Origin: Herbidospora daliensis
Lineage (GTDB): Bacteria > Actinomycetota > Actinomycetes > Streptosporangiales > Streptosporangiaceae
Direction of reading: 5' to 3'
DNA length: 64,000 nt
Assembly: GCF_001570585.1 (NCBI RefSeq)
Contig: NZ_BBXF01000009.1
Coordinates: forward strand, 124,001 to 188,000
Part shown: piece by piece, positions 1 to 64,000 of the stretch
Position numbering within the stretch: the first letter of the stretch is position 1
Layout of the letters: each line of letters opens with the position of its first letter
Notes under the pieces: model-generated
The model's input: only the letters and a program-made list of their open reading frames with translations
Database searches by the model: none
Told to the model about the DNA's origin: nothing
Program-made: the position numbers and the translations under genes

Positions 1-1793
1 AGACGATCCGTCTCCCGCGCGGCGCCTCGCTGTCCGACTTCGCCGACCGCATCGGCGCGAACCCGGCGGCGCTGGTCCAGATCATGCTCCACCTCGGTGA
101 GATGGTGACCGCGACCCAGTCGGTGAACGAGGAGACGTTGCAGCTCCTCGGCGCCGAGCTCGACTACGTCGTGCAGGTCGTCTCGCCCGAGGAGGAGGAC
201 CGCGAGCTGCTCGAGTCCTTCAAGATCGAGTTCGGTGAAGACGAGGGCGACGAGGCCGACCTCGCGCCGCGTCCGCCGGTCGTGACCGTCATGGGTCACG
301 TCGACCACGGTAAGACCAAGCTCCTCGACGCCATCAGGAACACCAACGTGGTGGCGCGGGAGGCCGGTGGCATCACCCAGCACATCGGCGCCTACCAGGT
401 CCACGCGACCCACGAGGGCGAAGACCGGAAGATCACCTTCATCGACACCCCGGGTCACGAGGCGTTCACCGCCATGCGTGCCCGTGGTGCGCAGGCCACC
501 GACATCGCCGTCCTGGTGGTCGCGGCCGACGACGGTGTGAAGCCGCAGACGATCGAGGCGCTGAACCACGCCCAGGCGGCCGAGGTGCCGATCGTGGTCG
601 CGGTCAACAAGATCGACAAGGAGGGCGCCGACCCCACCAAGGTCCGCGCCCAGCTGACCGAATACGGCCTGGTGGCCGAGGAGTTCGGTGGCTCGACCCT
701 GTTCGTCGACATCTCGGCGAAGCAGGGCCTGGGCATCGACAACCTGCTCGAGGCGATCATCCTGACGGCCGACGCGGAGCTCGACCTCCGCGCCAACCCC
801 GACATGGACGCCCAGGGCCTGGCGATCGAAGCCCACCTCGACAAGGGCCGCGGCCCGGTGGCGACCGTGCTGGTCCAGCGCGGCACCCTGCGGGTCGGCG
901 AGTCGATCGTCTGTGGCGAGGCCTTCGGCCGCGTCCGGGCGATGCTCGACGACAACATGCAGCCGGTCGAAGAGGCCGACCCGTCGCGTCCGGTCCGGGT
1001 GCTCGGCCTCACGGCCGTGCCCCGCGCGGGTGACAACTTCCTGGTCGTCAGCGACGACCGGATGGCCCGCCAGATCGCCCAGGAGCGGGCGGCTCGTCAG
1101 CGCATCGCGGAGATGGCCAAGGCCGGTCGCCGCCGTACGCTCGAAGAGCTGTTCAGCGACTACGAGAAGGGCAAGATCGACGAGCTCAAGCTCATCATCA
1201 AGGGTGACGTGTCCGGTTCGGTGGAAGCACTGGAAGACGCGCTGCTCAAGATCGATGTGGGCGAGGAGGTCAACCTCCGCGTGCTGCACCGCGCCGTCGG
1301 TGCGATCACGGAGTACGACGTCAACCTGGCGATCGCCGACGACAACGCGGTGATCATCGGCTTCAACGTGCGGCCGGAAGTCCGGGCGCGCGACCTGGCC
1401 GAGCGCGAGGGCGTCGACATCCGCTACTACTCGGTCATCTACCAGGCGATCGAGGAGATCGAGGCGGCCCTCAAGGGCATGCTCAAGCCGGAGTTCGAGG
1501 AGATCCAGACCGGCACCGCCGAGGTCCGCGAGGTCTTCAAGGTTCCGAAGATCGGCAACGTCGCGGGTACCCTGGTCCGCTCGGGTGTCATCACCCGGAA
1601 CAGCAAGGCCCGGATCATCCGCGAGGGCGTCGTCATCGCCGACAACCTCACCGTCTCGTCGCTGCGCCGGTTCAAGGACGACGCGACCGAGGTCCGCGAG
1701 GGCTTCGAGTGCGGTATCGGCGTCGGTTACAACGACATCAAGATCGACGACGTCATCGAGACGTTCGAGATGCGGGAGAAGCCCCGCGACTAG
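1..1793 (+). CDS. infB: Translation initiation factor IF-2 (5'-truncated by window edge)
   Basis: GTPase that delivers initiator fMet-tRNA to the 30S subunit. The frame is open from nt 3, and the residues before the first internal Met ([17 protein letters not shown]) match the conserved IF2 N-terminal helical domain, so the gene starts outside the window; about 596 C-terminal residues are present. The G1 loop GHVDHGKT lies near nt 294, DTPGHEAF (G3) near nt 444 and NKID (G4) near nt 605; the remainder is the beta-barrel and C-terminal tRNA-binding part. It leads the infB-DUF503-rbfA-truB-ribF-rpsO-pnp cluster on the same strand and is followed by a strong hairpin at 1807-1840. Confidence 0.98.
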
Positions 1794-1806
1794 GGGCTCG
1801 ATCGAC

Positions 1807-1840
1807 CCGGTTCCCGGCCTGTTCGCAGGCCGGGGACCGG
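1807..1840 (+). terminator. Hairpin terminator after infB
   Basis: CCGGT-T-CCCGGCCTG pairs with CAGGCCGGG-G-ACCGG (15 bp including one T.G wobble) around a TTCG tetraloop, followed by TTTCCCTT. It lies 14 nt after the infB stop, so it probably ends or attenuates transcription before the DUF503 gene. Confidence 0.75.
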
Positions 1841-1902
1841 TTTCCCTTAAGCAGACCTGCACACGACCCACGCGCCAGGGTCTATTGGCGCCACAACAAC
1901 AC

Positions 1903-2199
1903 ATGTATGTCGGTGCTCTGACGTTGGACATCCTTCTCGGCGACGTTCACTCGCTGAAGGAGAAACGGTCCGTTGTCCGTCCCCTCATCGCCGAGCTGCG
2001 CCGGCGGTTCCCCGCGGTCGCGGTGGCCGAGACCGGCCATCACGAGCTGCACCGAAGAGCCGAGATCGGCGTCGCCGTCGTCTCCGGCTCGGCCGGGAAC
2101 GTCGATGAGGTCATGAACGCGTGCGAGCGGGCCGTCGCCTTCCGCCCGGAGATCGAGCTGCTGTCGGCTCGGCATCGTTTGTTCAACGACGAGGAATAG
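1903..2199 (+). CDS. DUF503 (YlxP-like) family protein
   Basis: Small protein of 98 residues, the usual DUF503 length, starting [20 protein letters not shown] and containing the family's typical [18 protein letters not shown] stretch. The ATG at 1903 is chosen because the family begins here; a longer frame upstream runs back into infB and is not real. The family sits between infB and rbfA in many Gram-positive genomes; its biochemical role is not established, and a function linked to ribosome or RNA maturation is inferred only from this neighbourhood. Confidence 0.9.
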
Positions 2200-2251
2200 A
2201 CCGCCAGGTCGCAGCGTCAGCCGTACATCCGGAAGAAGGGGGAGCGCGCCC

Positions 2252-2728
2252 ATGGACGCCGCGCGAGCCAGGAAACTGGCGGACCGAATCCAGCAGATCG
2301 TCGCCGAGATGCTGGAACGGCGGATCAAGGATCCGCGACTGGGGTTCGTCACCATCACCGACACCCGGGTCACCAACGACCTGGGCGAGGCGACGGTCTT
2401 CTACACCGTCTTCGGGTCGGACGCCGAGCGCAAGGACACCGCCGCCGCTCTGGAGAGCGCCAAGGGCATCATCCGCTCGGAGGTCGGCCGGCAGACCGGG
2501 TTGCGGCACACGCCCACCCTGACGTTCACCCACGACCCCCTGCCCGACTCGGCCCGGCACCTGGACGGCCTGCTCGCCGAGGCCAAGGCGCGCGATGCCG
2601 AGATCGCCAAGAAGGCCGAAGGCGCCGAGTACGCGGGCGACGCCGACCCGTACAAGAAGGACGACGACGAGCTCGACGACGAGTTCGAGGACGACACCGA
2701 CGAGGTGTCCGAGCGAAGCGCGAAGTGA
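2252..2728 (+). CDS. rbfA: 30S ribosome-binding factor RbfA
   Basis: Ribosome maturation factor that binds the 30S subunit and helps 16S rRNA 5'-end processing, especially in the cold. 158 residues: the KH-like fold (about residues 1-115) carries [20 protein letters not shown] and the [12 protein letters not shown] segment typical of RbfA; the last 40 residues are a highly acidic tail ([12 protein letters not shown]), common in actinobacterial members. A purine-rich GGAAGAAGGGGGAG stretch precedes the ATG. The stop overlaps the GTG of the next gene (GTGA), indicating translational coupling. Confidence 0.96.
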
Positions 2729-3711
2729 CGCTCCCTGCCGAGGCCGAATGGGCGCGCGCGGTCGCGCTCATCGGTTCGCATGACTCGATCGCCCTGGCCT
2801 GTCACGTCATCCCCGACGGCGACGCCCTGGGCTCGATGCTGGCCTTCGGCCAGGCGCTGCGGCGGTCCGGCCGGCGCGTGGTCGCCTCCTTCGGCGACCA
2901 CGGGCTGACCGTGCCCCGGCTGCTGCGTTTCCTCCCCGGCCAGGACCTCCTGGTCGACTCCGCGCGCTTCCCGGCCGAGCCGGACCTGATGATCACCTTC
3001 GACGCCGCCACGATCGAGCGGCTCGGCCTGCTCGTCCCGTCGGCCAAGGCGGCGCGGGAACTGGTGGTGCTCGACCACCACGCGTCCAACACCGGGTTCG
3101 GGACCGTCCAGCTCGTCGATCCCACGGCGGCGGCCACGGCCGTGCTGGCCGAGGAGCTGATCCAGCGGCTGGGGCTCCCGATCGACCGGGACATCGCGAC
3201 CTGCCTGTACACCGCCCTGGTGACCGACACCGGGTCGTTCCGCTACAGCTCGACCACGCCCGCCGTCCACGCCCTGGCCGGGCGGCTGCTCGACGCGGGC
3301 CTGAACCCCGACGCCATCGCGCGTGAGCTGTGGGACCGGTCGCCGTTCGGCTACCTGCGGGCGCTCGGCGCCGCGTTGTCGCGGGCCGAGCTCGACCGGT
3401 CGGCCGTCGGCGGCGCCGGGCTGGTCTGGACGACCGTGACCCGGGAGGACCGGGCCCTGAACGCGCTGCCCTACGACGAGGTCGAAGGGATCATCGACGT
3501 CCTGCGCAAGGTCGACGACGCCGAGGTCGCCGTGGTCTTCAAGGAAGACGACGAGGGCGCCTGGAACGTGTCGACCCGATCGAAGGGCACGGCCGACGTG
3601 GGCCGTGCCTGCACCGCCCTGGGGGGTGGCGGGCACCCCGGCGCGGCCGGGTTCTCCTCCCGCGAGACCCCGCAGGAGACCGTCGCCCGCCTCACGGAGC
3701 TGCTCGCGTGA
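2725..3711 (+). CDS. DHH-family phosphoesterase (NrnA-like oligoribonuclease / pAp phosphatase)
   Basis: Predicted Mn-dependent phosphoesterase of 328 residues that degrades nano-RNA and/or 3',5'-pAp. The DHH domain shows [12 protein letters not shown] near residue 28, a TFDAAT motif, VLDHHASN near residue 115 and TDTGSFRYS near residue 170; the DHHA1 part has the substrate-binding [11 protein letters not shown] near the C-terminus. The GTG at 2725 overlaps the rbfA stop and its own stop overlaps the truB start, so rbfA-DHH-truB read as a coupled operon. This placement between rbfA and truB is usual in actinobacteria. Confidence 0.93.
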
Positions 3712-4592
3712 CCAGACGCCCCCCGCCGCCGAGCGGGATCATCATCGTCGACAAGCCCTCGGGCTGGACCTCCCACGACGTCGTCGGCAAGATGCGCGGC
3801 ATCGCCGGCACCCGCAAGGTCGGCCACGCCGGCACCCTCGACCCGATGGCGACCGGCGTGCTGGTCGTCGGGGTCGAGAAGGCGACCCGCCTGCTGGGCC
3901 ACCTGGCGCTGACCGAGAAGGTCTACGAGGCGACCATGCGCCTCGGCGTCTCGACCAACACCGACGACGCCGAGGGCGAGGAGACCGGGCGGGCGTCCGC
4001 CGCCCACGTCACGGCCGACGACGTCCACAAGGGCGTCGAGGCGTTGACCGGGCTGATCATGCAGGTCCCGCCGCAGGTCAGCGCGATCAAGGTGAACGGC
4101 GAGCGGGCCTACAAGCTGGCGCGCCAGGGCGAGGAGGTGGCGCTCCAGGCTCGGCCGATCACGGTCCACGCCTTCGAGGTGACCTCCGTCGCCCTGGGCG
4201 AGTCCGTCGACGTGACGGCCGTGATCACCTGCTCCTCGGGCACCTACATCCGCTCCCTGGCCCGTGACCTCGGCGACGGCCTGGGCGTCGGCGGCCACCT
4301 GACGGCGCTGCGCCGCACCCGCGTCGGCCCCTACGCCGTCGAGAACGCCCTGACCATCGAGGCGCTCCAGAAGGAGTGCGTCATCCTGCCCATCGCCGAC
4401 GCCGTCTCCCAGGCCTTCCCCCGCCGCGACGTCACGGAGGAAGAGGCCAAGCTGGTCTCCCACGGCGGCCGGTTGAAGGCCGCCGGCCTGGGCGAGGGCC
4501 CGATCGGCGTCTTCGCCCCGGGCGGCGAACTGCTGGCCCTGGTCGAGGAGAAGGGCGGAGCCGCCAAACCTCTGGCCGTCTTCGTCGGCTGA
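3708..4592 (+). CDS. truB: tRNA pseudouridine(55) synthase TruB
   Basis: Makes pseudouridine 55 in the T-loop of tRNAs. 294 residues from the GTG at 3708, which overlaps the previous stop (GTGA); a longer in-frame extension upstream is shadow sequence of the DHH gene. The start IIIVDKPSGWTSHDVV and the catalytic-Asp motif GHAGTLDPMATGVL (near residue 45) are diagnostic; VSAIKVNGERAYKLAR and SGTYIRSLARDLG are further family motifs, followed by a short C-terminal PUA-like region. The last 14 bases (CTTCGTCGGCTGAT) are repeated 50 bp downstream, just outside the gene. Confidence 0.96.
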   Translation: MTRRPPPPSGIIIVDKPSGWTSHDVVGKMRGIAGTRKVGHAGTLDPMATGVLVVGVEKATRLLGHLALTEKVYEATMRLGVSTNTDDAEGEETGRASAAHVTADDVHKGVEALTGLIMQVPPQVSAIKVNGERAYKLARQGEEVALQARPITVHAFEVTSVALGESVDVTAVITCSSGTYIRSLARDLGDGLGVGGHLTALRRTRVGPYAVENALTIEALQKECVILPIADAVSQAFPRRDVTEEEAKLVSHGGRLKAAGLGEGPIGVFAPGGELLALVEEKGGAAKPLAVFVG

Positions 4593-4700
4593 TCTCTCAT
4601 TCGTCACGGCGCCGCCCCGCCCTGGGCGCCTTCGTCGGCTGATGTCCTTACTTTCCGTTACGGCTCCGCCCACCCCGGCGCCGACCGCCGTCCCCGGTGC
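4579..4700. repeat. Diverged ~50-bp tandem duplication plus dispersed repeat copy 1
   Basis: CTTCGTCGGCTGAT occurs at 4579-4592 (the end of truB plus one base) and again near 4630-4643. What follows each copy is related: TCGTCACGGCGCCGCCC after the first, TCCGTTACGGCTCCGCC (4654-4670) after the second. The second is an exact member of a 17-bp motif also found at 10848-10864, 29480-29496 and 55639-55655. The rest of this 245-bp gap before ribF is GC-rich and shows no gene. Confidence 0.7.
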
Positions 4701-4837
4701 GCGCCGCATCCGGCGCTCCCCGGGCGCTCCCGCCCGCCGGGGGCGACGGCGTCCCGGGCGGCCATGCCGCCGCCCAGGTGTGCCGGGGGGTGTGGGACGC
4801 TTAGGACGACTTAGCTTCTCGCCTGCTGGGGGTCGAC

Positions 4838-5770
4838 GTGCGTGGCTGGCTCGGACTTGACGACGTGCCCGCGGACTGGGGCCGGTCCGTCGTCACGATC
4901 GGGGTGTTCGACGGCGTCCACCGGGGTCACCAGACGCTGGTGCGCCAGGCCGTCGACCTGGCCCAGGAGCTCGGGGTCGCCTCGGTCGCGGTGACCTTCG
5001 ACCCCCACCCCGACGAGGTGGTGCGGCCCGGCAGCCACCCCTCCCAGCTCTCCACCCCCCACCGGCGCATCGAGCTGCTCGGCGCCCTCGGGGTCGACGC
5101 GGTGCTGATCCTGCCGTTCACGCTGGAGTTCTCGCGCACCTCGCCCGAGGAGTTCGTGCAGATCGCCCTGGTCGACCGGCTCCACGCCGCCGGGGTCGTG
5201 GTGGGGGAGAACTTCCGGTTCGGCCACAAGGCCGCCGGCAACCTCGCCACCCTGCGTGAGCTCGGCGAGAAGTACGACTTCGTCGCCGTCGGGGTCCCGC
5301 TGGTCAGCAGCCTCGAAGACATCACGTCCTCGCTGATCCGCCAGCACCTGACCGACGGCGACGTGGCCGCCGCCGCCGACGAGCTGGGCCGCCTCCACCG
5401 GGTCGAGGGCGTCGTGGTCCGGGGCCACCAGCGCGGCAAGGCGCTCGGCTTCCCGACCGCCAACGTCGAGTCGGCCCCCCACACGGCGATCCCGGCCGAC
5501 GGCGTCTACGCCGGCTGGCTCGAGTCGCCCGAGGAGCGCTGGCCCGCCGCGATCTCCATCGGCACCAACCCGACCTTCGAGGGCGCCGTCCGGACCGTCG
5601 AGGCCTACGCCCTCGACCGCGACGATCTCGATCTCTACGGCCTCCACGTCTCGGTCGACTTCCTCGCCCGGCTGCGCGACACCCTGAAGTTCGACTCGGT
5701 CGAGGCGCTGATCGAACAGATGCGCGCAGACGTCGACGAGGCCCGGAGACTGACCGTCTCGGCTGGTTAA
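4838..5770 (+). CDS. ribF: Bifunctional riboflavin kinase / FAD synthetase
   Basis: Converts riboflavin to FMN and FMN to FAD. 310 residues, normal for RibF. The N-terminal nucleotidyltransferase (FAD synthetase) half has [11 protein letters not shown] near residue 27 and the TFDPHPDEV segment; the C-terminal riboflavin kinase half has [12 protein letters not shown] near residue 203, then YAGWL and GTNPTF. The GTG at 4838 follows a CTGGGGG ribosome-binding stretch. Gene order truB-ribF-rpsO is conserved in actinobacteria. Confidence 0.96.
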
Positions 5771-5777
5771 CGGGCGA

Positions 5778-5895
5778 TGGTAGCCTTGTATGTCGGCTGA
5801 GTAATCACCGGCTTCTCGTCACGGCGACTGTAGGCACGCACGGTCGTTCGCGGGATCGCAATGGCTACGCGTGCCCAGGGAACAAAGGAGAAGCA
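5778..5895 (+). promoter_or_regulatory. rpsO promoter and leader
   Basis: A -10-like TAGCCT at 5778-5783 lies just after the ribF stop, leaving a leader of roughly 105 nt before rpsO. The leader ends in an AAAGGAGAA ribosome-binding site 4 nt before the GTG. Many bacteria autoregulate rpsO by S15 binding to such a leader; no specific S15-binding fold was recognised here. Confidence 0.45.
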
Positions 5896-6165
5896 GTGTC
5901 GCTCGACACCGCCACGACCAAGGCCATCGTCGCCGAATACGGCGCCAGCGAGGGCGACACCGGGTCCCCCGAGGTGCAGATCGCGCTGCTGAGCAAGCGC
6001 ATCAGCGACCTGACGGAGCACCTCAAGACCCACAAGCACGACCACCACAGCCGCCGCGGCCTGCTCCTGCTGGTCGGCCGTCGTCGCCGTCTGCTGAAGT
6101 ACCTGCAGGCGAAGGACATCACCCGCTACCGCTCGCTGATCGAGCGGCTGGGTCTGCGCCGATAA
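5896..6165 (+). CDS. rpsO: 30S ribosomal protein S15
   Basis: Primary 16S rRNA-binding protein of the small-subunit platform. 89 residues with the invariant core [35 protein letters not shown] and [16 protein letters not shown] start with a strong AAAGGAGAA site. It is followed by a 14-bp hairpin at 6173-6207 and then by pnp, the typical rpsO-pnp pair. Confidence 0.98.
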
Positions 6166-6172
6166 GGCGTCG

Positions 6173-6207
6173 GGAAGGGAGCGGCGACACACACGCCGCT
6201 CCCTTCC
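6173..6207 (+). terminator. Hairpin after rpsO
   Basis: Perfect 14-bp stem GGAAGGGAGCGGCG / CGCCGCTCCCTTCC with a 7-nt loop, 7 nt after the rpsO stop. There is no T-run, so it may be an actinobacterial I-shaped terminator or a processing site between rpsO and pnp. Confidence 0.65.
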
Positions 6208-6278
6208 GCGTAACGACAACTGAATAACCACACACCACCCGTGAAACCAGTGCCCCGCGTCATTCCGCGGAAAAAGAG

Positions 6279-6338
6279 GGCCGGTCCTCGGTAGTGGCCC
6301 CCGGTCGACGCGACCGGGCGCTTCGATCGAAGACCGGC
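6279..6338 (+). promoter_or_regulatory. Nested hairpins in the pnp leader
   Basis: An outer pair GCCGGTC (6280-6286) / GACCGGC (6332-6338) encloses a perfect inner hairpin CCCGGTCG (6300-6307) / CGACCGGG (6311-6318). In other bacteria the pnp leader is cut by RNase III inside a long stem as part of PNPase autoregulation; this structure is a candidate for the same control. Fold seen in sequence, role inferred. Confidence 0.45.
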
Positions 6339-6395
6339 GCCGCACCTCCGGGAGCCGGCGACGTGGGGTGACCGACCCGACAAAGGAGGTCCCCC

Positions 6396-8714
6396 GTGGA
6401 GGGTGTCCACAGCACGGAAGCCGTCATCGACAACGGCTCCTTCGGCACGCGGACGATCCGGTTCGAGACCGGCCGTCTCGCGCGCCAGGCGGCTGGGTCC
6501 GCCGTCGTCTATCTCGACGACGAGACGATGATCCTTTCTGCGACCACCGCCTCGAAGAACCCCAAGGAGAACCTCGACTTCTTCCCGCTCACGGTCGACG
6601 TCGAGGAGCGCATGTACGCCGCGGGCCGCATCCCCGGCTCGTTCTTCCGCCGTGAGGGCCGTCCGTCCGAAGACGCGGTCCTGACCTGCCGGCTCATCGA
6701 CCGGCCGCTGCGCCCCTCGTTCGTCAAGGGCCTGCGCAACGAGATCCAGATCGTCGCCACCGTCATGGCGCTCAACCCCGAGCACCTCTACGACGTCGTC
6801 GCGATCAACGCCGCCAGCCTCTCGACCCAGCTCGCCGGGCTGCCCTTCTCGGGCCCCATCGGCGGCGTCCGGGTCGCGCTGATCAGCGGCCAGTGGGTGG
6901 CGTTCCCGACCCACACCGAGCTTGAGGGCGCGACCTTCGACATGGTCGTGGCCGGCCGCGTGCTCGCCGACGGCGACGTCGCGATCATGATGGTCGAGGC
7001 CGAGTCGACCAAGGACACGTTGAAGCTGGTCGCCGAGGGCGCGGTCGCGCCCACCGAGGAGACCATCGCCCAGGGTCTCGAGGCGGCCAAGCCGTTCATC
7101 AAGGTCCTGTGCGAGGCGCAGTCGAAGGTGGCGCAGGTCGCCGCCAAGGAGACCGGCGAGTTCCCGATCTTCCTCGACTACCAGGAAGACGCGCTGGCCG
7201 CCGTCGAGGGCGCGGTGCGCAGCGAGCTCGCCGCCGCCCTGACCATCGCCGGCAAGCAGGACCGCGAGGCCGAGATCGACCGGGTCAAGGGCCTGGTCGG
7301 CGAGAAGCTGCTGGCCGACTTCGAGGGCCGCGAGAAGGAACTGTCGGCCGCCTACCGCAGCCTGACCAAGAAGCTGATGCGCGAGCGCGTCATCAACGAG
7401 GGCGTCCGCATCGACGGCCGCGGCCCGAAGGACATCCGGGAGCTCAACGCCGACGTCCACGTCGTGCCCCGCGTCCACGGCTCGGCCCTGTTCGAGCGCG
7501 GTGAGACCCAGATCCTGGGCATCACCACGCTGAACATGCTCCGCATGGAGCAGATGATCGACACGCTCAACCCCGAGCGCACCAAGCGCTACATGCACAA
7601 CTACAACTTCCCGCCCTACTCGACCGGTGAGACCGGCCGCGTGGGCTCGCCCAAGCGCCGCGAGATCGGTCACGGCGCGCTGGCCGAGCGGGCGCTCATC
7701 CCGGTTCTGCCGAGCCGCGAGGAGTTCCCCTACGCCATCCGCCAGGTCTCCGAGGCCCTGGGCTCCAACGGCTCGACCTCGATGGGCTCGGTCTGCGCGT
7801 CCACGATGGCGCTGCTCGACGCCGGCGTGCCGCTCAAGGAGATGGTGGCCGGCATCGCGATGGGCCTGATCGGCGAGGGCGACCAGTACGTCACCCTGAC
7901 CGACATCCTGGGCGCCGAAGACGCCATGGGCGACATGGACTTCAAGGTCGCCGGCACCAAGGACGTCATCACCGCCCTGCAGCTCGACACCAAGCTCGAC
8001 GGCATCCCCGCCTCGGTCCTGGCCGCCGCGCTGAAGCAGGCGCGCGGCGCCCGCCTGGCCATCCTCGACGTGATGCAGGAGGCGATCGACTCCCCGGCGG
8101 AGATGAACCCGACCGCGCCGCGCATCATCACGATCAAGGTCCCCGTAGACAAGATCGGCGAGGTCATCGGCCCGAAGGGCAAGATGATCAACCAGATCCA
8201 GGACGACACGGGCGCCGAGATCACCATCGAGGACGACGGCACGATCTACATCGGCGCCACCGACGGCCCCTCGGCCGAGGCGGCCCGGAGCGCGATCAAC
8301 GCCATCGCCAACCCGCACATGCCGGAGGTCGGCGAGCGCTACCTGGGCACGGTCGTCAAGATCGCCGCCTTCGGCGCGTTCATCAGCCTGATGCCCGGCA
8401 AGGACGGCCTCCTCCACGTCTCCCAGATCCGCAAGCTGCACGGCGGCAAGCGCATCGAGAACGTGGAAGACGTGATGGGCGTCGGCGAGAAGGTCCAGGT
8501 GGAGATCGCCGAGATCGACTCCCGCGGCAAGCTCTCCCTGGTCCCGGTCGAGGTCGTGGAGAAGGAGGCCGCCGAGAAGGCGGCCCGCGCCGAGGCCGGC
8601 GAGCCCGAGCCCGAGGCGGCCCCGGCCGAGCAGTCCGAAGGCCGTGGCGGCGACGACGAGCCGCGCCGCCGCCGCACCCGCAGCCGTTCCGGACGGGACG
8701 ACCGCAACTCGTGA
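6396..8714 (+). CDS. pnp: Polyribonucleotide nucleotidyltransferase (PNPase)
   Basis: 3'-5' phosphorolytic exoribonuclease; in actinomycetes it also has RNA polymerising activity. 772 residues: two RNase PH domains (about 1-240 and 330-560, with [14 protein letters not shown] and SDRRPLR-type loops), a KH domain carrying [14 protein letters not shown] near residue 590, an S1 domain ([15 protein letters not shown]) near 650, and a C-terminal acidic then Arg-rich tail. The GTG at 6396 is set by a full AAAGGAGGT site at 6382-6390. The stop overlaps the next gene's GTG. Confidence 0.98.
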
Positions 8715-10021
8715 TCACGACGACCCTGTTCGACGGAAAGGACGGTGCGGGGGTCATCCGCCGCACCGTCCTGCCCGGTGGGCTCCGCGTGGTGACCGAG
8801 ACCATGCCGACCGTGCGTTCCGTCGCGGTCGGCGCGTGGGTCGGCATCGGCTCGCGCGACGAGGACCCGGAGCACACCGGAGCCACCCACTTCCTTGAGC
8901 ACCTGCTGTTCAAGGGCACGCCCACGCGCGACGCGATGGAGATCTCCGCGTCGATCGAGGGCATCGGCGGCGAGATCAACGCGTTCACCGCCAAGGAGTA
9001 CACCTGCTACTACGCGCGGGTCCTCGACGAGGACCTGCCGCTGGCGATCGACGTGCTGGCCGACGTGGTCACCTCGTCGCTGATCACGCCCGACGACGTC
9101 GAGTCGGAGCGGGGCGTGATCCTCGAGGAGATCGCCATGCACGACGACGACCCGTCCGACGTGGTCCACGAGGCGTTCTCCGAGCAGCTCTACGGCGACA
9201 CCCCGATCGGGCGGCCGATCCTCGGCAACGACGACACGATCAACGCCCTCACGCGCGACCGCATCCACGAGTACTACCAGCGCTTCTACCTGCCGACCCA
9301 CACCGTGATCTCGGTGGCCGGCAACGTCTCCCACGAGCACGTGGTGGAGCTGGTGGCCCGCGCCTACGAGCGCGCCGGGGCCCTGGGCGGCGACGCCGCC
9401 CCGATCCCGCCCCGCGTCGGCGGCGAGGGCCTGCCCGGCAACCGCGGCGTGAAGGTGGTCGACCGGCCGACCGAGCAGGCCAACCTCGTGCTGGGCACGA
9501 CCGGCGTCAGCCGTACCGACGACCGCAGGTTCGCCCTCGGGGTGCTCAACGCGGCGCTCGGCGGCGGCATGTCCTCCCGCCTGTTCCAGGAGATCCGGGA
9601 GAAGCGCGGCCTGGCCTACAGCGCCTACAGCTACACCTCGCAGTACGCCGACACCGGCCAGTTCGGGGTGTACGTCGGCTGCCTCCCCTCGAAGATCGAC
9701 GACGTCCTCAAGATCTGCCGCGACGAGATCGGGCGGGTCGTCTCCGGGGGCTTCACCGAGGAGGAGATCATGCGCGGCAAGGGCCAGATGCGCGGCGGTC
9801 TCGTGCTCGGCCTCGAAGACACCGGCTCCCGCATGTCCCGGATCGGCAAGAGCGAGCTCGTCTACGACCGGCTGATGTCCGTCGACGAGGTCCTCCAGCG
9901 CATCGAGGCCGTGACCGCGGCCGACATCGCCGAGGTCGCCGCCGACGTGCTCACCCGTCCGCTGACCCTGGCGGTCATCGGCCCGTTCGCCGGGAAGGAC
10001 TTCTCGGCCGCGGTGAGCTGA
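8711..10021 (+). CDS. M16 family zinc metallopeptidase
   Basis: Processing-peptidase-like protein of 436 residues. The zinc-binding HxxEH motif is seen in [12 protein letters not shown] near residue 60, with the distal zinc-ligand Glu in [15 protein letters not shown] near residue 140; the C-terminal half holds the R/Y pair region ([12 protein letters not shown]). GTG start overlapping the pnp stop. Adjacent pnp-M16-dapB is the standard actinobacterial arrangement. Substrate unknown. Confidence 0.95.
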
Positions 10022-10034
10022 CCGCTAGCCTTAG

Positions 10035-10778
<744 letters not shown>

Positions 10779-10785
10779 GAGAGGC

Positions 10786-10815
10786 CACCGCGACCGGCTG
10801 GCGCCGGTCGCGGTG
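10786..10815. terminator. Convergent terminator between dapB and menA
   Basis: Perfect 13-bp stem CACCGCGACCGGC / GCCGGTCGCGGTG with a 4-nt loop, 8 nt after the dapB stop and downstream of menA on the other strand. Confidence 0.7.
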
Positions 10816-10847
10816 CTCCGCCCGGTGCGGCGGTCGGTGCCGGGGTA

Positions 10848-10864
10848 GGCGGAGCCGTAACGGA
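10848..10864 (-). repeat. Dispersed intergenic repeat, copy 2
   Basis: Exact reverse-complement copy of TCCGTTACGGCTCCGCC in the dapB-menA gap. Similarity to copy 1 extends beyond the core (ACCCCGGC then CCGACCGCCG on the minus strand, 2 mismatches over about 36 bp). Confidence 0.65.
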
Positions 10865-10876
10865 GAGAACGGCTTT

Positions 10877-11752
10877 TCAGGCCAGATTGACCGACAGGCC
10901 GATCGCGAAGAGCAGACCGAAGACGATCTGGAGGCGGCCGGTCTGCTGGAGGGTGGCGATGAGCGCGCGCCCTTCGAGGCCGTTCACGACCTCGCGGACC
11001 GGGCGGATGGCCAGCGGCAGCGCGAGCAGGCCCAGGGCCGCGAACGGGTGGGCGAAGGCCAGCGGGACCAGGCACGCGAACGGGACCAGCAGGCACGTCG
11101 CGTAGAGGAGCCTGGTGCGGCGTTCGCCCAGCACCACGGCGAGGGTGCGTTTCCCGGCGGGTTCGTCGGTGTGGATGTCGCGCAGGTTGTTCACCACGAG
11201 CAGCGCCATCGCCAGCAGCCCGACCGGCACGGCGACCCACACGGCGGTCCAGGTCCAGCCGGCCTGCACGTAGGCGGTGCCGATGACCGCCACCAGGCCG
11301 AAGAAGAAGAACACCGACAACTCGCCGAGCGCCCGGTAGCCGTAGGGGCGGGAGCCGCCCGTGTAGAACCAGGCCGCCAGGATCGACAGCGCCCCGAACG
11401 CCAGCATCCACCAGGCCGAGGTCGCCACGACGAGGGCCAGGCCGACCACGGCGGCGGCGGCGAAACAGGCCAGCGCGGCCGTCAGCACCGCCTTCGGGGT
11501 GGCCGCCTTCGAGCCGACGAGCCGCATCGGGCCGACGCGGCCGTCGTCGGTGCCCTTGACGCCGTCGCTGTAGTCGTTGGCGTAGTTGACGCCGACCTGG
11601 AGGACCAGCGCGACGAAGAGGGCGGCCAGGGCCGCCCACCAGACGAAGTGACCGGCGCCGATCGCGACGCCGGTGCCGGCCGCGACCGGGACGACCGCTG
11701 CGGGGAGAGTGCGGGGCCGCGCGCCGGCGACCCATTGAGCCGGGGTGGTCAC
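10877..11752 (-). CDS. menA: 1,4-dihydroxy-2-naphthoate polyprenyltransferase
   Basis: Membrane UbiA-family prenyltransferase that attaches the isoprenoid tail in menaquinone synthesis, the respiratory quinone of actinobacteria. 291 residues, largely hydrophobic with about 8-9 membrane segments. The first Asp-rich motif NYANDYSDG (near residue 75) and the second NNLRDIHTDEPAGKRT (near residue 190) are the Mg-prenyl diphosphate sites. Its start overlaps the end of the upstream GNAT gene by 4 bp, so the two are co-transcribed. Confidence 0.95.
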   Translation of the reverse strand: MTTPAQWVAGARPRTLPAAVVPVAAGTGVAIGAGHFVWWAALAALFVALVLQVGVNYANDYSDGVKGTDDGRVGPMRLVGSKAATPKAVLTAALACFAAAAVVGLALVVATSAWWMLAFGALSILAAWFYTGGSRPYGYRALGELSVFFFFGLVAVIGTAYVQAGWTWTAVWVAVPVGLLAMALLVVNNLRDIHTDEPAGKRTLAVVLGERRTRLLYATCLLVPFACLVPLAFAHPFAALGLLALPLAIRPVREVVNGLEGRALIATLQQTGRLQIVFGLLFAIGLSVNLA

Positions 11753-12366
11753 GCGCGTGAGATGTCCGTCGTCATGCGGACCATCCGGATCGGACGGCCC
11801 ATGTCGAGCACCCGTTCGGCCATGTCCTCGCCCCAGCCGGCCGACTCGAGGAAGCCGAGCATCGCGTAGTTCTCGGCGAACACCCAGGTCACCACCGAGC
11901 TGTAGCCGTCGTCGCGCAGGTGGTCGACGGTCGCGTTGAGCAGCCGGCTGCCGTGGCCGCGCCGGATGTGGTTGGGGTCGACCAGCAGCGTGAGCAGCTC
12001 GGCCGTGAACCCCGGATGCAGATCAGGGTCTTCCGCGGGCCCGTGGGAGGCGAGCCCGACGACCCGGTCGCTGGCCCGCTCGGCCGCCGTCGGCAGCGCC
12101 GCGAGAACTCCGCCGGGACCCAGCGCGTGCCACTCTTCGGTGTCGGGGACGACGCGTTCCACGGCGACGAGCACCCGGTGCCGGGGGGAGGGCGGCGACA
12201 GGATCGCCTCGTCCCACTGGCGCCGCCACATCTTCTCGGCGGCCTGACCGGTCATCTGCTCCAGCGGGCCGGGGGGCAGGAAATCGCGGTAACCGTGCTT
12301 CCACGCCCTGATCTGGGTGCTCGTCACCGCGTCGACATCTTCGAGACGGGCAGGTCTGACACCCAT
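11749..12366 (-). CDS. GNAT family N-acetyltransferase
   Basis: 205 residues. The N-terminal GVRPARLEDVDAVTSTQIRAWKHGYRDFLP is typical of GNAT proteins, and the acetyl-CoA loop is seen in LTLLVDPNHIRRGHGSRLLNATVDHLR (RRGHGS). Substrate cannot be told from sequence. ATG start after a purine-rich AAAGGAGCC. Overlaps menA by 4 bp. Confidence 0.88.
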   Translation of the reverse strand: MGVRPARLEDVDAVTSTQIRAWKHGYRDFLPPGPLEQMTGQAAEKMWRRQWDEAILSPPSPRHRVLVAVERVVPDTEEWHALGPGGVLAALPTAAERASDRVVGLASHGPAEDPDLHPGFTAELLTLLVDPNHIRRGHGSRLLNATVDHLRDDGYSSVVTWVFAENYAMLGFLESAGWGEDMAERVLDMGRPIRMVRMTTDISRA

Positions 12367-12404
12367 TTGGCCGGCTCCTTTCTGTGCCTATGACACCGTA
12401 CTGG

Positions 12405-12941
12405 TCAGGCGGACATCCCCGGACCTTCAGCCTGACGTCGTGCCCTATATGTCCGGGTTTTCGTGCGATTTCCACACACGCGCATCGAGCACCAGGCGCG
12501 TGACCGGTTCTTCGACGCGTCGATGAAGGCCGCCTGGCAGGTGCTCTCGACGCACACCTTAAGGCGTGGCCAGGTCCCGTCGGCGTGCGCCGCAGCGATC
12601 ATGGCCGCGAGTTCCGCCAGGCCGCGGTGGGCCGCGCCGTCGGCCGGCACGAGCCGGGGCGTGCCGCCGTCGAGGGCGACGCGCAGCGACAGCGCTACCA
12701 GCGCCGCCTCCAGAGGTTCGGGGGTCGTGTACGCCACCGCGTCGTGGTTGTGCCGCAGCCCCGCCCTCAGACCCTCTCGCAGGTTCCTGGCGAGCGCGAG
12801 ATCGTCGGCGGGCTGGAGGCCGTGGCTCTCCAGCCACGCGCGCAGCGCCCGCGGGGAGGTCAGGTCGTCGGTATCGGTCTCGACGTCGTAGGTGTTGACG
12901 AAGTCGCGCAGCAGTTCGGCCGGGCCGGACACGGTGATCAC
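12405..12941 (-). CDS. CGNR zinc finger / ABATE domain regulator
   Basis: 178 residues. The N-terminal two thirds is the ABATE-type ligand-sensing region (LLRDFVNTYDVETDTDDLTSPRALRAWL at the start); the C-terminal zinc finger shows CVESTC then WCSMRVCGNRTKTRTYRAR, with the four Cys and the CGNR signature. These proteins are presumed transcriptional regulators of stress or drug response; the target is unknown, the nearest divergent gene being the small ORF at 13026. Confidence 0.9.
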   Translation of the reverse strand: MITVSGPAELLRDFVNTYDVETDTDDLTSPRALRAWLESHGLQPADDLALARNLREGLRAGLRHNHDAVAYTTPEPLEAALVALSLRVALDGGTPRLVPADGAAHRGLAELAAMIAAAHADGTWPRLKVCVESTCQAAFIDASKNRSRAWCSMRVCGNRTKTRTYRARRQAEGPGMSA

Positions 12942-13025
12942 CCCTTCCGGGGAACTCTAGCCGGGAATAAGAAGACACCCCCGTAACGCTTTAGCTGGTG
13001 TCACGAATTCCTGAAGGAGAAAGCC

Positions 13026-13121
13026 ATGCATGTCAGCTACCTCGCCTACCTGGCCTTCCAGCAGAAGAAGCGGCGGGAGCGTCAGGCGCGAGTTCCCCGT
13101 AAGCCCTCGCGAGCCGAATGA
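13026..13121 (+). CDS. Candidate 31-residue basic small protein
   Basis: ATG preceded by CTGAAGGAGAAAGCC (ribosome-binding AAGGAGA at 6-nt spacing) and, further up, a -10-like TTAGCT near 12990. Product begins MHVSYLAYLAFQQKKRRE and is strongly basic after residue 13. It overlaps the 3' end of the MocR gene on the other strand, and no family was recognised. Support is the expression signals only. Confidence 0.4.
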   Translation: MHVSYLAYLAFQQKKRRERQARVPRKPSRAE

Positions 13122-14472
13122 CCCCCTCGGCCAGCTCCGCACGATGGGAGGCGGCCGTGTGGGTGAGCCGCAACCACGGCCCCGGCGGCTCGGCCGCGTG
13201 GTAGATCCGCCCGGGGCTGACCAGCACGCCCGCCCGCTGGGCGCGTTCGACCAGCGCCGCCTCGTCGAGGGCGGGCGGGAGCCGTACCCACACGTGCAGC
13301 CCTCCCTTCGGCGCGAGCTCCACCCGCGCCCCGGGCAGATGCCGCGTCAGGCTCGCCAGCAGGATGCCCCGGCGCTCGTCGATCTCCGCCGCGACGGCGG
13401 CCCGGTGCCGCCGCCAGGCCGGGGCCGACACGAACTCCAGCGCCGTCTCCTGGAGCGGCCGGGCGACGAAGAACGACTCGACGATCTGCGCGGCGCGCAG
13501 CCGCGCGGCGGCCGGCCCCCGCGCGACCAGCCCGGCGACCCGGACGCTGGGCGCGGTGATCTTGCTGAGCGACAACACGTGCACGACCGTGCCGTGGGTG
13601 TCGAGCGCCACCAGCGGAGGCGGCGGGGGAGTGGTGGTCAGGTAGCGGGCGAAGTCGTCCTCGACGACGAACGCGCCCGCCGCCCGCGCGACGGCGAGCA
13701 CCTGCCGCCGCCGCTCCAGTGACAACGTCGCCCCCGTCGGGTTCTGCAGCGTCGGCTGGCAGTAGAAGACCCTCGCCCCGGTGCGCGCGAACGCCTCGGC
13801 GAGCTGGTCGGGCCGCACCCCGCCCTCGTCGGCCGGCACCGGCACGACCCGCAGCCCCGCCGCCCGCGCGGTCGCCAGCGCCCCCGGATAGGTCGGCGTC
13901 TCCACCAGCACCGGATCGCCCGGCGCGGCCAGCCCGCGGAAGGCGTGGGTCAGCGCGGCCTGCCCGCCGCTGACGACGAGCACGTCGTTCTGCGTCGTCT
14001 CGGTCTCACCGGCGAACCAGGTGCGCAACTCGGGCACCCCCGCGCGCGGCGGCATCGACCAGGCGTCGGGCCGCTTCACCGCCCTGATGGCGGCGGCGCC
14101 GAGCTCCTTGGTCGGCCGCAGCACCGGGTTGAGGTATCCGCCGGTGAGCGGGATCACCCCCTCCTCGGGCTGCTGCAGGATCGACGTCAGCGGCGCCTCG
14201 TCGACGACCCGCTCGCCCAGCGCGACGGTCTGCCACGACGGATCGGTCTCCCGTGGACGCGGCGGCGAGGCCACGAACGCCCCGGCGCCCGGCCGGGTGG
14301 TGACCACCCCTTCGGCGACCAGCCGCGCGACCGCCTTGGAGACGGTGACGGGCGAGACCCCGTGGGCCTGGACGATCTCCCGGCTGGAGGGAAGCCGGTC
14401 ACCCGGCCGCAGCGTGGCGGCCTGGGCTTTGAGGCTGTCGACGAGACGAGCGATACTGCTATCGTCGTTCAT
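13033..14472 (-). CDS. MocR/PdxR-type GntR regulator with aminotransferase domain
   Basis: 479 residues: an N-terminal GntR winged helix (about 1-75, LRPGDRLPSSREIVQAHGVSPVTVSKAVARL) joined to a fold-type I PLP aminotransferase domain. The PLP lysine is in HVLSLSKITAPSVRVAGL near residue 300 and YCQPTLQNPTGATLS is the family's NPTG region. These proteins sense PLP or an amino-metabolite and usually control a divergent gene, here the EamA transporter. The ATG (14472) shares two bases with the transporter ATG; a -10-like TACTCT 8 nt upstream suggests a leaderless transcript. Confidence 0.93.
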   Translation of the reverse strand: MNDDSSIARLVDSLKAQAATLRPGDRLPSSREIVQAHGVSPVTVSKAVARLVAEGVVTTRPGAGAFVASPPRPRETDPSWQTVALGERVVDEAPLTSILQQPEEGVIPLTGGYLNPVLRPTKELGAAAIRAVKRPDAWSMPPRAGVPELRTWFAGETETTQNDVLVVSGGQAALTHAFRGLAAPGDPVLVETPTYPGALATARAAGLRVVPVPADEGGVRPDQLAEAFARTGARVFYCQPTLQNPTGATLSLERRRQVLAVARAAGAFVVEDDFARYLTTTPPPPPLVALDTHGTVVHVLSLSKITAPSVRVAGLVARGPAAARLRAAQIVESFFVARPLQETALEFVSAPAWRRHRAAVAAEIDERRGILLASLTRHLPGARVELAPKGGLHVWVRLPPALDEAALVERAQRAGVLVSPGRIYHAAEPPGPWLRLTHTAASHRAELAEGVIRLARAYGELAPDAPAASSAGRPGRRGS

Positions 14473-14545
14473 GAGAACCAAGAGTAGCGCTATCGCTCCG
14501 ACTAAGGTAGCCAGTAGCAGATCCACTGAGCGGCTTGATAGCGCT
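14451..14545. promoter_or_regulatory. Divergent MocR/EamA control region
   Basis: Three related sites surround the overlapping starts: palindrome CGATA-CTGC-TATCG (14451-14464), palindrome AGCG-CTAT-CGCT (14486-14497) and GATAGCGCT (14537-14545). The first contains the transporter's -10-like TATCGT (14460-14465). They are candidate operators of the MocR protein; two of them lie inside coding sequence because both genes appear leaderless. Confidence 0.5.
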
Positions 14546-15412
14546 GGTCTCGGCACCGCCCTCGCCGCCGTCGGCGTGCTCGCCTTCTCCGGCTCGATGC
14601 CCGCCACCGTGTACGCCATGCGCGGCCTCGACCCCTTCCTGGTCGCCATCGGCCGCGCCGTGCTCGCCCTGGTGGTGGCCCTGGGCTTCCTCCTGATCGC
14701 GCGGGCCCCGCTGCTGCCGCCCCGCCGCGACCTCGGGTCCTACGCCGTCATCGCCCTCGGCGTCGTCTTCGGCTTCCCCGTCTTCAGCGGCCTGGCCCTC
14801 TACGGGGGCGCGTCCACCTCCCACTCGGCCGTGGTCATCGGCCTGCTCCCGGCCGCCACCGCCGTCGTCGCGGTGCTGCGCGCCGGGGAACGCCCCCGGG
14901 CGGCCTTCTGGCTCGCCAGCGCCCTGGGGGCGTCGTCGATCACCGTCTTCACGCTGTCGCGCGGCGGCGGCCATTTCACCACGGCCGACCTGCTGCTCGT
15001 GCTGGCCCTCGGCTCGGCCGCCGTCGGCTACACCGAGGGGGCCCGGCTGACCCGGACCACCCCCGGCTGGCGGGTCATCTCCTACGCGCTCGTCGTGGCC
15101 GCCCCGCTGACGGTCCCGCTGACCGGCTGGCTCGCCCTCACGACGCAGCCGGTCTTCACGGGCGAGTCGGTCTCCGGCCTCCTCTACACCGGCCTCGTCT
15201 CCATGTACCTCGGCTTCATCCCCTGGTACGCCGGCCTCGCCCGGGGCGGGATCGCCCGAGCGGGCCAGACCCAGCTCGCTCAGCCGCTGCTGACGCTGGC
15301 CTGGGCGGTCCTGCTGCTGGGCGAACCCTTCGACCCCTGGACGATCGTGGCGGCCATGGCCGTGCTGGTCTGCGTGGCCGCCACCCAGCGCACCCGCGCT
15401 ATTCGAGCGTGA
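14471..15412 (+). CDS. EamA/DMT family transporter
   Basis: 313-residue membrane protein with about ten hydrophobic segments in the two-repeat EamA layout (second repeat from about residue 160; AQPLLTLAWAVLLLGEPF near the C-terminus is typical). Probable exporter of amino acids or related metabolites, consistent with control by the divergent MocR protein. ATG at 14471 chosen: the only in-frame start before the first membrane segment, with TATCGT 5 nt upstream. It ends 14 bp inside the convergent GH43 gene. Confidence 0.88.
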   Translation: MRTKSSAIAPTKVASSRSTERLDSAGLGTALAAVGVLAFSGSMPATVYAMRGLDPFLVAIGRAVLALVVALGFLLIARAPLLPPRRDLGSYAVIALGVVFGFPVFSGLALYGGASTSHSAVVIGLLPAATAVVAVLRAGERPRAAFWLASALGASSITVFTLSRGGGHFTTADLLLVLALGSAAVGYTEGARLTRTTPGWRVISYALVVAAPLTVPLTGWLALTTQPVFTGESVSGLLYTGLVSMYLGFIPWYAGLARGGIARAGQTQLAQPLLTLAWAVLLLGEPFDPWTIVAAMAVLVCVAATQRTRAIRA

Positions 15413-16811
15413 ACGTGGCGCTGCTCTGGAAGGCCGACGTGCCGTCGTTCTGCTCGACCCAGACCAGGCCCGACCGGTGGCGCAGGTAGTAGCCGGGGAA
15501 GTTGACCGACTCGTAGGAGACCCCGCCGCCGGTCAGCCCGGTGCGCCGGTAGAACGACGCGTCGGAGCGGAACAGCGAGGAGTTGTCGTTGCGCTCCACC
15601 CAGGCCTCGTGGTTGCGGTGCCGCAGGAAGTAACCGGGGAAGTTGGTCGACTCCAGCGACACCGTGCCCGACCCGGTCAGCCCGGTGACCTGCCGGAACT
15701 GGCTGTCGGCCAGCGGCGTCACGTTGGTCTCCAGCCTGACCCGGTACTCCCAGTGGCGAACCGCGTAGTTGCCCGACATGAGCCGCACCGGGGTGGCGCC
15801 GTCCGGTACGGGAATGCCGAAGTCGGGCGTGCCGTCGGCCCGCCAGTAGATCTTCTGCACCCGCGTCCGCCGGTTCGGGTCGTTCAGCGGATCGCCGGAG
15901 ATGTTCTGGTACGACCGGTCGTGGTAGACGAGCAGGTCGCTCTGGCCGTCCTCCGAGACGGTGAAGGAGTTGTGGCCGGGGCCGTACTGGCTGGTCTGCG
16001 AGCTCGACACGAAGACCGGGTTGGCGCTCTTCGTCCACGACGCGGCGTTGAGGGGGTCGGCCGACGCCGAGGCGGTCAGCAGGCCGAGACAGTAGTTCGC
16101 GTCGGTGGCGCTGGCCGAATAGGTCATGAACAACCGCCCGTTGCGCTGGATCACCGACGGCCCCTCGGCCACCCGGTAGCCCCGGGTCTCCCACGACAGG
16201 GTCGGGATCGTCAGCCGGGTGGTGTTCCCGGTGATCTGCCACGGGTTGCTGCCCATGCGGGCGATGTACAGGTTGGAGTTGGTCGAGATGCCCGGCTCCG
16301 CCTGCGCCCAGATCAGGTAGCGGATGTTGTTGTGGACGAAGGTCGAGGCGTCGAGCGAGAAGGTGTCCCACGGAGTGTAGATGCGGCCGCGTTCGGTCCA
16401 CGAGCCGGTCAGCGGGTTGGCCGCGGTGCTCTCCAGGACGTACATGCGGATGCGCCAGACGTCGTCGGTGCGGCCGGCGGCGAAGTAGACGTACCAGCGG
16501 CCGTTGATGAAGTGGATCTCGGGCGCCCAGATGTGCGCGCCCATCTCACCCGAGCTGTGCTTGCGCCAGATGACCGTCTCCGGCGCGCTCGCCAGCCCCT
16601 GGATGGTGGTCGCGCGGCGCAGCACGATGCGGTCGTACTCGGGCGCCGTCGCGGTGAAGTAGTAGTAGCCGTCGGTGTGCTTGAAGATGTGCGGGTCGGC
16701 GCGCTGCGCCGCGATCGGGTTGGAGTACTGCACGGCCGGGCTGGCCTGCGCCGGCAACGGCATCAGGAGCAGCAGCGTCGCCACGGCGACGACCAGGCGT
16801 AACAGGCGCAT
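15399..16811 (-). CDS. Secreted GH43 glycosidase with C-terminal AbfB (CBM42) domain
   Basis: 470 residues, probable alpha-L-arabinofuranosidase or related arabinan/arabinoxylan enzyme. Signal peptide MRLLRLVVAVATLLLLMPLP then AQAS. The five-bladed GH43 core shows the base Asp in AQRADPHIF, the pKa-modulating Asp in FSLDASTF and the acid Glu in VAEGPSVIQ. About residues 335-470 are an AbfB beta-trefoil with repeated NFPGYFLRH / NFPGYYLRH motifs, which binds arabinose side chains. Start set at the signal peptide Met. It follows a second GH43-AbfB gene by 11 bp, forming an operon. Confidence 0.92.
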   Translation of the reverse strand: MRLLRLVVAVATLLLLMPLPAQASPAVQYSNPIAAQRADPHIFKHTDGYYYFTATAPEYDRIVLRRATTIQGLASAPETVIWRKHSSGEMGAHIWAPEIHFINGRWYVYFAAGRTDDVWRIRMYVLESTAANPLTGSWTERGRIYTPWDTFSLDASTFVHNNIRYLIWAQAEPGISTNSNLYIARMGSNPWQITGNTTRLTIPTLSWETRGYRVAEGPSVIQRNGRLFMTYSASATDANYCLGLLTASASADPLNAASWTKSANPVFVSSSQTSQYGPGHNSFTVSEDGQSDLLVYHDRSYQNISGDPLNDPNRRTRVQKIYWRADGTPDFGIPVPDGATPVRLMSGNYAVRHWEYRVRLETNVTPLADSQFRQVTGLTGSGTVSLESTNFPGYFLRHRNHEAWVERNDNSSLFRSDASFYRRTGLTGGGVSYESVNFPGYYLRHRSGLVWVEQNDGTSAFQSSATFTLE

Positions 16812-16822
16812 GACGGGTCCTC

Positions 16823-18082
16823 TCAGGCCAGCGGGCTGGTCACGGTGAACGCCGTGCCGGTCGAATCGAGCCGCAGGCTGCCGTTCAGGAACTTCCCAGG
16901 CAGGTTGTACGACTCCAGCAGCGCCCCCCGCGCGCAGAAGGTGGCGTCGCCGCGGAAGATCGCCGAGCCGTCGTTCCGCTGCAGGACCAGCTGCATGTTG
17001 TAGTGGCGCAGGTAGTAGCCCGGGAAGTTGATCGCCTGGAACGAGTAGCACCCGGAATGCGCCAGCCCGGATCCGACCGTGAACGTGGAGTCCTGCCGCG
17101 CCAGCAGCGCACTGCTGGAGGAGACGTTCTCCAGATAGGCGACGTAGTCGCGGTGCCGCACGTAGAGCGACCCCGCCCGCAGCGACCGGTTGCCGGTCGG
17201 CAGCGCGGTCGTGTCACCGGAGTCCTCCCGCAGCACGGTGAAGTGCCGGGCCGTCCCGGAGAGCCCGGACAGTTCGGTCCGGGACGAGAAACTCGACAGG
17301 TTGGAGCTGTCGGCGTAGTAGTAACGCCCGCCCGAATAGTTGTCGAAGTAGAGCCGCCACCGGTTGTCCGGCAACCGCACCAGCGCGGGCCCTTCGAGCC
17401 CCGACCCCCACCCGGCCCAGTTGCCTGTGCCGACGAACGTCCAAGGCCCGTTGAGACTGGTGGACGTGGCATGCTCGATGTACTTGGTCGTCTCGTTCTT
17501 CAGGAAATTGTGATAAACACCGTCGACCTTGACGATGAAACTGTCGATGTAATTGGCCGGAATTCCGAGCGCCGTCGCCGACGACCACGATGACAACGCC
17601 GAATTGGTGGCCGTGATGCGATAGGGCCGGAACTGGCCCGCCGTCCCGGTCGTCGACGCCGAGAAGACGACATGCACACTCCCGTCGGAGTCGCGGAACC
17701 ACTCGGGCGCCCAGGTGCTGCCCGTCGACCCGTTCAGGCCCACGACGACGTTGCGCTGGAACGTCCAGGTCACGGCGTCGGCACTGCGCGCGAACCCGAT
17801 CGTGTTGCCCGTCCAGCCGGTCGTGTAGACGAGGTGGTAGTAGCCGTCGGTGTGCTTGATGACGCTCGGGTCGCGGATCAGGCCTGACGGGGGTGTGTAG
17901 GCGTTGGCCCTGATCAGGTTGTAGTTGGCGGCGTTGTTGGAGTCGTAGACGTACATGTTCGACTCACTGGCGTTGGTGAAGGCCGTCATCAGGTAGTGCG
18001 GGGCGGGGCCGGCGGCGTTGGCCGGGGTGGGCTGGAGGACGACGGCGATGAGGAGGAGGGGGAGCAGCACTCTTCTGAGCAT
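16823..18082 (-). CDS. Secreted GH43-like glycosidase with C-terminal AbfB domain
   Basis: 419 residues. Signal peptide MLRRVLLPLLLIAVVLQPTP then ANA. Core motifs IRDPSVIKHTDGYYHLVY, TWAPEWFRD, YIDSFIVKVDG and LEGPALVRL supply the Asp, Asp and Glu expected of GH43-type propellers. The C-terminal 130 residues are an AbfB domain with NFPGYYLRH. First gene of the two-gene arabinosidase operon; a palindromic LacI-type operator lies 13 bp upstream of the start. Specificity between arabinan and arabinoxylan cannot be told. Confidence 0.88.
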   Translation of the reverse strand: MLRRVLLPLLLIAVVLQPTPANAAGPAPHYLMTAFTNASESNMYVYDSNNAANYNLIRANAYTPPSGLIRDPSVIKHTDGYYHLVYTTGWTGNTIGFARSADAVTWTFQRNVVVGLNGSTGSTWAPEWFRDSDGSVHVVFSASTTGTAGQFRPYRITATNSALSSWSSATALGIPANYIDSFIVKVDGVYHNFLKNETTKYIEHATSTSLNGPWTFVGTGNWAGWGSGLEGPALVRLPDNRWRLYFDNYSGGRYYYADSSNLSSFSSRTELSGLSGTARHFTVLREDSGDTTALPTGNRSLRAGSLYVRHRDYVAYLENVSSSSALLARQDSTFTVGSGLAHSGCYSFQAINFPGYYLRHYNMQLVLQRNDGSAIFRGDATFCARGALLESYNLPGKFLNGSLRLDSTGTAFTVTSPLA

Positions 18083-18094
18083 GTGGGGTCCATC

Positions 18095-18108
18095 TGTTAT
18101 CGCTAACA
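18095..18108. promoter_or_regulatory. LacI-family-type operator before the arabinosidase operon
   Basis: TGTTATCGCTAACA has matching TGTTA/TAACA arms around the TCGC centre and resembles the TGTTAGCGCTAACA-class operators of streptomycete LacI-type sugar regulators. No LacI gene lies next to it, so the regulator is elsewhere. A further half-site (GGCTAAC) follows at about 18121. Confidence 0.55.
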
Positions 18109-18121
18109 TTCGGATCTCATG

Positions 18122-18745
18122 GCTAACCCGGAGGGGCGGGCCTGTCAACGGGGACCTTGTGTATTTGCAGGTGGCGGGTGGGGTGGGCTTGAAACTTTCG
18201 CTGCGTGGTGTTGTCTGGGTGACATGTGCTGGATTTGAGGGGCGGTTTTCTCTTTGTGTGGCGGAATTGTTTCGTGCTGGGGTTTGGATCATTGGCGTTG
18301 TCGATAGTCGGAATATCGGTGGTGGCGATGCTTGGAGAGCGCGAACGGGGTGGGCGGCATTGTCGGCCCTGTGGCAGTTGTCAGGGGGGCACGCGCCCGC
18401 CGGGATGGGCGGTGCGGTTGCGATTCGCCCAATGGGGCTGTGCGGTCAGTGGCCCGCTGGATAGCTGGAAGGAACCCCCTGGCCCACCGCCCGGAACGGG
18501 CCTGCGCTTTCGATGAGTTCGGACTTCGGGCATCGGCCCCATCGCCGGAGCAAGCTGAGCCGAGCGGGGGCCGTTCGGGCCGGTGGTCGGCCACTTACCG
18601 GCGCACCCAGGGGATCACCTATTTCCGCGGCTGCTCCTCCGCTGGCGATGACCTGCTCGGGGTGTCAACTGGCGATGCTGAGGCACGATCACACCTGGGT
18701 CGCGCTCCGGTCGATCCCTGCGGCCAGCCCGGACGGCGTCTCCTT
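18122..18745. other. Gene-poor stretch, no gene seen
   Basis: Lower GC than the surroundings in its first 250 bases. Short open frames exist on both strands but have no start signals, no recognisable domain and no consistent codon use. Probably degenerate sequence next to the transposase remnant. Confidence 0.5.
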
Positions 18746-19052
18746 CTACGTGGTCCCGGATAAGGGGTCCTGGATAATTCGTCCGCGCACAAGAACTGGC
18801 GCATCCGCACCGGGGCCAGGCGCAACAAGGTCAAGTTGCTTCACCCCGACCCACGCCTCCGGGGCCAAGCCCATCGAGGCACACTTCGGGCCGCTACGCC
18901 AGTTCACCATCGCCGGCTCCGACCACAGCGTCCAGAGCCGGGCGCCGCACGCCTACCTGCGCCGGCGCAACGCCAACGCCCGCCACCCCGATGTCTTGGC
19001 CGCCCCACGCCGCGAACGCGCCCGCGTCCGCAGCGAGAAACGCATGCGATGA
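18746..19052 (+). pseudogene. IS630-type transposase remnant (frameshifted)
   Basis: One frame reads VLDNSSAHKNWRIRTGARRN from 18767, the region around the second catalytic Asp of IS630-like DDE transposases; after a frameshift between about 18832 and 18842 the next frame reads FTPTHASGAKPIEAHFGP and then the family's usual C-terminal DHSVQSRAPHAYLRRRNANA to the stop at 19052. The N-terminal HTH and first catalytic Asp are missing. GGTCCCGGATAA (18752-18763) and GGTCCTGGATAA (18766-18777) are a 14-bp duplication at the broken 5' edge. No inverted repeats found. Confidence 0.8.
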
Positions 19053-19150
19053 GGCAGCCGGCCACTGTCACCTGACCGCACGACTCCGGCCGACCTCTCC
19101 GGTCACGACACTGGCGGTGATGCCGTTGACCCTGCTCCGGCCCCAGGCCG

Positions 19151-19519
19151 TCAGGCGCGGTCGTGGAGGGTGACCTGGTAGCCGTCGGGGTCGGCGAAGG
19201 TGAACGTTCGGCCGAAGGGGCCGTCGATCGGCGCGGAGACGATGGTGTGACCGTCGGCGGCCAGAGCGTCGTGAATGGCCTGGACGTCGGTGGCGTGGAG
19301 CCAGATGGCGGCACCGATGCCGGGCTGGGCCACGGAGGCGAGATCGGTACCGGGAACGACGTCGCGGAGGGCGAACGCGATCGGCCTGGTCTCGAAGACG
19401 ACGGCGTGCGGAGGCCCGGCCGGTGAGCGGACGAGGCCGAGGTATCGCTCGTAGAACGCCTGCGAGGCGCTGAGGTCGCGTGCTTGGAGCGAGATGAAAT
19501 CGGGTCCGGTGACGGGCAT
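19151..19519 (-). CDS. VOC/glyoxalase-family protein
   Basis: 122 residues, the normal length of a single-domain VOC protein, starting MPVTGPDFISLQARDLSASQ and ending FADPDGYQVTLHDRA, the usual C-terminal metal-site strand. Such proteins are dioxygenases, glyoxalases or drug-binding resistance proteins; no specific substrate can be assigned. Divergent from the MarR gene, with two MarR-type palindromes between them, so it is the likely regulated target. Confidence 0.88.
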   Translation of the reverse strand: MPVTGPDFISLQARDLSASQAFYERYLGLVRSPAGPPHAVVFETRPIAFALRDVVPGTDLASVAQPGIGAAIWLHATDVQAIHDALAADGHTIVSAPIDGPFGRTFTFADPDGYQVTLHDRA

Positions 19520-19535
19520 GACGATGCTCCTCCAT

Positions 19536-19557
19536 GTGTGTCAGTTTTCTGACACAC
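19536..19557. promoter_or_regulatory. MarR operator 1
   Basis: Perfect palindrome TGTGTCAGTTTTCTGACACA (19537-19556), extended by one pair on each side. It lies 17 bp upstream of the glyoxalase start, in its promoter. Confidence 0.7.
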
Positions 19558-19565
19558 GCCAATCT

Positions 19566-19583
19566 ATGTCAGAATACTGACAT
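19566..19583. promoter_or_regulatory. MarR operator 2
   Basis: ATGTCAG-AATA-CTGACAT, the same half-site as operator 1 with the same 4-bp centre. It overlaps the MarR ATG (19582), which fits autorepression. Confidence 0.7.
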
Positions 19584-20040
19584 GGGTCAAAACGGTGCCG
19601 GCGTCAACCTGGAGACGTCACTGGGCTACCTGCTGAAAGAGGCGTCGAATGCCCTCCGCGTAGCCATGGAAGAGGTGCTGCGGCCGCTCGGGATGAGCGT
19701 GACCCACTACTCCTGCCTCGAACTGCTGGCTCAACGACCGGGCCTGTCCAACTCCGAGCTCGCGCGCGGCGCGTTCGTGACACGGCAATCGATGAACGTG
19801 CTGCTCCAGGCCCTGGAACGAGATGGCTACGTGACCAGGCCCGCCGAGGCCCCCATCGGGAAGGCGCTCCCCGCGCGACTCACGCCCCGAGGCCGCCGGA
19901 GCCTCGAGAAGGCGACCGCGGCGGTCCGGGCGGTCGAGCTCAGAATGCTGGCCGGCATGACCGAGACCCAGCAGTCGGACGCATCCCGGCTCCTGAAGAG
20001 CATGATCGACTCTCTGCACAGCAGCGACGAGGCTACCTAG
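19582..20040 (+). CDS. MarR family transcriptional regulator
   Basis: 152 residues. Winged-helix core with MSVTHYSCLELLAQRPGLSNSELA and the recognition helix region FVTRQSMNVLLQALERDGYV, then the wing (PARLTPRGRR). The ATG at 19582 is chosen over an upstream in-frame start because the latter lies inside operator 1. Divergent from the VOC gene; two perfect palindromes in the gap indicate joint and autoregulatory control. Ligand unknown. Confidence 0.92.
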   Translation: MGQNGAGVNLETSLGYLLKEASNALRVAMEEVLRPLGMSVTHYSCLELLAQRPGLSNSELARGAFVTRQSMNVLLQALERDGYVTRPAEAPIGKALPARLTPRGRRSLEKATAAVRAVELRMLAGMTETQQSDASRLLKSMIDSLHSSDEAT

Positions 20041-20156
20041 TGCGATGACGCAAACCTGTGCCGTGTCGTAGAAGCCGCTGCCGGCTCGTGACGATCAGGA
20101 TCTAACTCGGCGAACCTTTCCGGTCACAGCTCTAGGAACAGGTCGTGCCGTCACAC

Positions 20157-20775
20157 GCCCGCTGGGATAAGCGCGTGGTCACGCATCTGCCAGAGCGGGT
20201 TGCGCAGTCGCGTGCCCGTTGGGGTGAGCGGCGTGGTCATTCATCAGCGGAGGCTGGCCGTGTGGATGGCGACCCGCTGGGATGAGCGGCGTGGTCACTC
20301 ATCTGCCAAGGCGGGCTGCGTGGTCGCGCGGCGGCTTGGGTGAGCGGCGTGGTCGTTCATCGGCCGAGGCGGGCCATGTAGATGGCGACCCGCTCGGATA
20401 AGCGGCGCGGTCACTCATCTGGCAAGCCGGCTTGAGCGGTCGCACGCACCCTGATCACTGGTGCGTTCGCTCATCTGCCAAGGCTGGCTGCGCGGTCGCG
20501 CGCCGCTTTGGTAAGCGGCGCGGTCGCTCATCTGCCAGAGCGGGTTGCGCGGTCGCGTGGCCGTTGGGGTGAGCGGCGTGGTCGTTCATCGGCCGAGGCG
20601 GGTCGTGTGGATCGCGACCCGCGAGGATAAGCGCGCGGTCGCTCATTTGCCAAGGGGGCTGCACGGTCGCGCGGCCGCTTGGGTAAACGGCGCGTCGACT
20701 CATCTGGCAAGCCGGCTTCAGCGGTCGCACACCAGCCTGATGACCGGTGCGTTCACTCACCCACCTGGGCAGGCG
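20157..20775. repeat. Array of about eleven degenerate ~57-bp tandem repeats
   Basis: Units of 55-59 bp each contain a GAGCGGCGTGGTC-like block, a TCATCTGCCAAGGCGGG-like block and a GCGGTCGCGCG-like block. Units 1-6 and 7-11 form a higher-order pair: unit 1 resembles 7, 2 resembles 8, 3 resembles 9 and 6 resembles 11, with 4 and 5 fused into one in the second half. Neighbouring units form hairpins, the best being CGCGCCGCTT-TGGT-AAGCGGCGCG at 20499-20522. On the minus strand part of the array is an open frame of 19-residue repeats (such as NGHATAQPALADERP), but length changes break the frame elsewhere. No unique spacers, so not CRISPR. Confidence 0.8.
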
Positions 20776-20845
20776 ATGGAGACACCCGCCCAGGGTTGCT
20801 CGGCCGGTGCCGGTATCCGGAAACGCGTCTGTGAGCGTCCTGTTG

Positions 20846-21373
20846 TCACAAGCCGTTCTGGCGGGAGGCTGGAGTCGAGCGCTTCGGTTTGGGCCACTTC
20901 TCGCGGGCCGTCGCGTACGTCCCTCGATAGGGCACCGTGAACACGTACCCCTGTTTGCGCAGGGTCGCGATCGCCTGCCGCACGGTCGCCTTGGCCACGC
21001 CGTGTTCGGCCATCAGGGCTTTCTCGCTCGGCAGGGCGCGGTTGGCCGGGAACTCGCCTGAGCGGATCTTCTCCGACAGGACCTTCGCGATCAGCTGGTA
21101 GACGGGGAGCTCCGACCGCGGGGTGTCGGGCGTGCCCACGAAGGTGCCCTCTCCCTGGATCGTGTAGGCGAGGCCCTGGTCGCGCAGTTCGCGGGCCACC
21201 CGGCGGGCGGTCATGCGGGCGACGTTGTATTCGGCTTCGAGTTCCGCCTCGCTGGGGATGGCGTCGCCGGGGCTCAGCTCGCCTTCGGCGATCTTCCGCC
21301 GGAGCTCCTCGGCTATCTGCTTGTAGACCGGCACGGGTCCCTCTCGGTCGAGCATCTTCGTATCGTAGACCAA
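20846..21373 (-). CDS. Tandem GntR double winged-helix protein without effector domain
   Basis: 175 residues made of two consecutive GntR-type winged helices: about 10-78 (PVYKQIAEELRRKIAEGELS, then ARMTARRVARELRDQGL) and 88-158 (PVYQLIAKVLSEKIRSGEF, then AKATVRQAIATLRKQGY), followed by a short basic tail. No FCD, UTRA or other ligand domain. It could bind DNA as a monomer or sense nothing itself. The start is either the ATG at 21373 or the Met at 21355 (MLDREGPVPVYKQ); neither has a good ribosome-binding site. Confidence 0.85.
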   Translation of the reverse strand: MVYDTKMLDREGPVPVYKQIAEELRRKIAEGELSPGDAIPSEAELEAEYNVARMTARRVARELRDQGLAYTIQGEGTFVGTPDTPRSELPVYQLIAKVLSEKIRSGEFPANRALPSEKALMAEHGVAKATVRQAIATLRKQGYVFTVPYRGTYATAREKWPKPKRSTPASRQNGL

Positions 21374-21449
21374 ACAGTACGTATACCCACGAACCAGACA
21401 CTTACTAAGTCTCTATAGACGGTGACTAGACCTATATGTAGATTGGAGA

Positions 21450-22109
21450 TTAAGAAACACGGCGCCACTTGGTGTCGGTGACCACGAGGTGATCGAGGAA
21501 GGTGAGGCCAACGATGTCGGAAGCGTGCCGCAGGTGGTCGGTCGAGGCCACGTCGGCGGGGCTGGGCTCGATGGAGCCGCTCGGGTGGTTGTGTGCGACC
21601 CCGAACGCCGCCCCTCCCGAGGTCAGCACCGCCGTGATCACGTCGCGGACAGGCAGCGAGGTGTGGTCGCTCCCGCCCTCGGTGAGCACCAGCTGGCGGA
21701 GCACCCCGCCGGCGGCGTCGCACACGACCAGGACCAGGCGCTCCTTCGTCTGCTCCCGCAGGAGCGGGGCCACCAGGGCGGCGAGGTCGGCGGAGGAGGT
21801 GATGCGCAATGGGCCGGGGCCGGTTTGCGAGCGACGTACAAGATGAAAGGCGGCGGCGACCCGGGCGGCCTTGGCGGGCCCGACCCCCGGAACGCTGAGC
21901 AGCCGATGCGGCTCCGAACGCGCGAGTTCGCCGAGATCGCCGCAGTGGGAGATCACCCGCGAGGCGAGCTCGACGGCGCTCATGCCGCGGCTGCCTGATC
22001 CGAGAAGTATGGCCAGTAGTTCACGATCGGCCAGAGCGTTTCCTCCCTTCTCCAGCAAACGCTCACGTGGCTGATCGCCAGCCGCCATGTCCTTGACCCG
22101 CAACCCCAT
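21450..22109 (-). CDS. radC: RadC family JAB1/MPN+ domain protein
   Basis: 219 residues from the ATG at 22109 (a GTG at 22133 would add 8). N-terminal UPF0758 HhH region with DQPRERLLEKGGNALADRELLAILL and VPGVGPAKAARVAAAF; C-terminal MPN+ metalloprotease-like domain with the zinc motif HNHPSGSIEPSPADVASTD. Despite the name, a direct DNA-repair role is not established for the family. It borders the gene-poor stretch with repeats, and RadC proteins are often found near mobile DNA. Confidence 0.92.
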   Translation of the reverse strand: MGLRVKDMAAGDQPRERLLEKGGNALADRELLAILLGSGSRGMSAVELASRVISHCGDLGELARSEPHRLLSVPGVGPAKAARVAAAFHLVRRSQTGPGPLRITSSADLAALVAPLLREQTKERLVLVVCDAAGGVLRQLVLTEGGSDHTSLPVRDVITAVLTSGGAAFGVAHNHPSGSIEPSPADVASTDHLRHASDIVGLTFLDHLVVTDTKWRRVS

Positions 22110-22224
22110 GACGCTCGTTTTACCATCACCCACCGACGTTCTTGCGGTGCCCGCATTTGTCCATCCGATTTGTGGCTGGAAGTGGTTGATGTCCCGGGCG
22201 TGGATGTGACGCGATTTCCCTGAT

Positions 22225-22242
22225 TAGAACGACATTGTTCTA
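22225..22242. promoter_or_regulatory. 18-bp palindrome TAGAAC-N6-GTTCTA
   Basis: Perfect 6-bp arms around GACATT, 92 bp upstream of the longest possible radC start. It resembles a protein-binding site but the 6-bp spacer does not fit the 4-bp spacer of the Gram-positive SOS box. Confidence 0.35.
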
Positions 22243-22605
22243 CCAGGACGCCCTGTTGCCTCGTTCGCGATAGTATGTCTGCGTCACTACCGGCTGGGTC
22301 TGTTTGCGCTGTTCTCTGGGTGTTTCTGTACGACCTGGCTGAGGCCGGGAAGCTTGTCGCGCGCCGGCGTTGAGGGCATGAAGATGCTCTCCGCAAGGCT
22401 GAATTGACCGCCGAACCCCGTTATGTGGCGCTTTGGTTGAGTCTCGAGCGACGGGATCTATCGCCTGCAGAAAATGGACGCCGCCTTCGGTTCCCCTGCC
22501 TACTTCGGATGACTTTGCGCCTCTTTCGGGAAAATCGTATTTGTCGGTCTTCGTGAGCCACCTGCACAAAATCGTCAACCGCCTGTGTCGAATCGCCCCA
22601 AAGCA

Positions 22606-22688
22606 CTCGCCGCCCCACATCGCCCCCACTCGTGGAGCGGCGAGCGGCCGGTCGCTGGAACGCACGAGGGATAGTTCCAGCGACCGGC
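22606..22688. repeat. Double-hairpin element, copy 1
   Basis: Stem A CTCGCCGC (22606-22613) / GCGGCGAG (22637-22644), 2-nt linker, then stem B GCCGGTCGCTGGAA (22647-22660) / TTCCAGCGACCGGC (22675-22688), 14 bp with a 14-nt loop. Same architecture as copies 2 and 3 with compensatory changes, which supports a conserved fold rather than chance. Confidence 0.65.
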
Positions 22689-22778
22689 ACACCTCTTGCG
22701 ACATCGGCGCAGGCTCGATGACGCTCGCTCGGTGCCGCCGAGTTGCTCGGCGGTGCCGAAGAGGAGGTCCTTCAGGCG

Positions 22779-22854
22779 CTCACCACCTGCCCTGCCTTGC
22801 CGGGTGGTGAGAGGGCCGGCCGCTGGAACGCAACGGCAGCTTCCAGCGGCCGGT
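22779..22854. repeat. Double-hairpin element, copy 2
   Basis: Stem A CTCACCACC (22779-22787) / GGTGGTGAG (22803-22811), 3-nt linker, stem B GCCGGCCGCTGGAA (22815-22828) / TTCCAGCGGCCGGT (22841-22854, last pair a wobble). Relative to copy 1, two stem A pairs and one stem B pair have changed on both sides. Confidence 0.65.
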
Positions 22855-23119
22855 TGACCTTCGGGTGGGGCCGTGGCTGAGGATCGATGGGTTCGCTGCG
22901 GCTCGGGGACTGGTGAGGAACTGGGTGGCCGGTTGTTGCTGAAGGTCCGAGGCGAACTGTCTGGAAGCTGAGAGCGCGGGTTAGAAGGGCGCACTGTAGA
23001 GGACGTCAACGGCCGGGCTCTGCTTTGTGGCGACACGTGCGTTCTGACGCCTGAGCTCACATTTCTCCGAAGCCCGCAACATCCGCAGCCATACGATCGA
23101 CATCGGACACCGTGCTCTC

Positions 23120-23420
23120 GGCGGGAAGGTTCGGTAGGCGTGTAGTGCCTGCCAGAAGGCTCGACAGGCATGTCAGAAGCGGGTCGACGTGCACGCAGCT
23201 GCGCCCGGCTGGTTTGTAATGCCCGCGTGCTAGCTCGACCGGCAAGTCGAGGGGCTACGTGACAGACATGTGGGGGGTACCGTCGGGAGCGTCCCGCAGG
23301 CATGCATGACAGGGATGCAGCACAAGCGCACACGCTCGACAAAGGCGCTCGCCAGCCGTGCAGAACAGGTATGCGACGCCTGCACGCATGCTTGGTGAGA
23401 TGCACGACTGGCATGCGTAG
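23120..23420. repeat. Degenerate short tandem repeats
   Basis: On the minus strand TGCCGGTCGAGC...GGGCATTACA and TGCCTGTCGAGC...AGGCACTACA recur 72 bp apart near 23245 and 23173. Variants of GACAGGCATG recur on the plus strand near 23163, 23261, 23308, 23364 and 23405. Decayed repeats of unclear unit length. Confidence 0.35.
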
Positions 23421-23724
23421 ATCGCAGGGCCTTCCATGTGCCTATCGGCGGTATGGCCTGCACCATCCCTGGCGAGGCCGATGTGCGTGAGGGAGCAGCT
23501 CTGGCGATTAGGCCAGAGAAACTCGCTGCGGCTTCCCACGCCGCAGGCTTTCAGTTGCGACAGATGGCCAGGGTGAGGGGCTGGGGAACGCTCCGATCTG
23601 TTCGGCCTGGACCAGCGCGCCGCTTGTTGGAGCTTTCCTGTCGTTCGCTGGCGCTACATGCAGCCCCGTCGACGTGAAGGACTTCTTCTACGTCAGTTCC
23701 AAGCCCGGTGCTCCACCACAAGCT

Positions 23725-23803
23725 CTCACCGCTCGTGACTCCGTGCACTTGAGCGGTGAGGGGCCGGTCCCTGGTACCTATCGGGAGGTTCCGGCGACCG
23801 GCC
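23725..23803. repeat. Double-hairpin element, copy 3
   Basis: Stem A CTCACCGCTC (23725-23734) / GAGCGGTGAG (23751-23760), 1-nt linker, stem B GGCCGGTC-C-CTGG (23762-23774) / CCGG-C-GACCGGCC (23791-23803) with one C x C mismatch and one wobble. About 870 bp from copy 2, same orientation and spacing. Confidence 0.6.
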
Positions 23804-23806
23804 GCA

Positions 23807-23923
23807 TCAGCACACCTGGGCACGCTCGGCTGGGCCGATGAGGATGACAGTGCTTGCTCGGCGTGTCTCGATGCCGAAGTCTTCGAAGATCTGTTGACGG
23901 TTGTCATCCAGACCGACGAGGAC
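23807..23923 (-). pseudogene. Possible coding remnant, family unknown
   Basis: A 38-codon frame between stops reads VLVGLDDNRQQIFEDFGIET then RRASTVILIGPAERAQVC, which looks like genuine globular protein sequence rather than a shadow frame. It has no start codon and is cut by stops on both sides. Probably the last trace of a lost gene; no family assigned. Confidence 0.25.
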
Positions 23924-24372
23924 TCACTGACGAATCGAACGGGACCATCCACTCGCGGCGTGCATCAACCGGAGATGCGGCCTCGAAGGAACAGATTGCG
24001 GCTGAGTTCGAACACGACTGCGCGGGCGGGTTGCGGTCTGCCAGCCATGATGTGAGCGAAGCCGCCATGCCTCAGTGTGCGGCTGGCCTTACCTGCACCC
24101 GCTACAGAGAGACCAAAGTCGCCTTGGGACGTCGAGTCTGTTGGCCGGTGCTGCCGAACGAATGGATCACGCGACCAAGGGCCCCGCGCGCTGAATCGCG
24201 CCACCCACCGACCGGCGTGCCAGCCCGCTCACGTTCGGCGAACCCACTCCCGTCCAAGCCGCCGAGATGCATCACCTCAAGAGAGGAGCACAACGAAGTC
24301 GCGGGAACCCCACCGAAGCAGGTCCCCGCGACCCCGTCGTACACATCCCCGAAACCCGTTGGAAGGAGGGCC

Positions 24373-25095
24373 TCAGCGGCTCGGTTGTTCCCCGTAAGGA
24401 GCAGGAAGGGTGTAGACAAGCCGGAACTGGTCGCACGGAATGATCACGTCGCTGGTCTCCACGGGTTTGTCGCCCGCCCAGTGGGTGCGTTCCACGTGAA
24501 GTACGTGGACGCCGGCCGGAAGGTCCAGGACGTCGCTTTCCACGGGCTGAGGGACCCGTGCGTACACGTGCTCGGTCACCTCGGTCAGCTTCAGGCCGTT
24601 GCCGCCTAGGCGGTGGGCGACCTGGGTGATGTCGTCGGTGCCGTCGTTGTAGACGATGGGTTCGTACGACACCGCGAGCTGCACGGGTTTGCCGTCGCTG
24701 CGATAGACGATGCGCGTTCTCGTGACGGGGGATTGGGCGGCGATGCGCAGGCGTACGGCGATGTCTGGCCTGGCCTCGGCGGAATCGGTCTTGACGTCAC
24801 ACGTCGGGCGGCGCCCGACGGCGTGCATGTCGGTCGAGAAGTGGGCCTGTGCACGGTGGAGCGGGAGCAGGTCCGGCCGTTGACGGACCCGATGGCCCGA
24901 CCCGACGCGGCCGATGATCAGCCCTTCTTGGGCCAGCACTCGAAGCGCGTGGCGGGCGGCGGTTTCGCCGACGCCGTACTTCCGGGTGATCTGGTGCCGT
25001 GAGGGAATCGGCGCTCCGGGTTGCAACAGGCCTTCCGTTATCTGACGGCGGAGGTCTTCGACAACACGCAGGTAAACCGGATCGGAGTTGGCCAC
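24373..25095 (-). CDS. GntR/HutC-family regulator with UTRA domain
   Basis: 240 residues. N-terminal GntR winged helix (about 1-75, LQPGAPIPSRHQITRKYGVGETAARHALRVLAQEGL) and a C-terminal UTRA ligand domain (about 90-235, including RVPQPVESDVLDLPAGVHVL and the VIIPCDQFRLVY end). GTG start preceded by AAGGATGGATAA. Divergent by 119 bp from a HATPase gene, a pairing frequent in actinomycetes. Ligand unknown. Confidence 0.9.
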   Translation of the reverse strand: MANSDPVYLRVVEDLRRQITEGLLQPGAPIPSRHQITRKYGVGETAARHALRVLAQEGLIIGRVGSGHRVRQRPDLLPLHRAQAHFSTDMHAVGRRPTCDVKTDSAEARPDIAVRLRIAAQSPVTRTRIVYRSDGKPVQLAVSYEPIVYNDGTDDITQVAHRLGGNGLKLTEVTEHVYARVPQPVESDVLDLPAGVHVLHVERTHWAGDKPVETSDVIIPCDQFRLVYTLPAPYGEQPSR

Positions 25096-25214
25096 TTATC
25101 CATCCTTGGACTGTAAAGCGTTAATTCCGATCCTCCCGTATCCGATGCACAACCCAGAGTAATGGCCATCAGTTGTGATTCCAACTTTACTCTTGACCTG
25201 TGGAGGATCCTGTC

Positions 25215-25727
25215 GTGGATCGTCATACTTTGTCCCTGCCTGGACGCGCTTCGATGACCGCCGTGGCCAGGCTATTCGTCCGCCGCTACCTCGATGGGCA
25301 CCCGCTCGCCGCCGATGCCGAGGTGGTCGTTTCCGAGTTCTTCTCGAATGCCATTCGCCATAGCAGAATCCCTAATGGCGGTATTGTCCGCATATGCGTT
25401 ATTAAGCTGGAACGCTCCATTCGTATAGAGGTGACGGATCCTGGCGGCGGGGCGACCGTGCCGCACGAAAAACGCCCTTCGTCCGGAGACGAGCACGGCC
25501 GCGGTCTCGGGATCGTCCGCACGATGGCCACGGCGTGGGGTCACGAGGGTCTGGGAGATGTGTACGTCACCTCCTGGGCCCAGCTCGACGACCCCGACGC
25601 CCGGCTCCGTCCACTTCCGGAGATCGGGCCCGGCTGGTGCCTGCCCCTCTCGGTGCCCGTGGGGCCGATCTCCCCGGGAGACCCACAAGCCAGCACTGTC
25701 CATCGGATCCCGTCATGGGAGCCGTAG
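25215..25727 (+). CDS. Anti-sigma-factor-like HATPase_c protein (RsbW type)
   Basis: 170 residues. GHKL ATPase motifs: N box in VVVSEFFSNAIRHS near residue 45, G1 VTDPGGG near 80, G2 HGRGLGIVRTMA near 100. Single-domain proteins of this kind act as anti-sigma factors or serine kinases. The GTG at 25215 is preferred over the one at 25200 because GGAGGA (25202-25207) sits 7 nt before it. Codons between about 25330 and 25440 are much richer in A/T at third positions than the rest of the gene, a sign of mixed origin. Confidence 0.85.
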   Translation: MDRHTLSLPGRASMTAVARLFVRRYLDGHPLAADAEVVVSEFFSNAIRHSRIPNGGIVRICVIKLERSIRIEVTDPGGGATVPHEKRPSSGDEHGRGLGIVRTMATAWGHEGLGDVYVTSWAQLDDPDARLRPLPEIGPGWCLPLSVPVGPISPGDPQASTVHRIPSWEP

Positions 25728-25762
25728 GGCAAAGGGGCGATCCGCGTCGCACCCCCGCGAGC

Positions 25763-26560
25763 TCACGCCAGGGTGGGCAGGGTTTCGCCCGTTTCCAGGT
25801 ACGTCTTGAGGTTCGACAGGATCGCCGGCCACCCCTGGCTGATCTCCGGGAGGATCGCCGAGCCCTCCATGAAGTCGTCGTGGATCACCGTCAGCTTCAC
25901 CAGTTCGCCCATCGGCTCCAGGCTGAACGTCACCTTCGACCTCGGCTCCGCCCGCCACGCCGTCAGCTTGTCTCCCGTCAGGCCGACCGCCGCCGCGAAC
26001 TCGTCGGTCAGGGTGTGCCACGTGTAGGCCAGTCGCTCATGGGGCTTCGACTCCAGCACCACCTGCTGGGCGGGGTCGTCCATGCGCACCTCGCCCATGG
26101 CCCACGTCACCGGCGCGCCGACCTCCCAGGTCGACTCCAGTGACACACCCCAGTACCGGCGGGTGAACTCCGGGGTGGTCAGGGCCTCCCAGAGGCGTTC
26201 GGGGGTCGTCTTGATGTACGTCGTGTAGGCGAACGCGGTCGGGCTCATGGGGCGGTGCTCCAATGCGGTCTTGAGGTCGGCCAGGGCGCTCGCCCGGGCC
26301 CGGGTGTAGCGGCCGAGCCAGCGGTCGGCGATGGCGTTGATCGGTTCGGCGTTCAGGTAGTGGAGTTTTTCGCGGCCGCGCCGGGTCGTGGTGATCAGGC
26401 CGGCCGACTCCAGGACGGCCAGGTGCTTGCTCACCGACTGGCGGGCCATCGTCAGGCCGTCACACAGCTGACGCAGGGTCTGGCCGTTGGCGGCGTTCAG
26501 CCGGTCGAGCAACTGACGGCGGCTGGGGTCGGCCAGCGCACGGAAAACCTCGTCGTCCAC
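25763..26560 (-). CDS. ArsR-type HTH fused to AHSA1/SRPBCC domain
   Basis: 265 residues. An N-terminal ArsR winged helix (about 1-95, FRALADPSRRQLLDRLNAAN and MARQSVSKHLAVLESAGL) is joined to a C-terminal Aha1/SRPBCC hydrophobic-cavity domain (about 110-260, YIKTTPERLWEALTTPEFTRRYW and GWPAILSNLKTYLETGE). The two are more often encoded as adjacent genes, so this is a one-polypeptide version in which the cavity may act as the ligand sensor. GTG at 26560 chosen at the conserved VDDEVFRAL start. Confidence 0.85.
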   Translation of the reverse strand: MDDEVFRALADPSRRQLLDRLNAANGQTLRQLCDGLTMARQSVSKHLAVLESAGLITTTRRGREKLHYLNAEPINAIADRWLGRYTRARASALADLKTALEHRPMSPTAFAYTTYIKTTPERLWEALTTPEFTRRYWGVSLESTWEVGAPVTWAMGEVRMDDPAQQVVLESKPHERLAYTWHTLTDEFAAAVGLTGDKLTAWRAEPRSKVTFSLEPMGELVKLTVIHDDFMEGSAILPEISQGWPAILSNLKTYLETGETLPTLA

Positions 26561-26658
26561 GCCATCGCACGATAGGCAGCCAAACGGCTGCATGTCAACG
26601 CGGGAAAATAAGTTCCAAGAGTCTGTAACGCGGCCGTAAGACGGCTCGATTGAGGGAT

Positions 26659-26704
26659 AGAGGCCGCTGATGTGTGTACCCCCGAGCACATATCGGCGGC
26701 CTCT
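26659..26704. promoter_or_regulatory. Hairpin in the dapA upstream region
   Basis: AGAGGCCGC (26659-26667) pairs with GCGGCCTCT (26696-26704), with additional internal pairs GAT/ATC and TGT/ACA, followed by TTCG. It lies between divergent genes, 84 bp before dapA; could be a terminator for upstream + strand transcription. No lysine riboswitch features recognised. Confidence 0.35.
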
Positions 26705-26787
26705 TTCGTGCCTGCGGGCCCACCCGGTTATCCACAGGCGGGGTGGCGGGGTCCACCGTTTGGGCGGATCCGGGTACCGTTCGGTCT

Positions 26788-27705
26788 ATGGCATCGCCAA
26801 CTGGAACCTCTGACGCCCCCTTCGGCCGCATGCTGACCGCGATGGTGACCCCTTTCACCGTCGACGGAGCCGTCGACTACGACGCGGCGCAGCGCCTGGC
26901 CGGCTTCCTCGTCGACGAGCAGCGGAATGACGGCCTCGTCGTGAGCGGGACCACGGGTGAGAGCCCCACGACCACCGGCGAGGAGAAAGAGCTCCTCGTG
27001 CGCGCCGTGGTCGAGGCGGTCGGAGACCGGGCCTTCGTGGTCGCGGGTGTCGGCACCTACGACACCGCCCACAGCGTGAAGGCGGCGAAGGCGGCAGAGC
27101 GGGCCGGCGCCCACGGTCTGCTGGCGGTCACGCCTTATTACAGCCGTCCCCCGCAGGAGGGGCTCTATCGCCACTTCGCCTCGATCGCCGACGCGACCGG
27201 GCTGCCGGTGATGCTCTACGACATCCCCGGGCGGTCGGTCATCCCCATCGGGCGTGAGACGCTGATACGGCTGGCGCAGCATCCGCGCATCGTCGCGGTG
27301 AAGGACGCCAAGGGCGACTTCCACACCACGTCCGAGGTCATGCTCGCGACCGACCTGGCCGTCTACTCGGGCGACGACGCGGTCAACCTGCCGTGGTTGT
27401 CGGTCGGCGCGGCCGGGTTCGTGAGCGTCATCGGGCACGTCGCGGGGGTCGACCTCGCAGAGATGATCAAGCGGTATCGCCAGGGTGACGTCGCGGGAGC
27501 CCGCGAGATCCACCTGCGCCTGACCCCCGTCATTTCGGGGATCATGAACCAGGCCGGTGGGGCGATCATGGCGAAGGCCGCACTGAGACTTGTCGGCCAG
27601 GAAGCCGGTCCCATGCGGCTGCCGCTGGTCGAGGCAACACCTGAACAGATCGCGCTGCTCCGCGCCGACCTCGTCGCGGGCGGCCTGAAGGTCATAGGAG
27701 ATTGA
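26788..27705 (+). CDS. dapA: 4-hydroxy-tetrahydrodipicolinate synthase
   Basis: Condenses pyruvate and aspartate semialdehyde at the head of the diaminopimelate/lysine branch. 305 residues with AMVTPFTVDGAVDYDAAQ, VSGTTGESPTTTGEEK, the catalytic Tyr in LLAVTPYYSRPPQEG and the Schiff-base Lys in RIVAVKDAKGD near residue 172. The ATG at 26788 is at the family start; -10-like TACCGT ends 7 nt before it, so probably leaderless. Followed after 38 bp by rnj, the conserved actinobacterial order. Confidence 0.97.
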   Translation: MASPTGTSDAPFGRMLTAMVTPFTVDGAVDYDAAQRLAGFLVDEQRNDGLVVSGTTGESPTTTGEEKELLVRAVVEAVGDRAFVVAGVGTYDTAHSVKAAKAAERAGAHGLLAVTPYYSRPPQEGLYRHFASIADATGLPVMLYDIPGRSVIPIGRETLIRLAQHPRIVAVKDAKGDFHTTSEVMLATDLAVYSGDDAVNLPWLSVGAAGFVSVIGHVAGVDLAEMIKRYRQGDVAGAREIHLRLTPVISGIMNQAGGAIMAKAALRLVGQEAGPMRLPLVEATPEQIALLRADLVAGGLKVIGD

Positions 27706-27743
27706 GTGCTGCTGGCAACACCCCATGATCACGGGGTGCGCGC

Positions 27744-29429
27744 ATGAGTCATCCCCATCCGGAACTCGGTCCGCCTCCGCGGCTGCCCGAAGGAGGCTTG
27801 CGGATCGTCGCCCTGGGCGGGCTCGGGGAGATCGGCCGGAACATGGCGGTCTTCGAATTCGAAGGCCGTCTGCTGATCGTCGACTGCGGGGTGCTGTTCC
27901 CCGAGGTCGACCAGCCCGGGGTCGACCTGATCCTGCCCGACTTCGAATACATCCGCGATCGGCTCGACCACGTCGAGGCCGTCGTGCTCACGCACGCCCA
28001 TGAAGACCACATCGGCGCGGTGCCCTACCTGCTGCGCGAGCGGCGCGACATCCCGCTCGTCGGCGCGAGGCTGACGCTCGGGCTGATCGAGGCCAAGCTC
28101 ACCGAGCACCGCATCCAGCCGACGACCGTCGAGGTCATCGAGGGCGAGCGGCGCCGGTTCGGGCCGTTCGAGCTCGAGTTCTTCGCGGTCAACCACTCGA
28201 TCCCCGACGCGCTCGCGGTCGCCGTGCGCACGCCCGCCGGGATCGTCCTGCACACCGGCGACTTCAAGATGGACCAGCTGCCGATGGACGGCCGGCTGAC
28301 CGACCTGGGCGGTTTCGCCCGGCTCGGCGCCGAGGGCGTCGACCTGCTGATGTCCGACTCGACCAACGCCGAGGTGCCCGGGTTCGTCACCAGCGAGCGC
28401 GACATCGCGCCGGTGATCGACGACGTGATCCGGGTGGCCGACAAGCGCATCATCGTGGCGTGCTTCGCCTCGCACATCCACCGCGTGCAGCAGGTGGTCG
28501 ACTCGGCCCAGAAGCACGGCCGCAAGATCGCCCTCATCGGGCGGTCGATGGTCCGCAACATGGGCGTGGCGCGCGAACTCGGTTATCTCAAGGTGCCGGC
28601 CGGGATCCTGGTCGACTCGCGCGAGATCGAGGAGTGGCCGCCGGAAGACGTCGTGCTCATCTGCACCGGTTCGCAGGGTGAGCCGATGGCGGCGCTGTCG
28701 CGCATGGCCAACCGCGACCACCCGATCCGCATCGCCGAGGGCGACACGGTGCTGCTGGCCTCGTCGCTGGTCCCGGGCAACGAGACCGCGGTCAACAAGG
28801 TCATCAACGGGCTGACCCGGTGGGGGGCTAAGGTCGTCCACAAGGGCAACGCGCTGGTCCACGTGTCGGGTCACGCCGCCGCGGGCGAGCTGCTCTACGT
28901 CCTCAACGCCACCAAGCCGTCGAACTTCATGCCTGTTCACGGTGAATGGCGGCACCTGCGGGCCCACGCGCGGCTCGCGCGGCTCACCGGGGTGCCCGAC
29001 GAGAACGTCGTCATCGCCGAAGACGGGGTCGTGGTCGACCTGGTCGACGGGCAGGCGAAGGTTGTCGGCGCGGTCCCGGCCGGCTACGTCTTCGTCGACG
29101 GCACCTCCGTCGGCGACATCACCGAGGTGGCGCTGAAAGACCGGCGCATCCTCGGCGACGAGGGCTTCATCTCGATCGTGGTGGTCGTCGACTCGACCAC
29201 CGGCCGTCTCACCGGCGGCCCCGAGATCACCGCGCGCGGATCGGGCATCGACCCCGACTCGCTCGACGCGGTGATCCCCCAGATCGAGAAGGCGCTCCAG
29301 GAGTCGGCCGCGGCGGGCGTGGCCGACGTGATGCAGATCCGCCGCGTCGTCCGCCGCACCGTCGGCCGCTGGGTGAGCGACACCTACCGCCGCCGCCCGA
29401 TGATCATCCCGGTCGTCGTCGAAGCCTGA
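27744..29429 (+). CDS. rnj: Ribonuclease J
   Basis: 5'-3' exo/endoribonuclease of the metallo-beta-lactamase/beta-CASP family. 561 residues. Metal site THAHEDHIGAVPYLL near residue 83, LHTGDFKMD near 170, beta-CASP motif DSTNAEVPGF near 205 and GHAAAGELLYVLNATKPSNFMPVHGEWRHL region near 375 (HGE), with a C-terminal accessory domain. Ends in a clear rho-independent terminator at 29446. Confidence 0.97.
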   Translation: MSHPHPELGPPPRLPEGGLRIVALGGLGEIGRNMAVFEFEGRLLIVDCGVLFPEVDQPGVDLILPDFEYIRDRLDHVEAVVLTHAHEDHIGAVPYLLRERRDIPLVGARLTLGLIEAKLTEHRIQPTTVEVIEGERRRFGPFELEFFAVNHSIPDALAVAVRTPAGIVLHTGDFKMDQLPMDGRLTDLGGFARLGAEGVDLLMSDSTNAEVPGFVTSERDIAPVIDDVIRVADKRIIVACFASHIHRVQQVVDSAQKHGRKIALIGRSMVRNMGVARELGYLKVPAGILVDSREIEEWPPEDVVLICTGSQGEPMAALSRMANRDHPIRIAEGDTVLLASSLVPGNETAVNKVINGLTRWGAKVVHKGNALVHVSGHAAAGELLYVLNATKPSNFMPVHGEWRHLRAHARLARLTGVPDENVVIAEDGVVVDLVDGQAKVVGAVPAGYVFVDGTSVGDITEVALKDRRILGDEGFISIVVVVDSTTGRLTGGPEITARGSGIDPDSLDAVIPQIEKALQESAAAGVADVMQIRRVVRRTVGRWVSDTYRRRPMIIPVVVEA

Positions 29430-29445
29430 CCTCCCCGCACAAGGC

Positions 29446-29479
29446 AAGGCCCTTCCCTCGGGAAGGGCCTTTCTTTTTC
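29446..29479 (+). terminator. Rho-independent terminator of dapA-rnj
   Basis: AAGGCCCTTCCC / GGGAAGGGCCTT stem (12 bp) followed by TCTTTTTC. The best intrinsic terminator in the window. Confidence 0.9.
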
Positions 29480-29496
29480 TCCGTTACGGCTCCGCC
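29480..29496 (+). repeat. Dispersed intergenic repeat, copy 3
   Basis: Exact copy of TCCGTTACGGCTCCGCC immediately after the rnj terminator tail, followed by CACCCAACCCCGCCCACC, related to the flank of copy 1. Confidence 0.65.
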
Positions 29497-29658
29497 CACC
29501 CAACCCCGCCCACCGCCCCGGCACCCGCCGCACCCGGCGCCAAGCACCGCTCCACCTCGGCCCCCGCAACGACCGAACCATGGCCACACGAACACCCCGG
29601 CCGCCCACCGCGACTGGCACCCGCTCCTCGATGATCGAACTGGGGTCGTACACGAAGA

Positions 29659-29687
29659 AACGGCCCTTCCCCCGTGGGAGGGCCGTT
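29659..29687 (-). terminator. Terminator after the MFS gene
   Basis: Reading on the minus strand, AACGGCCCTCCC and GGGAAGGGCCGTT pair around a short loop and are followed by TCTTCG. It lies 13 bp beyond the MFS stop. Confidence 0.75.
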
Positions 29688-29699
29688 GCTCCTGGTGTG

Positions 29700-31262
29700 T
29701 CAGCCGACCGGTTCCTCGACTCGGCCGGTGTCGTCGAGGATGACCTCGGGGATCTCCTTCGGGGTGCCGCGTAGCGACCAGAGGCAGGCGCCCGCCCGGA
29801 CGATCATCGAGACGCCGCCCACGACGAGGGTCGCGTGCATCGAGTCGACGAAGGTGTGGCGGGCGGAGTCCAGGAGCTGGGCGCCTAGTGGGGTGGGGAG
29901 CTGGGAGGCCACGTGGAAGGCGCCGCCCAGGGACTCGCCGGCCACGTGGGCGGCCTCGGCCGGGACTCCGGCGGGTACGGCGAGGTTGGTGGTGTAGAGG
30001 CCGCCGAGCACGCTGCCCAGCACGGCGATGCCGAGGGCGCCGCCGACCTCGGTCGCGGTTTCGGAGATGGCCGAGGCGGCGCCGGCGCGTTCGCGGGGGA
30101 CCGAGGCGATGATGGTGTCGTTGGTGACGGCGAAGGTGAAGCCCATGCCGAGGCCGGCGACGATCATCGGCATCAGCATGAAGGCGTAGCTGGTGTCGAC
30201 GCCGATGAGGCCGTAGAGGAAGAAGCCGACCGAGGTCAGGAACAGGCCCAGGGCGACCGTCTTGGCCCGGCCGATCGCCATGATCAGGATGCCCGACAGG
30301 CCGCCGGCGATGGCCGCGCCGACGCCGCCGGGCAGGCCCGCCAGGCCCGAGATCAGCGGTGACCAGCCCCGCACGAGCTGGAAGTACTGGGCGAAGGCCA
30401 CCGAGATCGACAACGTGCCGAAGATGACGGCCACGTTGGCGCCGACGGCTCCGGAGAAGGTGCGCACCCGGAACAGCCGCACGTCGATCAGGGGTTCGGC
30501 CAGCCGGGTCTGCCGGCGCACGAACGCCACCATCGTGATCAGGCCGAGCACGGCGGCGATCCAGACGGCGGGTTCGGCGATGCCGTCGTGGGCGGCGACC
30601 TTGACGGCGTACACGAAGGAGATGACGCCGACGATCGACAGGGGGACGCTGACGACGTCGAGGCGGCCCGGGTATGGGTTGCGCGACTCCGGCAGGACGA
30701 ACGCGCCGAAGACGACCAGCGCGACCGTGATGGGGACGTTGATCAGGAAGACCGAGCCCCACCAGAAGTGGTCGAGCAGGGCGCCGCCGACCACCGGGCC
30801 GATGGCGAAACCGAGGGCCGAGACGCTGCTCCAGATGCCGACGGCGGTGGTGCGCTCCTTCGGATCGGTGAACACGTTCCGGATGATCGACAAGGTCGAC
30901 GGCATGATCGTCGCCCCGGCCACGCCCAGCAGCGCCCGCGCGGCGATCAGCAGTTCGGGGGTCGGCGCGTAGGCGGTCAGCGCGGAGGCGGCGCCGAACG
31001 CCACCGTGCCGATCAGCAGGAGCTTCTTGCGCCCGACGCGGTCGCCGATGTTGCCGAAGGTGATCAGCAGACCGGCCAGGGCGAAGCCGTAGACGTCCAG
31101 GATCCAGAGCAGTTGGGTCGCGGACGGGGTCATGTCCTCGACCAGCTTCGGGGTGGCCAGGTGGAGAACGGTGACGTCAAGGGCGAGCAGCAGCATCGCG
31201 AGGCACGAGATGACCAGCGTGCCCCACTTCTTCCCGGCGGCGGCGGGGGTGGTGGAAGTCAT
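29700..31262 (-). CDS. DHA2-family MFS drug exporter (14 TM)
   Basis: 520 residues, the length and layout of 14-helix EmrB/QacA-type proton-coupled exporters. Motif A appears as GNIGDRVGRKKLLL near residue 70, motif C as GFAIGPVVGGALLDHF near 150, and ALDVTVLHLATPKL is the usual first-helix signature. ATG at 31262 chosen before the first helix; longer upstream sequence is antisense of the SARP gene. It follows the SARP gene by 83 bp, and that gap is filled by six heptamer repeats, so the exporter is probably that regulator's target. Substrate unknown. Confidence 0.92.
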   Translation of the reverse strand: MTSTTPAAAGKKWGTLVISCLAMLLLALDVTVLHLATPKLVEDMTPSATQLLWILDVYGFALAGLLITFGNIGDRVGRKKLLLIGTVAFGAASALTAYAPTPELLIAARALLGVAGATIMPSTLSIIRNVFTDPKERTTAVGIWSSVSALGFAIGPVVGGALLDHFWWGSVFLINVPITVALVVFGAFVLPESRNPYPGRLDVVSVPLSIVGVISFVYAVKVAAHDGIAEPAVWIAAVLGLITMVAFVRRQTRLAEPLIDVRLFRVRTFSGAVGANVAVIFGTLSISVAFAQYFQLVRGWSPLISGLAGLPGGVGAAIAGGLSGILIMAIGRAKTVALGLFLTSVGFFLYGLIGVDTSYAFMLMPMIVAGLGMGFTFAVTNDTIIASVPRERAGAASAISETATEVGGALGIAVLGSVLGGLYTTNLAVPAGVPAEAAHVAGESLGGAFHVASQLPTPLGAQLLDSARHTFVDSMHATLVVGGVSMIVRAGACLWSLRGTPKEIPEVILDDTGRVEEPVG

Positions 31263-31282
31263 GACCCCAGGCTGGGCCGGGC

Positions 31283-31342
31283 CGCTGACCCGCTGCTGAC
31301 CACCCGCTGACGGCGCTGACGGCGCGCTGACCGGCCGCTGAC
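31283..31342 (-). promoter_or_regulatory. Six GTCAGCG heptamers at ~11-bp pitch (SARP-box-like)
   Basis: On the minus strand GTCAGCG occurs at 31342-31336, 31331-31325, 31320-31314, 31311-31305, GTCAGCA at 31300-31294, GTCAGCG at 31289-31283. Heptamer plus 4-bp spacer gives an 11-bp pitch, except one 9-bp step between the third and fourth. SARP activators bind direct heptamer repeats on one face of DNA at this pitch. The array lies between the SARP stop and the MFS start, 20 bp before the latter. Binding is inferred. Confidence 0.6.
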
Positions 31343-31345
31343 GGC

Positions 31346-34300
31346 TCAGCCGGGCGGGGCGAGTTCCAGCACGACCGGGATCAGCCGGTCGCGCGGCATC
31401 AGCAGGCCGCGCGTGTGGGCGGCCGTGTAGCCGGCCTCGCCGAGGGCGGCCCGGCAGCGGGCGGCCAGGCGGATGGGGTCGGGTTCGTCGCTGGGCAGGC
31501 CCTCGCGCAGGGCGGTGCTGATGCCGAGCAGGGCCGCCGCGCCGACCGGGTCGTCGCGGAGGAAGACCGCGCCGGCCAGGCCCGCGGTCACGCGGGCGGC
31601 CTGGAGGCGGTTGCGCTGGACGTACACCGACGACAGGGCCTGGCGGTGGTGGTGTTCGGCGCGGTCGGGGTCGCCTTCGGCGTAGGCGACCCAGCCCAGG
31701 GTGAGGTGGGCGGCGACGCGGATCTCGTCGAGGCTGAACCAGTCGCCGCCGCAGTCGGCCAGGACCTGTTCGGCCAGTTCGCGGGCCTCGTCGAGAGAGC
31801 CGTGGAGGCGGGCCAGGTCGGCCAGGCCGATGCGGGCCCGGCCGATCATCTCGATCGCGCCGGCCTCGCGGGCCAGGTCGCCGGCGCGGGTGAAGTCGGC
31901 GTGGATCTCGGCGTGCGGGGCCGGGCCCGAACGTTCGGACAACACGAGCCGGTTCTGGGCCCGGCGGCACAGCAGTTCGGCGATGTCGACGGTGGTGCCG
32001 AGTGTCTTGAGGAGGTCGAGGGAGCGGTCGACGAGGTCGAGGGCCTCGGTGCGGCGGCCGGTCCACTCGGCGATCTCGGCCAGCCCGGTCGTCGCCATCG
32101 ACATGCCCCAGCGGTCGCCGATCGCGGTGAAACCGGCCAGGGCCGGGCGGAGGCTCTGCTCGGCCCGCACGTGGTCGCCCTCGAACAGGGCCAGCAGGCC
32201 CCAGCCGAACCGCGACAGGGAGCGGGTCCACGGGTCGAGTTCGAGGGTCGCCTGGACGGCGATCAGGTCGTCGGCCAGCGCCGGGTCGGGCGGGCCCACG
32301 GCCTGCGACCAGAGCACCCAGAGCAGCGGCTGCCGGTGCGGCGCCCGGAAGCCGTCGAGCCAGTCGCCGACGCGGTCGAGGTGGGCGCGCAGCAGGGGGT
32401 CGTCGACGCCGCCGACGACCGCGCTCAGCACGCACACGGCGAACTCCTCGGACATCTCCGGCCGCGGGCCGAGCCGGGCCAGGAGTTCGAGGGCGGAGGC
32501 GATCGACTCGCTGCGCAGGCCGCGCAGCCACCAGTAGCCGGTCAGGCCGGAGTAGAGCAGCAGCGCGTCGGCGGGGTCGGCGTGGCGCAGGGCGGCCAGC
32601 ATGTTCTCGTGGTCGGCGTCCATGCGGCGCAGCCATTCGAGCTGGTCGCCGGTGCGCAGGTGGGGGTCGGCGGTCAGCGCGAAGTCGCGGAACCAGGCGG
32701 CGTGGGCCTGCCGGAAACGCTCCTCCTCGCCCGCCTCGGCCAGCTGTTCGGCGCAGAACGCCCGGATCGTGTCGAGCATCCGGTAGTGGGTGCCGGCGAC
32801 CTCGATGAGCGACTTGTCGGTCAGGCCCGCGAGCAGGTCGAGGACGTCGTGCCGGGGCAGCCCGCAGACCTCCTGCGCCGCCTTGAGCGTCGCGCCGCCG
32901 CGGAAGACGGTCAGGCGGCGGGCGAGGGTGCGTTCGTCGTCGTCGAGCAGGTCCCAGCTCCAGGCGATCACGGCCCGGAGGGTGCGGTGGCGCGGCTCGG
33001 CGGTCCGGTTCCCGCGCGCCAGCACCGCGAACGGGTCGGTGGCGTCGGCGATGTCGGTCACCGGCAGGGTGCGGACCCGGGCCGCGGCCAGCTCGATGGC
33101 CAGCGGCAGGCCGTCGAGGGCGCGGCAGATCCTGATGACGGCGTCGAGCTCGGCCGCCTCCGCCGACGCCCAGAAGCCCGGCCGCACGGCGGCGGCGCGG
33201 TCGGCGAACAGGCGTACGGAAGGGTAGGAGAGGGCGTCGGCGGGGTCGACCCCCGACGGCGGGAGGGCCAGCGGCGGGATCGGGCACAACCGTTCGGCGG
33301 CGATGGCCAGGGGCTCGCGGCTGGTGGCCAGGATGCGCAACCCCGGGCAGGCGGCCAGCAGCCGCGCGGCGAAGGCGGCGGCGGCCTCGACGAGGTGCTC
33401 GCAATTGTCGAGCACGATGAGCATCGGGCGGTCGCCGATCGCGGCCGCGATGCGGTCGGCCGGGTCGGCGACGGGCTGGGCGTCCTGCTTGAGCAGCCGG
33501 CCCTCGCGCAGGCCCAGCGTGCTGAGCACGGCCTGCGGCACCTCGCCCGCGTCGGCCAGCGGGGCGAGCTCGACGAAGTAGACGGGCCGGTCGGCGTGGG
33601 CGCACGCCTCGGCGGCCAGCCGCGTCTTGCCGGTGCCGCCGGGACCGGTCAGGGTGACCAGGCGGGCGGTCGCCATCATCTCCCTGATGGCGGCGAGCTC
33701 CGCTTCCCGGCCGACCAGCTCGGTGTACAACACGGGCACCCCGACGCGCTCGGGAATCGGGTCGTGAGAAGCCGTTTCAACGCGGGCCGCCGCTGAGAAA
33801 CCCGCAGTTGAGTCCGCCGGCGTTCCTGGGGCCGCCGGTGGGGCGCCGCCGCGCAGCACCGACAGGTAGGCCGCCGTCAGTTCGGCCGACGGGGTCGCGC
33901 CGAGTTCCTCGTCGAGGAGGCGGCGGGCCTCTTCGTAGGCGGTCAGCGCCTCGGCCGGGCGGCCCGTGGCGGCCAGGGCCGTGATGTGGCGGGCCCGCAG
34001 GCCCTCGTGGAGAGGGTGGCGGGCGATCATCTCGGGCAGGCCCGGGACGGTGGCGGTGCCGGTCAGCAGGGCGGGGGAGCCGGGCTCGGCGTCGACCAGG
34101 CCCAGGTAGGCCGTCAGGTGGAGTTCCGTCAGCCGGGCGGCGGCGGTGCGCAGGGTCTCGGGGAGGCCGTCGAGGGCCGGGCCGCGCCACAACGCCAGGG
34201 CCTCGGTGAAGCGGTGTTCGGCGGTGAGGCGTTCGAAGCGGTGGGCGTCGACGTCGCCGGGGTCGGTGTCGAGGCGGTAGCCCGCGGGGGTGTGGGTGAT

Positions 34301-34531
34301 GTGGCCGCCCAGGGCGGTGCGGAGCCTGCTGACCTGGGCCTGGAGGGCGTTGGCGGCCCCCGCTGGGGGTGTGGCGCCGTAGAGGACGTCGATGAGGCGG
34401 GAGGTCGGCACGACCCGGCCGGCGTCGAGGGCGAGGGCGGCGAGGAGGGTGCGTCCGCGCGGGCCGGTCAGCTCGACGGGCGTGCCGTCGTCGCGGCGCA
34501 CGTCGAGGGGGCCCAGAATGGCGAAACGCAT
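31346..34531 (-). CDS. AfsR-like SARP regulator with NB-ARC ATPase and TPR region
   Basis: 1061 residues. OmpR-type winged helix at about 1-95 (LTGPRGRTLLAALALDAGRV, NALQAQVSRLRTALGG), bacterial transcriptional activation (BTAD) domain at about 95-240 (AYEEARRLLDEELGATPSAE), an NB-ARC/STAND ATPase with Walker A GPGGTGKTRLAAEA near 295 and Walker B PMLIVLDNCEHLV near 370, then a long helical TPR-like C-terminal half. Such proteins activate secondary metabolite or transporter genes in response to phosphorylation or a ligand. The only closely linked target is the MFS exporter. ATG at 34531; no biosynthetic cluster accompanies it. Confidence 0.93.
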   Translation of the reverse strand: MRFAILGPLDVRRDDGTPVELTGPRGRTLLAALALDAGRVVPTSRLIDVLYGATPPAGAANALQAQVSRLRTALGGHITHTPAGYRLDTDPGDVDAHRFERLTAEHRFTEALALWRGPALDGLPETLRTAAARLTELHLTAYLGLVDAEPGSPALLTGTATVPGLPEMIARHPLHEGLRARHITALAATGRPAEALTAYEEARRLLDEELGATPSAELTAAYLSVLRGGAPPAAPGTPADSTAGFSAAARVETASHDPIPERVGVPVLYTELVGREAELAAIREMMATARLVTLTGPGGTGKTRLAAEACAHADRPVYFVELAPLADAGEVPQAVLSTLGLREGRLLKQDAQPVADPADRIAAAIGDRPMLIVLDNCEHLVEAAAAFAARLLAACPGLRILATSREPLAIAAERLCPIPPLALPPSGVDPADALSYPSVRLFADRAAAVRPGFWASAEAAELDAVIRICRALDGLPLAIELAAARVRTLPVTDIADATDPFAVLARGNRTAEPRHRTLRAVIAWSWDLLDDDERTLARRLTVFRGGATLKAAQEVCGLPRHDVLDLLAGLTDKSLIEVAGTHYRMLDTIRAFCAEQLAEAGEEERFRQAHAAWFRDFALTADPHLRTGDQLEWLRRMDADHENMLAALRHADPADALLLYSGLTGYWWLRGLRSESIASALELLARLGPRPEMSEEFAVCVLSAVVGGVDDPLLRAHLDRVGDWLDGFRAPHRQPLLWVLWSQAVGPPDPALADDLIAVQATLELDPWTRSLSRFGWGLLALFEGDHVRAEQSLRPALAGFTAIGDRWGMSMATTGLAEIAEWTGRRTEALDLVDRSLDLLKTLGTTVDIAELLCRRAQNRLVLSERSGPAPHAEIHADFTRAGDLAREAGAIEMIGRARIGLADLARLHGSLDEARELAEQVLADCGGDWFSLDEIRVAAHLTLGWVAYAEGDPDRAEHHHRQALSSVYVQRNRLQAARVTAGLAGAVFLRDDPVGAAALLGISTALREGLPSDEPDPIRLAARCRAALGEAGYTAAHTRGLLMPRDRLIPVVLELAPPG

Positions 34532-34571
34532 ACCTCCGATTCTGTCGCACCTTCGGTTAGGGTCGGATGAC

Positions 34572-35084
34572 GTGACGGACCTGGCGATCGTTTACCGCAA
34601 GTACGACGAATCCCTCCACTGGAACTTCCCCGGCGTCCTCCTCGGCGAAGACGAGCACGGCGTCTGGACGGGCCACCAGAAGGGGATCGTGGGCCGCAAG
34701 GGGCACGAACCGAAGTTCGTCTACGAGTTCCCGTTCGTCATGCTGTTCCCCCGTGACGCGTGGTGGGTGGCCTCGTTCAACGCCCACCCCCACGAGACCG
34801 AGGTCTACGTCGACGTGACGACCGTGCCGGTCGTCTCCGACGTCGACATCACCATGATCGACCTCGACCTCGACGTGATCCGCAAGACCAACGGGCGCAT
34901 CTTCCTCGACGACGCCGACGAGTTCGAGGACCACCAGGTCCGGTTCGGCTACCCGCCCGACGTCGTCGAGCAGGCCGAACGGGCCGCCGAATGGCTCATG
35001 AAGGCGGTCACCGAACGGCGCGAGCCCTTCGGGCGCGTCCATCAGGGGTGGCTCGACAAGCTGGAGGGGCTCGTCACCCGCTGA
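34572..35084 (+). CDS. DUF402 family protein
   Basis: 170 residues. Family features: LHWNFPGVLLGEDEHGVW near the start, the central AWWVASFNAHPHETEVYVDV and DLDLDVIRKTNGRIFLDDADEFEDH, matching the acidic cluster of DUF402 proteins, some of which are nucleoside tri-/diphosphatases. GTG at 34572 lacks a ribosome-binding site; TAGGGT ends 8 nt before it, suggesting a leaderless transcript. The 3' end overlaps the convergent sigma factor gene by 11 bp. Confidence 0.88.
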   Translation: MTDLAIVYRKYDESLHWNFPGVLLGEDEHGVWTGHQKGIVGRKGHEPKFVYEFPFVMLFPRDAWWVASFNAHPHETEVYVDVTTVPVVSDVDITMIDLDLDVIRKTNGRIFLDDADEFEDHQVRFGYPPDVVEQAERAAEWLMKAVTERREPFGRVHQGWLDKLEGLVTR

Positions 35085-36306
35085 CCTCGGCGAGCCGCGA
35101 TTCGAGGAACTCCCGCTCGGCCTCGTTGTCGGCCAGGGCGATGGCGGCGCGGTAGGCGTCGGCGGCCTCGCCGAACCGCGACAGGCGGCGCAGCAGGTCG
35201 GCCCGGACCGCCGGGAGGTAGTGGTATCCGGCCAGCCGGTCGTCGGCGGCGAGCCGGGCGACCTCGGCCAGCGCCTTCTCCGGGCCCTCCACCATGGCGA
35301 CCGCGACCGCCCGGTTGAGGGCCACCACGGGGGAGGGCCAGATCCGCAGCAGGAGGTCGTACAGGCCGACCACCTGCGGCCAGTCGGTCGGGGTGACGGC
35401 GTGCAGGGAGGCGATGGCGGCCTGGACGGCGTACCGGCCCACCCGGCCGGTCCGGAAGGCGGCCACGGCCAGGTCGCGGCCCTCGGCGATGGCGGCGCGA
35501 TCCCAGAGCGAGCGGTCCTGGTCTTCCAGGAGGACGAGCCGCCCCTCGGCGTCGGTCCGGGCGGCCCGCCGGGCGTCGGTGAGTAGCAGCAGCGCCAGCA
35601 GCCCGCGCACCTCCGGCTCGTCGGGCATCAGCGCCAGCAGCATGCGGGCCAGCTCGACGGCGCGGTCGACCAGGTCGGCGCGGACCAGCCCGGCGCCCGA
35701 GGGGGCGGTGTGGCCGGTCGTGTAGAGCAGGTGGATCACCGACAACACGGCGTCGAGGCGCTCGGGCAGGTCGGCCGCGCCCGGCACCCGGTAGGGGATG
35801 CGGGCCGCGGCGATCTTCTTCTTGGCGCGGGTCAGCCGGGCGGCCATGGTCGTCTCGGAGACCAGAAACGCGCGGGAGATGTCGGGCGTGGCGACCCCGC
35901 ACACCAGCCGCAGGGTCAGCGCGACCTGGGCCTCGCGGGCCAGCGCCGGATGGCAGCAGGTGAAGATCAGCCGGAGCCGGTCGTCGGGGATCTCGTCGGG
36001 TTCGTCGGTCAGGCTCATGTCCGGGTCCGGTTCGACGTCCAGTTCGACAAGGAGGGGCAGCTTCGCGCGGAAGACCCTGTCCCTGCGCAGCAGGTCGAGG
36101 GCCTTGCGGGTGGCCGTCCGGGTCAGCCAGGCGCCCGGTTTCCCCGGTACGCCGTCGCGCGTCCAGGCGTCCAGGGCGGCGAGGTAGGCGTCCTGGACGC
36201 ACTCCTCGGCGAGGTCGAGGTCGCCGGTGACACGCGCCGTCGCGGCGAGCACGAAGGCCCACTCGCGGCGGTGCGCGTCGGCGACCGCCTCCTCGATCTC
36301 GTTCAC
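35074..36306 (-). CDS. ECF42-type RNA polymerase sigma factor with long C-terminal extension
   Basis: 410 residues, about twice a standard ECF factor. Region 2 at about 10-75 (ATARVTGDLDLAEECVQDAY), region 4 at about 120-180 (LRLVCGVATPDISRAFLVSE, TTMAARLTRAKKKI), then a helical/TPR-like C-terminal domain of about 200 residues characteristic of the ECF42 group (LLYTTGHTAPSG, NRAVAVAMVEGPEKAL). These lack anti-sigma factors and pair with DGPF/YCII proteins, as here. GTG at 36306 overlaps the YCII stop (GTGA). Confidence 0.93.
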   Translation of the reverse strand: MNEIEEAVADAHRREWAFVLAATARVTGDLDLAEECVQDAYLAALDAWTRDGVPGKPGAWLTRTATRKALDLLRRDRVFRAKLPLLVELDVEPDPDMSLTDEPDEIPDDRLRLIFTCCHPALAREAQVALTLRLVCGVATPDISRAFLVSETTMAARLTRAKKKIAAARIPYRVPGAADLPERLDAVLSVIHLLYTTGHTAPSGAGLVRADLVDRAVELARMLLALMPDEPEVRGLLALLLLTDARRAARTDAEGRLVLLEDQDRSLWDRAAIAEGRDLAVAAFRTGRVGRYAVQAAIASLHAVTPTDWPQVVGLYDLLLRIWPSPVVALNRAVAVAMVEGPEKALAEVARLAADDRLAGYHYLPAVRADLLRRLSRFGEAADAYRAAIALADNEAEREFLESRLAEVSG

Positions 36307-36653
36307 GCCCGGCCGTCGGGCGCCCACGCGAACAGCGGGCGCACCTCCACGCCTCCGTCGAGGCACGCCGGGTTGAGCTTGGCGACGGCGAGGGCGACGT
36401 CCAGGTCGGGGGCCTCCAGGACGAAGAAGCCGGCCACGACCTCCTTCGCCTCGGCGAACGGGCCGTCGGTGACGACGTCGCCGCGGACGGACGTGGCGGT
36501 GGTGCTCGCCTCCAGGGCGAAGCCGGCGATCTCCTTGCCGCCGAGTTCCTCGACCTGTGCGGGGTAGCGTTCGAGCAGCGCGAGGTAGTCGGGCGTCAGG
36601 GCCGCCGGGTCGGCTGGGGCGGGCGAGTGGATGATGACGGCGTACTGGGGCAT
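36303..36653 (-). CDS. YCII/DGPF domain protein
   Basis: 116 residues with the DGPF signature in VTDGPFAEAKEVVAGFFVLEA. Companion of ECF42 sigma factors and usually their direct target; molecular function unknown. Translationally coupled to the sigma gene by a 4-bp overlap; preceded by a candidate ECF42 promoter. ATG start after a GAGGAGCTTGC site. Confidence 0.93.
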   Translation of the reverse strand: MPQYAVIIHSPAPADPAALTPDYLALLERYPAQVEELGGKEIAGFALEASTTATSVRGDVVTDGPFAEAKEVVAGFFVLEAPDLDVALAVAKLNPACLDGGVEVRPLFAWAPDGRA

Positions 36654-36684
36654 CGCAAGCTCCTCGGTCGTGGTTCATCCATCC

Positions 36685-36711
36685 GACGTGCGGGGGCTGC
36701 CGGAATCGACA
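36685..36711 (-). promoter_or_regulatory. Candidate ECF42 promoter
   Basis: On the minus strand TGTCGA (36711-36706) and CGTC (36688-36685) are separated by 17 bp, matching the bipartite motif described for ECF42 targets. It lies 32 bp upstream of the DGPF start, so the pair is probably autoregulated. Confidence 0.6.
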
Positions 36712-36745
36712 ACCCGGCGCGAAGATTTTTCCGGCTCGCTGTATA

Positions 36746-36762
36746 AAAATGTTACATAGTAC
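36746..36762. promoter_or_regulatory. Degenerate IclR-box-like site before the dehydrogenase
   Basis: AAAATGTTACATAGTAC; the right half (TACATAG-AC) agrees with the four IclR-type boxes at 52.1 and 53.8-53.9 kb, the left half does not. It lies 16 bp before the start of a gene in the same pathway. Confidence 0.3.
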
Positions 36763-36778
36763 AAACCGGAGGATTTCG

Positions 36779-38182
36779 ATGATCAACGAAGCCGCCCGCG
36801 CCGGGGAGGTCTGGCGCACCCGCCCGGCCGCCGAGCGGGCCGACGTGCTCGACCGGGTCGCCGACGCGCTGCTGGCCGCCGCCGACGACCTGTGGCCCGT
36901 GGCGGCCCGGGAGACCTCGCTCGGCGAGGTCCGGCTCCGCGGGGAGATCGCCCGGTCGGCGGTCCAGTTCCGGCTGTTCGCGGGGGTCCTGCGCGACGGC
37001 GGGCACGTGGAGGCGATCATCGACCACGCCGACCCGTCGGCGACCCCGCCCAAGCCCGACGTGCGGCGCATGTTCCAGCCGGTGCCGGGCGTGGTGGGGG
37101 TGTTCGCCGCCTCCAACTTCCCGTTCGCGTTCTCCGTCGCGGGCGGCGACGTCGCCTCCGCCCTCGCGGCGGGCTGCGCGGTCGTGGTGAAGGCCCACCC
37201 CGGGCACCCGGAGCTCTCGCGGCGGGTCGCCGAGGTCATGCGCGCCGCGCTGCCCGACCCCGACCTGCTCGGCCTGCTCGAAGGGTTCGAGGCCGGCAAG
37301 GAGCTCGTGCAGCACCCGCTCGTGTCGGCGGTCGGCTTCACCGGCTCGCTGCGCGGCGGCAAGGCGATCCAGGCGCTGATCGACGAACGCCCCGACCCGA
37401 TCCCGTTCTACGGCGAGCTCGGCAGCGTGAACCCGGTCGTCGTGCTGCCGTCGGCGCTGGCCGACCCGGTCGGCCTCGCCGAGGGCTTCGCCGCCTCCCT
37501 CACGCTGGGCGTCGGCCAGTTCTGCACCAACCCCGGCCTGCTGTTCGTGCCCGACGACGCCGACCTGCTCAAGGCGATCACGGCCGCCGTCTCGGCCACC
37601 ACCGGCGGCACCATGCTGACCCCCGCCATCTGCGAGGGCTTCGAATCGGGCGTCTCCCGCCTCGACGAGCGCCTGACCGAACTGGCCCGCGGCCTGGCCG
37701 GCTCTGCCGAGGGCGCCGTCGCGCCGCGCGTCTACACCGCCGACCTGACCACGTTCTCGCTGGGCCTGCCCGAGTTCGCCGAGGAGACGTTCGGGCCGTC
37801 GGCGATCGTGGTGACGTACAAGGAGATCACCGACCTCCCCGAGGTGCTGCGCAACCTGCCCGGCTCGCTGACCGCGACCCTGCACTCGGCTGACCCGGTC
37901 GAGGCGGCCCCGCTGGTGCCCGAGCTCGCCCGGCTGGCCGGCCGGGTGATCTGGAACGGCTGGCCGACCGGCGTCGCGGTGACGTGGGCGATGCACCACG
38001 GCGGACCGTGGCCCGCCAGCACCACGCCGATGCACACCTCGGTGGGCGCGACGGCGATCCGGCGCTGGCAGACGCCGGTCGCCTACCAGGACCTGCCCGA
38101 GCCCCTGCTGCCTCTTGAGCTGCGCGACGACAACCCGCTCGGCATCCCGCGCCGGGTCGACGGCGCTCTGTCGGTGGGGTAG
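36779..38182 (+). CDS. Alpha-ketoglutarate semialdehyde dehydrogenase
   Basis: Aldehyde dehydrogenase (2,5-dioxovalerate dehydrogenase type) of 467 residues that oxidises alpha-ketoglutarate semialdehyde to alpha-ketoglutarate, the last step of the oxidative uronate/aldarate pathway. FAASNFPFAFSVAGGDVASA near residue 110, VVVKAHPGHPELS, the Glu in FYGELGSVNPVVVLP and the catalytic Cys in GVGQFCTNPGL near 245 are typical of this subgroup. ATG at 36779 with an ACCGGAGGA site. Its substrate would come from the kdgD product encoded at 44750-45604. Confidence 0.88.
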   Translation: MINEAARAGEVWRTRPAAERADVLDRVADALLAAADDLWPVAARETSLGEVRLRGEIARSAVQFRLFAGVLRDGGHVEAIIDHADPSATPPKPDVRRMFQPVPGVVGVFAASNFPFAFSVAGGDVASALAAGCAVVVKAHPGHPELSRRVAEVMRAALPDPDLLGLLEGFEAGKELVQHPLVSAVGFTGSLRGGKAIQALIDERPDPIPFYGELGSVNPVVVLPSALADPVGLAEGFAASLTLGVGQFCTNPGLLFVPDDADLLKAITAAVSATTGGTMLTPAICEGFESGVSRLDERLTELARGLAGSAEGAVAPRVYTADLTTFSLGLPEFAEETFGPSAIVVTYKEITDLPEVLRNLPGSLTATLHSADPVEAAPLVPELARLAGRVIWNGWPTGVAVTWAMHHGGPWPASTTPMHTSVGATAIRRWQTPVAYQDLPEPLLPLELRDDNPLGIPRRVDGALSVG

Positions 38183-38196
38183 GGCATGCTGCGCGG

Positions 38197-39072
38197 GTGA
38201 CGTCGTTACGCCGCCTGCGCACCGAGCTCTACGTGCAATACGGGTCCATCTGTCTCTACGGCTCCGACCGGCTGGACATCAGGACCGATGAGCCCGACTA
38301 CCACCTGAGGGCCACCTTCGACCTGGAGGCCTGGGAGGACGAACCGCCCCCGCCGGAGGGCTCCTGGACTCTCGTCGACGACGGGAGGCTGACGGCGGAG
38401 ACGGGGGTCGTCCAGGTCGGCGTCTTCGACGACAGCGGTCCCGACTTCCTGATCGGGCCGCCCTGGTTCGAATACGGCCTGACCGTCCACCTCGGCGATC
38501 CGGACATCGACCAGTGGCTGATCCGCTTCTGGCCGCTGCGTGACGTCTTCGACCCCGTCGTCCACGCGAAGCCGCGCGAGACCACGGCGCTGCCGCCGCC
38601 GCGGCCCCGGCGGGCCGAGGTCCCGGTCACCACGGCCGGGCAGTGGGCGGCCATGCGGCCGAACCGGCATGTGGAGTGGCCGGGCGTCCAGCCGGAGATC
38701 CGGTCGGACCTCCAGTCGGTCTACGAGATGATCCGCCTCCAATCGGCGCCCGTCGACCTGGTCGCGACGGCGTTGAACCCCGACCGGGCGACCACCTTCC
38801 AGCTGGGCTCCGACGCGATTCACTCGGGCGAGCCCGGCGGCAGCCACCGGGCGTGGCGGTGGGAGTGGGAGACCGCCGACGGCGTCCCGGAAGACGGGAA
38901 CATGCGGGTCGGGCGGGTCGTGCACGCCCACGACGCCGCCGCCCGCCGCGTCTTCGCCTCGGGCGTCGTGACGGTTCTGGCCAGTTCCGGTTCGGACTAC
39001 ACGGTCCGCGACGCCCAGCCCCACGAGGCCGCGCGGGTGTTGTGCGCCGAGCAGGTCTGGGGAGGGCCGTGA
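38197..39072 (+). CDS. Hypothetical protein
   Basis: 291 residues, family not recognised. No signal peptide or membrane segment. The first 125 residues look like a beta-rich domain (LYVQYGSICLYGSDRLDIRT; FDDSGPDFLIGPPWFEYGLT), then a Pro/Arg linker, then a second domain (VEWPGVQPEIRSDLQSVYEM to the end). Good codon use over the whole length and a GTG 15 bp after the dehydrogenase stop suggest a real gene in one transcript with it, ended by the hairpin at 39073. Confidence 0.8.
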   Translation: MTSLRRLRTELYVQYGSICLYGSDRLDIRTDEPDYHLRATFDLEAWEDEPPPPEGSWTLVDDGRLTAETGVVQVGVFDDSGPDFLIGPPWFEYGLTVHLGDPDIDQWLIRFWPLRDVFDPVVHAKPRETTALPPPRPRRAEVPVTTAGQWAAMRPNRHVEWPGVQPEIRSDLQSVYEMIRLQSAPVDLVATALNPDRATTFQLGSDAIHSGEPGGSHRAWRWEWETADGVPEDGNMRVGRVVHAHDAAARRVFASGVVTVLASSGSDYTVRDAQPHEAARVLCAEQVWGGP

Positions 39073-39113
39073 GGCGGCGCCGTGCCCCCCGCAAGCAGGG
39101 GCGCGGCGCCGCC
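39073..39113. terminator. Bidirectional terminator
   Basis: GGCGGCGCCG-T-GCCCC pairs with GGGGC-G-CGGCGCCGCC (15 bp, one mismatch) between the convergent ends of the hypothetical gene and the pectate lyase operon. Confidence 0.8.
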
Positions 39114-39116
39114 GGT

Positions 39117-40364
39117 CTAGGCGAGTTCGCCTGCGCCCGCGTGTCTCGACACGTCCTTGTGGACCTTCGACGCCGGGTCGACGCCCGTGTGCAGGGTGGG
39201 GGTCCAGCCCGCGTCGGCGCCCAGGTCGGGGTCGTTGGCCGCGTTGTACGCCGCTATCGGGTCGAACGGGGTCACCGTGCCGCCGACCCGGAGCAGGTCG
39301 CCCTTCGCCGTGAGGGTCGTGCCGCCCCAGTTGTAGAGGATCTTCGCCGGGTCGACGCCCCGGCCCAGGCGGTAGAAGTTGTTCTCGCTGTAGATCTGCG
39401 ACTGCACGCCGACCCCCAGCGCGTAGACGAACGACGCCGGGTCGTAGGCCTCGTAGTAGTTGTTGTAGACGTGCACCTGGCCGAACCTGACCCGGGGCAG
39501 CCGTTGCAGGGTGTTCTCGAAGTGGTTGTGGTGGACGGTCACCCGGAGTTTCCCGAGGTCCTGTGACGGGTTGTTGGTCGAGCCGATCAGCATCGTCTTG
39601 TCGTGGCCGGTGAAGCGGTTCCACGACGCGGTCACCAGGTCGCTGCCGTTGGTGATGTCGAGCTGGCCGTCGTGGACCTGCCACGGGCGGCCGAAGTAGA
39701 CCGGCTGGGCGCTGTCGGGGTTGGCGCCGTCGGTGAAGGTGTTGTGGTCGACCCACACGTGGGTCGAGCCGGTCAGCGAGATGTTGTCGTAGAGGGAGTT
39801 CCAGTTGCCCTCGGCGCCGTCGAGCGGGTCCCACTGGGGGAAGCAGTCGTGGGCGTCCTCGAACGTGAGGTTGCGGATGATCACGTTGTCGGCCTTGTCG
39901 ACGTGCAGGTTCACGCCTTTGATCCGGGCGTGTCTCCCCTCGCCGACGATGGTGGTGTTCGAGCCGACCTTGAGCTTGATGTGGGCGGTCTGCCGGGCGG
40001 CGGAGGCCGCGCGGGCGTCCTCCAGCGGGCCCGACGGGTCGACGCGGCCCCAGGTCGCGGGGTCGTACGCCGCGAGGTAGGCGTCCAGGGAGTAGCCGCC
40101 GGTCGTGTACGAGGAACAGGGCAGGTTGCCGTCGATGACGCCCCTGACCTTGATGATCTTCGGGCCGGGGGCGGTCAGGGCGGCGACCAGCTGGTCGCGG
40201 GTCGAGACGGTGTGGACGCCGGCGGCGGGCGCCGCCGAACCGCCGGTGGTGCCGGAACCGTGGGAGCCCCAGCCGTCGCCGGCTCCGAGCGTCTGCCGGG
40301 CCGGATCGGGGGCGGGCCCCGCCAGCGCGCCCACCGTGAGGGCGAAAACGAGCATGCTGCGCAT
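39117..40364 (-). CDS. Secreted pectate lyase, PL1 family (lyase 1)
   Basis: 415 residues. Short signal peptide MRSMLVFALTVGALAG. Parallel beta-helix PL1 motifs: NTTIVGEGRHARIKG, VIIRNLTFEDAHDCFPQWDP (calcium-binding Asp), TGSTHVWVDHNTFTDG and the catalytic-Arg region LQRLPRVRFGQVHVYNNYYE. Cleaves polygalacturonate by beta-elimination. Last gene of the eight-gene importer operon that starts at 48237, 77 bp after the binding-protein gene. Confidence 0.94.
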   Translation of the reverse strand: MRSMLVFALTVGALAGPAPDPARQTLGAGDGWGSHGSGTTGGSAAPAAGVHTVSTRDQLVAALTAPGPKIIKVRGVIDGNLPCSSYTTGGYSLDAYLAAYDPATWGRVDPSGPLEDARAASAARQTAHIKLKVGSNTTIVGEGRHARIKGVNLHVDKADNVIIRNLTFEDAHDCFPQWDPLDGAEGNWNSLYDNISLTGSTHVWVDHNTFTDGANPDSAQPVYFGRPWQVHDGQLDITNGSDLVTASWNRFTGHDKTMLIGSTNNPSQDLGKLRVTVHHNHFENTLQRLPRVRFGQVHVYNNYYEAYDPASFVYALGVGVQSQIYSENNFYRLGRGVDPAKILYNWGGTTLTAKGDLLRVGGTVTPFDPIAAYNAANDPDLGADAGWTPTLHTGVDPASKVHKDVSRHAGAGELA

Positions 40365-40441
40365 ACGCGTGTCTCCTAGAGGAACAGGGCCCGTACGGCT
40401 CCCGCCAGGTCAGGGGGCGGGAGACGTACGGGAGAACGAGG

Positions 40442-41731
40442 TCAGCCGCCGTTGCGCTGCTTCCACTTGGCCTGCGCCTCGGTCAGCGCGGCGGCCATGC
40501 CGTCGAGGAACTCCTTGGCCGGCAGCTCCCCGAGGAGCACCTTCTGGAAGTTCGGCTCGGCGTCGGTCTTGGTGATCGCGTTGAACTCCGGCAGGTGGTA
40601 GGGCATCTGCACGACCGCCGTGGCCGGGTCGTTCAGCACCTCCAGCGCCGCCGACACGTGCTGGCGTTCCTTGATCCACGGCTCGGAGTTCACCTCGGTG
40701 TTGGCGGGCAGCACGCCCGTCTTGTCGGCCCAGTAGCTGTTCATCGCCTTGCTCGCGGCGAAGGTGGCGAACGCCAGCGCGGCGTCCTTCTTCTCGCCGC
40801 TCGCGAACAGGCCGATCCCGGCGATCGGGTTCGAGAGCACCGCGCGGGGCGCGCCCTCGGCCGGGCGGAAGACGGGCAGCGCGGCGACCTTGTCGGCGCC
40901 GAGGGTCTTCACGTGGTCGTTGTAGGAGCCCAGGTTGTGCTGCATGACCGCGATGGAGCCGCCGTCGAACTGGGCGACCATCTTGGCGTAGTCGTTGGTC
41001 GCGTCGGCCTCGGGCGTGTTCGTCTTGAACAGCCCGGCGAGCTTCTCCAGCGCGGCCACGTTCTTGGGGTCGTTCACCGTCGAGACGCCGCTCGCGTCGA
41101 ACATCTGGGGGATGCCCGACTGGCCGTACACGACCTCCAGGGCCTGGGCGATCGAGCCCGCGCCGCCGCGGATGGTGAAGCCGTAGCGGTTCTGGCCCTT
41201 GTCGGTCAGCGCGCCGACCGCGTCGAAGAACTGGTCCCACGTCTCGGGCGGGGTGAGGTTCTTCTCCTTGAACCAGTCGGTGCGGTACCAGAAGACGCCC
41301 ATGTTGGTGGACATCGGCATCATGTACGTCTTCCCGTCGGGCACCGTCGACTTGACCGAGTTCACCACCTGCTCGTTCAGCGGCAGGCCGGTCAGGTCGA
41401 CCGGGTCGAGCGCCTTCTGCGCGACCAGGTTGGCGAGCATCGCCGTCGAGACGCCGCCCACGTCGGGCAGGCCGCCGCCGGCGATGGCGGTGTCGTACTT
41501 CTGCTGCACCTGGGCGATGGGGATGCCCACGTACTCGACCTTGATCTTGGGGTTGGCCTTCTGGAACTCGGCGATGATGTGCTGCCACACCGGGGTGCGG
41601 GCGGGGCCGCCGTTGTCGTCCCAGAAGGTGATGGTGGTCGTGCCGTCGCCGGAGGGGGCGGGGTCGCCGCCGCATCCGGTCATGGTCAGACCGGCGCCTA
41701 TCAACAGGGCACACAGCAGGCGTCTGGCCAT
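40442..41731 (-). CDS. ABC sugar importer substrate-binding lipoprotein
   Basis: 429 residues. Lipoprotein signal MARRLLCALLIGAGLTMTGC with the lipobox Cys at residue 20. Family 1 solute-binding protein layout (TITFWDDNGGPARTPVW; AIAGGGLPDVGGVSTAML; VFWYRTDWFKEKNLTPPETW). Likely binds an oligogalacturonide or uronate given its neighbours. Start at 41731; 5 bp after the Gfo-DUF6807 gene. Confidence 0.93.
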   Translation of the reverse strand: MARRLLCALLIGAGLTMTGCGGDPAPSGDGTTTITFWDDNGGPARTPVWQHIIAEFQKANPKIKVEYVGIPIAQVQQKYDTAIAGGGLPDVGGVSTAMLANLVAQKALDPVDLTGLPLNEQVVNSVKSTVPDGKTYMMPMSTNMGVFWYRTDWFKEKNLTPPETWDQFFDAVGALTDKGQNRYGFTIRGGAGSIAQALEVVYGQSGIPQMFDASGVSTVNDPKNVAALEKLAGLFKTNTPEADATNDYAKMVAQFDGGSIAVMQHNLGSYNDHVKTLGADKVAALPVFRPAEGAPRAVLSNPIAGIGLFASGEKKDAALAFATFAASKAMNSYWADKTGVLPANTEVNSEPWIKERQHVSAALEVLNDPATAVVQMPYHLPEFNAITKTDAEPNFQKVLLGELPAKEFLDGMAAALTEAQAKWKQRNGG

Positions 41732-41736
41732 CGTGT

Positions 41737-43701
41737 CTACCTTTCTCGTTGGATGTCCCCGAGGTCTGTGACCAGAGCGGCGGCCTCGGCGGGGGTGAGG
41801 CGGCCGTCGGCGATGACGGTGACGACGCGGCGGGTCAGGCCGCGCTCGACGACGAGCGGGTGCTCCCAGGCCAGCGCCGGTCCGGCGCCCGGATATTCGT
41901 CGATCCGGACGAACCACGGGTCGGCGTCCTGGACGAACACCAGCGTCCAGTCGTCGCCCGACATGGCCAGCCAGGGCGCGCGGCTGCCGTGCGGCTCGTC
42001 GTTCCACGCGGTGAACGCGGTCCGGTCGGCCGACGCGCCGGGGGCCCGCCAGAAGAAGCCGCCGTATCCGGCCCCGGCGCGGCCCTTGGTGGCCGAGCTC
42101 TCGATCGTGAGCGGCTCGCGGGTGAGGTTGGTGAGCGTGAACTCCACGTCGAGGGCCCAGCCCCGGCGCAGTGGGCGGGCCGTCACCCGGCGGCTCTCCT
42201 CGATCAGGTCGAGGCCGTCGACGCCGGTCCAGCGCAGGGTCTCGGTGAAGGCGTGCTCGTCGCGGCGGGTGAAGGCGACGTGGTTCTGCACGCCGTGGTT
42301 GTTGAGCCAGGTCGGGCCGCGGCCCCGGACGTAGGTACGGCCGCCCCAGAAGTTGCGGCCGCAGATGTCGGCGACCGCGATCGAGGCCCCGAGGTGGTGG
42401 ACGTGGTCGGCCGGGTTGACCTCGGTCACCGCGACGCCGCCCAGCGTGCGCACCGGGTGGAGGTAGGGGCGGGGTGACAGCGTGGTGGCCAGTTCGGGCC
42501 GCCAGTTGTACTCGGCGACCGCCCTCCCGGCCACCTTCAGCACCGCACGCGGGGCCGCCCACGGCACGTCGAGCTCGGAGAACAGCGCCAGGTGCTCGGC
42601 GCTGCGCGCGGTCAGGTTGGCGACGCCGGGGATGGTGCGCCGGACCACGACGCCGTTCTCCTGCTCGATCTCCTGGTGGACGTCGGGGATCGGCAGCGGG
42701 TCGGGCGCGAGCCGGATCTCCTCCAGCACCCGCATGAACGCGCCCGTCCGGCGCAGCGGCACCAGCAGCGGCACACCCTCTCTGACGTGGGAGACCAGGT
42801 TCTCCAGCAGGTCGGCGCGGGCGTAGGTGGTGGTGGACACGCCGCGCGCCCGGCTCTCCACCCGCACCCGGTCGAGGGTGTACGTCAGCGTGATCCGCCC
42901 CTCGGTGCCGTGGACGGTCACGTAGGGCTCGTGCCTGCGGTCGGCCGTCAGGGTCACCGCGATCGTGATCGGCGGCCCGTCAGACAGGTGGATGCGCAGG
43001 CAGGAGGTGTCGTCGGCCTCGATCGGGTTGGCGTGGAAGAGCTCCGCGTCGACGCCGGCGACGTCGTCGGCGGTGTCCTTCCCGGCCACGGCCAGGGCGG
43101 TCGCGACGGCGTGCGCGAACGGGTTGGTGAGGGCGCCGTCCATGACGTCGACCCGCCCGGCGCGGCGTCTGCCCGCCCACGCCGAGCGGGTGAAGTAGGC
43201 CGAGGGGCGCTCCCAGGCGCCGGCGACGCCGATGCCGTGCACCCGGCCGATGACGCCCTCGGCGACCAGGCGGCGGATCGCGGGGATCGCCGCCGAGCCG
43301 AGGCTCTGGAAGCCGACCTGACAGGCCAGGCCGGTTCTCCGTACGGCCGCCTCGATCTCCCCGAACCCCGCCAGGGTCGAGGCGGGCGGCTTCTCCAGCA
43401 GCAGGTGCGACCCGGCCTCCAGCGCGCGGATCGCCAGGTCGCGATGGGTCTGGATGGGCGTGACCAGGATGGTCACCTCGGCGCCGGTCCGTTCGACCAG
43501 CCGCCCGAGGTCGGTCGACCACTCGGGGACGCCCAGCCCGCGCAGCAGGCCGGGCTCGATCTCCCGTACGTCGCAGACGCCCGCCAGCCTGACCTGGCCG
43601 CCCTCGGTGAGGCGGCGCAGGTTCTCCAGGTGCCACCAGCCGTGGCCGTAGACCCCGGCCAGGACCACCGGGACGGTGCGCGTGGTGGTGCCGTTCATCA
43701 T
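41737..43701 (-). CDS. Gfo/Idh/MocA oxidoreductase fused to DUF6807
   Basis: 654 residues. About 1-370 is a Gfo/Idh/MocA NAD(P)-dependent sugar oxidoreductase: Rossmann start VVLAGVYGHGWWHLENLRRL, EKPPAS near residue 100 (family motif EKP), then the substrate domain. About 385-654 is a DUF6807 (PmoA-like) domain with VAVTEVNPADHVHHLGASIA, CGRNFWGGRTYVRG and SAYGGFFWRAP-type segments. The family's usual third Rossmann Gly is replaced (AGVYGHGW). Overlaps the enolase-family gene by 4 bp. Probable role: redox step on a uronate or its derivative; the DUF6807 part is of unknown function. Confidence 0.88.
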   Translation of the reverse strand: MMNGTTTRTVPVVLAGVYGHGWWHLENLRRLTEGGQVRLAGVCDVREIEPGLLRGLGVPEWSTDLGRLVERTGAEVTILVTPIQTHRDLAIRALEAGSHLLLEKPPASTLAGFGEIEAAVRRTGLACQVGFQSLGSAAIPAIRRLVAEGVIGRVHGIGVAGAWERPSAYFTRSAWAGRRRAGRVDVMDGALTNPFAHAVATALAVAGKDTADDVAGVDAELFHANPIEADDTSCLRIHLSDGPPITIAVTLTADRRHEPYVTVHGTEGRITLTYTLDRVRVESRARGVSTTTYARADLLENLVSHVREGVPLLVPLRRTGAFMRVLEEIRLAPDPLPIPDVHQEIEQENGVVVRRTIPGVANLTARSAEHLALFSELDVPWAAPRAVLKVAGRAVAEYNWRPELATTLSPRPYLHPVRTLGGVAVTEVNPADHVHHLGASIAVADICGRNFWGGRTYVRGRGPTWLNNHGVQNHVAFTRRDEHAFTETLRWTGVDGLDLIEESRRVTARPLRRGWALDVEFTLTNLTREPLTIESSATKGRAGAGYGGFFWRAPGASADRTAFTAWNDEPHGSRAPWLAMSGDDWTLVFVQDADPWFVRIDEYPGAGPALAWEHPLVVERGLTRRVVTVIADGRLTPAEAAALVTDLGDIQRER

Positions 43702-44753
43702 CGGCCCTCCAAGGTGGGAAAACGCAGGCCATGGCCCAGATGGGGGCCGACCCGGGCGCCGCCGGGGCCCAGTTCGACCGGCGGCGGCCCGTCGAGGAGG
43801 CCGAGCGCGGCCAGGGAGGCGTCCTCGACGTCCTCGACCATGCACGGCAGCGGGAGCGCCAGGGCGAGCTGCGCCGACAGGTCGGGCAGCAGGTGCGGGA
43901 AGACGGGCACGCCCTGCACGCGGGCGAGTTCGGCGATCCGCAGCAGCGGGGTGATCCCGCCGACCCTGACGACGTTGGGCTGCACGACGTCGACGGCGTC
44001 GAGCAGCCGGCGGAAGTCGTGGACGGTGGACAGGCTCTCGCCGGCGGCGATCGGGACGCCGACCGATTCGCGCAGCCGCCGCAGGCCGTCGAGGTCGTCG
44101 GCGGGCAGCGGCTCCTCGACCCAGGTGAGCCCGAACGGCTCCAGCTCCCGGATCATGGCGCGGGCCCGGAACAGGTCCCAGCGCTGGTTGGCGTCGACCA
44201 TCAGCAGGGTGGCGGGGCCGAGGACCTCCCTGACGGCGGCCACCCGCTCGACGTCGTCGTCGCGGCCGACCTTGATCTTCACGGCGGGGTAGCCGATCCA
44301 GCGGCGGGCCTGGTCGACCAGTTCGCTCAGCGGGTAGTGCCGGTTGACCCCGCTCGCGTAGACCGGCACGGCGTCGCGCCGCCGCCCGATCGTGTCGGCG
44401 AGGCCGAGCCCCTGGGCGGTCGCCCGCAGGTCCCATAACGCGATGTCCACCGCCGCCATCGCCATGGTCGTGATCCCGCCGCCGCCCGCCTCGCGCAGGT
44501 GCCTCCACAGGTGGTCCCAGACCACCTCGGGGTGGGCGGGCAGGCCCTTCACGGCGGCGGCGATGTCGTGGTCGAGCAGGGCGGCCACCGCCGCCGCCCC
44601 GATGGAGGGCGTCCAGGAGAAGCCGGTGCCGGTGCGGCCGTCGTCCAGGACGAGCGTGCAGGCGATCACGTGCTGGTACGGCACGTCGGGCCCCCACGGC
44701 CGGGGCAGGTCCGCCCGCAGCGGGAGCGTGTGCAGGCCCGCGATCCGCGTCAT
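43698..44753 (-). CDS. Enolase-superfamily (mandelate racemase/MLE) acid-sugar dehydratase
   Basis: 351 residues. KxK motif in YPAVKIKVGRDDD near residue 165, metal ligands Asp in LLMVDANQRW, Glu in WVEEPLPADD and Glu in IAAGESL, and a possible catalytic His in VFPHLLPDLSAQ. This set fits mandelate-racemase-type dehydratases or epimerases of aldonic/aldaric acids. Context suggests galactarate or a related acid feeding kdgD. Overlaps both neighbours by 4 bp. Confidence 0.9.
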   Translation of the reverse strand: MTRIAGLHTLPLRADLPRPWGPDVPYQHVIACTLVLDDGRTGTGFSWTPSIGAAAVAALLDHDIAAAVKGLPAHPEVVWDHLWRHLREAGGGGITTMAMAAVDIALWDLRATAQGLGLADTIGRRRDAVPVYASGVNRHYPLSELVDQARRWIGYPAVKIKVGRDDDVERVAAVREVLGPATLLMVDANQRWDLFRARAMIRELEPFGLTWVEEPLPADDLDGLRRLRESVGVPIAAGESLSTVHDFRRLLDAVDVVQPNVVRVGGITPLLRIAELARVQGVPVFPHLLPDLSAQLALALPLPCMVEDVEDASLAALGLLDGPPPVELGPGGARVGPHLGHGLRFPTLEGR

Positions 44754-45604
44754 GTCAGATCCAGCCCGATCTTGATCAGCCGGTCGAGCTCGGCCAGGTC
44801 GTCGGGCGCGAGGTCGGCCAGCGGCGGCCGGACCGGCCCGGCGTCCAGGCCGCGTAACCGCACCCCGGCCTTGACCAGCGAGACGGCGTACCCGGGCACC
44901 TTCGACCGCAGTTCCACGAGGGGCGCGTAGAACTCGCGGAGCAGCCGCTCGTTCCCGCGCAGGTACGCCACCGCGATCTCCGGCGCGAAGGCGAACACCG
45001 CCGAGGAGTACAGGCCGACCCCGATCGCCCGGTAGGCGGGCATGGTCAGCTCGGCGGTCGGCAGCCCGTTGAAGAAGGTGAAGCCGCGCCCCTCCATCGC
45101 CCGCACGATCCGCGCCATGCGGTCGATGTCGCCGACGCCGTCCTTCAGCCCGATCACGCCCGGGATGTCGGCGAGTTCCCGCACCTCCCGGGGCGAGAGC
45201 ACCAGGTGGTCGCGGGCGTAGAGGACGACCGGCACCCCCTCGGCCGCGACCGCCCGCACGTAGTCGGCGTAGCGCGGGCCCCGGGCGGCGGGCGGCAGCA
45301 GCAGCACCCCGTCGGCCCCGGCCTCCCGCGCGGTGCGGGCGTGCCGGAGCGCGCTTCCGAGCGGCCCGCCCGCCCCGGCGAACAGGGGCACTCGTCCGGC
45401 GGTCTGCGCGGCGGCGACCGCGACGACCCGCGCGTGCTCCTCCTCCGACAGGGAGGCGAACTCGCCGGTGCCGCAGGCGGCGAACACCGCGCCCGGCCCG
45501 TGGGCCAGGCCCTTGCGCAGGTGCTCGGCCAGCACGTCCTCCGCCAGCCCGCCGTCGGCGTCGAAGGGGGTGACGGGGAAGAACAGAACCCCGCTGAGGT
45601 CCAT
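44750..45604 (-). CDS. kdgD: 5-dehydro-4-deoxyglucarate dehydratase
   Basis: DapA-superfamily lyase of 284 residues that converts 5-keto-4-deoxyglucarate to alpha-ketoglutarate semialdehyde, water and CO2. GVLFFPVTPFDADGG, FAACGTGEFASLSEEEHARV, the Schiff-base Lys in VIGLKDGVGDIDRM near residue 182 and FFNGLPTAELTMPAYRAIGV are the KdgD subgroup signatures. Product is the substrate of the dehydrogenase at 36779. One base separates it from the SDR gene upstream. Confidence 0.93.
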   Translation of the reverse strand: MDLSGVLFFPVTPFDADGGLAEDVLAEHLRKGLAHGPGAVFAACGTGEFASLSEEEHARVVAVAAAQTAGRVPLFAGAGGPLGSALRHARTAREAGADGVLLLPPAARGPRYADYVRAVAAEGVPVVLYARDHLVLSPREVRELADIPGVIGLKDGVGDIDRMARIVRAMEGRGFTFFNGLPTAELTMPAYRAIGVGLYSSAVFAFAPEIAVAYLRGNERLLREFYAPLVELRSKVPGYAVSLVKAGVRLRGLDAGPVRPPLADLAPDDLAELDRLIKIGLDLT

Positions 45605-45605
45605 T

Positions 45606-46490
45606 TCAGAGGTCTCCCATCTCGGTACGCCAGCTCCGCTTGGCCTGCCAGCCGAGCAGCCGCCCGGCCTTGGCCGCGGAGAACGCGGGGGAGGTGCCCG
45701 TCAGCGCGGCGGCGTGGCCGGCCGTCGACGGGATCACCCGGGGGAGCAGGTCGGCCAGCGGTTCCCTGGCCAGCGCGTCGGGCGCCCCGGCGAAGAACAC
45801 CTCGCCGCTGGGCACCTCGTGCAGCCGGTCGACGAGGGTCAGCACCAGGCCTGCGGCGTCGCGCGCGTCGACGTAGTTGAACAGCGACACCCCGGCGACG
45901 TCGGGCCGGTCGAGCCGCTCCCTGATCGTGTGCCCCGACTGCGTCGGCGCGCCCTCCCACTCCTCGGGGGCGACCACGAAGCAGGGCCGGACCGCCGCGA
46001 AGCGGGTGGCGGCGCCCGACCGGGCGAACGAGGCCATCACCTGCTCGGCCACCAGCTTCGACACCGCGTAGGCGTTCCACGGCCGGGCGGGGTGGTCTTC
46101 GTCGATCGGCAGGTAGGAGGGCGTCCAGCCGCCGGGCGCGCCGTAGCCGACGACGGTCGGGCTGGAGGCCACGACCACCCGCCCGACCCCGAGCGCCGTC
46201 GCCGCCTCGCAGACGTTGAAGGCCAGCTGCGTGTTGACCCGGAAGGTCAGCCCGTCGGTCCGCGAGAACGGCGTCGCGACGGCGGCGAGGTGCACGACGG
46301 CGTCGGGCCGGAACCGGCTCATCACCCCGAACGCCTCGCCCGGATCGGTGAGGTCGGCGGGCAACCACACGGCCGGCGGGGGAGTGCCCGCGACCGTGTC
46401 GATGCCGACCACCTCGTGGCCCGCCTCGGCCAGCGCCGCCACCACGCTGCGCCCGAACCGCCCGGCGCTGCCCGTCACCAGTACTCTCAT
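45606..46490 (-). CDS. NAD-dependent epimerase/dehydratase (SDR), uronate-dehydrogenase candidate
   Basis: 294 residues, extended SDR fold: VLVTGSAGRFGRSVVAALAE (GxxGxxG) at the N-terminus, VVHLAAVATP, and the catalytic YxxxK in WNAYAVSKLVAEQVM near residue 145. Sequence alone says sugar-nucleotide epimerase-like; because it precedes kdgD and an aldarate dehydratase, oxidation of galacturonate to the aldarolactone is the best guess. ATG shares one base with the permease stop (TGATG). Confidence 0.82.
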   Translation of the reverse strand: MRVLVTGSAGRFGRSVVAALAEAGHEVVGIDTVAGTPPPAVWLPADLTDPGEAFGVMSRFRPDAVVHLAAVATPFSRTDGLTFRVNTQLAFNVCEAATALGVGRVVVASSPTVVGYGAPGGWTPSYLPIDEDHPARPWNAYAVSKLVAEQVMASFARSGAATRFAAVRPCFVVAPEEWEGAPTQSGHTIRERLDRPDVAGVSLFNYVDARDAAGLVLTLVDRLHEVPSGEVFFAGAPDALAREPLADLLPRVIPSTAGHAAALTGTSPAFSAAKAGRLLGWQAKRSWRTEMGDL

Positions 46491-47359
46491 CAGCCCTTCA
46501 CCGCCCCCGCCGACAGGCCCTGCACGAGATAGCGCTGGATGACCGCGAAGACGAGCACGACCGGCACCGCCGCGACCACGCCGCCGGCGGCCAGCGCCCC
46601 GAAGTCGGCGCTGAACTCGCCGATCGTGAACGCCAGCCCGACCGGCAGGGTGAACTTGTCCTGCTCGTTCACGAACATCAGCGCGAAGAGGAAGTTGTTC
46701 CAGGAGTGGATGAACGCGAACGACCCGACCGCCACCAGCGCGGGCCGGAGCATCGGCAGCACGACCGCGAAGAAGCCGCGCAGCCGCGAGCAGCCGTCGA
46801 CCCAGGCCGCCTGTTCGAGCTCGATCGGGATGTTCTTCACGAAACCGCTGATCAGGATGAGCGACAGCGGCAACTGGAAGACGGTCTCGGCGATCACCAG
46901 CGCCCACAGCGAGTTGACCAGGCCGAGCGTGCGGAAGATCTCGAACAGCGGGATCAGCATCATCGCGCCCGGGATGAACTGGGTGCAGAGCATGCCGACC
47001 AGGAACAGCTGCCGGCCCCGGAAGTCGTAGCGGGCCAGCGCGTAGCCGCCCGCCAGGGCGATCACCGTGGTCGAGACGAGCGAGGCCACGCCGACCAGCA
47101 GCGAGTTCTGGAAGAAGACCGAGAACCCCATGCCGGTCCACACGTGCTCGAAGTTGTCGAGCGTGACCGGCCACGGCAGCAGCGAGTTCGAGCCGCGCGG
47201 CCGGAAGGCGAAGACCACCATCCAGTAGAAGGGCACCAGCGTGAACAGCAGGTAGAGGCCCAGCGGCAGGTAGATCTGCCAGCGGCTCACCCGGTTCACG
47301 GGTTTTCGGCCGACCGGCGGCGCGGTCCGCGCGACGGGCCGGGTCAGGGTCGTGGTCAC
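46490..47359 (-). CDS. ABC sugar importer permease (MalG type)
   Basis: 289 residues, six membrane segments from about residue 25. The EAA loop ELEQAAWVDGCSRLRGFFAVVLPMLRPALV near residue 195 contacts the ATPase. GTG at 47359 overlaps the stop of the other permease by 4 bp. Forms a heterodimer with it. Confidence 0.93.
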   Translation of the reverse strand: MTTTLTRPVARTAPPVGRKPVNRVSRWQIYLPLGLYLLFTLVPFYWMVVFAFRPRGSNSLLPWPVTLDNFEHVWTGMGFSVFFQNSLLVGVASLVSTTVIALAGGYALARYDFRGRQLFLVGMLCTQFIPGAMMLIPLFEIFRTLGLVNSLWALVIAETVFQLPLSLILISGFVKNIPIELEQAAWVDGCSRLRGFFAVVLPMLRPALVAVGSFAFIHSWNNFLFALMFVNEQDKFTLPVGLAFTIGEFSADFGALAAGGVVAAVPVVLVFAVIQRYLVQGLSAGAVKG

Positions 47360-48237
47360 GTGCGGGCTCCGAACTTGCTCAGCCTCAGGTAGGCGATCGA
47401 GAAGAAGGTCAGCACCACGAACGCGGCCGTCGTCAGCGCCGAGCCGTAGCCGAAGTCGTGCGACTGCACGGCCTTGGCGGCGACGTAGAGCGGCAGGGTC
47501 GTCGTCTGGTGGGCGGGGCCGCCGCCGGTCAGCGTGTAGAGCAGGTCGACGTTGTTGAACTCCCACACCGCCCTGAGCAGGGTGGACAGGATGATCGCGT
47601 CTTTCAGGTGCGGCAGCGTGATGTGCACGAACCGCCTGATCCGGCTCGCGCCGTCGACCGACGCGGCTTCGTACAGGTCGCCTGAGACCGTTTGCAGGTC
47701 GGCGAGCAGCAGGATCGCGAAGAACGGCACCCCGCGCCACAGCTCCGCGACCACCGCGGCCGTGAACACGGTCGACGGGTCGGCCAGCGGCGCGGTGTCG
47801 TAGGTGCCGATGCCGAGGTCGGCGAGGTAGCGGAAGATCCCGGTCGAGGGGTTGTAGAGCAGGATCCAGATGCCGGTCGTGAGCACCCCCGACACCGCCC
47901 AGGGCGAGAACACCAGGGCCCGCGAGACGGCGCGGCCGATGAACGTCTCATTGACGATCAACGCCAGCGCCAGCCCGAAGAGCAGCTGGAGCACGACCTC
48001 GACGACCACCCACTTCACGCTGAAACCGAGGCTCTGCCAGAAGAGCGGGTCCTCGAACAGCAGGACCCGGAAGTTCTCCAGGCCGGCGAAGCCGTTGTCC
48101 CAGGGCTGGGTGACGTCGTAGTGCTGCAGGCTGTAATAGACCACGCTGCCCATCGGGTAGACGAGGAACCCCAGCATCGCGACCACCGCCGGGGCGATCA
48201 GGACATAGGGGGTGCGCGGCGACCGTGCGACACGCAT
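47356..48237 (-). CDS. ABC sugar importer permease (MalF type)
   Basis: 293 residues, six membrane segments, EAA loop in LYEAASVDGASRIRRFVHIT near residue 195. First gene of the eight-gene operon reading down to 39117. No ATP-binding subunit is encoded in the operon, so a shared MsiK-type ATPase is expected. A perfect LacI operator lies 31 bp upstream. Confidence 0.93.
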   Translation of the reverse strand: MRVARSPRTPYVLIAPAVVAMLGFLVYPMGSVVYYSLQHYDVTQPWDNGFAGLENFRVLLFEDPLFWQSLGFSVKWVVVEVVLQLLFGLALALIVNETFIGRAVSRALVFSPWAVSGVLTTGIWILLYNPSTGIFRYLADLGIGTYDTAPLADPSTVFTAAVVAELWRGVPFFAILLLADLQTVSGDLYEAASVDGASRIRRFVHITLPHLKDAIILSTLLRAVWEFNNVDLLYTLTGGGPAHQTTTLPLYVAAKAVQSHDFGYGSALTTAAFVVLTFFSIAYLRLSKFGART

Positions 48238-48267
48238 GGCCGTGACTCCTTATAACGGGGGAGTGGC

Positions 48268-48281
48268 TGCAACCGGTTGCA
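48268..48281. promoter_or_regulatory. LacI operator 1 (importer operon side)
   Basis: Perfect palindrome TGCAACCGGTTGCA, 31 bp before the importer permease start. Same core as operator 2, 86 bp away, in the gap shared with the divergent LacI gene. Confidence 0.75.
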
Positions 48282-48343
48282 CGAAACATTCCCTTCACTC
48301 GCCAGAAACGTCAAGGGGTCAATTTCCAGAAGGCTTTTTCGTC

Positions 48344-48373
48344 TTGACACTCGTGCAACCGTTTGCATTAATC
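48344..48373 (+). promoter_or_regulatory. lacI-type regulator promoter with embedded operator 2
   Basis: TTGACA (48344-48349), 18-bp spacer, then TTAATC as -10. The spacer contains TGCAACCGTTTGCA (48354-48367), a one-mismatch version of operator 1. A repressor bound there would block the promoter, so autoregulation is expected. Confidence 0.65.
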
Positions 48374-48401
48374 ATCGGCAGGCAATCAGGAGAGGAGCTC
48401 C

Positions 48402-49397
48402 GTGGCAGCGACGATCCGTGACGTGGCGCAGGCGTCCGGGGTACATGTGTCGACCGTCTCGCGCACGTTCTCGGCGCCGCATCTGGTCAACACCGAGACC
48501 AGGAACAGGGTCCTGGCGGCGGCGGAGGATCTCGGCTACCGGCCCAACCGGGCCGCCCGCGCCCTGACCACCGGGCGCACCCACAACCTCGGGCTCATCG
48601 TGGCCGACATCGCCAACCCGTTCTTCTCCCACCTGATCAAGGGCGCCCAGGCCCACGCCCGCACCCGCGACTACCACGTGTTCGTCGCCGACACCGACGA
48701 AGACCCGCAGGTCGAGGAGGAGCTCATCCAGACCCTCGCCAAGCAGGTCGACGGCGTGCTGCTGTGCTCCCCGCGACTGTCCAACCGGGTCATCGAGAAA
48801 CTGCGCGAAGACGTGCCGTTCGTGGTGGTCAACCGGCGCATGAAGGGCATGTCCAACGTCCTGATGGACGTCGGCAGCGGCGCCCGCGAGGCCATCGGCC
48901 ACCTGATGTCGCTCGGCCACCGCCGGATCGCCCTGCTGGCCGGCCCGGCCGGGTCGTGGACGTCCAGGGAGATCACCGACGCCGCCCACGCGGTGCCCGG
49001 CATCGACCTGACCGTCTTCGGCCCCAACTCCCCGACCGAGCACGGCGGCCTGGCGCTGGCCGAGGCGGTCGCGGCGGCCGACGTCACGGGGGTGCTGGCC
49101 TACAACGACCTGATGGCGATCGGCCTGGTCGAGGGGCTGACCGCGCTCGGCGTCGCGGTGCCCGACCAGGTGAGCGTGGTCGGCATAGACGACATCGTGG
49201 CCGGGCGGGTCAGCCGGCCCAAGCTGACCACCGTCGCCATGCCCGCCGAAGCAGCCGGGCGGACCGCCGTCGACCTGCTGCTCCAGCTCGTCGGCGCGGG
49301 GGAGACGGCCACCCCGGCGCTCGCCACCCTGGCCACCAACCTGATCATCCGCGACTCGACGGGACCGGTGCGGCATGGACTTCGGACAGACCCCTGA
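48402..49397 (+). CDS. LacI family transcriptional regulator
   Basis: 331 residues. HTH at about 3-25 (ATIRDVAQASGVHVSTVSRT) with the LacI hinge region after it, then a periplasmic-binding-like sugar domain ending VVGIDDIVAGRVSRPKLTTV. GTG at 48402 follows AGGAGAGGAG. Divergent from the importer operon with two operators in the gap. It overlaps the aldose epimerase by 23 bp and is co-transcribed with it. Confidence 0.94.
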   Translation: MAATIRDVAQASGVHVSTVSRTFSAPHLVNTETRNRVLAAAEDLGYRPNRAARALTTGRTHNLGLIVADIANPFFSHLIKGAQAHARTRDYHVFVADTDEDPQVEEELIQTLAKQVDGVLLCSPRLSNRVIEKLREDVPFVVVNRRMKGMSNVLMDVGSGAREAIGHLMSLGHRRIALLAGPAGSWTSREITDAAHAVPGIDLTVFGPNSPTEHGGLALAEAVAAADVTGVLAYNDLMAIGLVEGLTALGVAVPDQVSVVGIDDIVAGRVSRPKLTTVAMPAEAAGRTAVDLLLQLVGAGETATPALATLATNLIIRDSTGPVRHGLRTDP

Positions 49398-50316
49398 GGG
49401 CGAGAAGGTCGAACGGCACGTGCTGACCGGCGGCGGGCTGACCGCCGCGATCCTCACCTACGGCTGCGTGATCCAGTCGCTGGAGGTCGACGGCGTCGAC
49501 GTGGTGCTCGGCTGCGACACCCTCGCCGACTACCTGACCCGCAGCCGCTACTTCGGCGCGGTCGTCGGCCGCTACGGCAACCGCATCGCCGGGGGCCGCT
49601 TCGACCTCGACGGCACGACCTACCGGCTGGCGCGCAACAACGGCACGGCCGCCCTGCACGGCGGCCAGCGCGGGTTCGACAAACGGGTCTGGTCGGCGTC
49701 GGCCGCCTCCGACAGCATCACGCTGCGTTATCTCAGCCCTTCGGGCGAGGAGGGCTACCCGGGGGCGCTGTCGGTGGCCGTCACCTACACCCTGGCCGAC
49801 CGCGCCCTGCTGATCCGGTACGAAGCCGTCACCGACGCCCCGACCGTGCTGAACCTGACCAACCACAGCTACTTCAACCTCGCGGGCGGCGGCGACGTGC
49901 TCGGCCACGTGGTGACCATCGACGCCGACGCGTACACCCCGGTCGACGAGCACAAGATCCCCACGGGCGAGCTCGCCCCGGTCGAGGGCACCCCGTTCGA
50001 CTTCCGCGCCCCCGTCGCGGTCGGCGCCCGCATGAACGGCGCGTACGACCACAACTACGTGCTCAACCCCGGCGGCCGGATGCGGGTCGCGTGCGGCGAC
50101 CGGGTCATGGAGGTCACCACCGACCAGCCCGGCGTGCAGTTCTACACCGGCGGCATGCTCTCGCCCGAGCTCACCCCCTACGGCCCCCACGCCGGGCTCT
50201 GCCTGGAGACCCAGCACTTCCCCGACTCGCCGAACCGGCCCGGCTTCCCGTCGGTGGTGCTCCGGCCGGGCGAGGAGTTCCGGTCGTGGACGGAGTACCG
50301 CTTCCCCACACCCTGA
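49375..50316 (+). CDS. galM: Aldose 1-epimerase
   Basis: Mutarotase of 313 residues. GRYGNRIAGGRF near residue 67, LHGGQRGFDKRVW (first His), LTNHSYFNLAG near 160 (catalytic His) and the C-terminal catalytic Glu in LCLETQHFPDSPN. Supplies the correct anomer of imported sugars or uronates. ATG inside the 3' end of the LacI gene. Confidence 0.93.
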   Translation: MDFGQTPEGEKVERHVLTGGGLTAAILTYGCVIQSLEVDGVDVVLGCDTLADYLTRSRYFGAVVGRYGNRIAGGRFDLDGTTYRLARNNGTAALHGGQRGFDKRVWSASAASDSITLRYLSPSGEEGYPGALSVAVTYTLADRALLIRYEAVTDAPTVLNLTNHSYFNLAGGGDVLGHVVTIDADAYTPVDEHKIPTGELAPVEGTPFDFRAPVAVGARMNGAYDHNYVLNPGGRMRVACGDRVMEVTTDQPGVQFYTGGMLSPELTPYGPHAGLCLETQHFPDSPNRPGFPSVVLRPGEEFRSWTEYRFPTP

Positions 50317-50385
50317 AAGGAAGCGCCATGGACGTCCGGTCTGGCCGTGGACGGCGGCCGGCCGGCCCGCTAGTAGGCTCAGGGC

Positions 50386-51150
50386 GTGGTCAGGGAAGGC
50401 AGTTCCATCGACAAGGCGCTCGCGGTCCTCGAGGCGATCGCCGAGCATCACCGGATCACCGACATCGCGGCCGCCACGGGTGTCTCGAAGTCGACGGTGC
50501 ACCGCATCCTCCAGTCACTGGTGGAGTGGGACTTCGCCCGCACCGACGGCAACGGCGGCTACGAACCGGGCCCCCGCATCCTGACCCTGGCCGGGCGCGT
50601 GATGAGCCGCTTCGACCCGGCCCGCCAGGCCGCCACGGCCCTGCGCGCCCTCCACGACCGCACCGGCTTCACCACCCACTTCGCCATCCGCAGCGGCGAC
50701 GAGGCCGTCTACGTCGAGAAGCTGGAGGGCCGCCGCCCCTACCAGATGCCCTCGCGCGTGGGCATGAGCCTGCGCCTCTACTCGACGGCCATCGGCAAGG
50801 CGGTGCTCGCCCAGCTCGACGACGACGAGGTCCGCGCCATCGTGGCCCGCACCCAGCCGGTCAAGCTGACCCCCAACACCGTCGTGGGCGAAGAGGAACT
50901 GCTCGCCCACCTCGTCGGCGTCCGCGCGGTGGGTTACGCCGTCGACGACGAGGAGAACGTGCCGGGCATCCGCTGCGTCGGCGCGGCCGTCTTCGACCAC
51001 ACCGGCCAGGTGCTCGGCGGCATCTCCATCTCGACCCTGGCGATGGACCTGGAGCCCGACGCGCTGAAGGAACTGGCCCCCGACATCGTGTCGGCGGCCC
51101 GCGAGGTGTCGCTGGCGCTGGGCGCCCCGACCACCCTCACCCGCCGCTGA
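50386..51150 (+). CDS. IclR family regulator (KdgR-like)
   Basis: 254 residues. Winged helix at about 5-65 (SIDKALAVLEAIAEHHRITD, STVHRILQSLVEWDF) and IclR effector domain (GMSLRLYSTAIGKAVLAQLD; GISISTLAMDL). GTG at 50386 has a -10-like TAGGCT ending 6 nt upstream and no ribosome-binding site, so it is probably leaderless. It lies next to the KDG kinase, and a 17-bp box repeated at the kinase, symporter and lyase genes is its likely binding site. Confidence 0.92.
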   Translation: MVREGSSIDKALAVLEAIAEHHRITDIAAATGVSKSTVHRILQSLVEWDFARTDGNGGYEPGPRILTLAGRVMSRFDPARQAATALRALHDRTGFTTHFAIRSGDEAVYVEKLEGRRPYQMPSRVGMSLRLYSTAIGKAVLAQLDDDEVRAIVARTQPVKLTPNTVVGEEELLAHLVGVRAVGYAVDDEENVPGIRCVGAAVFDHTGQVLGGISISTLAMDLEPDALKELAPDIVSAAREVSLALGAPTTLTRR

Positions 51151-52090
51151 CCGGGTCTCCCAGCAGGTCCTCGATCTCGGCCGCCGCCGCGACCCGGCCC
51201 GTCCCGCCGCGTCCGGCCAGCGACAACGACGCCGCGGCGGTGCCCGCCCTGACCGCCTCCGGGAGCGACGCGCCTCTGGCCAGCCAGGCCGCCATCGCCC
51301 CGGTGAAGTTGTCGCCCGCGCCCGTCTGGTCGACGACCAGCGGCGCGGGCACGGCCGGGATCTCGAGCAGGTGGCCGCCCTCCGCCAGCAGCACCCCGTC
51401 GGCCCCCATCGTCACGGCCACCGCGGGGGCGCCCAGGTCGCGCACGCGCCGCGCCGTCTCGGCCGGGTCGGCGGTGCCCACGAGGGCCAGGCTGTCGGCG
51501 GGGGCTGAAAGTTTCACGATCGCGGTGTGCGGGGCGACGGCGCGCAGGGTCGCGGCGGCGGTCTCCGGGGCGGTCAGGCGGGCCCGGAAGTTCGCGTCGT
51601 AGACGACCTGGCCGGTCGCCTGCTCCGACGCCGATCTGACCGCCTGGTCGCAGGTCGCCGACAGGGCCGCGGTGATGCCGCTCAGCACCAGCACGCGGGC
51701 CAGGGCCGCGGGGGAGTCGAGCAGGTCGGCGGCGGTCAGGCGGGAGGCGGCCGAGCCCTGGCGGAGGTAGGCGAAGGCGCGTTCGCCCGAGGGGTCGGCG
51801 CCCACGACGTAGGCGCCCGTCGGGCCGGGGCCCGGAGTGAGCCAGCGGGTGTCGACGCCGTGGCGGGCGGCGAACCGGATCAGCCGTTCGCCGAACTCGT
51901 CGTCGCCGAGCCGGGACACCAGGGCGGTGCGGGCCCCGGCGGCGGCCGCGGCGACGGCCACGTTGAGGGCGTCGCCGGAGAAGGACAGGCGGAAGGTCTC
52001 GGCCTCGGTCAGCGGGCGGTCGGCGGAGAATTCGACCAGCGGTTCGCCTGCGACGACCACATCCATGCGCACCTTCTTCTGTTGTTCCAT
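51137..52090 (-). CDS. PfkB-family kinase, probable 2-keto-3-deoxygluconate kinase
   Basis: 317 residues. VVVAGEPLVEFSADRPL, GDALNVAVAAAAAGARTALV, and the PfkB C-terminal signature with catalytic Asp in VVDQTGAGDNFTGAMAA near residue 255. The N-terminal pattern matches KDG kinases, fitting the downstream route from pectate lyase products. An IclR-type box overlaps the ATG at 52090; MDVVVAGEP at 52066 is an alternative start. Convergent overlap of 14 bp with the IclR gene. Confidence 0.87.
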   Translation of the reverse strand: MEQQKKVRMDVVVAGEPLVEFSADRPLTEAETFRLSFSGDALNVAVAAAAAGARTALVSRLGDDEFGERLIRFAARHGVDTRWLTPGPGPTGAYVVGADPSGERAFAYLRQGSAASRLTAADLLDSPAALARVLVLSGITAALSATCDQAVRSASEQATGQVVYDANFRARLTAPETAAATLRAVAPHTAIVKLSAPADSLALVGTADPAETARRVRDLGAPAVAVTMGADGVLLAEGGHLLEIPAVPAPLVVDQTGAGDNFTGAMAAWLARGASLPEAVRAGTAAASLSLAGRGGTGRVAAAAEIEDLLGDPVSGG

Positions 52091-52100
52091 GTAGCGGAAT
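52084..52100. promoter_or_regulatory. IclR-type box 1 (kinase / small ORF)
   Basis: Reads ATTCCGCTACATGGAAC on the minus strand. Consensus of the four boxes is RTTYCRCYACATRRAAC. It overlaps the kinase start and lies 37 bp before the divergent small ORF. Confidence 0.7.
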
Positions 52101-52136
52101 ATGGTCTTATTCTACGCAACGCCTAGGGGGGACGTC

Positions 52137-52250
52137 ATGCCTGACATCACCGTGGAACCGCTGTCCGGCCGGACCATGGACCAGCGCGGCTACTGGGAGA
52201 TCGAGAAGCCGGACGTCGCCGACGGCGGGGTCCCGGAGCCGGACCGCTAG
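52137..52250 (+). CDS. Candidate 37-residue small protein
   Basis: ATG preceded by GGGGGGA at 7-nt spacing. Product MPDITVEPLSGRTMDQRGYW then an acidic tail ending PEPDR, with GC-rich third positions like its neighbours. Divergent from the KDG kinase under IclR box 1 and followed at once by a terminator hairpin, so it looks like a complete small transcription unit. No family recognised. Confidence 0.5.
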   Translation: MPDITVEPLSGRTMDQRGYWEIEKPDVADGGVPEPDR

Positions 52251-52259
52251 AAGAATAGT

Positions 52260-52289
52260 GAAGGCCCCCACCGCGCCATGGGGGCCTTC
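52260..52289. terminator. Terminator between small ORF and symporter
   Basis: GAAGGCCCCCA / TGGGGGCCTTC, 11 perfect pairs with an 8-nt loop; serves both converging units. Confidence 0.8.
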
Positions 52290-52293
52290 CCCC

Positions 52294-53778
52294 TCAGGTA
52301 CGCGCGGAATCGCGGTCGTCGTTCAGCGAGTCGATCAGGTCGTCGCGGTCGCGGGTGCGCTCGGGGCGCAGGAGGCCGACGGCGACGTACAGGACCAGAG
52401 AGGTGACGAGGGGCACGCCGACCACCACGGCCTGGTCGGTCGAGCCGGCGATCCACTTCACGTAGGCCCACACGCCGAGCCCGGCCGCCCACGAGACGAC
52501 GGCCGCCATCGGGCCGCTGCGGCGGAACCAGGGCAGCATGCCGAGCATCAGCGGGATCGAGATCGGGCCCATCGTCGCCGCCACCAGGTCGACCACGATC
52601 TTCAGCACCACCCCCTGGCCCTCGGTGGTGATCGCGATGACCATGCTGATCAGCACGAACACGAAGGTCGTCACGCGGGCGAAGGTGAGCTGCGCGGCGT
52701 CGGCCAGGCGGCGTAACCGGGGCATCAGCACCGGCGCGATGTCCCGGGTGATCACCGAGGAGATCACGTTGGCGTCGGAGGAGACCATCGCCATCGTGTG
52801 GGAGAAGAACCCGGCCAGCACCAGCCCGATCACCCCCTGCGGCAGCAGGGTCTGCGCCAGCTTCACGTACGCCTCCTCGGCGTTCGCCAGGCCCGGCACG
52901 ATGAGCGGCGCGGCGAACATCGGGATGAACAGGATCAGCGGCCAGACCAGCCAGAGCGCGCTCGACAGCAGCGCCGACCGCTTCGCCTCGCTGCCGCTCG
53001 GCGCGGCCATGTAGCGCTGCGCCAGGTTCCACATCCCGCCGTTGTACTCGAAGGTCTTGATGAACAGCAGCGCCAGGAAGAACGTCACCGTGTACGGCCC
53101 CGCGAACGGGTCGCGCTGGCCTTCGGGCAGCCGGTCCCACATCGTCCAGAGCGTCGGCAGCCCGTCGAGGTGGCTCAGCACCGCGAAGAACATCGCGATC
53201 CCGGCGACTCCCTGGATGACGAACTGCCCGAAGTCGGTCAGCACGTCGGCCCACAGGCCCCCGGCCGTGATGTAGACCATGGTGACCAGCCCGGTGACCA
53301 GGATGCCCCAGAAGATCGGGATGCCCGCGAACCCGCGCAGCAGGATCGCGATGGCCACCCACTTGGCCGCGATGTCGACCACCTTCAGCAGCGCGCCGCT
53401 GTAGGCGAGCACCTGCTGGGCGGGCAGGTTGTAGCGCCGGGCCAGGTATTCGAGCGGCGAGGCCACGCCGTGCACCGCCCGCAGCCGGTTCCACCGGGCC
53501 GCCCACAGGAACGCCCCGATGCCGACGCCGATGCCGATGGTGAGGGCCCACCAGACGTACATGGCCAGGCCGTAGTTGTAGGCCACCGCCGCGAACGCGA
53601 CGAACATGATCGCGCTGTAGCCGGACATGTGGTGCGAGATCCCCGCGAGCCACCAGGGGATGCGCCCGCGCGCGGTGAAGAAGTCGATGACGGTGTGGAC
53701 GCGGCCCTTGGACCAGACGCCGATGCCGATCATCACGACGAAGTAGGCGGCCAGGACCGACCAATCGAGTGCAGACAT
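52294..53778 (-). CDS. Sodium:solute symporter (SSS family)
   Basis: 494 residues with about 13 membrane segments. GRIPWWLAGISHHMSGYSAI near residue 40 and VVYNYG-type second helix regions, SPLEYLARRYN, and FFSHTMAMVSSDANVISSVIT near 330 are characteristic of SSS carriers. Likely imports a uronate, KDG or a small pectin product. ATG at 53778; IclR box 2 lies 10 bp upstream. Ends 5 bp from the 52260 terminator. Confidence 0.92.
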   Translation of the reverse strand: MSALDWSVLAAYFVVMIGIGVWSKGRVHTVIDFFTARGRIPWWLAGISHHMSGYSAIMFVAFAAVAYNYGLAMYVWWALTIGIGVGIGAFLWAARWNRLRAVHGVASPLEYLARRYNLPAQQVLAYSGALLKVVDIAAKWVAIAILLRGFAGIPIFWGILVTGLVTMVYITAGGLWADVLTDFGQFVIQGVAGIAMFFAVLSHLDGLPTLWTMWDRLPEGQRDPFAGPYTVTFFLALLFIKTFEYNGGMWNLAQRYMAAPSGSEAKRSALLSSALWLVWPLILFIPMFAAPLIVPGLANAEEAYVKLAQTLLPQGVIGLVLAGFFSHTMAMVSSDANVISSVITRDIAPVLMPRLRRLADAAQLTFARVTTFVFVLISMVIAITTEGQGVVLKIVVDLVAATMGPISIPLMLGMLPWFRRSGPMAAVVSWAAGLGVWAYVKWIAGSTDQAVVVGVPLVTSLVLYVAVGLLRPERTRDRDDLIDSLNDDRDSART

Positions 53779-53787
53779 GCCTGGAGA

Positions 53788-53803
53788 TTCCACTACATAG
53801 AAC
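53788..53803. promoter_or_regulatory. IclR-type box 2 (symporter)
   Basis: ATTCCACTACATAGAAC (starting at 53787), 10 bp upstream of the symporter ATG. Confidence 0.7.
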
Positions 53804-53826
53804 GGCGTGTCAACACATGAAAAGTC

Positions 53827-53843
53827 GTTCCACCACATGAAAC
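53827..53843. promoter_or_regulatory. IclR-type box 3 (symporter/lyase gap)
   Basis: GTTCCACCACATGAAAC, centred about 40 bp from box 2 in the divergent gap. Confidence 0.7.
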
Positions 53844-53896
53844 TTTCACCGGCTTTTTCATGTACGCCCATGTCGCGAAGATCGATCTGACCTCAC

Positions 53897-53915
53897 CGTT
53901 TCACTACATGAAACG
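53897..53915. promoter_or_regulatory. IclR-type box 4 (pectate lyase 2)
   Basis: CGTTTCA-CTACA-TGAAACG, a perfect palindrome containing GTTTCACTACATGAAAC, 43 bp before the lyase GTG. Confidence 0.75.
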
Positions 53916-53958
53916 TGCGCTTATGGTGTGCACCGACCTTGAGAGAGGAGCTTCACAC

Positions 53959-55401
53959 GTGTCCAGATCGAGTGTCAGAAGACGGTGGCCGGCCGTCGTC
54001 GCCGCGGCCGTCCTGGCCGTCGCCGGCGTCGTGGTCCCGCTGACCACCAGCGCCCACGCGGCCCCCGGCGCCGGTACGTACTCCGTGGTCAACCGGGGCA
54101 GCAACCTCTGCCTCGACGTGCTGAACTTCAGCACGGCCGACAACGCCGGGCTGATCCAGTACGCCTGCACCGGCACCACCAACCAGCGCTTCACCCTCAC
54201 CTCCCAGAACGGCGGCTACCGCATCACCGCCGGGCACAGCGGCAAGTGCCTGGGCGTCCAGGACAACAGCAGCTCGGCGGGCAAGGCGATCGTCCAGCAG
54301 ACCTGCAACGGCTCCGCCTCGCAGACGTGGACGTTCTCCGACGCCGCCAACGGCACCCGCATCGTGAACGGCAACGGCGGCAGGTGCGTGAACACCCGCG
54401 ACAACTCCACCGCGTCGCTGGCCGTGATCCAGCAGAACTCCTGCGACAACACGATCACCAAGCACTGGACGTTCACCCCGTCGAGCGGCCCCCAGCCCAC
54501 GCCCACGATCACCCCCACCCCGAACCCGACCCCGACGACGGGCCCGCCCGGCGGACTGGTCGGCTGGGCCACCCAGGGCGGCGGCACCACCGGCGGCGGC
54601 AACGCCTCGGCCACCACCGTGACCAGCTCGGGCGCGCTGACCAGCGCGATGTCCGGCACCAACGCGGCCGTCATCCGGGTCTCCGGGACGATCTCCTGTT
54701 CCGGCATGCTCCGGGTCGGCTCCAACAAGACGATCATCGGCAACTCCGGCGCGGTCATCCAGGGGTGCGGCCTGAACGTCAACGAGGCCAGCAACGTGAT
54801 CATCCGCAACCTGACCTTCCGGAACTGGAACGACGACGCGATCAACGTCCAGTACTCCACCCGGGTCTGGATCGACCACAACACCCTGTCGAACGGCTAC
54901 GACGGCGCCATCGACGTCAAGCGGGCCAGCGACTACGTGACGATCTCGTGGAACCGCATCTACGACCACGACAAGTCGATGCTGCTCGGCCACGACGACG
55001 ACAACGGCTCCGAGGACCGCGGCCGGCTCCGGGTGACCTACCACCACAACTGGTTCGACGGCACCGGCCAGCGCCACCCGCGCGTCCGGTTCGGCAACCC
55101 GGTCCACGTCTACAACAACTACTACGGCGGCGTGACCAGCTACGGCGTCGCCTCCACCGAGGGCGCGGGCGTGCTCGTCGAGGGCAACTACTTCGAGAAC
55201 ACCGACGACCCCTACCACCTGGGCGAGGGCGACTCCGGCCCCGGCACCCTGGTGGCCCGCAACAACCACTTCGTCAACTCGGGCGCCGGCCAGTCGGGCG
55301 GCAGCGTCGGCTCGATCCCCTACTCCTACTCCGTCGACACCCCCTCCAACGTCAAGTCCATCGTGACCGGCGGCGCCGGCGCGGGCCGCATCAACATCTA
55401 G
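53959..55401 (+). CDS. Secreted pectate lyase with ricin-type CBM13 domain (lyase 2)
   Basis: 480 residues. Signal peptide with Arg-rich n-region (SSVRRRWPAVVAAAVLAVAG) cleaved near TSAHA. About 37-168 is a ricin-type beta-trefoil (CBM13) with QxW-like NQRFTLT, SQTWTFS and KHWTFT; a Pro/Thr linker follows; about 190-480 is a PL1 beta-helix with VIIRNLTFRNWNDDAINVQY, TRVWIDHNTLSNG and the catalytic RHPRVRFGNPVHVYNNYYG. GTG at 53959 after GAGAGAGGAG; a longer upstream frame crosses box 4 and is rejected. Confidence 0.94.
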   Translation: MSRSSVRRRWPAVVAAAVLAVAGVVVPLTTSAHAAPGAGTYSVVNRGSNLCLDVLNFSTADNAGLIQYACTGTTNQRFTLTSQNGGYRITAGHSGKCLGVQDNSSSAGKAIVQQTCNGSASQTWTFSDAANGTRIVNGNGGRCVNTRDNSTASLAVIQQNSCDNTITKHWTFTPSSGPQPTPTITPTPNPTPTTGPPGGLVGWATQGGGTTGGGNASATTVTSSGALTSAMSGTNAAVIRVSGTISCSGMLRVGSNKTIIGNSGAVIQGCGLNVNEASNVIIRNLTFRNWNDDAINVQYSTRVWIDHNTLSNGYDGAIDVKRASDYVTISWNRIYDHDKSMLLGHDDDNGSEDRGRLRVTYHHNWFDGTGQRHPRVRFGNPVHVYNNYYGGVTSYGVASTEGAGVLVEGNYFENTDDPYHLGEGDSGPGTLVARNNHFVNSGAGQSGGSVGSIPYSYSVDTPSNVKSIVTGGAGAGRINI

Positions 55402-55447
55402 CCCCTCACCCGGTTACCTGACCTGACCGGGCGACGCGCGAAAGAGA

Positions 55448-55482
55448 GCGCCCGTCCCCACCATGGGGGCGGGCGCTTCTTC
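55448..55482 (+). terminator. Terminator after pectate lyase 2
   Basis: GCGCCCG-T-CCCCA pairs with TGGGG-G-CGGGCGC (12 bp plus a T.G pair), followed by TTCTTC. Confidence 0.8.
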
Positions 55483-55757
55483 AAACCGATGCCGCACCCG
55501 GCCGACTTGCCCGACGCACGTCGAAGCCGATTCGCCGCGTGCAGAAACCGCCGCGCGGAGAAGAAGCCGCGGAAAGGACCGCGTGAAGGGGCCGTGTGAA
55601 GAAGGAGTGCGGGCCCAAGCCGGTCGGGTGGCCGGCCAGGCGGAGCCGTAACGGAAGAAGGCTTTTCAACCGGCGACGGCGAGAGCGTCGGTGCGGTGCG
55701 TCCGACACGCGAGGGAAATCCCGGGCATTGTCGGGGTTGCGCAATACCGTGACCATC
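55483..55757. other. Gap before ftsK
   Basis: No gene. Contains dispersed repeat copy 4 and, at 55745-55750, TACCGT, a -10-like site 7 nt before the ftsK ATG. Confidence 0.5.
55639..55655 (-). repeat. Dispersed intergenic repeat, copy 4
   Basis: Exact reverse-complement copy of TCCGTTACGGCTCCGCC. Like copy 2 it is followed on + by a short purine stretch and GGCTTTTCA, so these two share about 30 bp. Confidence 0.65.
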
Positions 55758-58271
55758 ATGGCCACCCGTGCGTCCTCCGGTGGGAAGCGGCCGACGTCTC
55801 GGCAGACGCCACGTCCCGCCCCCCGCCCGACCGTCAAGAAGAAGGCGCCCCCGCCCCGCCGGAGGCCGGCGCCGCCCAAGCGGCCGATCGGGACCGGGAA
55901 CGACCCGCTGTCGTGGGTGTTCCTGATGATCGGCAAGCTCGTCGTCGGCATCTGGAGCCTGATCGCCAACGCGATCGGCGGGGCGGCGCGGGCCATCGGC
56001 AACGGCGCCCGCGACCTCGACCCGGCTCACCGGCGCGACGGCCTCGGGCTGGCGGTGCTGGCGGGCGCGATCGTGCTGGCCGCGATGACGTGGCGGACCA
56101 GCAAGGGCTCGGTGGCCACGGTGGTCGACGCGGTCGTGCGCGGCACGGTCGGGTCGCTCTTCTGGTCGATCCCGCTGATCATGGGCCTGATCGCCTGGCG
56201 GCTGCTGCGCCACCCCGACCAGAACGGCGAGACCGGCCGCATGCTGATCGGCTTCACCGCGCTGGCGGCCGGCATCCTCGGCATCGTGCACGTCGCGCAC
56301 GGCACCCCTTATCCGGCGGGCACCGTCGACGACGGCATGGACAAGGTGTCGGCCGCCGGGGGCATGCTCGGCTTCATCGTGTCGGCGCCGCCCGACAGCA
56401 TCCTGCCGTCGTTCATCACGATCCCGCTGCTGCTGATGCTGGCCGGGTTCGGCGCGCTGGTGGTCACCGCCACGCCGATCCACCGGGTGCCCGAGCGGTT
56501 CGGCGAGATCAAGGTGCTGCTGTTCCAGAAGCCCTTCGAGAACTCGGGCGACAAGAAGCCGAAGAAGAAGCAGCAGCGCCCCGAGCCCGGCGACAACGTC
56601 AAGCCCTACGACACGCCGATACTGCGCGAGAAGCCGACCGACCACTCGCCGGAGATCGTGCCTGGCCTCGTCGACGACGAGCCGCTGCCGCCGCCCGTCG
56701 ACGAGCCGCCCGCGCCTCAGCAGACGCTGCCGCCCGAGCCCACCCCGGCGCCCCGCAAGGTCGAGCAGCTCATGCTGTCGCCGCAGGCCGGGCCCTACAC
56801 GCTGCCCGACGCCCAGATGCTGCGCCCCGGCAGCGCGCCGAAGGCCGAGACCAAGGCCAACAAGACGGTCGTGAACGCGCTGACCAGCGTGCTGGAGCAG
56901 TTCGCCATCGACGCCCAGGTCACCGGCTTCACCCGCGGCCCGACCGTGACCCGCTACGAGATCGAGCTCGGCCCGTCGGTCAAGGTCGAGAAGGTCACCG
57001 CGCTCACCAAGAACATCGCCTACGCGGTCAAGTCGGCCGACGTGCGCATCCTGTCGCCGATCCCCGGCAAGTCGGCGATCGGCGTGGAGATCCCCAACGT
57101 CGACAAGGACCTGGTGTCGCTGGGCGACGTGCTGCGCTCGCAGGTGGCCCAGGCCGACCACCACCCGATGATCGTCGGCCTCGGCAAGGACGTCGAGGGC
57201 CGCACCATCGTGGCGAACCTGGCCAAGATGCCGCACATCCTCATCGCGGGCGCGACCGGCGCGGGCAAGTCGACGTGCATCAACGGCCTGATCACCTCGG
57301 TGCTGATGCGGGCCACCCCCGACGAGGTCCGGATGGTCCTGGTCGACCCCAAGCGGGTGGAACTGTCGGCGTACGAGGGCATCCCCCACCTCATCACCCC
57401 GATCATCACCAACCCGAAGAAGGCCGCCGAGGCCCTCGAATGGGTCGTGGGGGAGATGGACCGCCGCTACGACGACCTGGCCGCCAGCGGCTTCCGGCAC
57501 GTCGACGACTTCAACAAGGCGGTCCGCGCCGGCAGCCTGGTCGCCCCGCCGGGCAGCGAGCGGGTCTACCAGCCCTACCCCTACCTGCTGGTGATCGTCG
57601 ACGAGCTGGCCGACCTGATGATGGTCGCCCCCCGCGACGTCGAAGACTCGATCGTGCGCATCACCCAGCTGGCCCGCGCCGCCGGCATCCACCTGGTGAT
57701 CGCCACCCAGCGGCCCTCGGTCGACGTCGTCACCGGCCTCATCAAGGCCAACGTGCCGTCGCGGCTGGCGTTCGCCACCTCCTCGCTGGCCGACTCGCGG
57801 GTCATCCTCGACCAGCCGGGCGCCGAGAAGCTGGTGGGCCAGGGCGACGCGCTGTTCCTGCCGATGGGCGCCAGCAAGCCGATGCGGCTGCAGAACGCGT
57901 TCGTGTCGGAGAAGGAGATCGCCGAGGTCGTCGGCCACTGCAAGACGCAGATGCAGGTCGAATACCGCTCCGACGTCGCCGCCCAGGCGACCGCCAAGAA
58001 GGAGATCGACGAGGAGATCGGCGACGACCTCGACCTGCTGGTGCAGGCCGCCGAGCTGATCGTGACCACCCAGTTCGGCTCGACCTCGATGCTCCAGCGC
58101 AAACTGCGGGTCGGGTTCGCCAAGGCGGGCCGCCTGATGGACCTGCTCGAATCGCGGAACGTGGTCGGCCCGAGCGAGGGCTCCAAGGCCCGTGAAGTGA
58201 TGGTGAAGCCGGACGAACTCGCCGGGCTGCTCGCAGATCTCCGGGGTGGTGACCCCGGCGCTACATCATAG
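55758..58271 (+). CDS. ftsK: DNA translocase FtsK/SpoIIIE
   Basis: 837 residues; pumps chromosome DNA through the closing septum, in actinomycetes mainly during sporulation septation. Basic Pro-rich N-terminus, about five membrane segments between residues 50 and 250, a Pro-rich linker, then the motor: Walker [10 protein letters not shown] near 500 and Walker [14 protein letters not shown] near 615; the C-terminal gamma winged helix ([20 protein letters not shown]) reads KOPS-like sequences. ATG at 55758; probably leaderless. Confidence 0.97.
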
Positions 58272-58330
58272 TGTTGTTACTGATTGAATGTAACTCACTA
58301 CTCAGCGTCGGGATGGGCGGGGGGCCGCAG

Positions 58331-59065
58331 ATGTCCATCGGTGGAACGATCTCGGAGTCGCGGGAGCAAAGGGGGCTCTCCGTAGCCGACCTGAGCCGGC
58401 GCACCCGGATCCGCGAAGCGATCATCACCGCGATCGAAGGCGACGACTTCTCCGCCTGCAACGGAGACTTCTACGCGCGGGGCCACCTGCGGGCCCTGGC
58501 CCGCGAGCTGGGCCTGGAGGGCGACGCCCTGGTCCGCGAGTACGACGCCCTGACGGGAGGCCCACGCCCCGGCGTGGGCGCGATGTACCCGATCGACAAG
58601 GGCATCAAGCTGCGCGAGCGCCGCACGCCCAACTGGACCCTCGCGATGGCGGTCGCGCTCGCGATCGTGGCGGTCTTCGGCGTCGGCCGCATCATGGGCA
58701 GCGCGATCAAGTCGCCCGAGAAGCAGTCGGTCAAGGTCGACTCGGCCCCGGCGGCGGCCAAGGCGGCGCCGCCCGCGGCCGCTCCGGCGGCCCCGGCGAA
58801 GAAGGCCAGCCACGTCACGGTGAAGATCACCGCGACCAGCGAGGCGTGGATCCAGGTGCGCGACGCCAAGAACAAGAGCGTCTTCATGGGCGTGATCCCG
58901 AGCGGCGACAGCCGCAGCTTCCGGATCAAGGAGAAGGCGCGCCTGACCTTCGGCAACGCGGGCTCGGTCCAGCTCAACGTGAACGGCCGCGACCTGGGCG
59001 CCCCGGGCCGCGCGGGGGAGACGGTCAAGCGGACGTACGGGGTCGAGGTCCCGAGTCCCCGGTAG
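58331..59065 (+). CDS. RodZ-like membrane protein with N-terminal HTH
   Basis: 244 residues. HTH_25 domain at about 1-75 ([37 protein letters not shown]), one membrane helix near 125 ([20 protein letters not shown]), an Ala/Pro linker and a C-terminal DUF4115 beta domain ([17 protein letters not shown]). Cell-shape-type scaffold topology. ATG at 58331 after GGGGGGCCGCAG; an ATG at 58313 is possible. Always next to ftsK/rimO in actinobacteria. Confidence 0.9.
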
Positions 59066-59094
59066 TGGCCGATCCCCGATACCGTAGCTTCATC

Positions 59095-60501
59095 ATGTCT
59101 TCACGCCGAACCGTTTCCATGATCACGCTGGGCTGCGCCCGCAACGAGGTCGATTCAGAGGAGCTCGCCGCGCGCCTGGAATCCGCCGGCTGGGCGCTGG
59201 GCGACGACGACCCCGACGTGATCGTGGTCAACACCTGCGGGTTCATCGAGTCGGCGAAGAAAGACTCGATCGACACCATCCTCGCGGCGGCCGACTCGGG
59301 CGCGAAGGTCGTGGCCGCCGGCTGCATGGCCGAGCGCTACGGCACCGAGCTGGCCGGGGCGCTGCCCGAGGCCGCCGCGGTGTTGTCCTTCGACGACTAC
59401 ACCGACATCGGCGCCCGCCTCGACGACGTGCTCGAAGGGCGGTCGCTGACCGCCCACACGCCGCGCGACCGGCGGGCCCTGCTGCCCATCAGCCCGGTCG
59501 AGCGGCACGCCGCGCCCGTCGCGGTGCCCGGCCACGGCGACCTGCCGTCGGGCCTCGCGCCCGCCTCCGGCCCGCGCACGCTGCGCAAGCGGCTGACCGG
59601 CGGGCCGGTCGCCTCGCTGAAGCTGGCCTCCGGCTGCGACCGGCGCTGCACCTTCTGCGCGATCCCGGCCTTCCGCGGCGCCTACGTCTCGCGCCGCCCC
59701 GACGACCTGCTCGCCGAGGCCGTCTGGCTGGCCGGTGAGGGCGTGCGGGAGCTCGTCCTGGTCAGCGAGAACTCCACCTCCTACGGCAAGGACCTGGGCG
59801 ACCTGAGGGCGCTCGAGAAGCTGCTGCCGCAGCTGGCCGCCGTCGAGGGCATCGACCGCGTCCGGGTCAGCTACCTGCAGCCCGCCGAGCTGCGGCCCGG
59901 CCTGCTCGACGTGATCGCCGGCACCGAGGGCGTCGCGCCCTACTTCGACCTGTCGTTCCAGCACGCCAGCAACCCGGTCCTGCGGCGCATGCGGCGCTTC
60001 GGCGACCCGGCCCAGTTCCTCGGCCTGCTGAAGCAGATCCGCGAGCGGGCCCCCGAGGCGGGCGTGCGCTCCAACTTCATCGTCGGCTTCCCGGGCGAGA
60101 CCGAGGAACAGTTCGGCGAGCTGGTCGCGTTCCTCGAAGAGGCGCGTCTCGACGTCATCGGGGTGTTCGGCTACTCCGACGAAGACGGCACCGAGGCCGC
60201 CGGCTTCGACGACAAGCTCGACCAAGACCTGGTCGACGAGCGGGTGGCGATCCTCACCGAGCTGGCCGAGGAGCTCACCGCCCAGCGGGCCGAAGAGCGC
60301 ATCGGCACCGAGTTGTCGGTGCTGGTCGAAGACGACCTGGGCGACGGCGGCTACGAGGGCCGCGCCGCCCACCAGGGCCCCGAGGTCGACGGGTCGGTCA
60401 CCGTCCAGGGCATCGGCCTGGTGCCGGGGCAGATCGTCCGCGCCGTCGCGGTCGACTCGGAAGGGGTTGACCTGATCGCGAGGATCAAGGCCACGACGTG
60501 A
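59095..60501 (+). CDS. rimO: Ribosomal protein S12 methylthiotransferase RimO
   Basis: 468 residues, radical SAM enzyme that methylthiolates Asp of ribosomal protein S12. UPF0004 domain with [12 protein letters not shown] and VNTCGFI (cluster Cys), radical SAM CxxxCxxC in [16 protein letters not shown] near residue 183, [15 protein letters not shown], and a C-terminal TRAM domain. ATG at 59095 with TAGCTT 4 nt upstream; probably leaderless. Confidence 0.96.
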
Positions 60502-61151
60502 CCCAGAGCAACGACCCGCCACGGGATTCGGCCCCGTCGGTCATGGCCGACGCCGCTCCCGAGCGGCTGGTGGTGACCGAGCCGGTCGAGCCGGCCGCGC
60601 CTCCCGTGAGCGCCTGGAACATCGCCAACGCGCTCACGGTGATGCGGCTGCTGGTCGTTCCCGCGTTCATCGTGTTCCTGTTCCTCGACGGCACCGGCTG
60701 GCGGCTGGCCGCCCTTGGCGTCTTCATGTTCGCCTCGATCACCGACCAGCTCGATGGGTTCCTGGCGCGTAAATACGGCCTGATCACCGACTTCGGCAAG
60801 ATCGCCGACCCGATCGCCGACAAGGCGCTCATCGGGTCGGCGCTGGTCTGCCTGTCGCTCCTCGGCGAGCTGCCCTGGTGGGTGACCGTCGTGATCATCG
60901 CCCGTGAGCTGGGCGTGACCGCGCTGCGGTTCGTGGTGATCCGGTTCGGCATCATCCCCGCCAGCACCGGCGGGAAGATCAAGACCGTCCTGCAGATCTT
61001 CGCCGTCGGCTTCTTCCTGGTGCCGGGCCTGCTCGACGTGGTGCGCTGGGCCACCATGGGAACGGCCGTACTGGTGACGGTGGCGACCGGCGTCGACTAC
61101 GTTGTGCGGGCAGTCCGACTCCGTCAGGTGGCCCGGAGGGAACAGGTGTGA
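60498..61151 (+). CDS. pgsA: CDP-diacylglycerol-glycerol-3-phosphate 3-phosphatidyltransferase
   Basis: Membrane enzyme for phosphatidylglycerol synthesis, 217 residues with an N-terminal 30-residue soluble tail and about five membrane segments. The CDP-alcohol phosphotransferase motif is seen in [20 protein letters not shown] then IADPIADK near residue 80-110. GTG overlaps the rimO stop. Confidence 0.94.
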
Positions 61152-61645
61152 CCGACTCGACCGCCGCGAAGGTGATCTCCCTGCTCGCGGAGCGGGGTGA
61201 GACTTTCGCCGTGGCCGAATCGCTGACTGGTGGGCTCATCGGGGCCACCGTGACCGGTGTGGCCGGCTCGTCGGCCGCCTTCGTCGGCGGAGTGATCAGT
61301 TACGCCACCGATGTGAAGGCCCGGCTGCTCGGCGTCCCGGCCGAGCTGCTGGCCCGCGAGGGCGCCGTCCATCCCGACGTGGCCGCCGCGATGGCCGCCG
61401 GTGTGCGGAAGCTCACCGGCGCGACCTGGGCGGTCGCCGTGACGGGCGTGGCCGGTCCCGAGCCTCAGGACGGCAGGCCCGTCGGCACCGTCTTCTGCGG
61501 CCTGAGTGGTCCGGGAGACGTCTCGAAAGTCGTTGACCTGCGATTGACCGGAGACCGCCAAGCCATCCGTATCCATACGTGTGAGATGGCTTTGGATCTA
61601 CTTCTAGGTGTTGTGCTGGCCAATTCGGGGGAACATTCGGGGTGA
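61148..61645 (+). CDS. pncC: CinA C-terminal domain protein (nicotinamide-nucleotide amidohydrolase, PncC type)
   Basis: 165 residues, only the CinA C-terminal domain. [20 protein letters not shown] near residue 20, [16 protein letters not shown], and [20 protein letters not shown] near 105 are the family motifs. Deamidates NMN in recycling of pyridine nucleotides. GTG overlaps the pgsA stop by 4 bp. Confidence 0.94.
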
Positions 61646-61898
61646 TTACCGCGTTACGTCCCCAGCGAACATGCTCACCATGGTCTGCCGTGGTGTCGCT
61701 CGATACAGGTACGGTGGAGCTGTGAGTGAGGTCCGTGAGCCATCGGCGATGAGCAAGTCCACGACGCGCCCGGCGCAGGGGCCGAGCGAGTCACTGATGA
61801 CGGCGAGGAGTATGTACGAAGGGCGCGGAAAGAACGGGCGATATGAACCGAAAGCGCGGAGCGTCGTGACGGCTCCCGCGCCGGGAAGGGAGCGACAG

Positions 61899-62255
61899 AT
61901 GGTCCTGCTGCGTCAGCTTCTCGGCGACGTCCTGCGGCGGCTACGGGTGCGGCAGAGCCGCACACTGCGCGAGGTCTCCACGCTGGCACGGGTCTCCCTC
62001 GGTTACTTGTCCGAGGTGGAGCGTGGTCAGAAGGAGGCGTCGTCCGAGCTGCTCGCCTCGATCTGCGGTGCGCTGGGCGTGCCGTTGTCGCAGGTGCTGC
62101 GGGAGGTCTCCGACCAGTTCGCGCTCGCCGAGCTTCAGCACGCGCCTGTCTTGGCCGACGTGCCCGAGCGTGAGCGTCTGCCCATTGCGGAGACCGTGCC
62201 CTCCGGGCCGGAGTTCGACGGTTTCCCCGAAGTCAAGGACATGGTGGCCGCCTAG
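61899..62255 (+). CDS. ClgR-like XRE-family regulator
   Basis: 118 residues. HTH_3 with [20 protein letters not shown] and [20 protein letters not shown], the pattern of ClgR/PopR proteins that activate clp protease genes in actinobacteria. ATG at 61899 with AAGGGAG upstream; in-frame Mets further up (61797 and 61812) would add an atypical extension. Conserved position after pgsA-cinA. Confidence 0.9.
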
Positions 62256-63031
62256 CCCCGCTGGCAGCGGGGGCACCAGTAGATCAACCGCTGCTGCGGT
62301 TGTGATCCCGTCTCTCCACGTTCGATGATCGTTCCGCAGACGCGGCAGGGAAGGTGTGCCCTGCCGTAGACGAACAGCGCACGACCCGGTCTCGGGTCGC
62401 CGGTCGTGACCGGTCCATGTTCGTTCTTGTTCTCCACCAGCAGGCGGTGGGCCGTTTCGGCCAGCCCCGCCAGATCCGCCACGTCACCGGTGCGCCGCCA
62501 CGGCCCGACCCGGGCGACGAAGAGCGTCTCCGCACGCCATATCGTGCCGATCCCCGCAAGGTTGCGCTGGTCGAGCAGCGCGTCCCCGATCGTGCGGTCG
62601 GGATCACCCATCAGGTTGGCGACGGCCGTGCCGGTGTCCCAGTCGGGGCCGAGCAGGTCGGGGCCCAGATGCCCGACGACCCGGTCCTCCTCGGCGGTCG
62701 GCAGCAGGTCGACCACGCCGAGCTTGATCCCGGCGGCCTGCCAAACACCGTTGGCCAGCACCACCCTGACGACGTCGCCGCCCCGCAGCGGGCTGCCCGC
62801 CCTGGTGACCCGCCACGAGCCGTCCATGCGCAGATGGGTGTGCAGGGTCACGCCGCCCTCGACCCGGGTGAGCAGGTTCTTCCCCCGGCTCACCGTGGTC
62901 AGCACCCGCCGCCCGCGCAGATCGGCGGTGGCGTAGCGGGGCACCCGGAAGTCGGAGCGGGTCAGCTCCCGGTCGTCGAGCGCCTCCCGCAACCGCCTCG
63001 CCGTGCGATAGACGGCGTCGCCCTCGGGCAT
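62252..63031 (-). CDS. Fpg/Nei family DNA glycosylase/AP lyase (Nei2-like)
   Basis: 259 residues. Begins [18 protein letters not shown]: catalytic residues Pro2 and Glu3, with the MPEGD start typical of Nei2. [14 protein letters not shown] is the H2TH region and the zinc finger CRVCG...YWCPRCQRG supplies four Cys at the C-terminus. Excises oxidised pyrimidines. Its ATG shares one base with the Rrf2 stop; its stop overlaps the HTH gene by 4 bp on the other strand. Confidence 0.93.
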
Positions 63032-63498
63032 CAGACCGGGGCGTTGGGGGAGTCCCAGGCGGAGGGGTCGTCGGACAGGTCGGTGACGCGCTTCGGGAGG
63101 TCGCCCGTAGCGATCTGGTCGAGGGTGACCTCTTCGAGGATGGCGCGTTCGCTGGCGCGCAGGGCGATCCAGACCTGCTGGAGGGCCTGGGCGGCGCCGG
63201 TGTAGCCGACGTGCTCGGGGCGTTCGCCGCGGACGTTGGCCAGCGGGCCGTCGACCGCGCGGATCACGTCGGCCAGGGAGATCTGGTTGGCCGGACGGGC
63301 CAGGACGTAGCCGCCCTCAGGGCCTCGCTGGCCGCGGACCAGCCCGGCCCGGCGCATCTGGAGCAGGATGTTCTCCAGGTATTTGGGCGGCATCTCCTGG
63401 CCCTTGGCGAGTTCGCCCACCGTGGTCGGGCCGTCGCCGGACGCGGCCAGTTCGGCGGCCGCCCGCAGGGCGTAGTCGACACGCGCAGAAAGTCGCAT
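63031..63498 (-). CDS. Rrf2 family transcriptional regulator lacking cluster cysteines
   Basis: 155 residues: RLSARVDYALRAAAELAASG, MPPKYLENILLQMRRAGLV, RGPEGGYVLARPANQISLAD are Rrf2 signatures. There is no cysteine in the whole protein, so the [Fe-S] sensing of IscR/NsrR/RsrR cannot operate here. Coupled to the nei-type gene by TGATG overlap. Confidence 0.92.
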   Translation of the reverse strand: MRLSARVDYALRAAAELAASGDGPTTVGELAKGQEMPPKYLENILLQMRRAGLVRGQRGPEGGYVLARPANQISLADVIRAVDGPLANVRGERPEHVGYTGAAQALQQVWIALRASERAILEEVTLDQIATGDLPKRVTDLSDDPSAWDSPNAPV

Positions 63499-63548
63499 GT
63501 AAACGATTATCCCGCCTGGTTGGCACTGGTTGACCTGGGTCCCCCATG

Positions 63549-64000
63549 TCAGTCGACGCGGATGCGCACGACCACGGGCAGATGGTCGGAGAACGGCACC
63601 CCCGGGACCTCGGCGGACACGGCCGTCAGCCCCGGGCTGAGCAGCACGTGATCGATGCGTTTGACCGGATTCTCGGCGGGCGAGGTCGGCGGGTCGCCGA
63701 ACGCCTTCAGGGGGTCGGTCAGGCCGGTCCGGCGCAGCAGCTCGGCGAAGGCGGGGTCGTCGGGCGTCAGGTTGAGGTCGCCCGCGAGCAGCGCGGGCGC
63801 GGCCGGCAGCAGGGCGGGCAGGTCGGCGCTCTGGCGGTCGGGCGACTGCAGATGGGTGTTCAGCACGCCCACCCGGTGCTCCCCGACCTCGATCGTGAAC
63901 GTCTGGGCCTGCGCGCCGGTCGGGTAGCCGTAGCTCTTCAGCGGGTGGCTGGTGAGCAGCGACACCGGCAGGTTGGTCAGCACCGCGTCGCCCCACAGTT
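63549..64000 (-). CDS. Endonuclease/exonuclease/phosphatase family protein (N-terminal part outside window)
   Basis: C-terminal 149 residues of an EEP-fold Mg-dependent phosphoesterase: VGVLNTHLQSPD (NTHL), LLAGDLNLTPDDPAF (GDxN), KRIDHVLLSPGL (IDH/VL) and the terminal catalytic His in PFSDHLPVVVRI. The frame stays open to the window edge. Substrate (DNA, nucleotide or phospholipid head group) not determinable. Confidence 0.9.
   Translation of the reverse strand, partial: LWGDAVLTNLPVSLLTSHPLKSYGYPTGAQAQTFTIEVGEHRVGVLNTHLQSPDRQSADLPALLPAAPALLAGDLNLTPDDPAFAELLRRTGLTDPLKAFGDPPTSPAENPVKRIDHVLLSPGLTAVSAEVPGVPFSDHLPVVVRIRVD

Follow-up and report, generated by a model that had tools for sequence, protein, structure and literature searches.

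A candidate structured RNA with repeated double-hairpin modules between radC and gntR in Herbidospora

We analysed a stretch of 64,000 nucleotides from Herbidospora daliensis, hereafter the window, which contains a gene-poor interval (22134–24372) between radC and a GntR/UTRA regulator gene (gntR). By its name radC is a gene of the DNA-repair type. It occupies 21450–22133 on the minus strand (UPF0758/RadC; Pfam PF04002, 4.4e-26) and is divergent from an array of double hairpins in the interval, and gntR (24373–25095, minus strand; Pfam PF07702 and PF00392) lies at the far end and reads towards the array. The probable radC promoter region (22117–22143, minus strand) is conserved across Herbidospora and reads GTCGGTG-N8-TAAAAC on the minus strand; a comparable stretch was seen by eye before radC in sister genera. 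This region resembles the RecA-NDp/PafBC DNA-damage promoter motif. A hairpin found by eye directly past the gntR stop codon (24297–24333, minus strand), inside a conserved block, is probably the terminator of gntR itself. On the plus strand, no likely gene end was found within 2.5 kb upstream of the double hairpins: marR has its end at 20040, and the frames that overlap radC run antisense to it. No sigma-70-type promoter was found in 22000–24500 and no tRNA or tmRNA in the 64-kb window; a Pfam scan of six neighbouring proteins revealed neither an integrase nor a mobile-element domain. At 20846–21373 on the minus strand lies the gene for a 175-aa protein in which Pfam detected two GntR DNA-binding stretches and no ligand domain; this protein was matched in all six other Herbidospora loci.

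The original prediction had described three double hairpins in the same orientation, and all three are present on the plus strand. Each module is composed of a stem A, a few linking bases and a longer stem B. Double hairpin 1 (DH1, type 1; 22606–22688) has its stem A at 22606–22613/22637–22644 (CTCGCCGC/GCGGCGAG), with ATCGCCCCCAC in loop A, and its stem B at 22647–22661/22674–22688, where perfect 15-nt arms are separated by 12 nt. Double hairpin 2 (DH2, type 2; 22779–22854) has a stem A at 22779–22787/22803–22811 (CTCACCACC/GGTGGTGAG), a TGCC-rich loop A and a stem B of 13–14 nt at 22815–22828/22841–22854. In double hairpin 3 (DH3, type 3; 23725–23802), stem A (23725–23734/23751–23760; CTCACCGCTC/GAGCGGTGAG) is followed by a stem B of about 15 nt, from 23763 to 23802, which has two mismatches and one U-G, so that this copy is the least perfectly paired. 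No U run follows the modules. The paired changes that had been proposed between the copies, at stem A pairs 4 and 7 and at stem B pair 6 (T-A to C-G), are all real, and stem A pair 9 shows a further both-sided change between copies 2 and 3, yet is unpaired in copy 1. Compared with 200 dinucleotide shuffles, copies 1–3 gave z scores of -5.8, -3.8, and -4.7 on the plus strand and -6.3, -3.9, and -3.3 on the minus strand, and at most 2 of the 200 shuffles folded as well as any copy on either strand. Covariation in the three window copies alone is statistically weak, 11 of 500 shuffles reaching it.

To look for homologues we used one covariance model built from the three window copies alone (R1) and a second one built from 19 copies (R2). 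In the 8.5-Mb genome of H. daliensis, R1 gave ten matches, three of which were the window copies. The other seven consisted of these sites on the opposite strand (E 0.11, 0.16, and 2.6) and of places matched at the level of chance (E 1.9 and worse), and no other convincing copy was detected. When 149 genomes including that of H. daliensis were searched with R1, 12 matched at E ≤0.1. Six of these were the other Herbidospora genomes (H. yilanensis, H. sakaeratensis, H. cretacea, H. galbida, H. solisilvae, and H. mongoliensis), each with two or three copies at a single, syntenic location (best E per genome, 7.6e-11 to 5.1e-7). The search that the original prediction had called for thus yielded more homologues with covarying stems. 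The five matching genomes outside the genus (E 0.012–0.076) were rejected as chance; they are absent among the R2 matches at E 0.05. R2 matched nine of 341 genomes of the family, namely the seven Herbidospora genomes and two others with weak matches (E 0.004 and 0.034), which were set aside as chance and appeared by eye to be single stem-B-like hairpins. Among 394 genomes of the class, the two that matched were both Herbidospora. No convincing copy outside Herbidospora was therefore found in the 341 family and 394 class genomes, searches run with stricter filters that lose weak matches.

The order of the copies and the interval in which they lie are identical in all seven Herbidospora genomes. 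Types 1 and 2 are present in every one of them with starts 155–179 bp apart, and type 3 is present in five, 0.27–0.95 kb further along. In H. cretacea and H. galbida, which have two copies only, type 3 was not found even with the filters off, and H. mongoliensis carries a degenerate fourth module. The number of modules per genome thus ranges from two to four, and the array spans up to 1.5 kb. Loop sequences are typical of the module type and common to the species; there are three paralogous module types, orthologous between species.

In the alignment of 19 copies from seven genomes, 95.0% of the 456 stem cells are paired, a value favoured by the fitting of this alignment to the covariance model; when the structure was slid by 1–3 columns, pairing was 57% at most. 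Covarying pairs across homologues, as expected of a structured noncoding RNA, were detected. Both-sided changes were counted in 28 cells, compared with 12.1 ± 2.7 in shuffles, and none of 500 shuffles reached 28. Two weaker measures were the number of pairs with a both-sided change, 7 of 24 where shuffles gave 5.1 (41 of 500 reaching it), and the number of further pair types, 17 where shuffles gave 16.2 (195 of 500). Inside one orthologous copy, both-sided changes were seen at stem A pair 4 in types 2 and 3 and at stem B pair 57–91 (columns of alignment A3) in type 3. The mean pairwise difference across the seven genomes was 0.02 in the stem-B arms and 0.11–0.15 in the loops of types 1 and 2, and 0.03 in the type 1 loop-A core, which is invariant in 10 of its 11 columns. 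The spacers gave 0.41 and 0.45 with about 20% gaps, about threefold the divergence of the type 1 and 2 loops. One stem-A arm differed by 0.31, probably due to a one-base shift in H. cretacea. The modules of the interval have been shaped by selection on folding.

Conserved DNA begins at the radC promoter region and extends to about 22860, and its part at 22189–22456 folds as two domains. Domain D1 (22189–22301, plus strand) has a long closing stem, GTGACGC.../...GCGTCAC, a hairpin CCTGATTAGAAC/GTTCTACCAGG and a hairpin with a TTCG loop; domain D2 occupies 22330–22456 on the plus strand. RNAalifold analysis of the whole block (columns 24–325 of alignment A5) gave z -3.98 on the plus strand, with none of 100 column shuffles as good, and z -1.21 on the minus strand, with 12 of 100 as good. 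D2 beat the shuffles on the plus strand only (z -4.71, compared with 0.12 on the minus strand), and D1 gave -4.66 and -2.06, respectively, the limits of both domains having been taken from the plus-strand fold. Single D1 sequences had a lower z on the plus than on the minus strand in seven of seven cases. Fixed windows over D1 were not specific to the plus strand (22144–22263, plus z 0.19 and minus z -2.00; 22204–22323, -1.94 and -2.85), and a fixed window over D2 was (-2.37 and 0.56). D1 contains one pair with a both-sided change. A D1 covariance model matched seven of the 341 family genomes, all Herbidospora and once each, and as a DNA query D1 was found in ten of the 149 genomes, the three from outside Herbidospora having 25–34 aligned bases. 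Conservation is poor in the spacer that separates D2 from the first module, so these two could be separate units.

When the sequences were compared with the window, the six relatives differed by 4–20% in DH1, 5–11% in DH2, 6–16% in D1 and 12–25% at the fourfold sites of radC; DH1 and DH2 were less different than the radC fourfold sites in six of six. The four relatives carrying type 3 differed in it by 5, 15, 17, and 26%, which is not clearly slower than the fourfold sites, and D2 differed by 9–31%, exceeding the fourfold sites in four of six relatives. A coding explanation of the interval was rejected. The window frames of at least 60 codons have mostly partial matches in the relatives, the one full-length match being on the minus strand over 22118–22420 in the nearest relative, H. 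sakaeratensis, and every reading frame from D1 to DH2 is interrupted by a stop in at least one of the seven genomes. One minus-strand frame of 37 codons over D1 has no stops in any of the seven, two of which have a one-base gap there; it could be due to chance or encode a short peptide upstream of radC.

Both strands of the double hairpins give strong folds (z -12.5 and -8.6), so that these modules by themselves do not fix the strand. On the plus strand, G-U cells outnumber C-A cells by 27 to 7, or by 11 to 5 when counted as distinct states (p 0.21). Over the 19 copies, loop A is 14–22 nt and mostly C-rich, and loop B, G-rich in the three types, is 11–23 nt with its closing pair and otherwise about 9 to 21 nt. 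The variable length of loop B is awkward for a DNA-binding dimer of fixed spacing. It is from the variable loop lengths, the excess of G-U over C-A and the plus-strand fold of the upstream block that we prefer a plus-strand RNA. A kissing contact within a copy, between its loops A and B, was also considered and rejected, since loops of one copy paired on average no better than loops of different types, and the 5% level of shuffled loops was reached in none of the 19 copies.

Comparison with known systems revealed no described family to which the modules belong. Rfam had no match in the interval when the whole window was searched at the gathering threshold, and at E 5 the region 22100–24400 gave five matches, to microRNAs, an IRES model and the Streptomyces sRNA scr5239, none of them anywhere near its cut-off. 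6C RNA (RF01066) has a two-hairpin form with a C-rich run in both loops. It resembles the modules as a small actinobacterial RNA with C-rich loops (PMC9569102), but the modules have a C-rich loop A only and a G-rich loop B in the three types, are tandem units and occur in one genus; no Rfam 6C match appeared up to E 5, and this candidate was rejected. ANTAR-target RNAs likewise have two stem-loops joined by a linker, described in PMC8164766 as each bearing a hexanucleotide loop with A1 and G4. By this definition the modules, with a loop A of 14–22 nt and a loop B of 11–23 nt including its closing pair, were not assigned to this class: only hairpin B of type 3 closes a 6-nt loop (AUCGGG, with A1 and G4), in the window copy by folding and at two further loci (L041 and L042) by eye, and types 1 and 2 do not. 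Ms1, a structured intergenic 6S-like RNA of actinobacteria listed for Herbidospora too, adjoins an HAD hydrolase gene in most species, according to PMC9130861. It was rejected here, the neighbours being radC and gntR with no flanking HAD hydrolase. Among the literature matches listed for Herbidospora, or for Streptosporangi- together with noncoding RNA, none dealt with this locus by title.

The main rival to an RNA with a function of its own is that the double hairpins are V-shaped tandem-hairpin intrinsic terminators or 3'-stabilising ends, DH1 and DH2 closing a plus-strand RNA that starts at D1 and DH3 serving as a back-up; we regard this as possible but unlikely. V-shaped tandem hairpins are described as a recognised though rare class that does terminate without a U tract, and two tandem hairpins after gyrA of M. 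smegmatis as terminating better than single ones (PMC8355165). Like these, the modules are two adjacent stable GC-rich hairpins without a following U run, and they lie on the 3' side of D1–D2; in addition, the single stem-B-like hairpins in two genomes of other genera stand beside apparent gene ends by eye. However, they do not follow a likely same-strand gene, and gntR, encoded on the opposite strand, is followed by a separate hairpin of its own (24297–24333). An array of as many as four modules, spread over up to 1.5 kb, exceeds the needs of termination, the lack of a U run itself tells against a terminator, and the conservation of the type 1 and 2 loops relative to the spacers, loops being conserved by type, would be left unexplained.

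It is rather improbable that the palindromes act as DNA, as operator or cruciform sites for a dimeric protein such as the adjacent GntR or a nucleoid protein. Dyad symmetry kept by paired changes would also fit such sites, both strands fold, a DNA-binding regulator is encoded next door and the D1 hairpin is itself palindromic, but a loop B of about 9 to 21 nt would shift the helical phase between half sites, G-U is favoured over C-A on the plus strand, though weakly, and D2 beats the shuffles on the plus strand only. REP/REPIN elements are dispersed palindromic repeats with many copies in a genome. The modules are likewise palindromes in intergenic DNA, and double hairpins occur in mitochondrial DNA too (PMC2800124), but those elements are dispersed repeats and the modules are confined to one locus. 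The REP/MITE-type element that the original prediction had offered as one option was accordingly dropped: three copies exist in 8.5 Mb, all at one place that is the same in the seven Herbidospora genomes, and the next matches (E 0.11 and 0.16) are on the opposite strand of two of these sites. Nothing specific spoke for its other option, a recombination site, there being neither an integrase or mobile domain in the six neighbours nor a convincing plasmid or phage relative of DH1–DH2. In the plasmid and phage collections, matches to this stretch (22600–22870) covered at most 23% of the query, and no viral contig had the exact stem-B pattern, so a phage or plasmid origin of the stretch was rejected. 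We consider it very unlikely that the array is left over from a mobile or repetitive palindromic element, inserted between radC and gntR in the Herbidospora ancestor and then duplicated locally. The interval is 57–570 bp in seven of eight sister genera compared with 1.5–2.5 kb in Herbidospora, and eight of ten interval pieces measured are below the window mean in G+C, though this is usual for intergenic DNA. Against it stand the single location in 8.5 Mb, the same place in all seven genomes, the lack of such plasmid, phage or viral relatives and the slow change of types 1 and 2 since then. A mobile origin would not exclude a present RNA function.

The radC–gntR interval in Herbidospora thus probably encodes an undescribed structured RNA, as judged from conservation and pairing. 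Of the options in the original prediction, a structured RNA family is the one that fits best, with its homologues with covarying stems and a conserved folding block upstream, so that the earlier interpretation is supported in this part. More specifically, we propose a genus-specific structured noncoding RNA, on the plus strand and divergent from radC, with the double-hairpin modules in its 3' part, a proposal to which we give about an even chance. Such an RNA would be transcribed away from radC towards gntR. Its 5' part would consist of the two folded domains, D1 (22189–22301) and D2 (22330–22456), and its 3' part of the repeated modules: every one of the seven genomes has types 1 and 2, five also have type 3, and one has a degenerate fourth module. 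Both domains and the modules would belong to one RNA. Multi-hairpin regulatory RNAs present loops on stems to a protein or to target RNAs. The stiff stems and the conserved, type-specific loops suggest a similar role here, in which the modules may be recognition units that expose type-specific loops on rigid stems to a protein or target RNAs.

The array looks like part of a genus-specific expansion of the gap between radC and gntR. In a survey of 60 genomes, 19 had radC and 28 had a GntR match, and eight of the 12 radC genomes outside Herbidospora have a GntR gene nearby on the same strand. The gap between the two matches, whose ends are not always gene ends, is about 57, 58, 126, 150, 238, 343, and 570 bp in seven of these eight sister genera, whereas it is 1.5–2.5 kb in Herbidospora. 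The eighth (G034) has a gap of 2.9 kb with other reading frames inside, which by eye (L098) are like an aldo/keto reductase, a TetR regulator, and a hydrolase. Since other frames fill it in this genome, the gap receives insertions in more than one genus. In the eight sister-genus intervals, R2 gave no convincing match (best E 0.048). A more detailed scenario, which we consider doubtful, is that a modular regulatory RNA was born in the expanded gap in the ancestor of the genus and grew by module duplication, and that the copies then became specialised by loop, each loop type with a different partner.

The locus is a new candidate structured RNA of narrow range and of a general kind already known. 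If transcribed, it would represent a young RNA family whose states before and after its appearance can be clearly compared, since most of the sister genera examined have little sequence between radC and gntR. Its tandem copies with fixed stems and type-specific loops would offer a view of how an RNA gains modules and how modules specialise, and Rfam would gain a candidate family with a ready covariance model. Elsewhere in the window, Rfam assigned an Actino-pnp cis-regulatory RNA at 6280–6338 (66.6 bits), and two adjoining GH43 glycosidases with AbfB domains are encoded at 15399–18292 on the minus strand.
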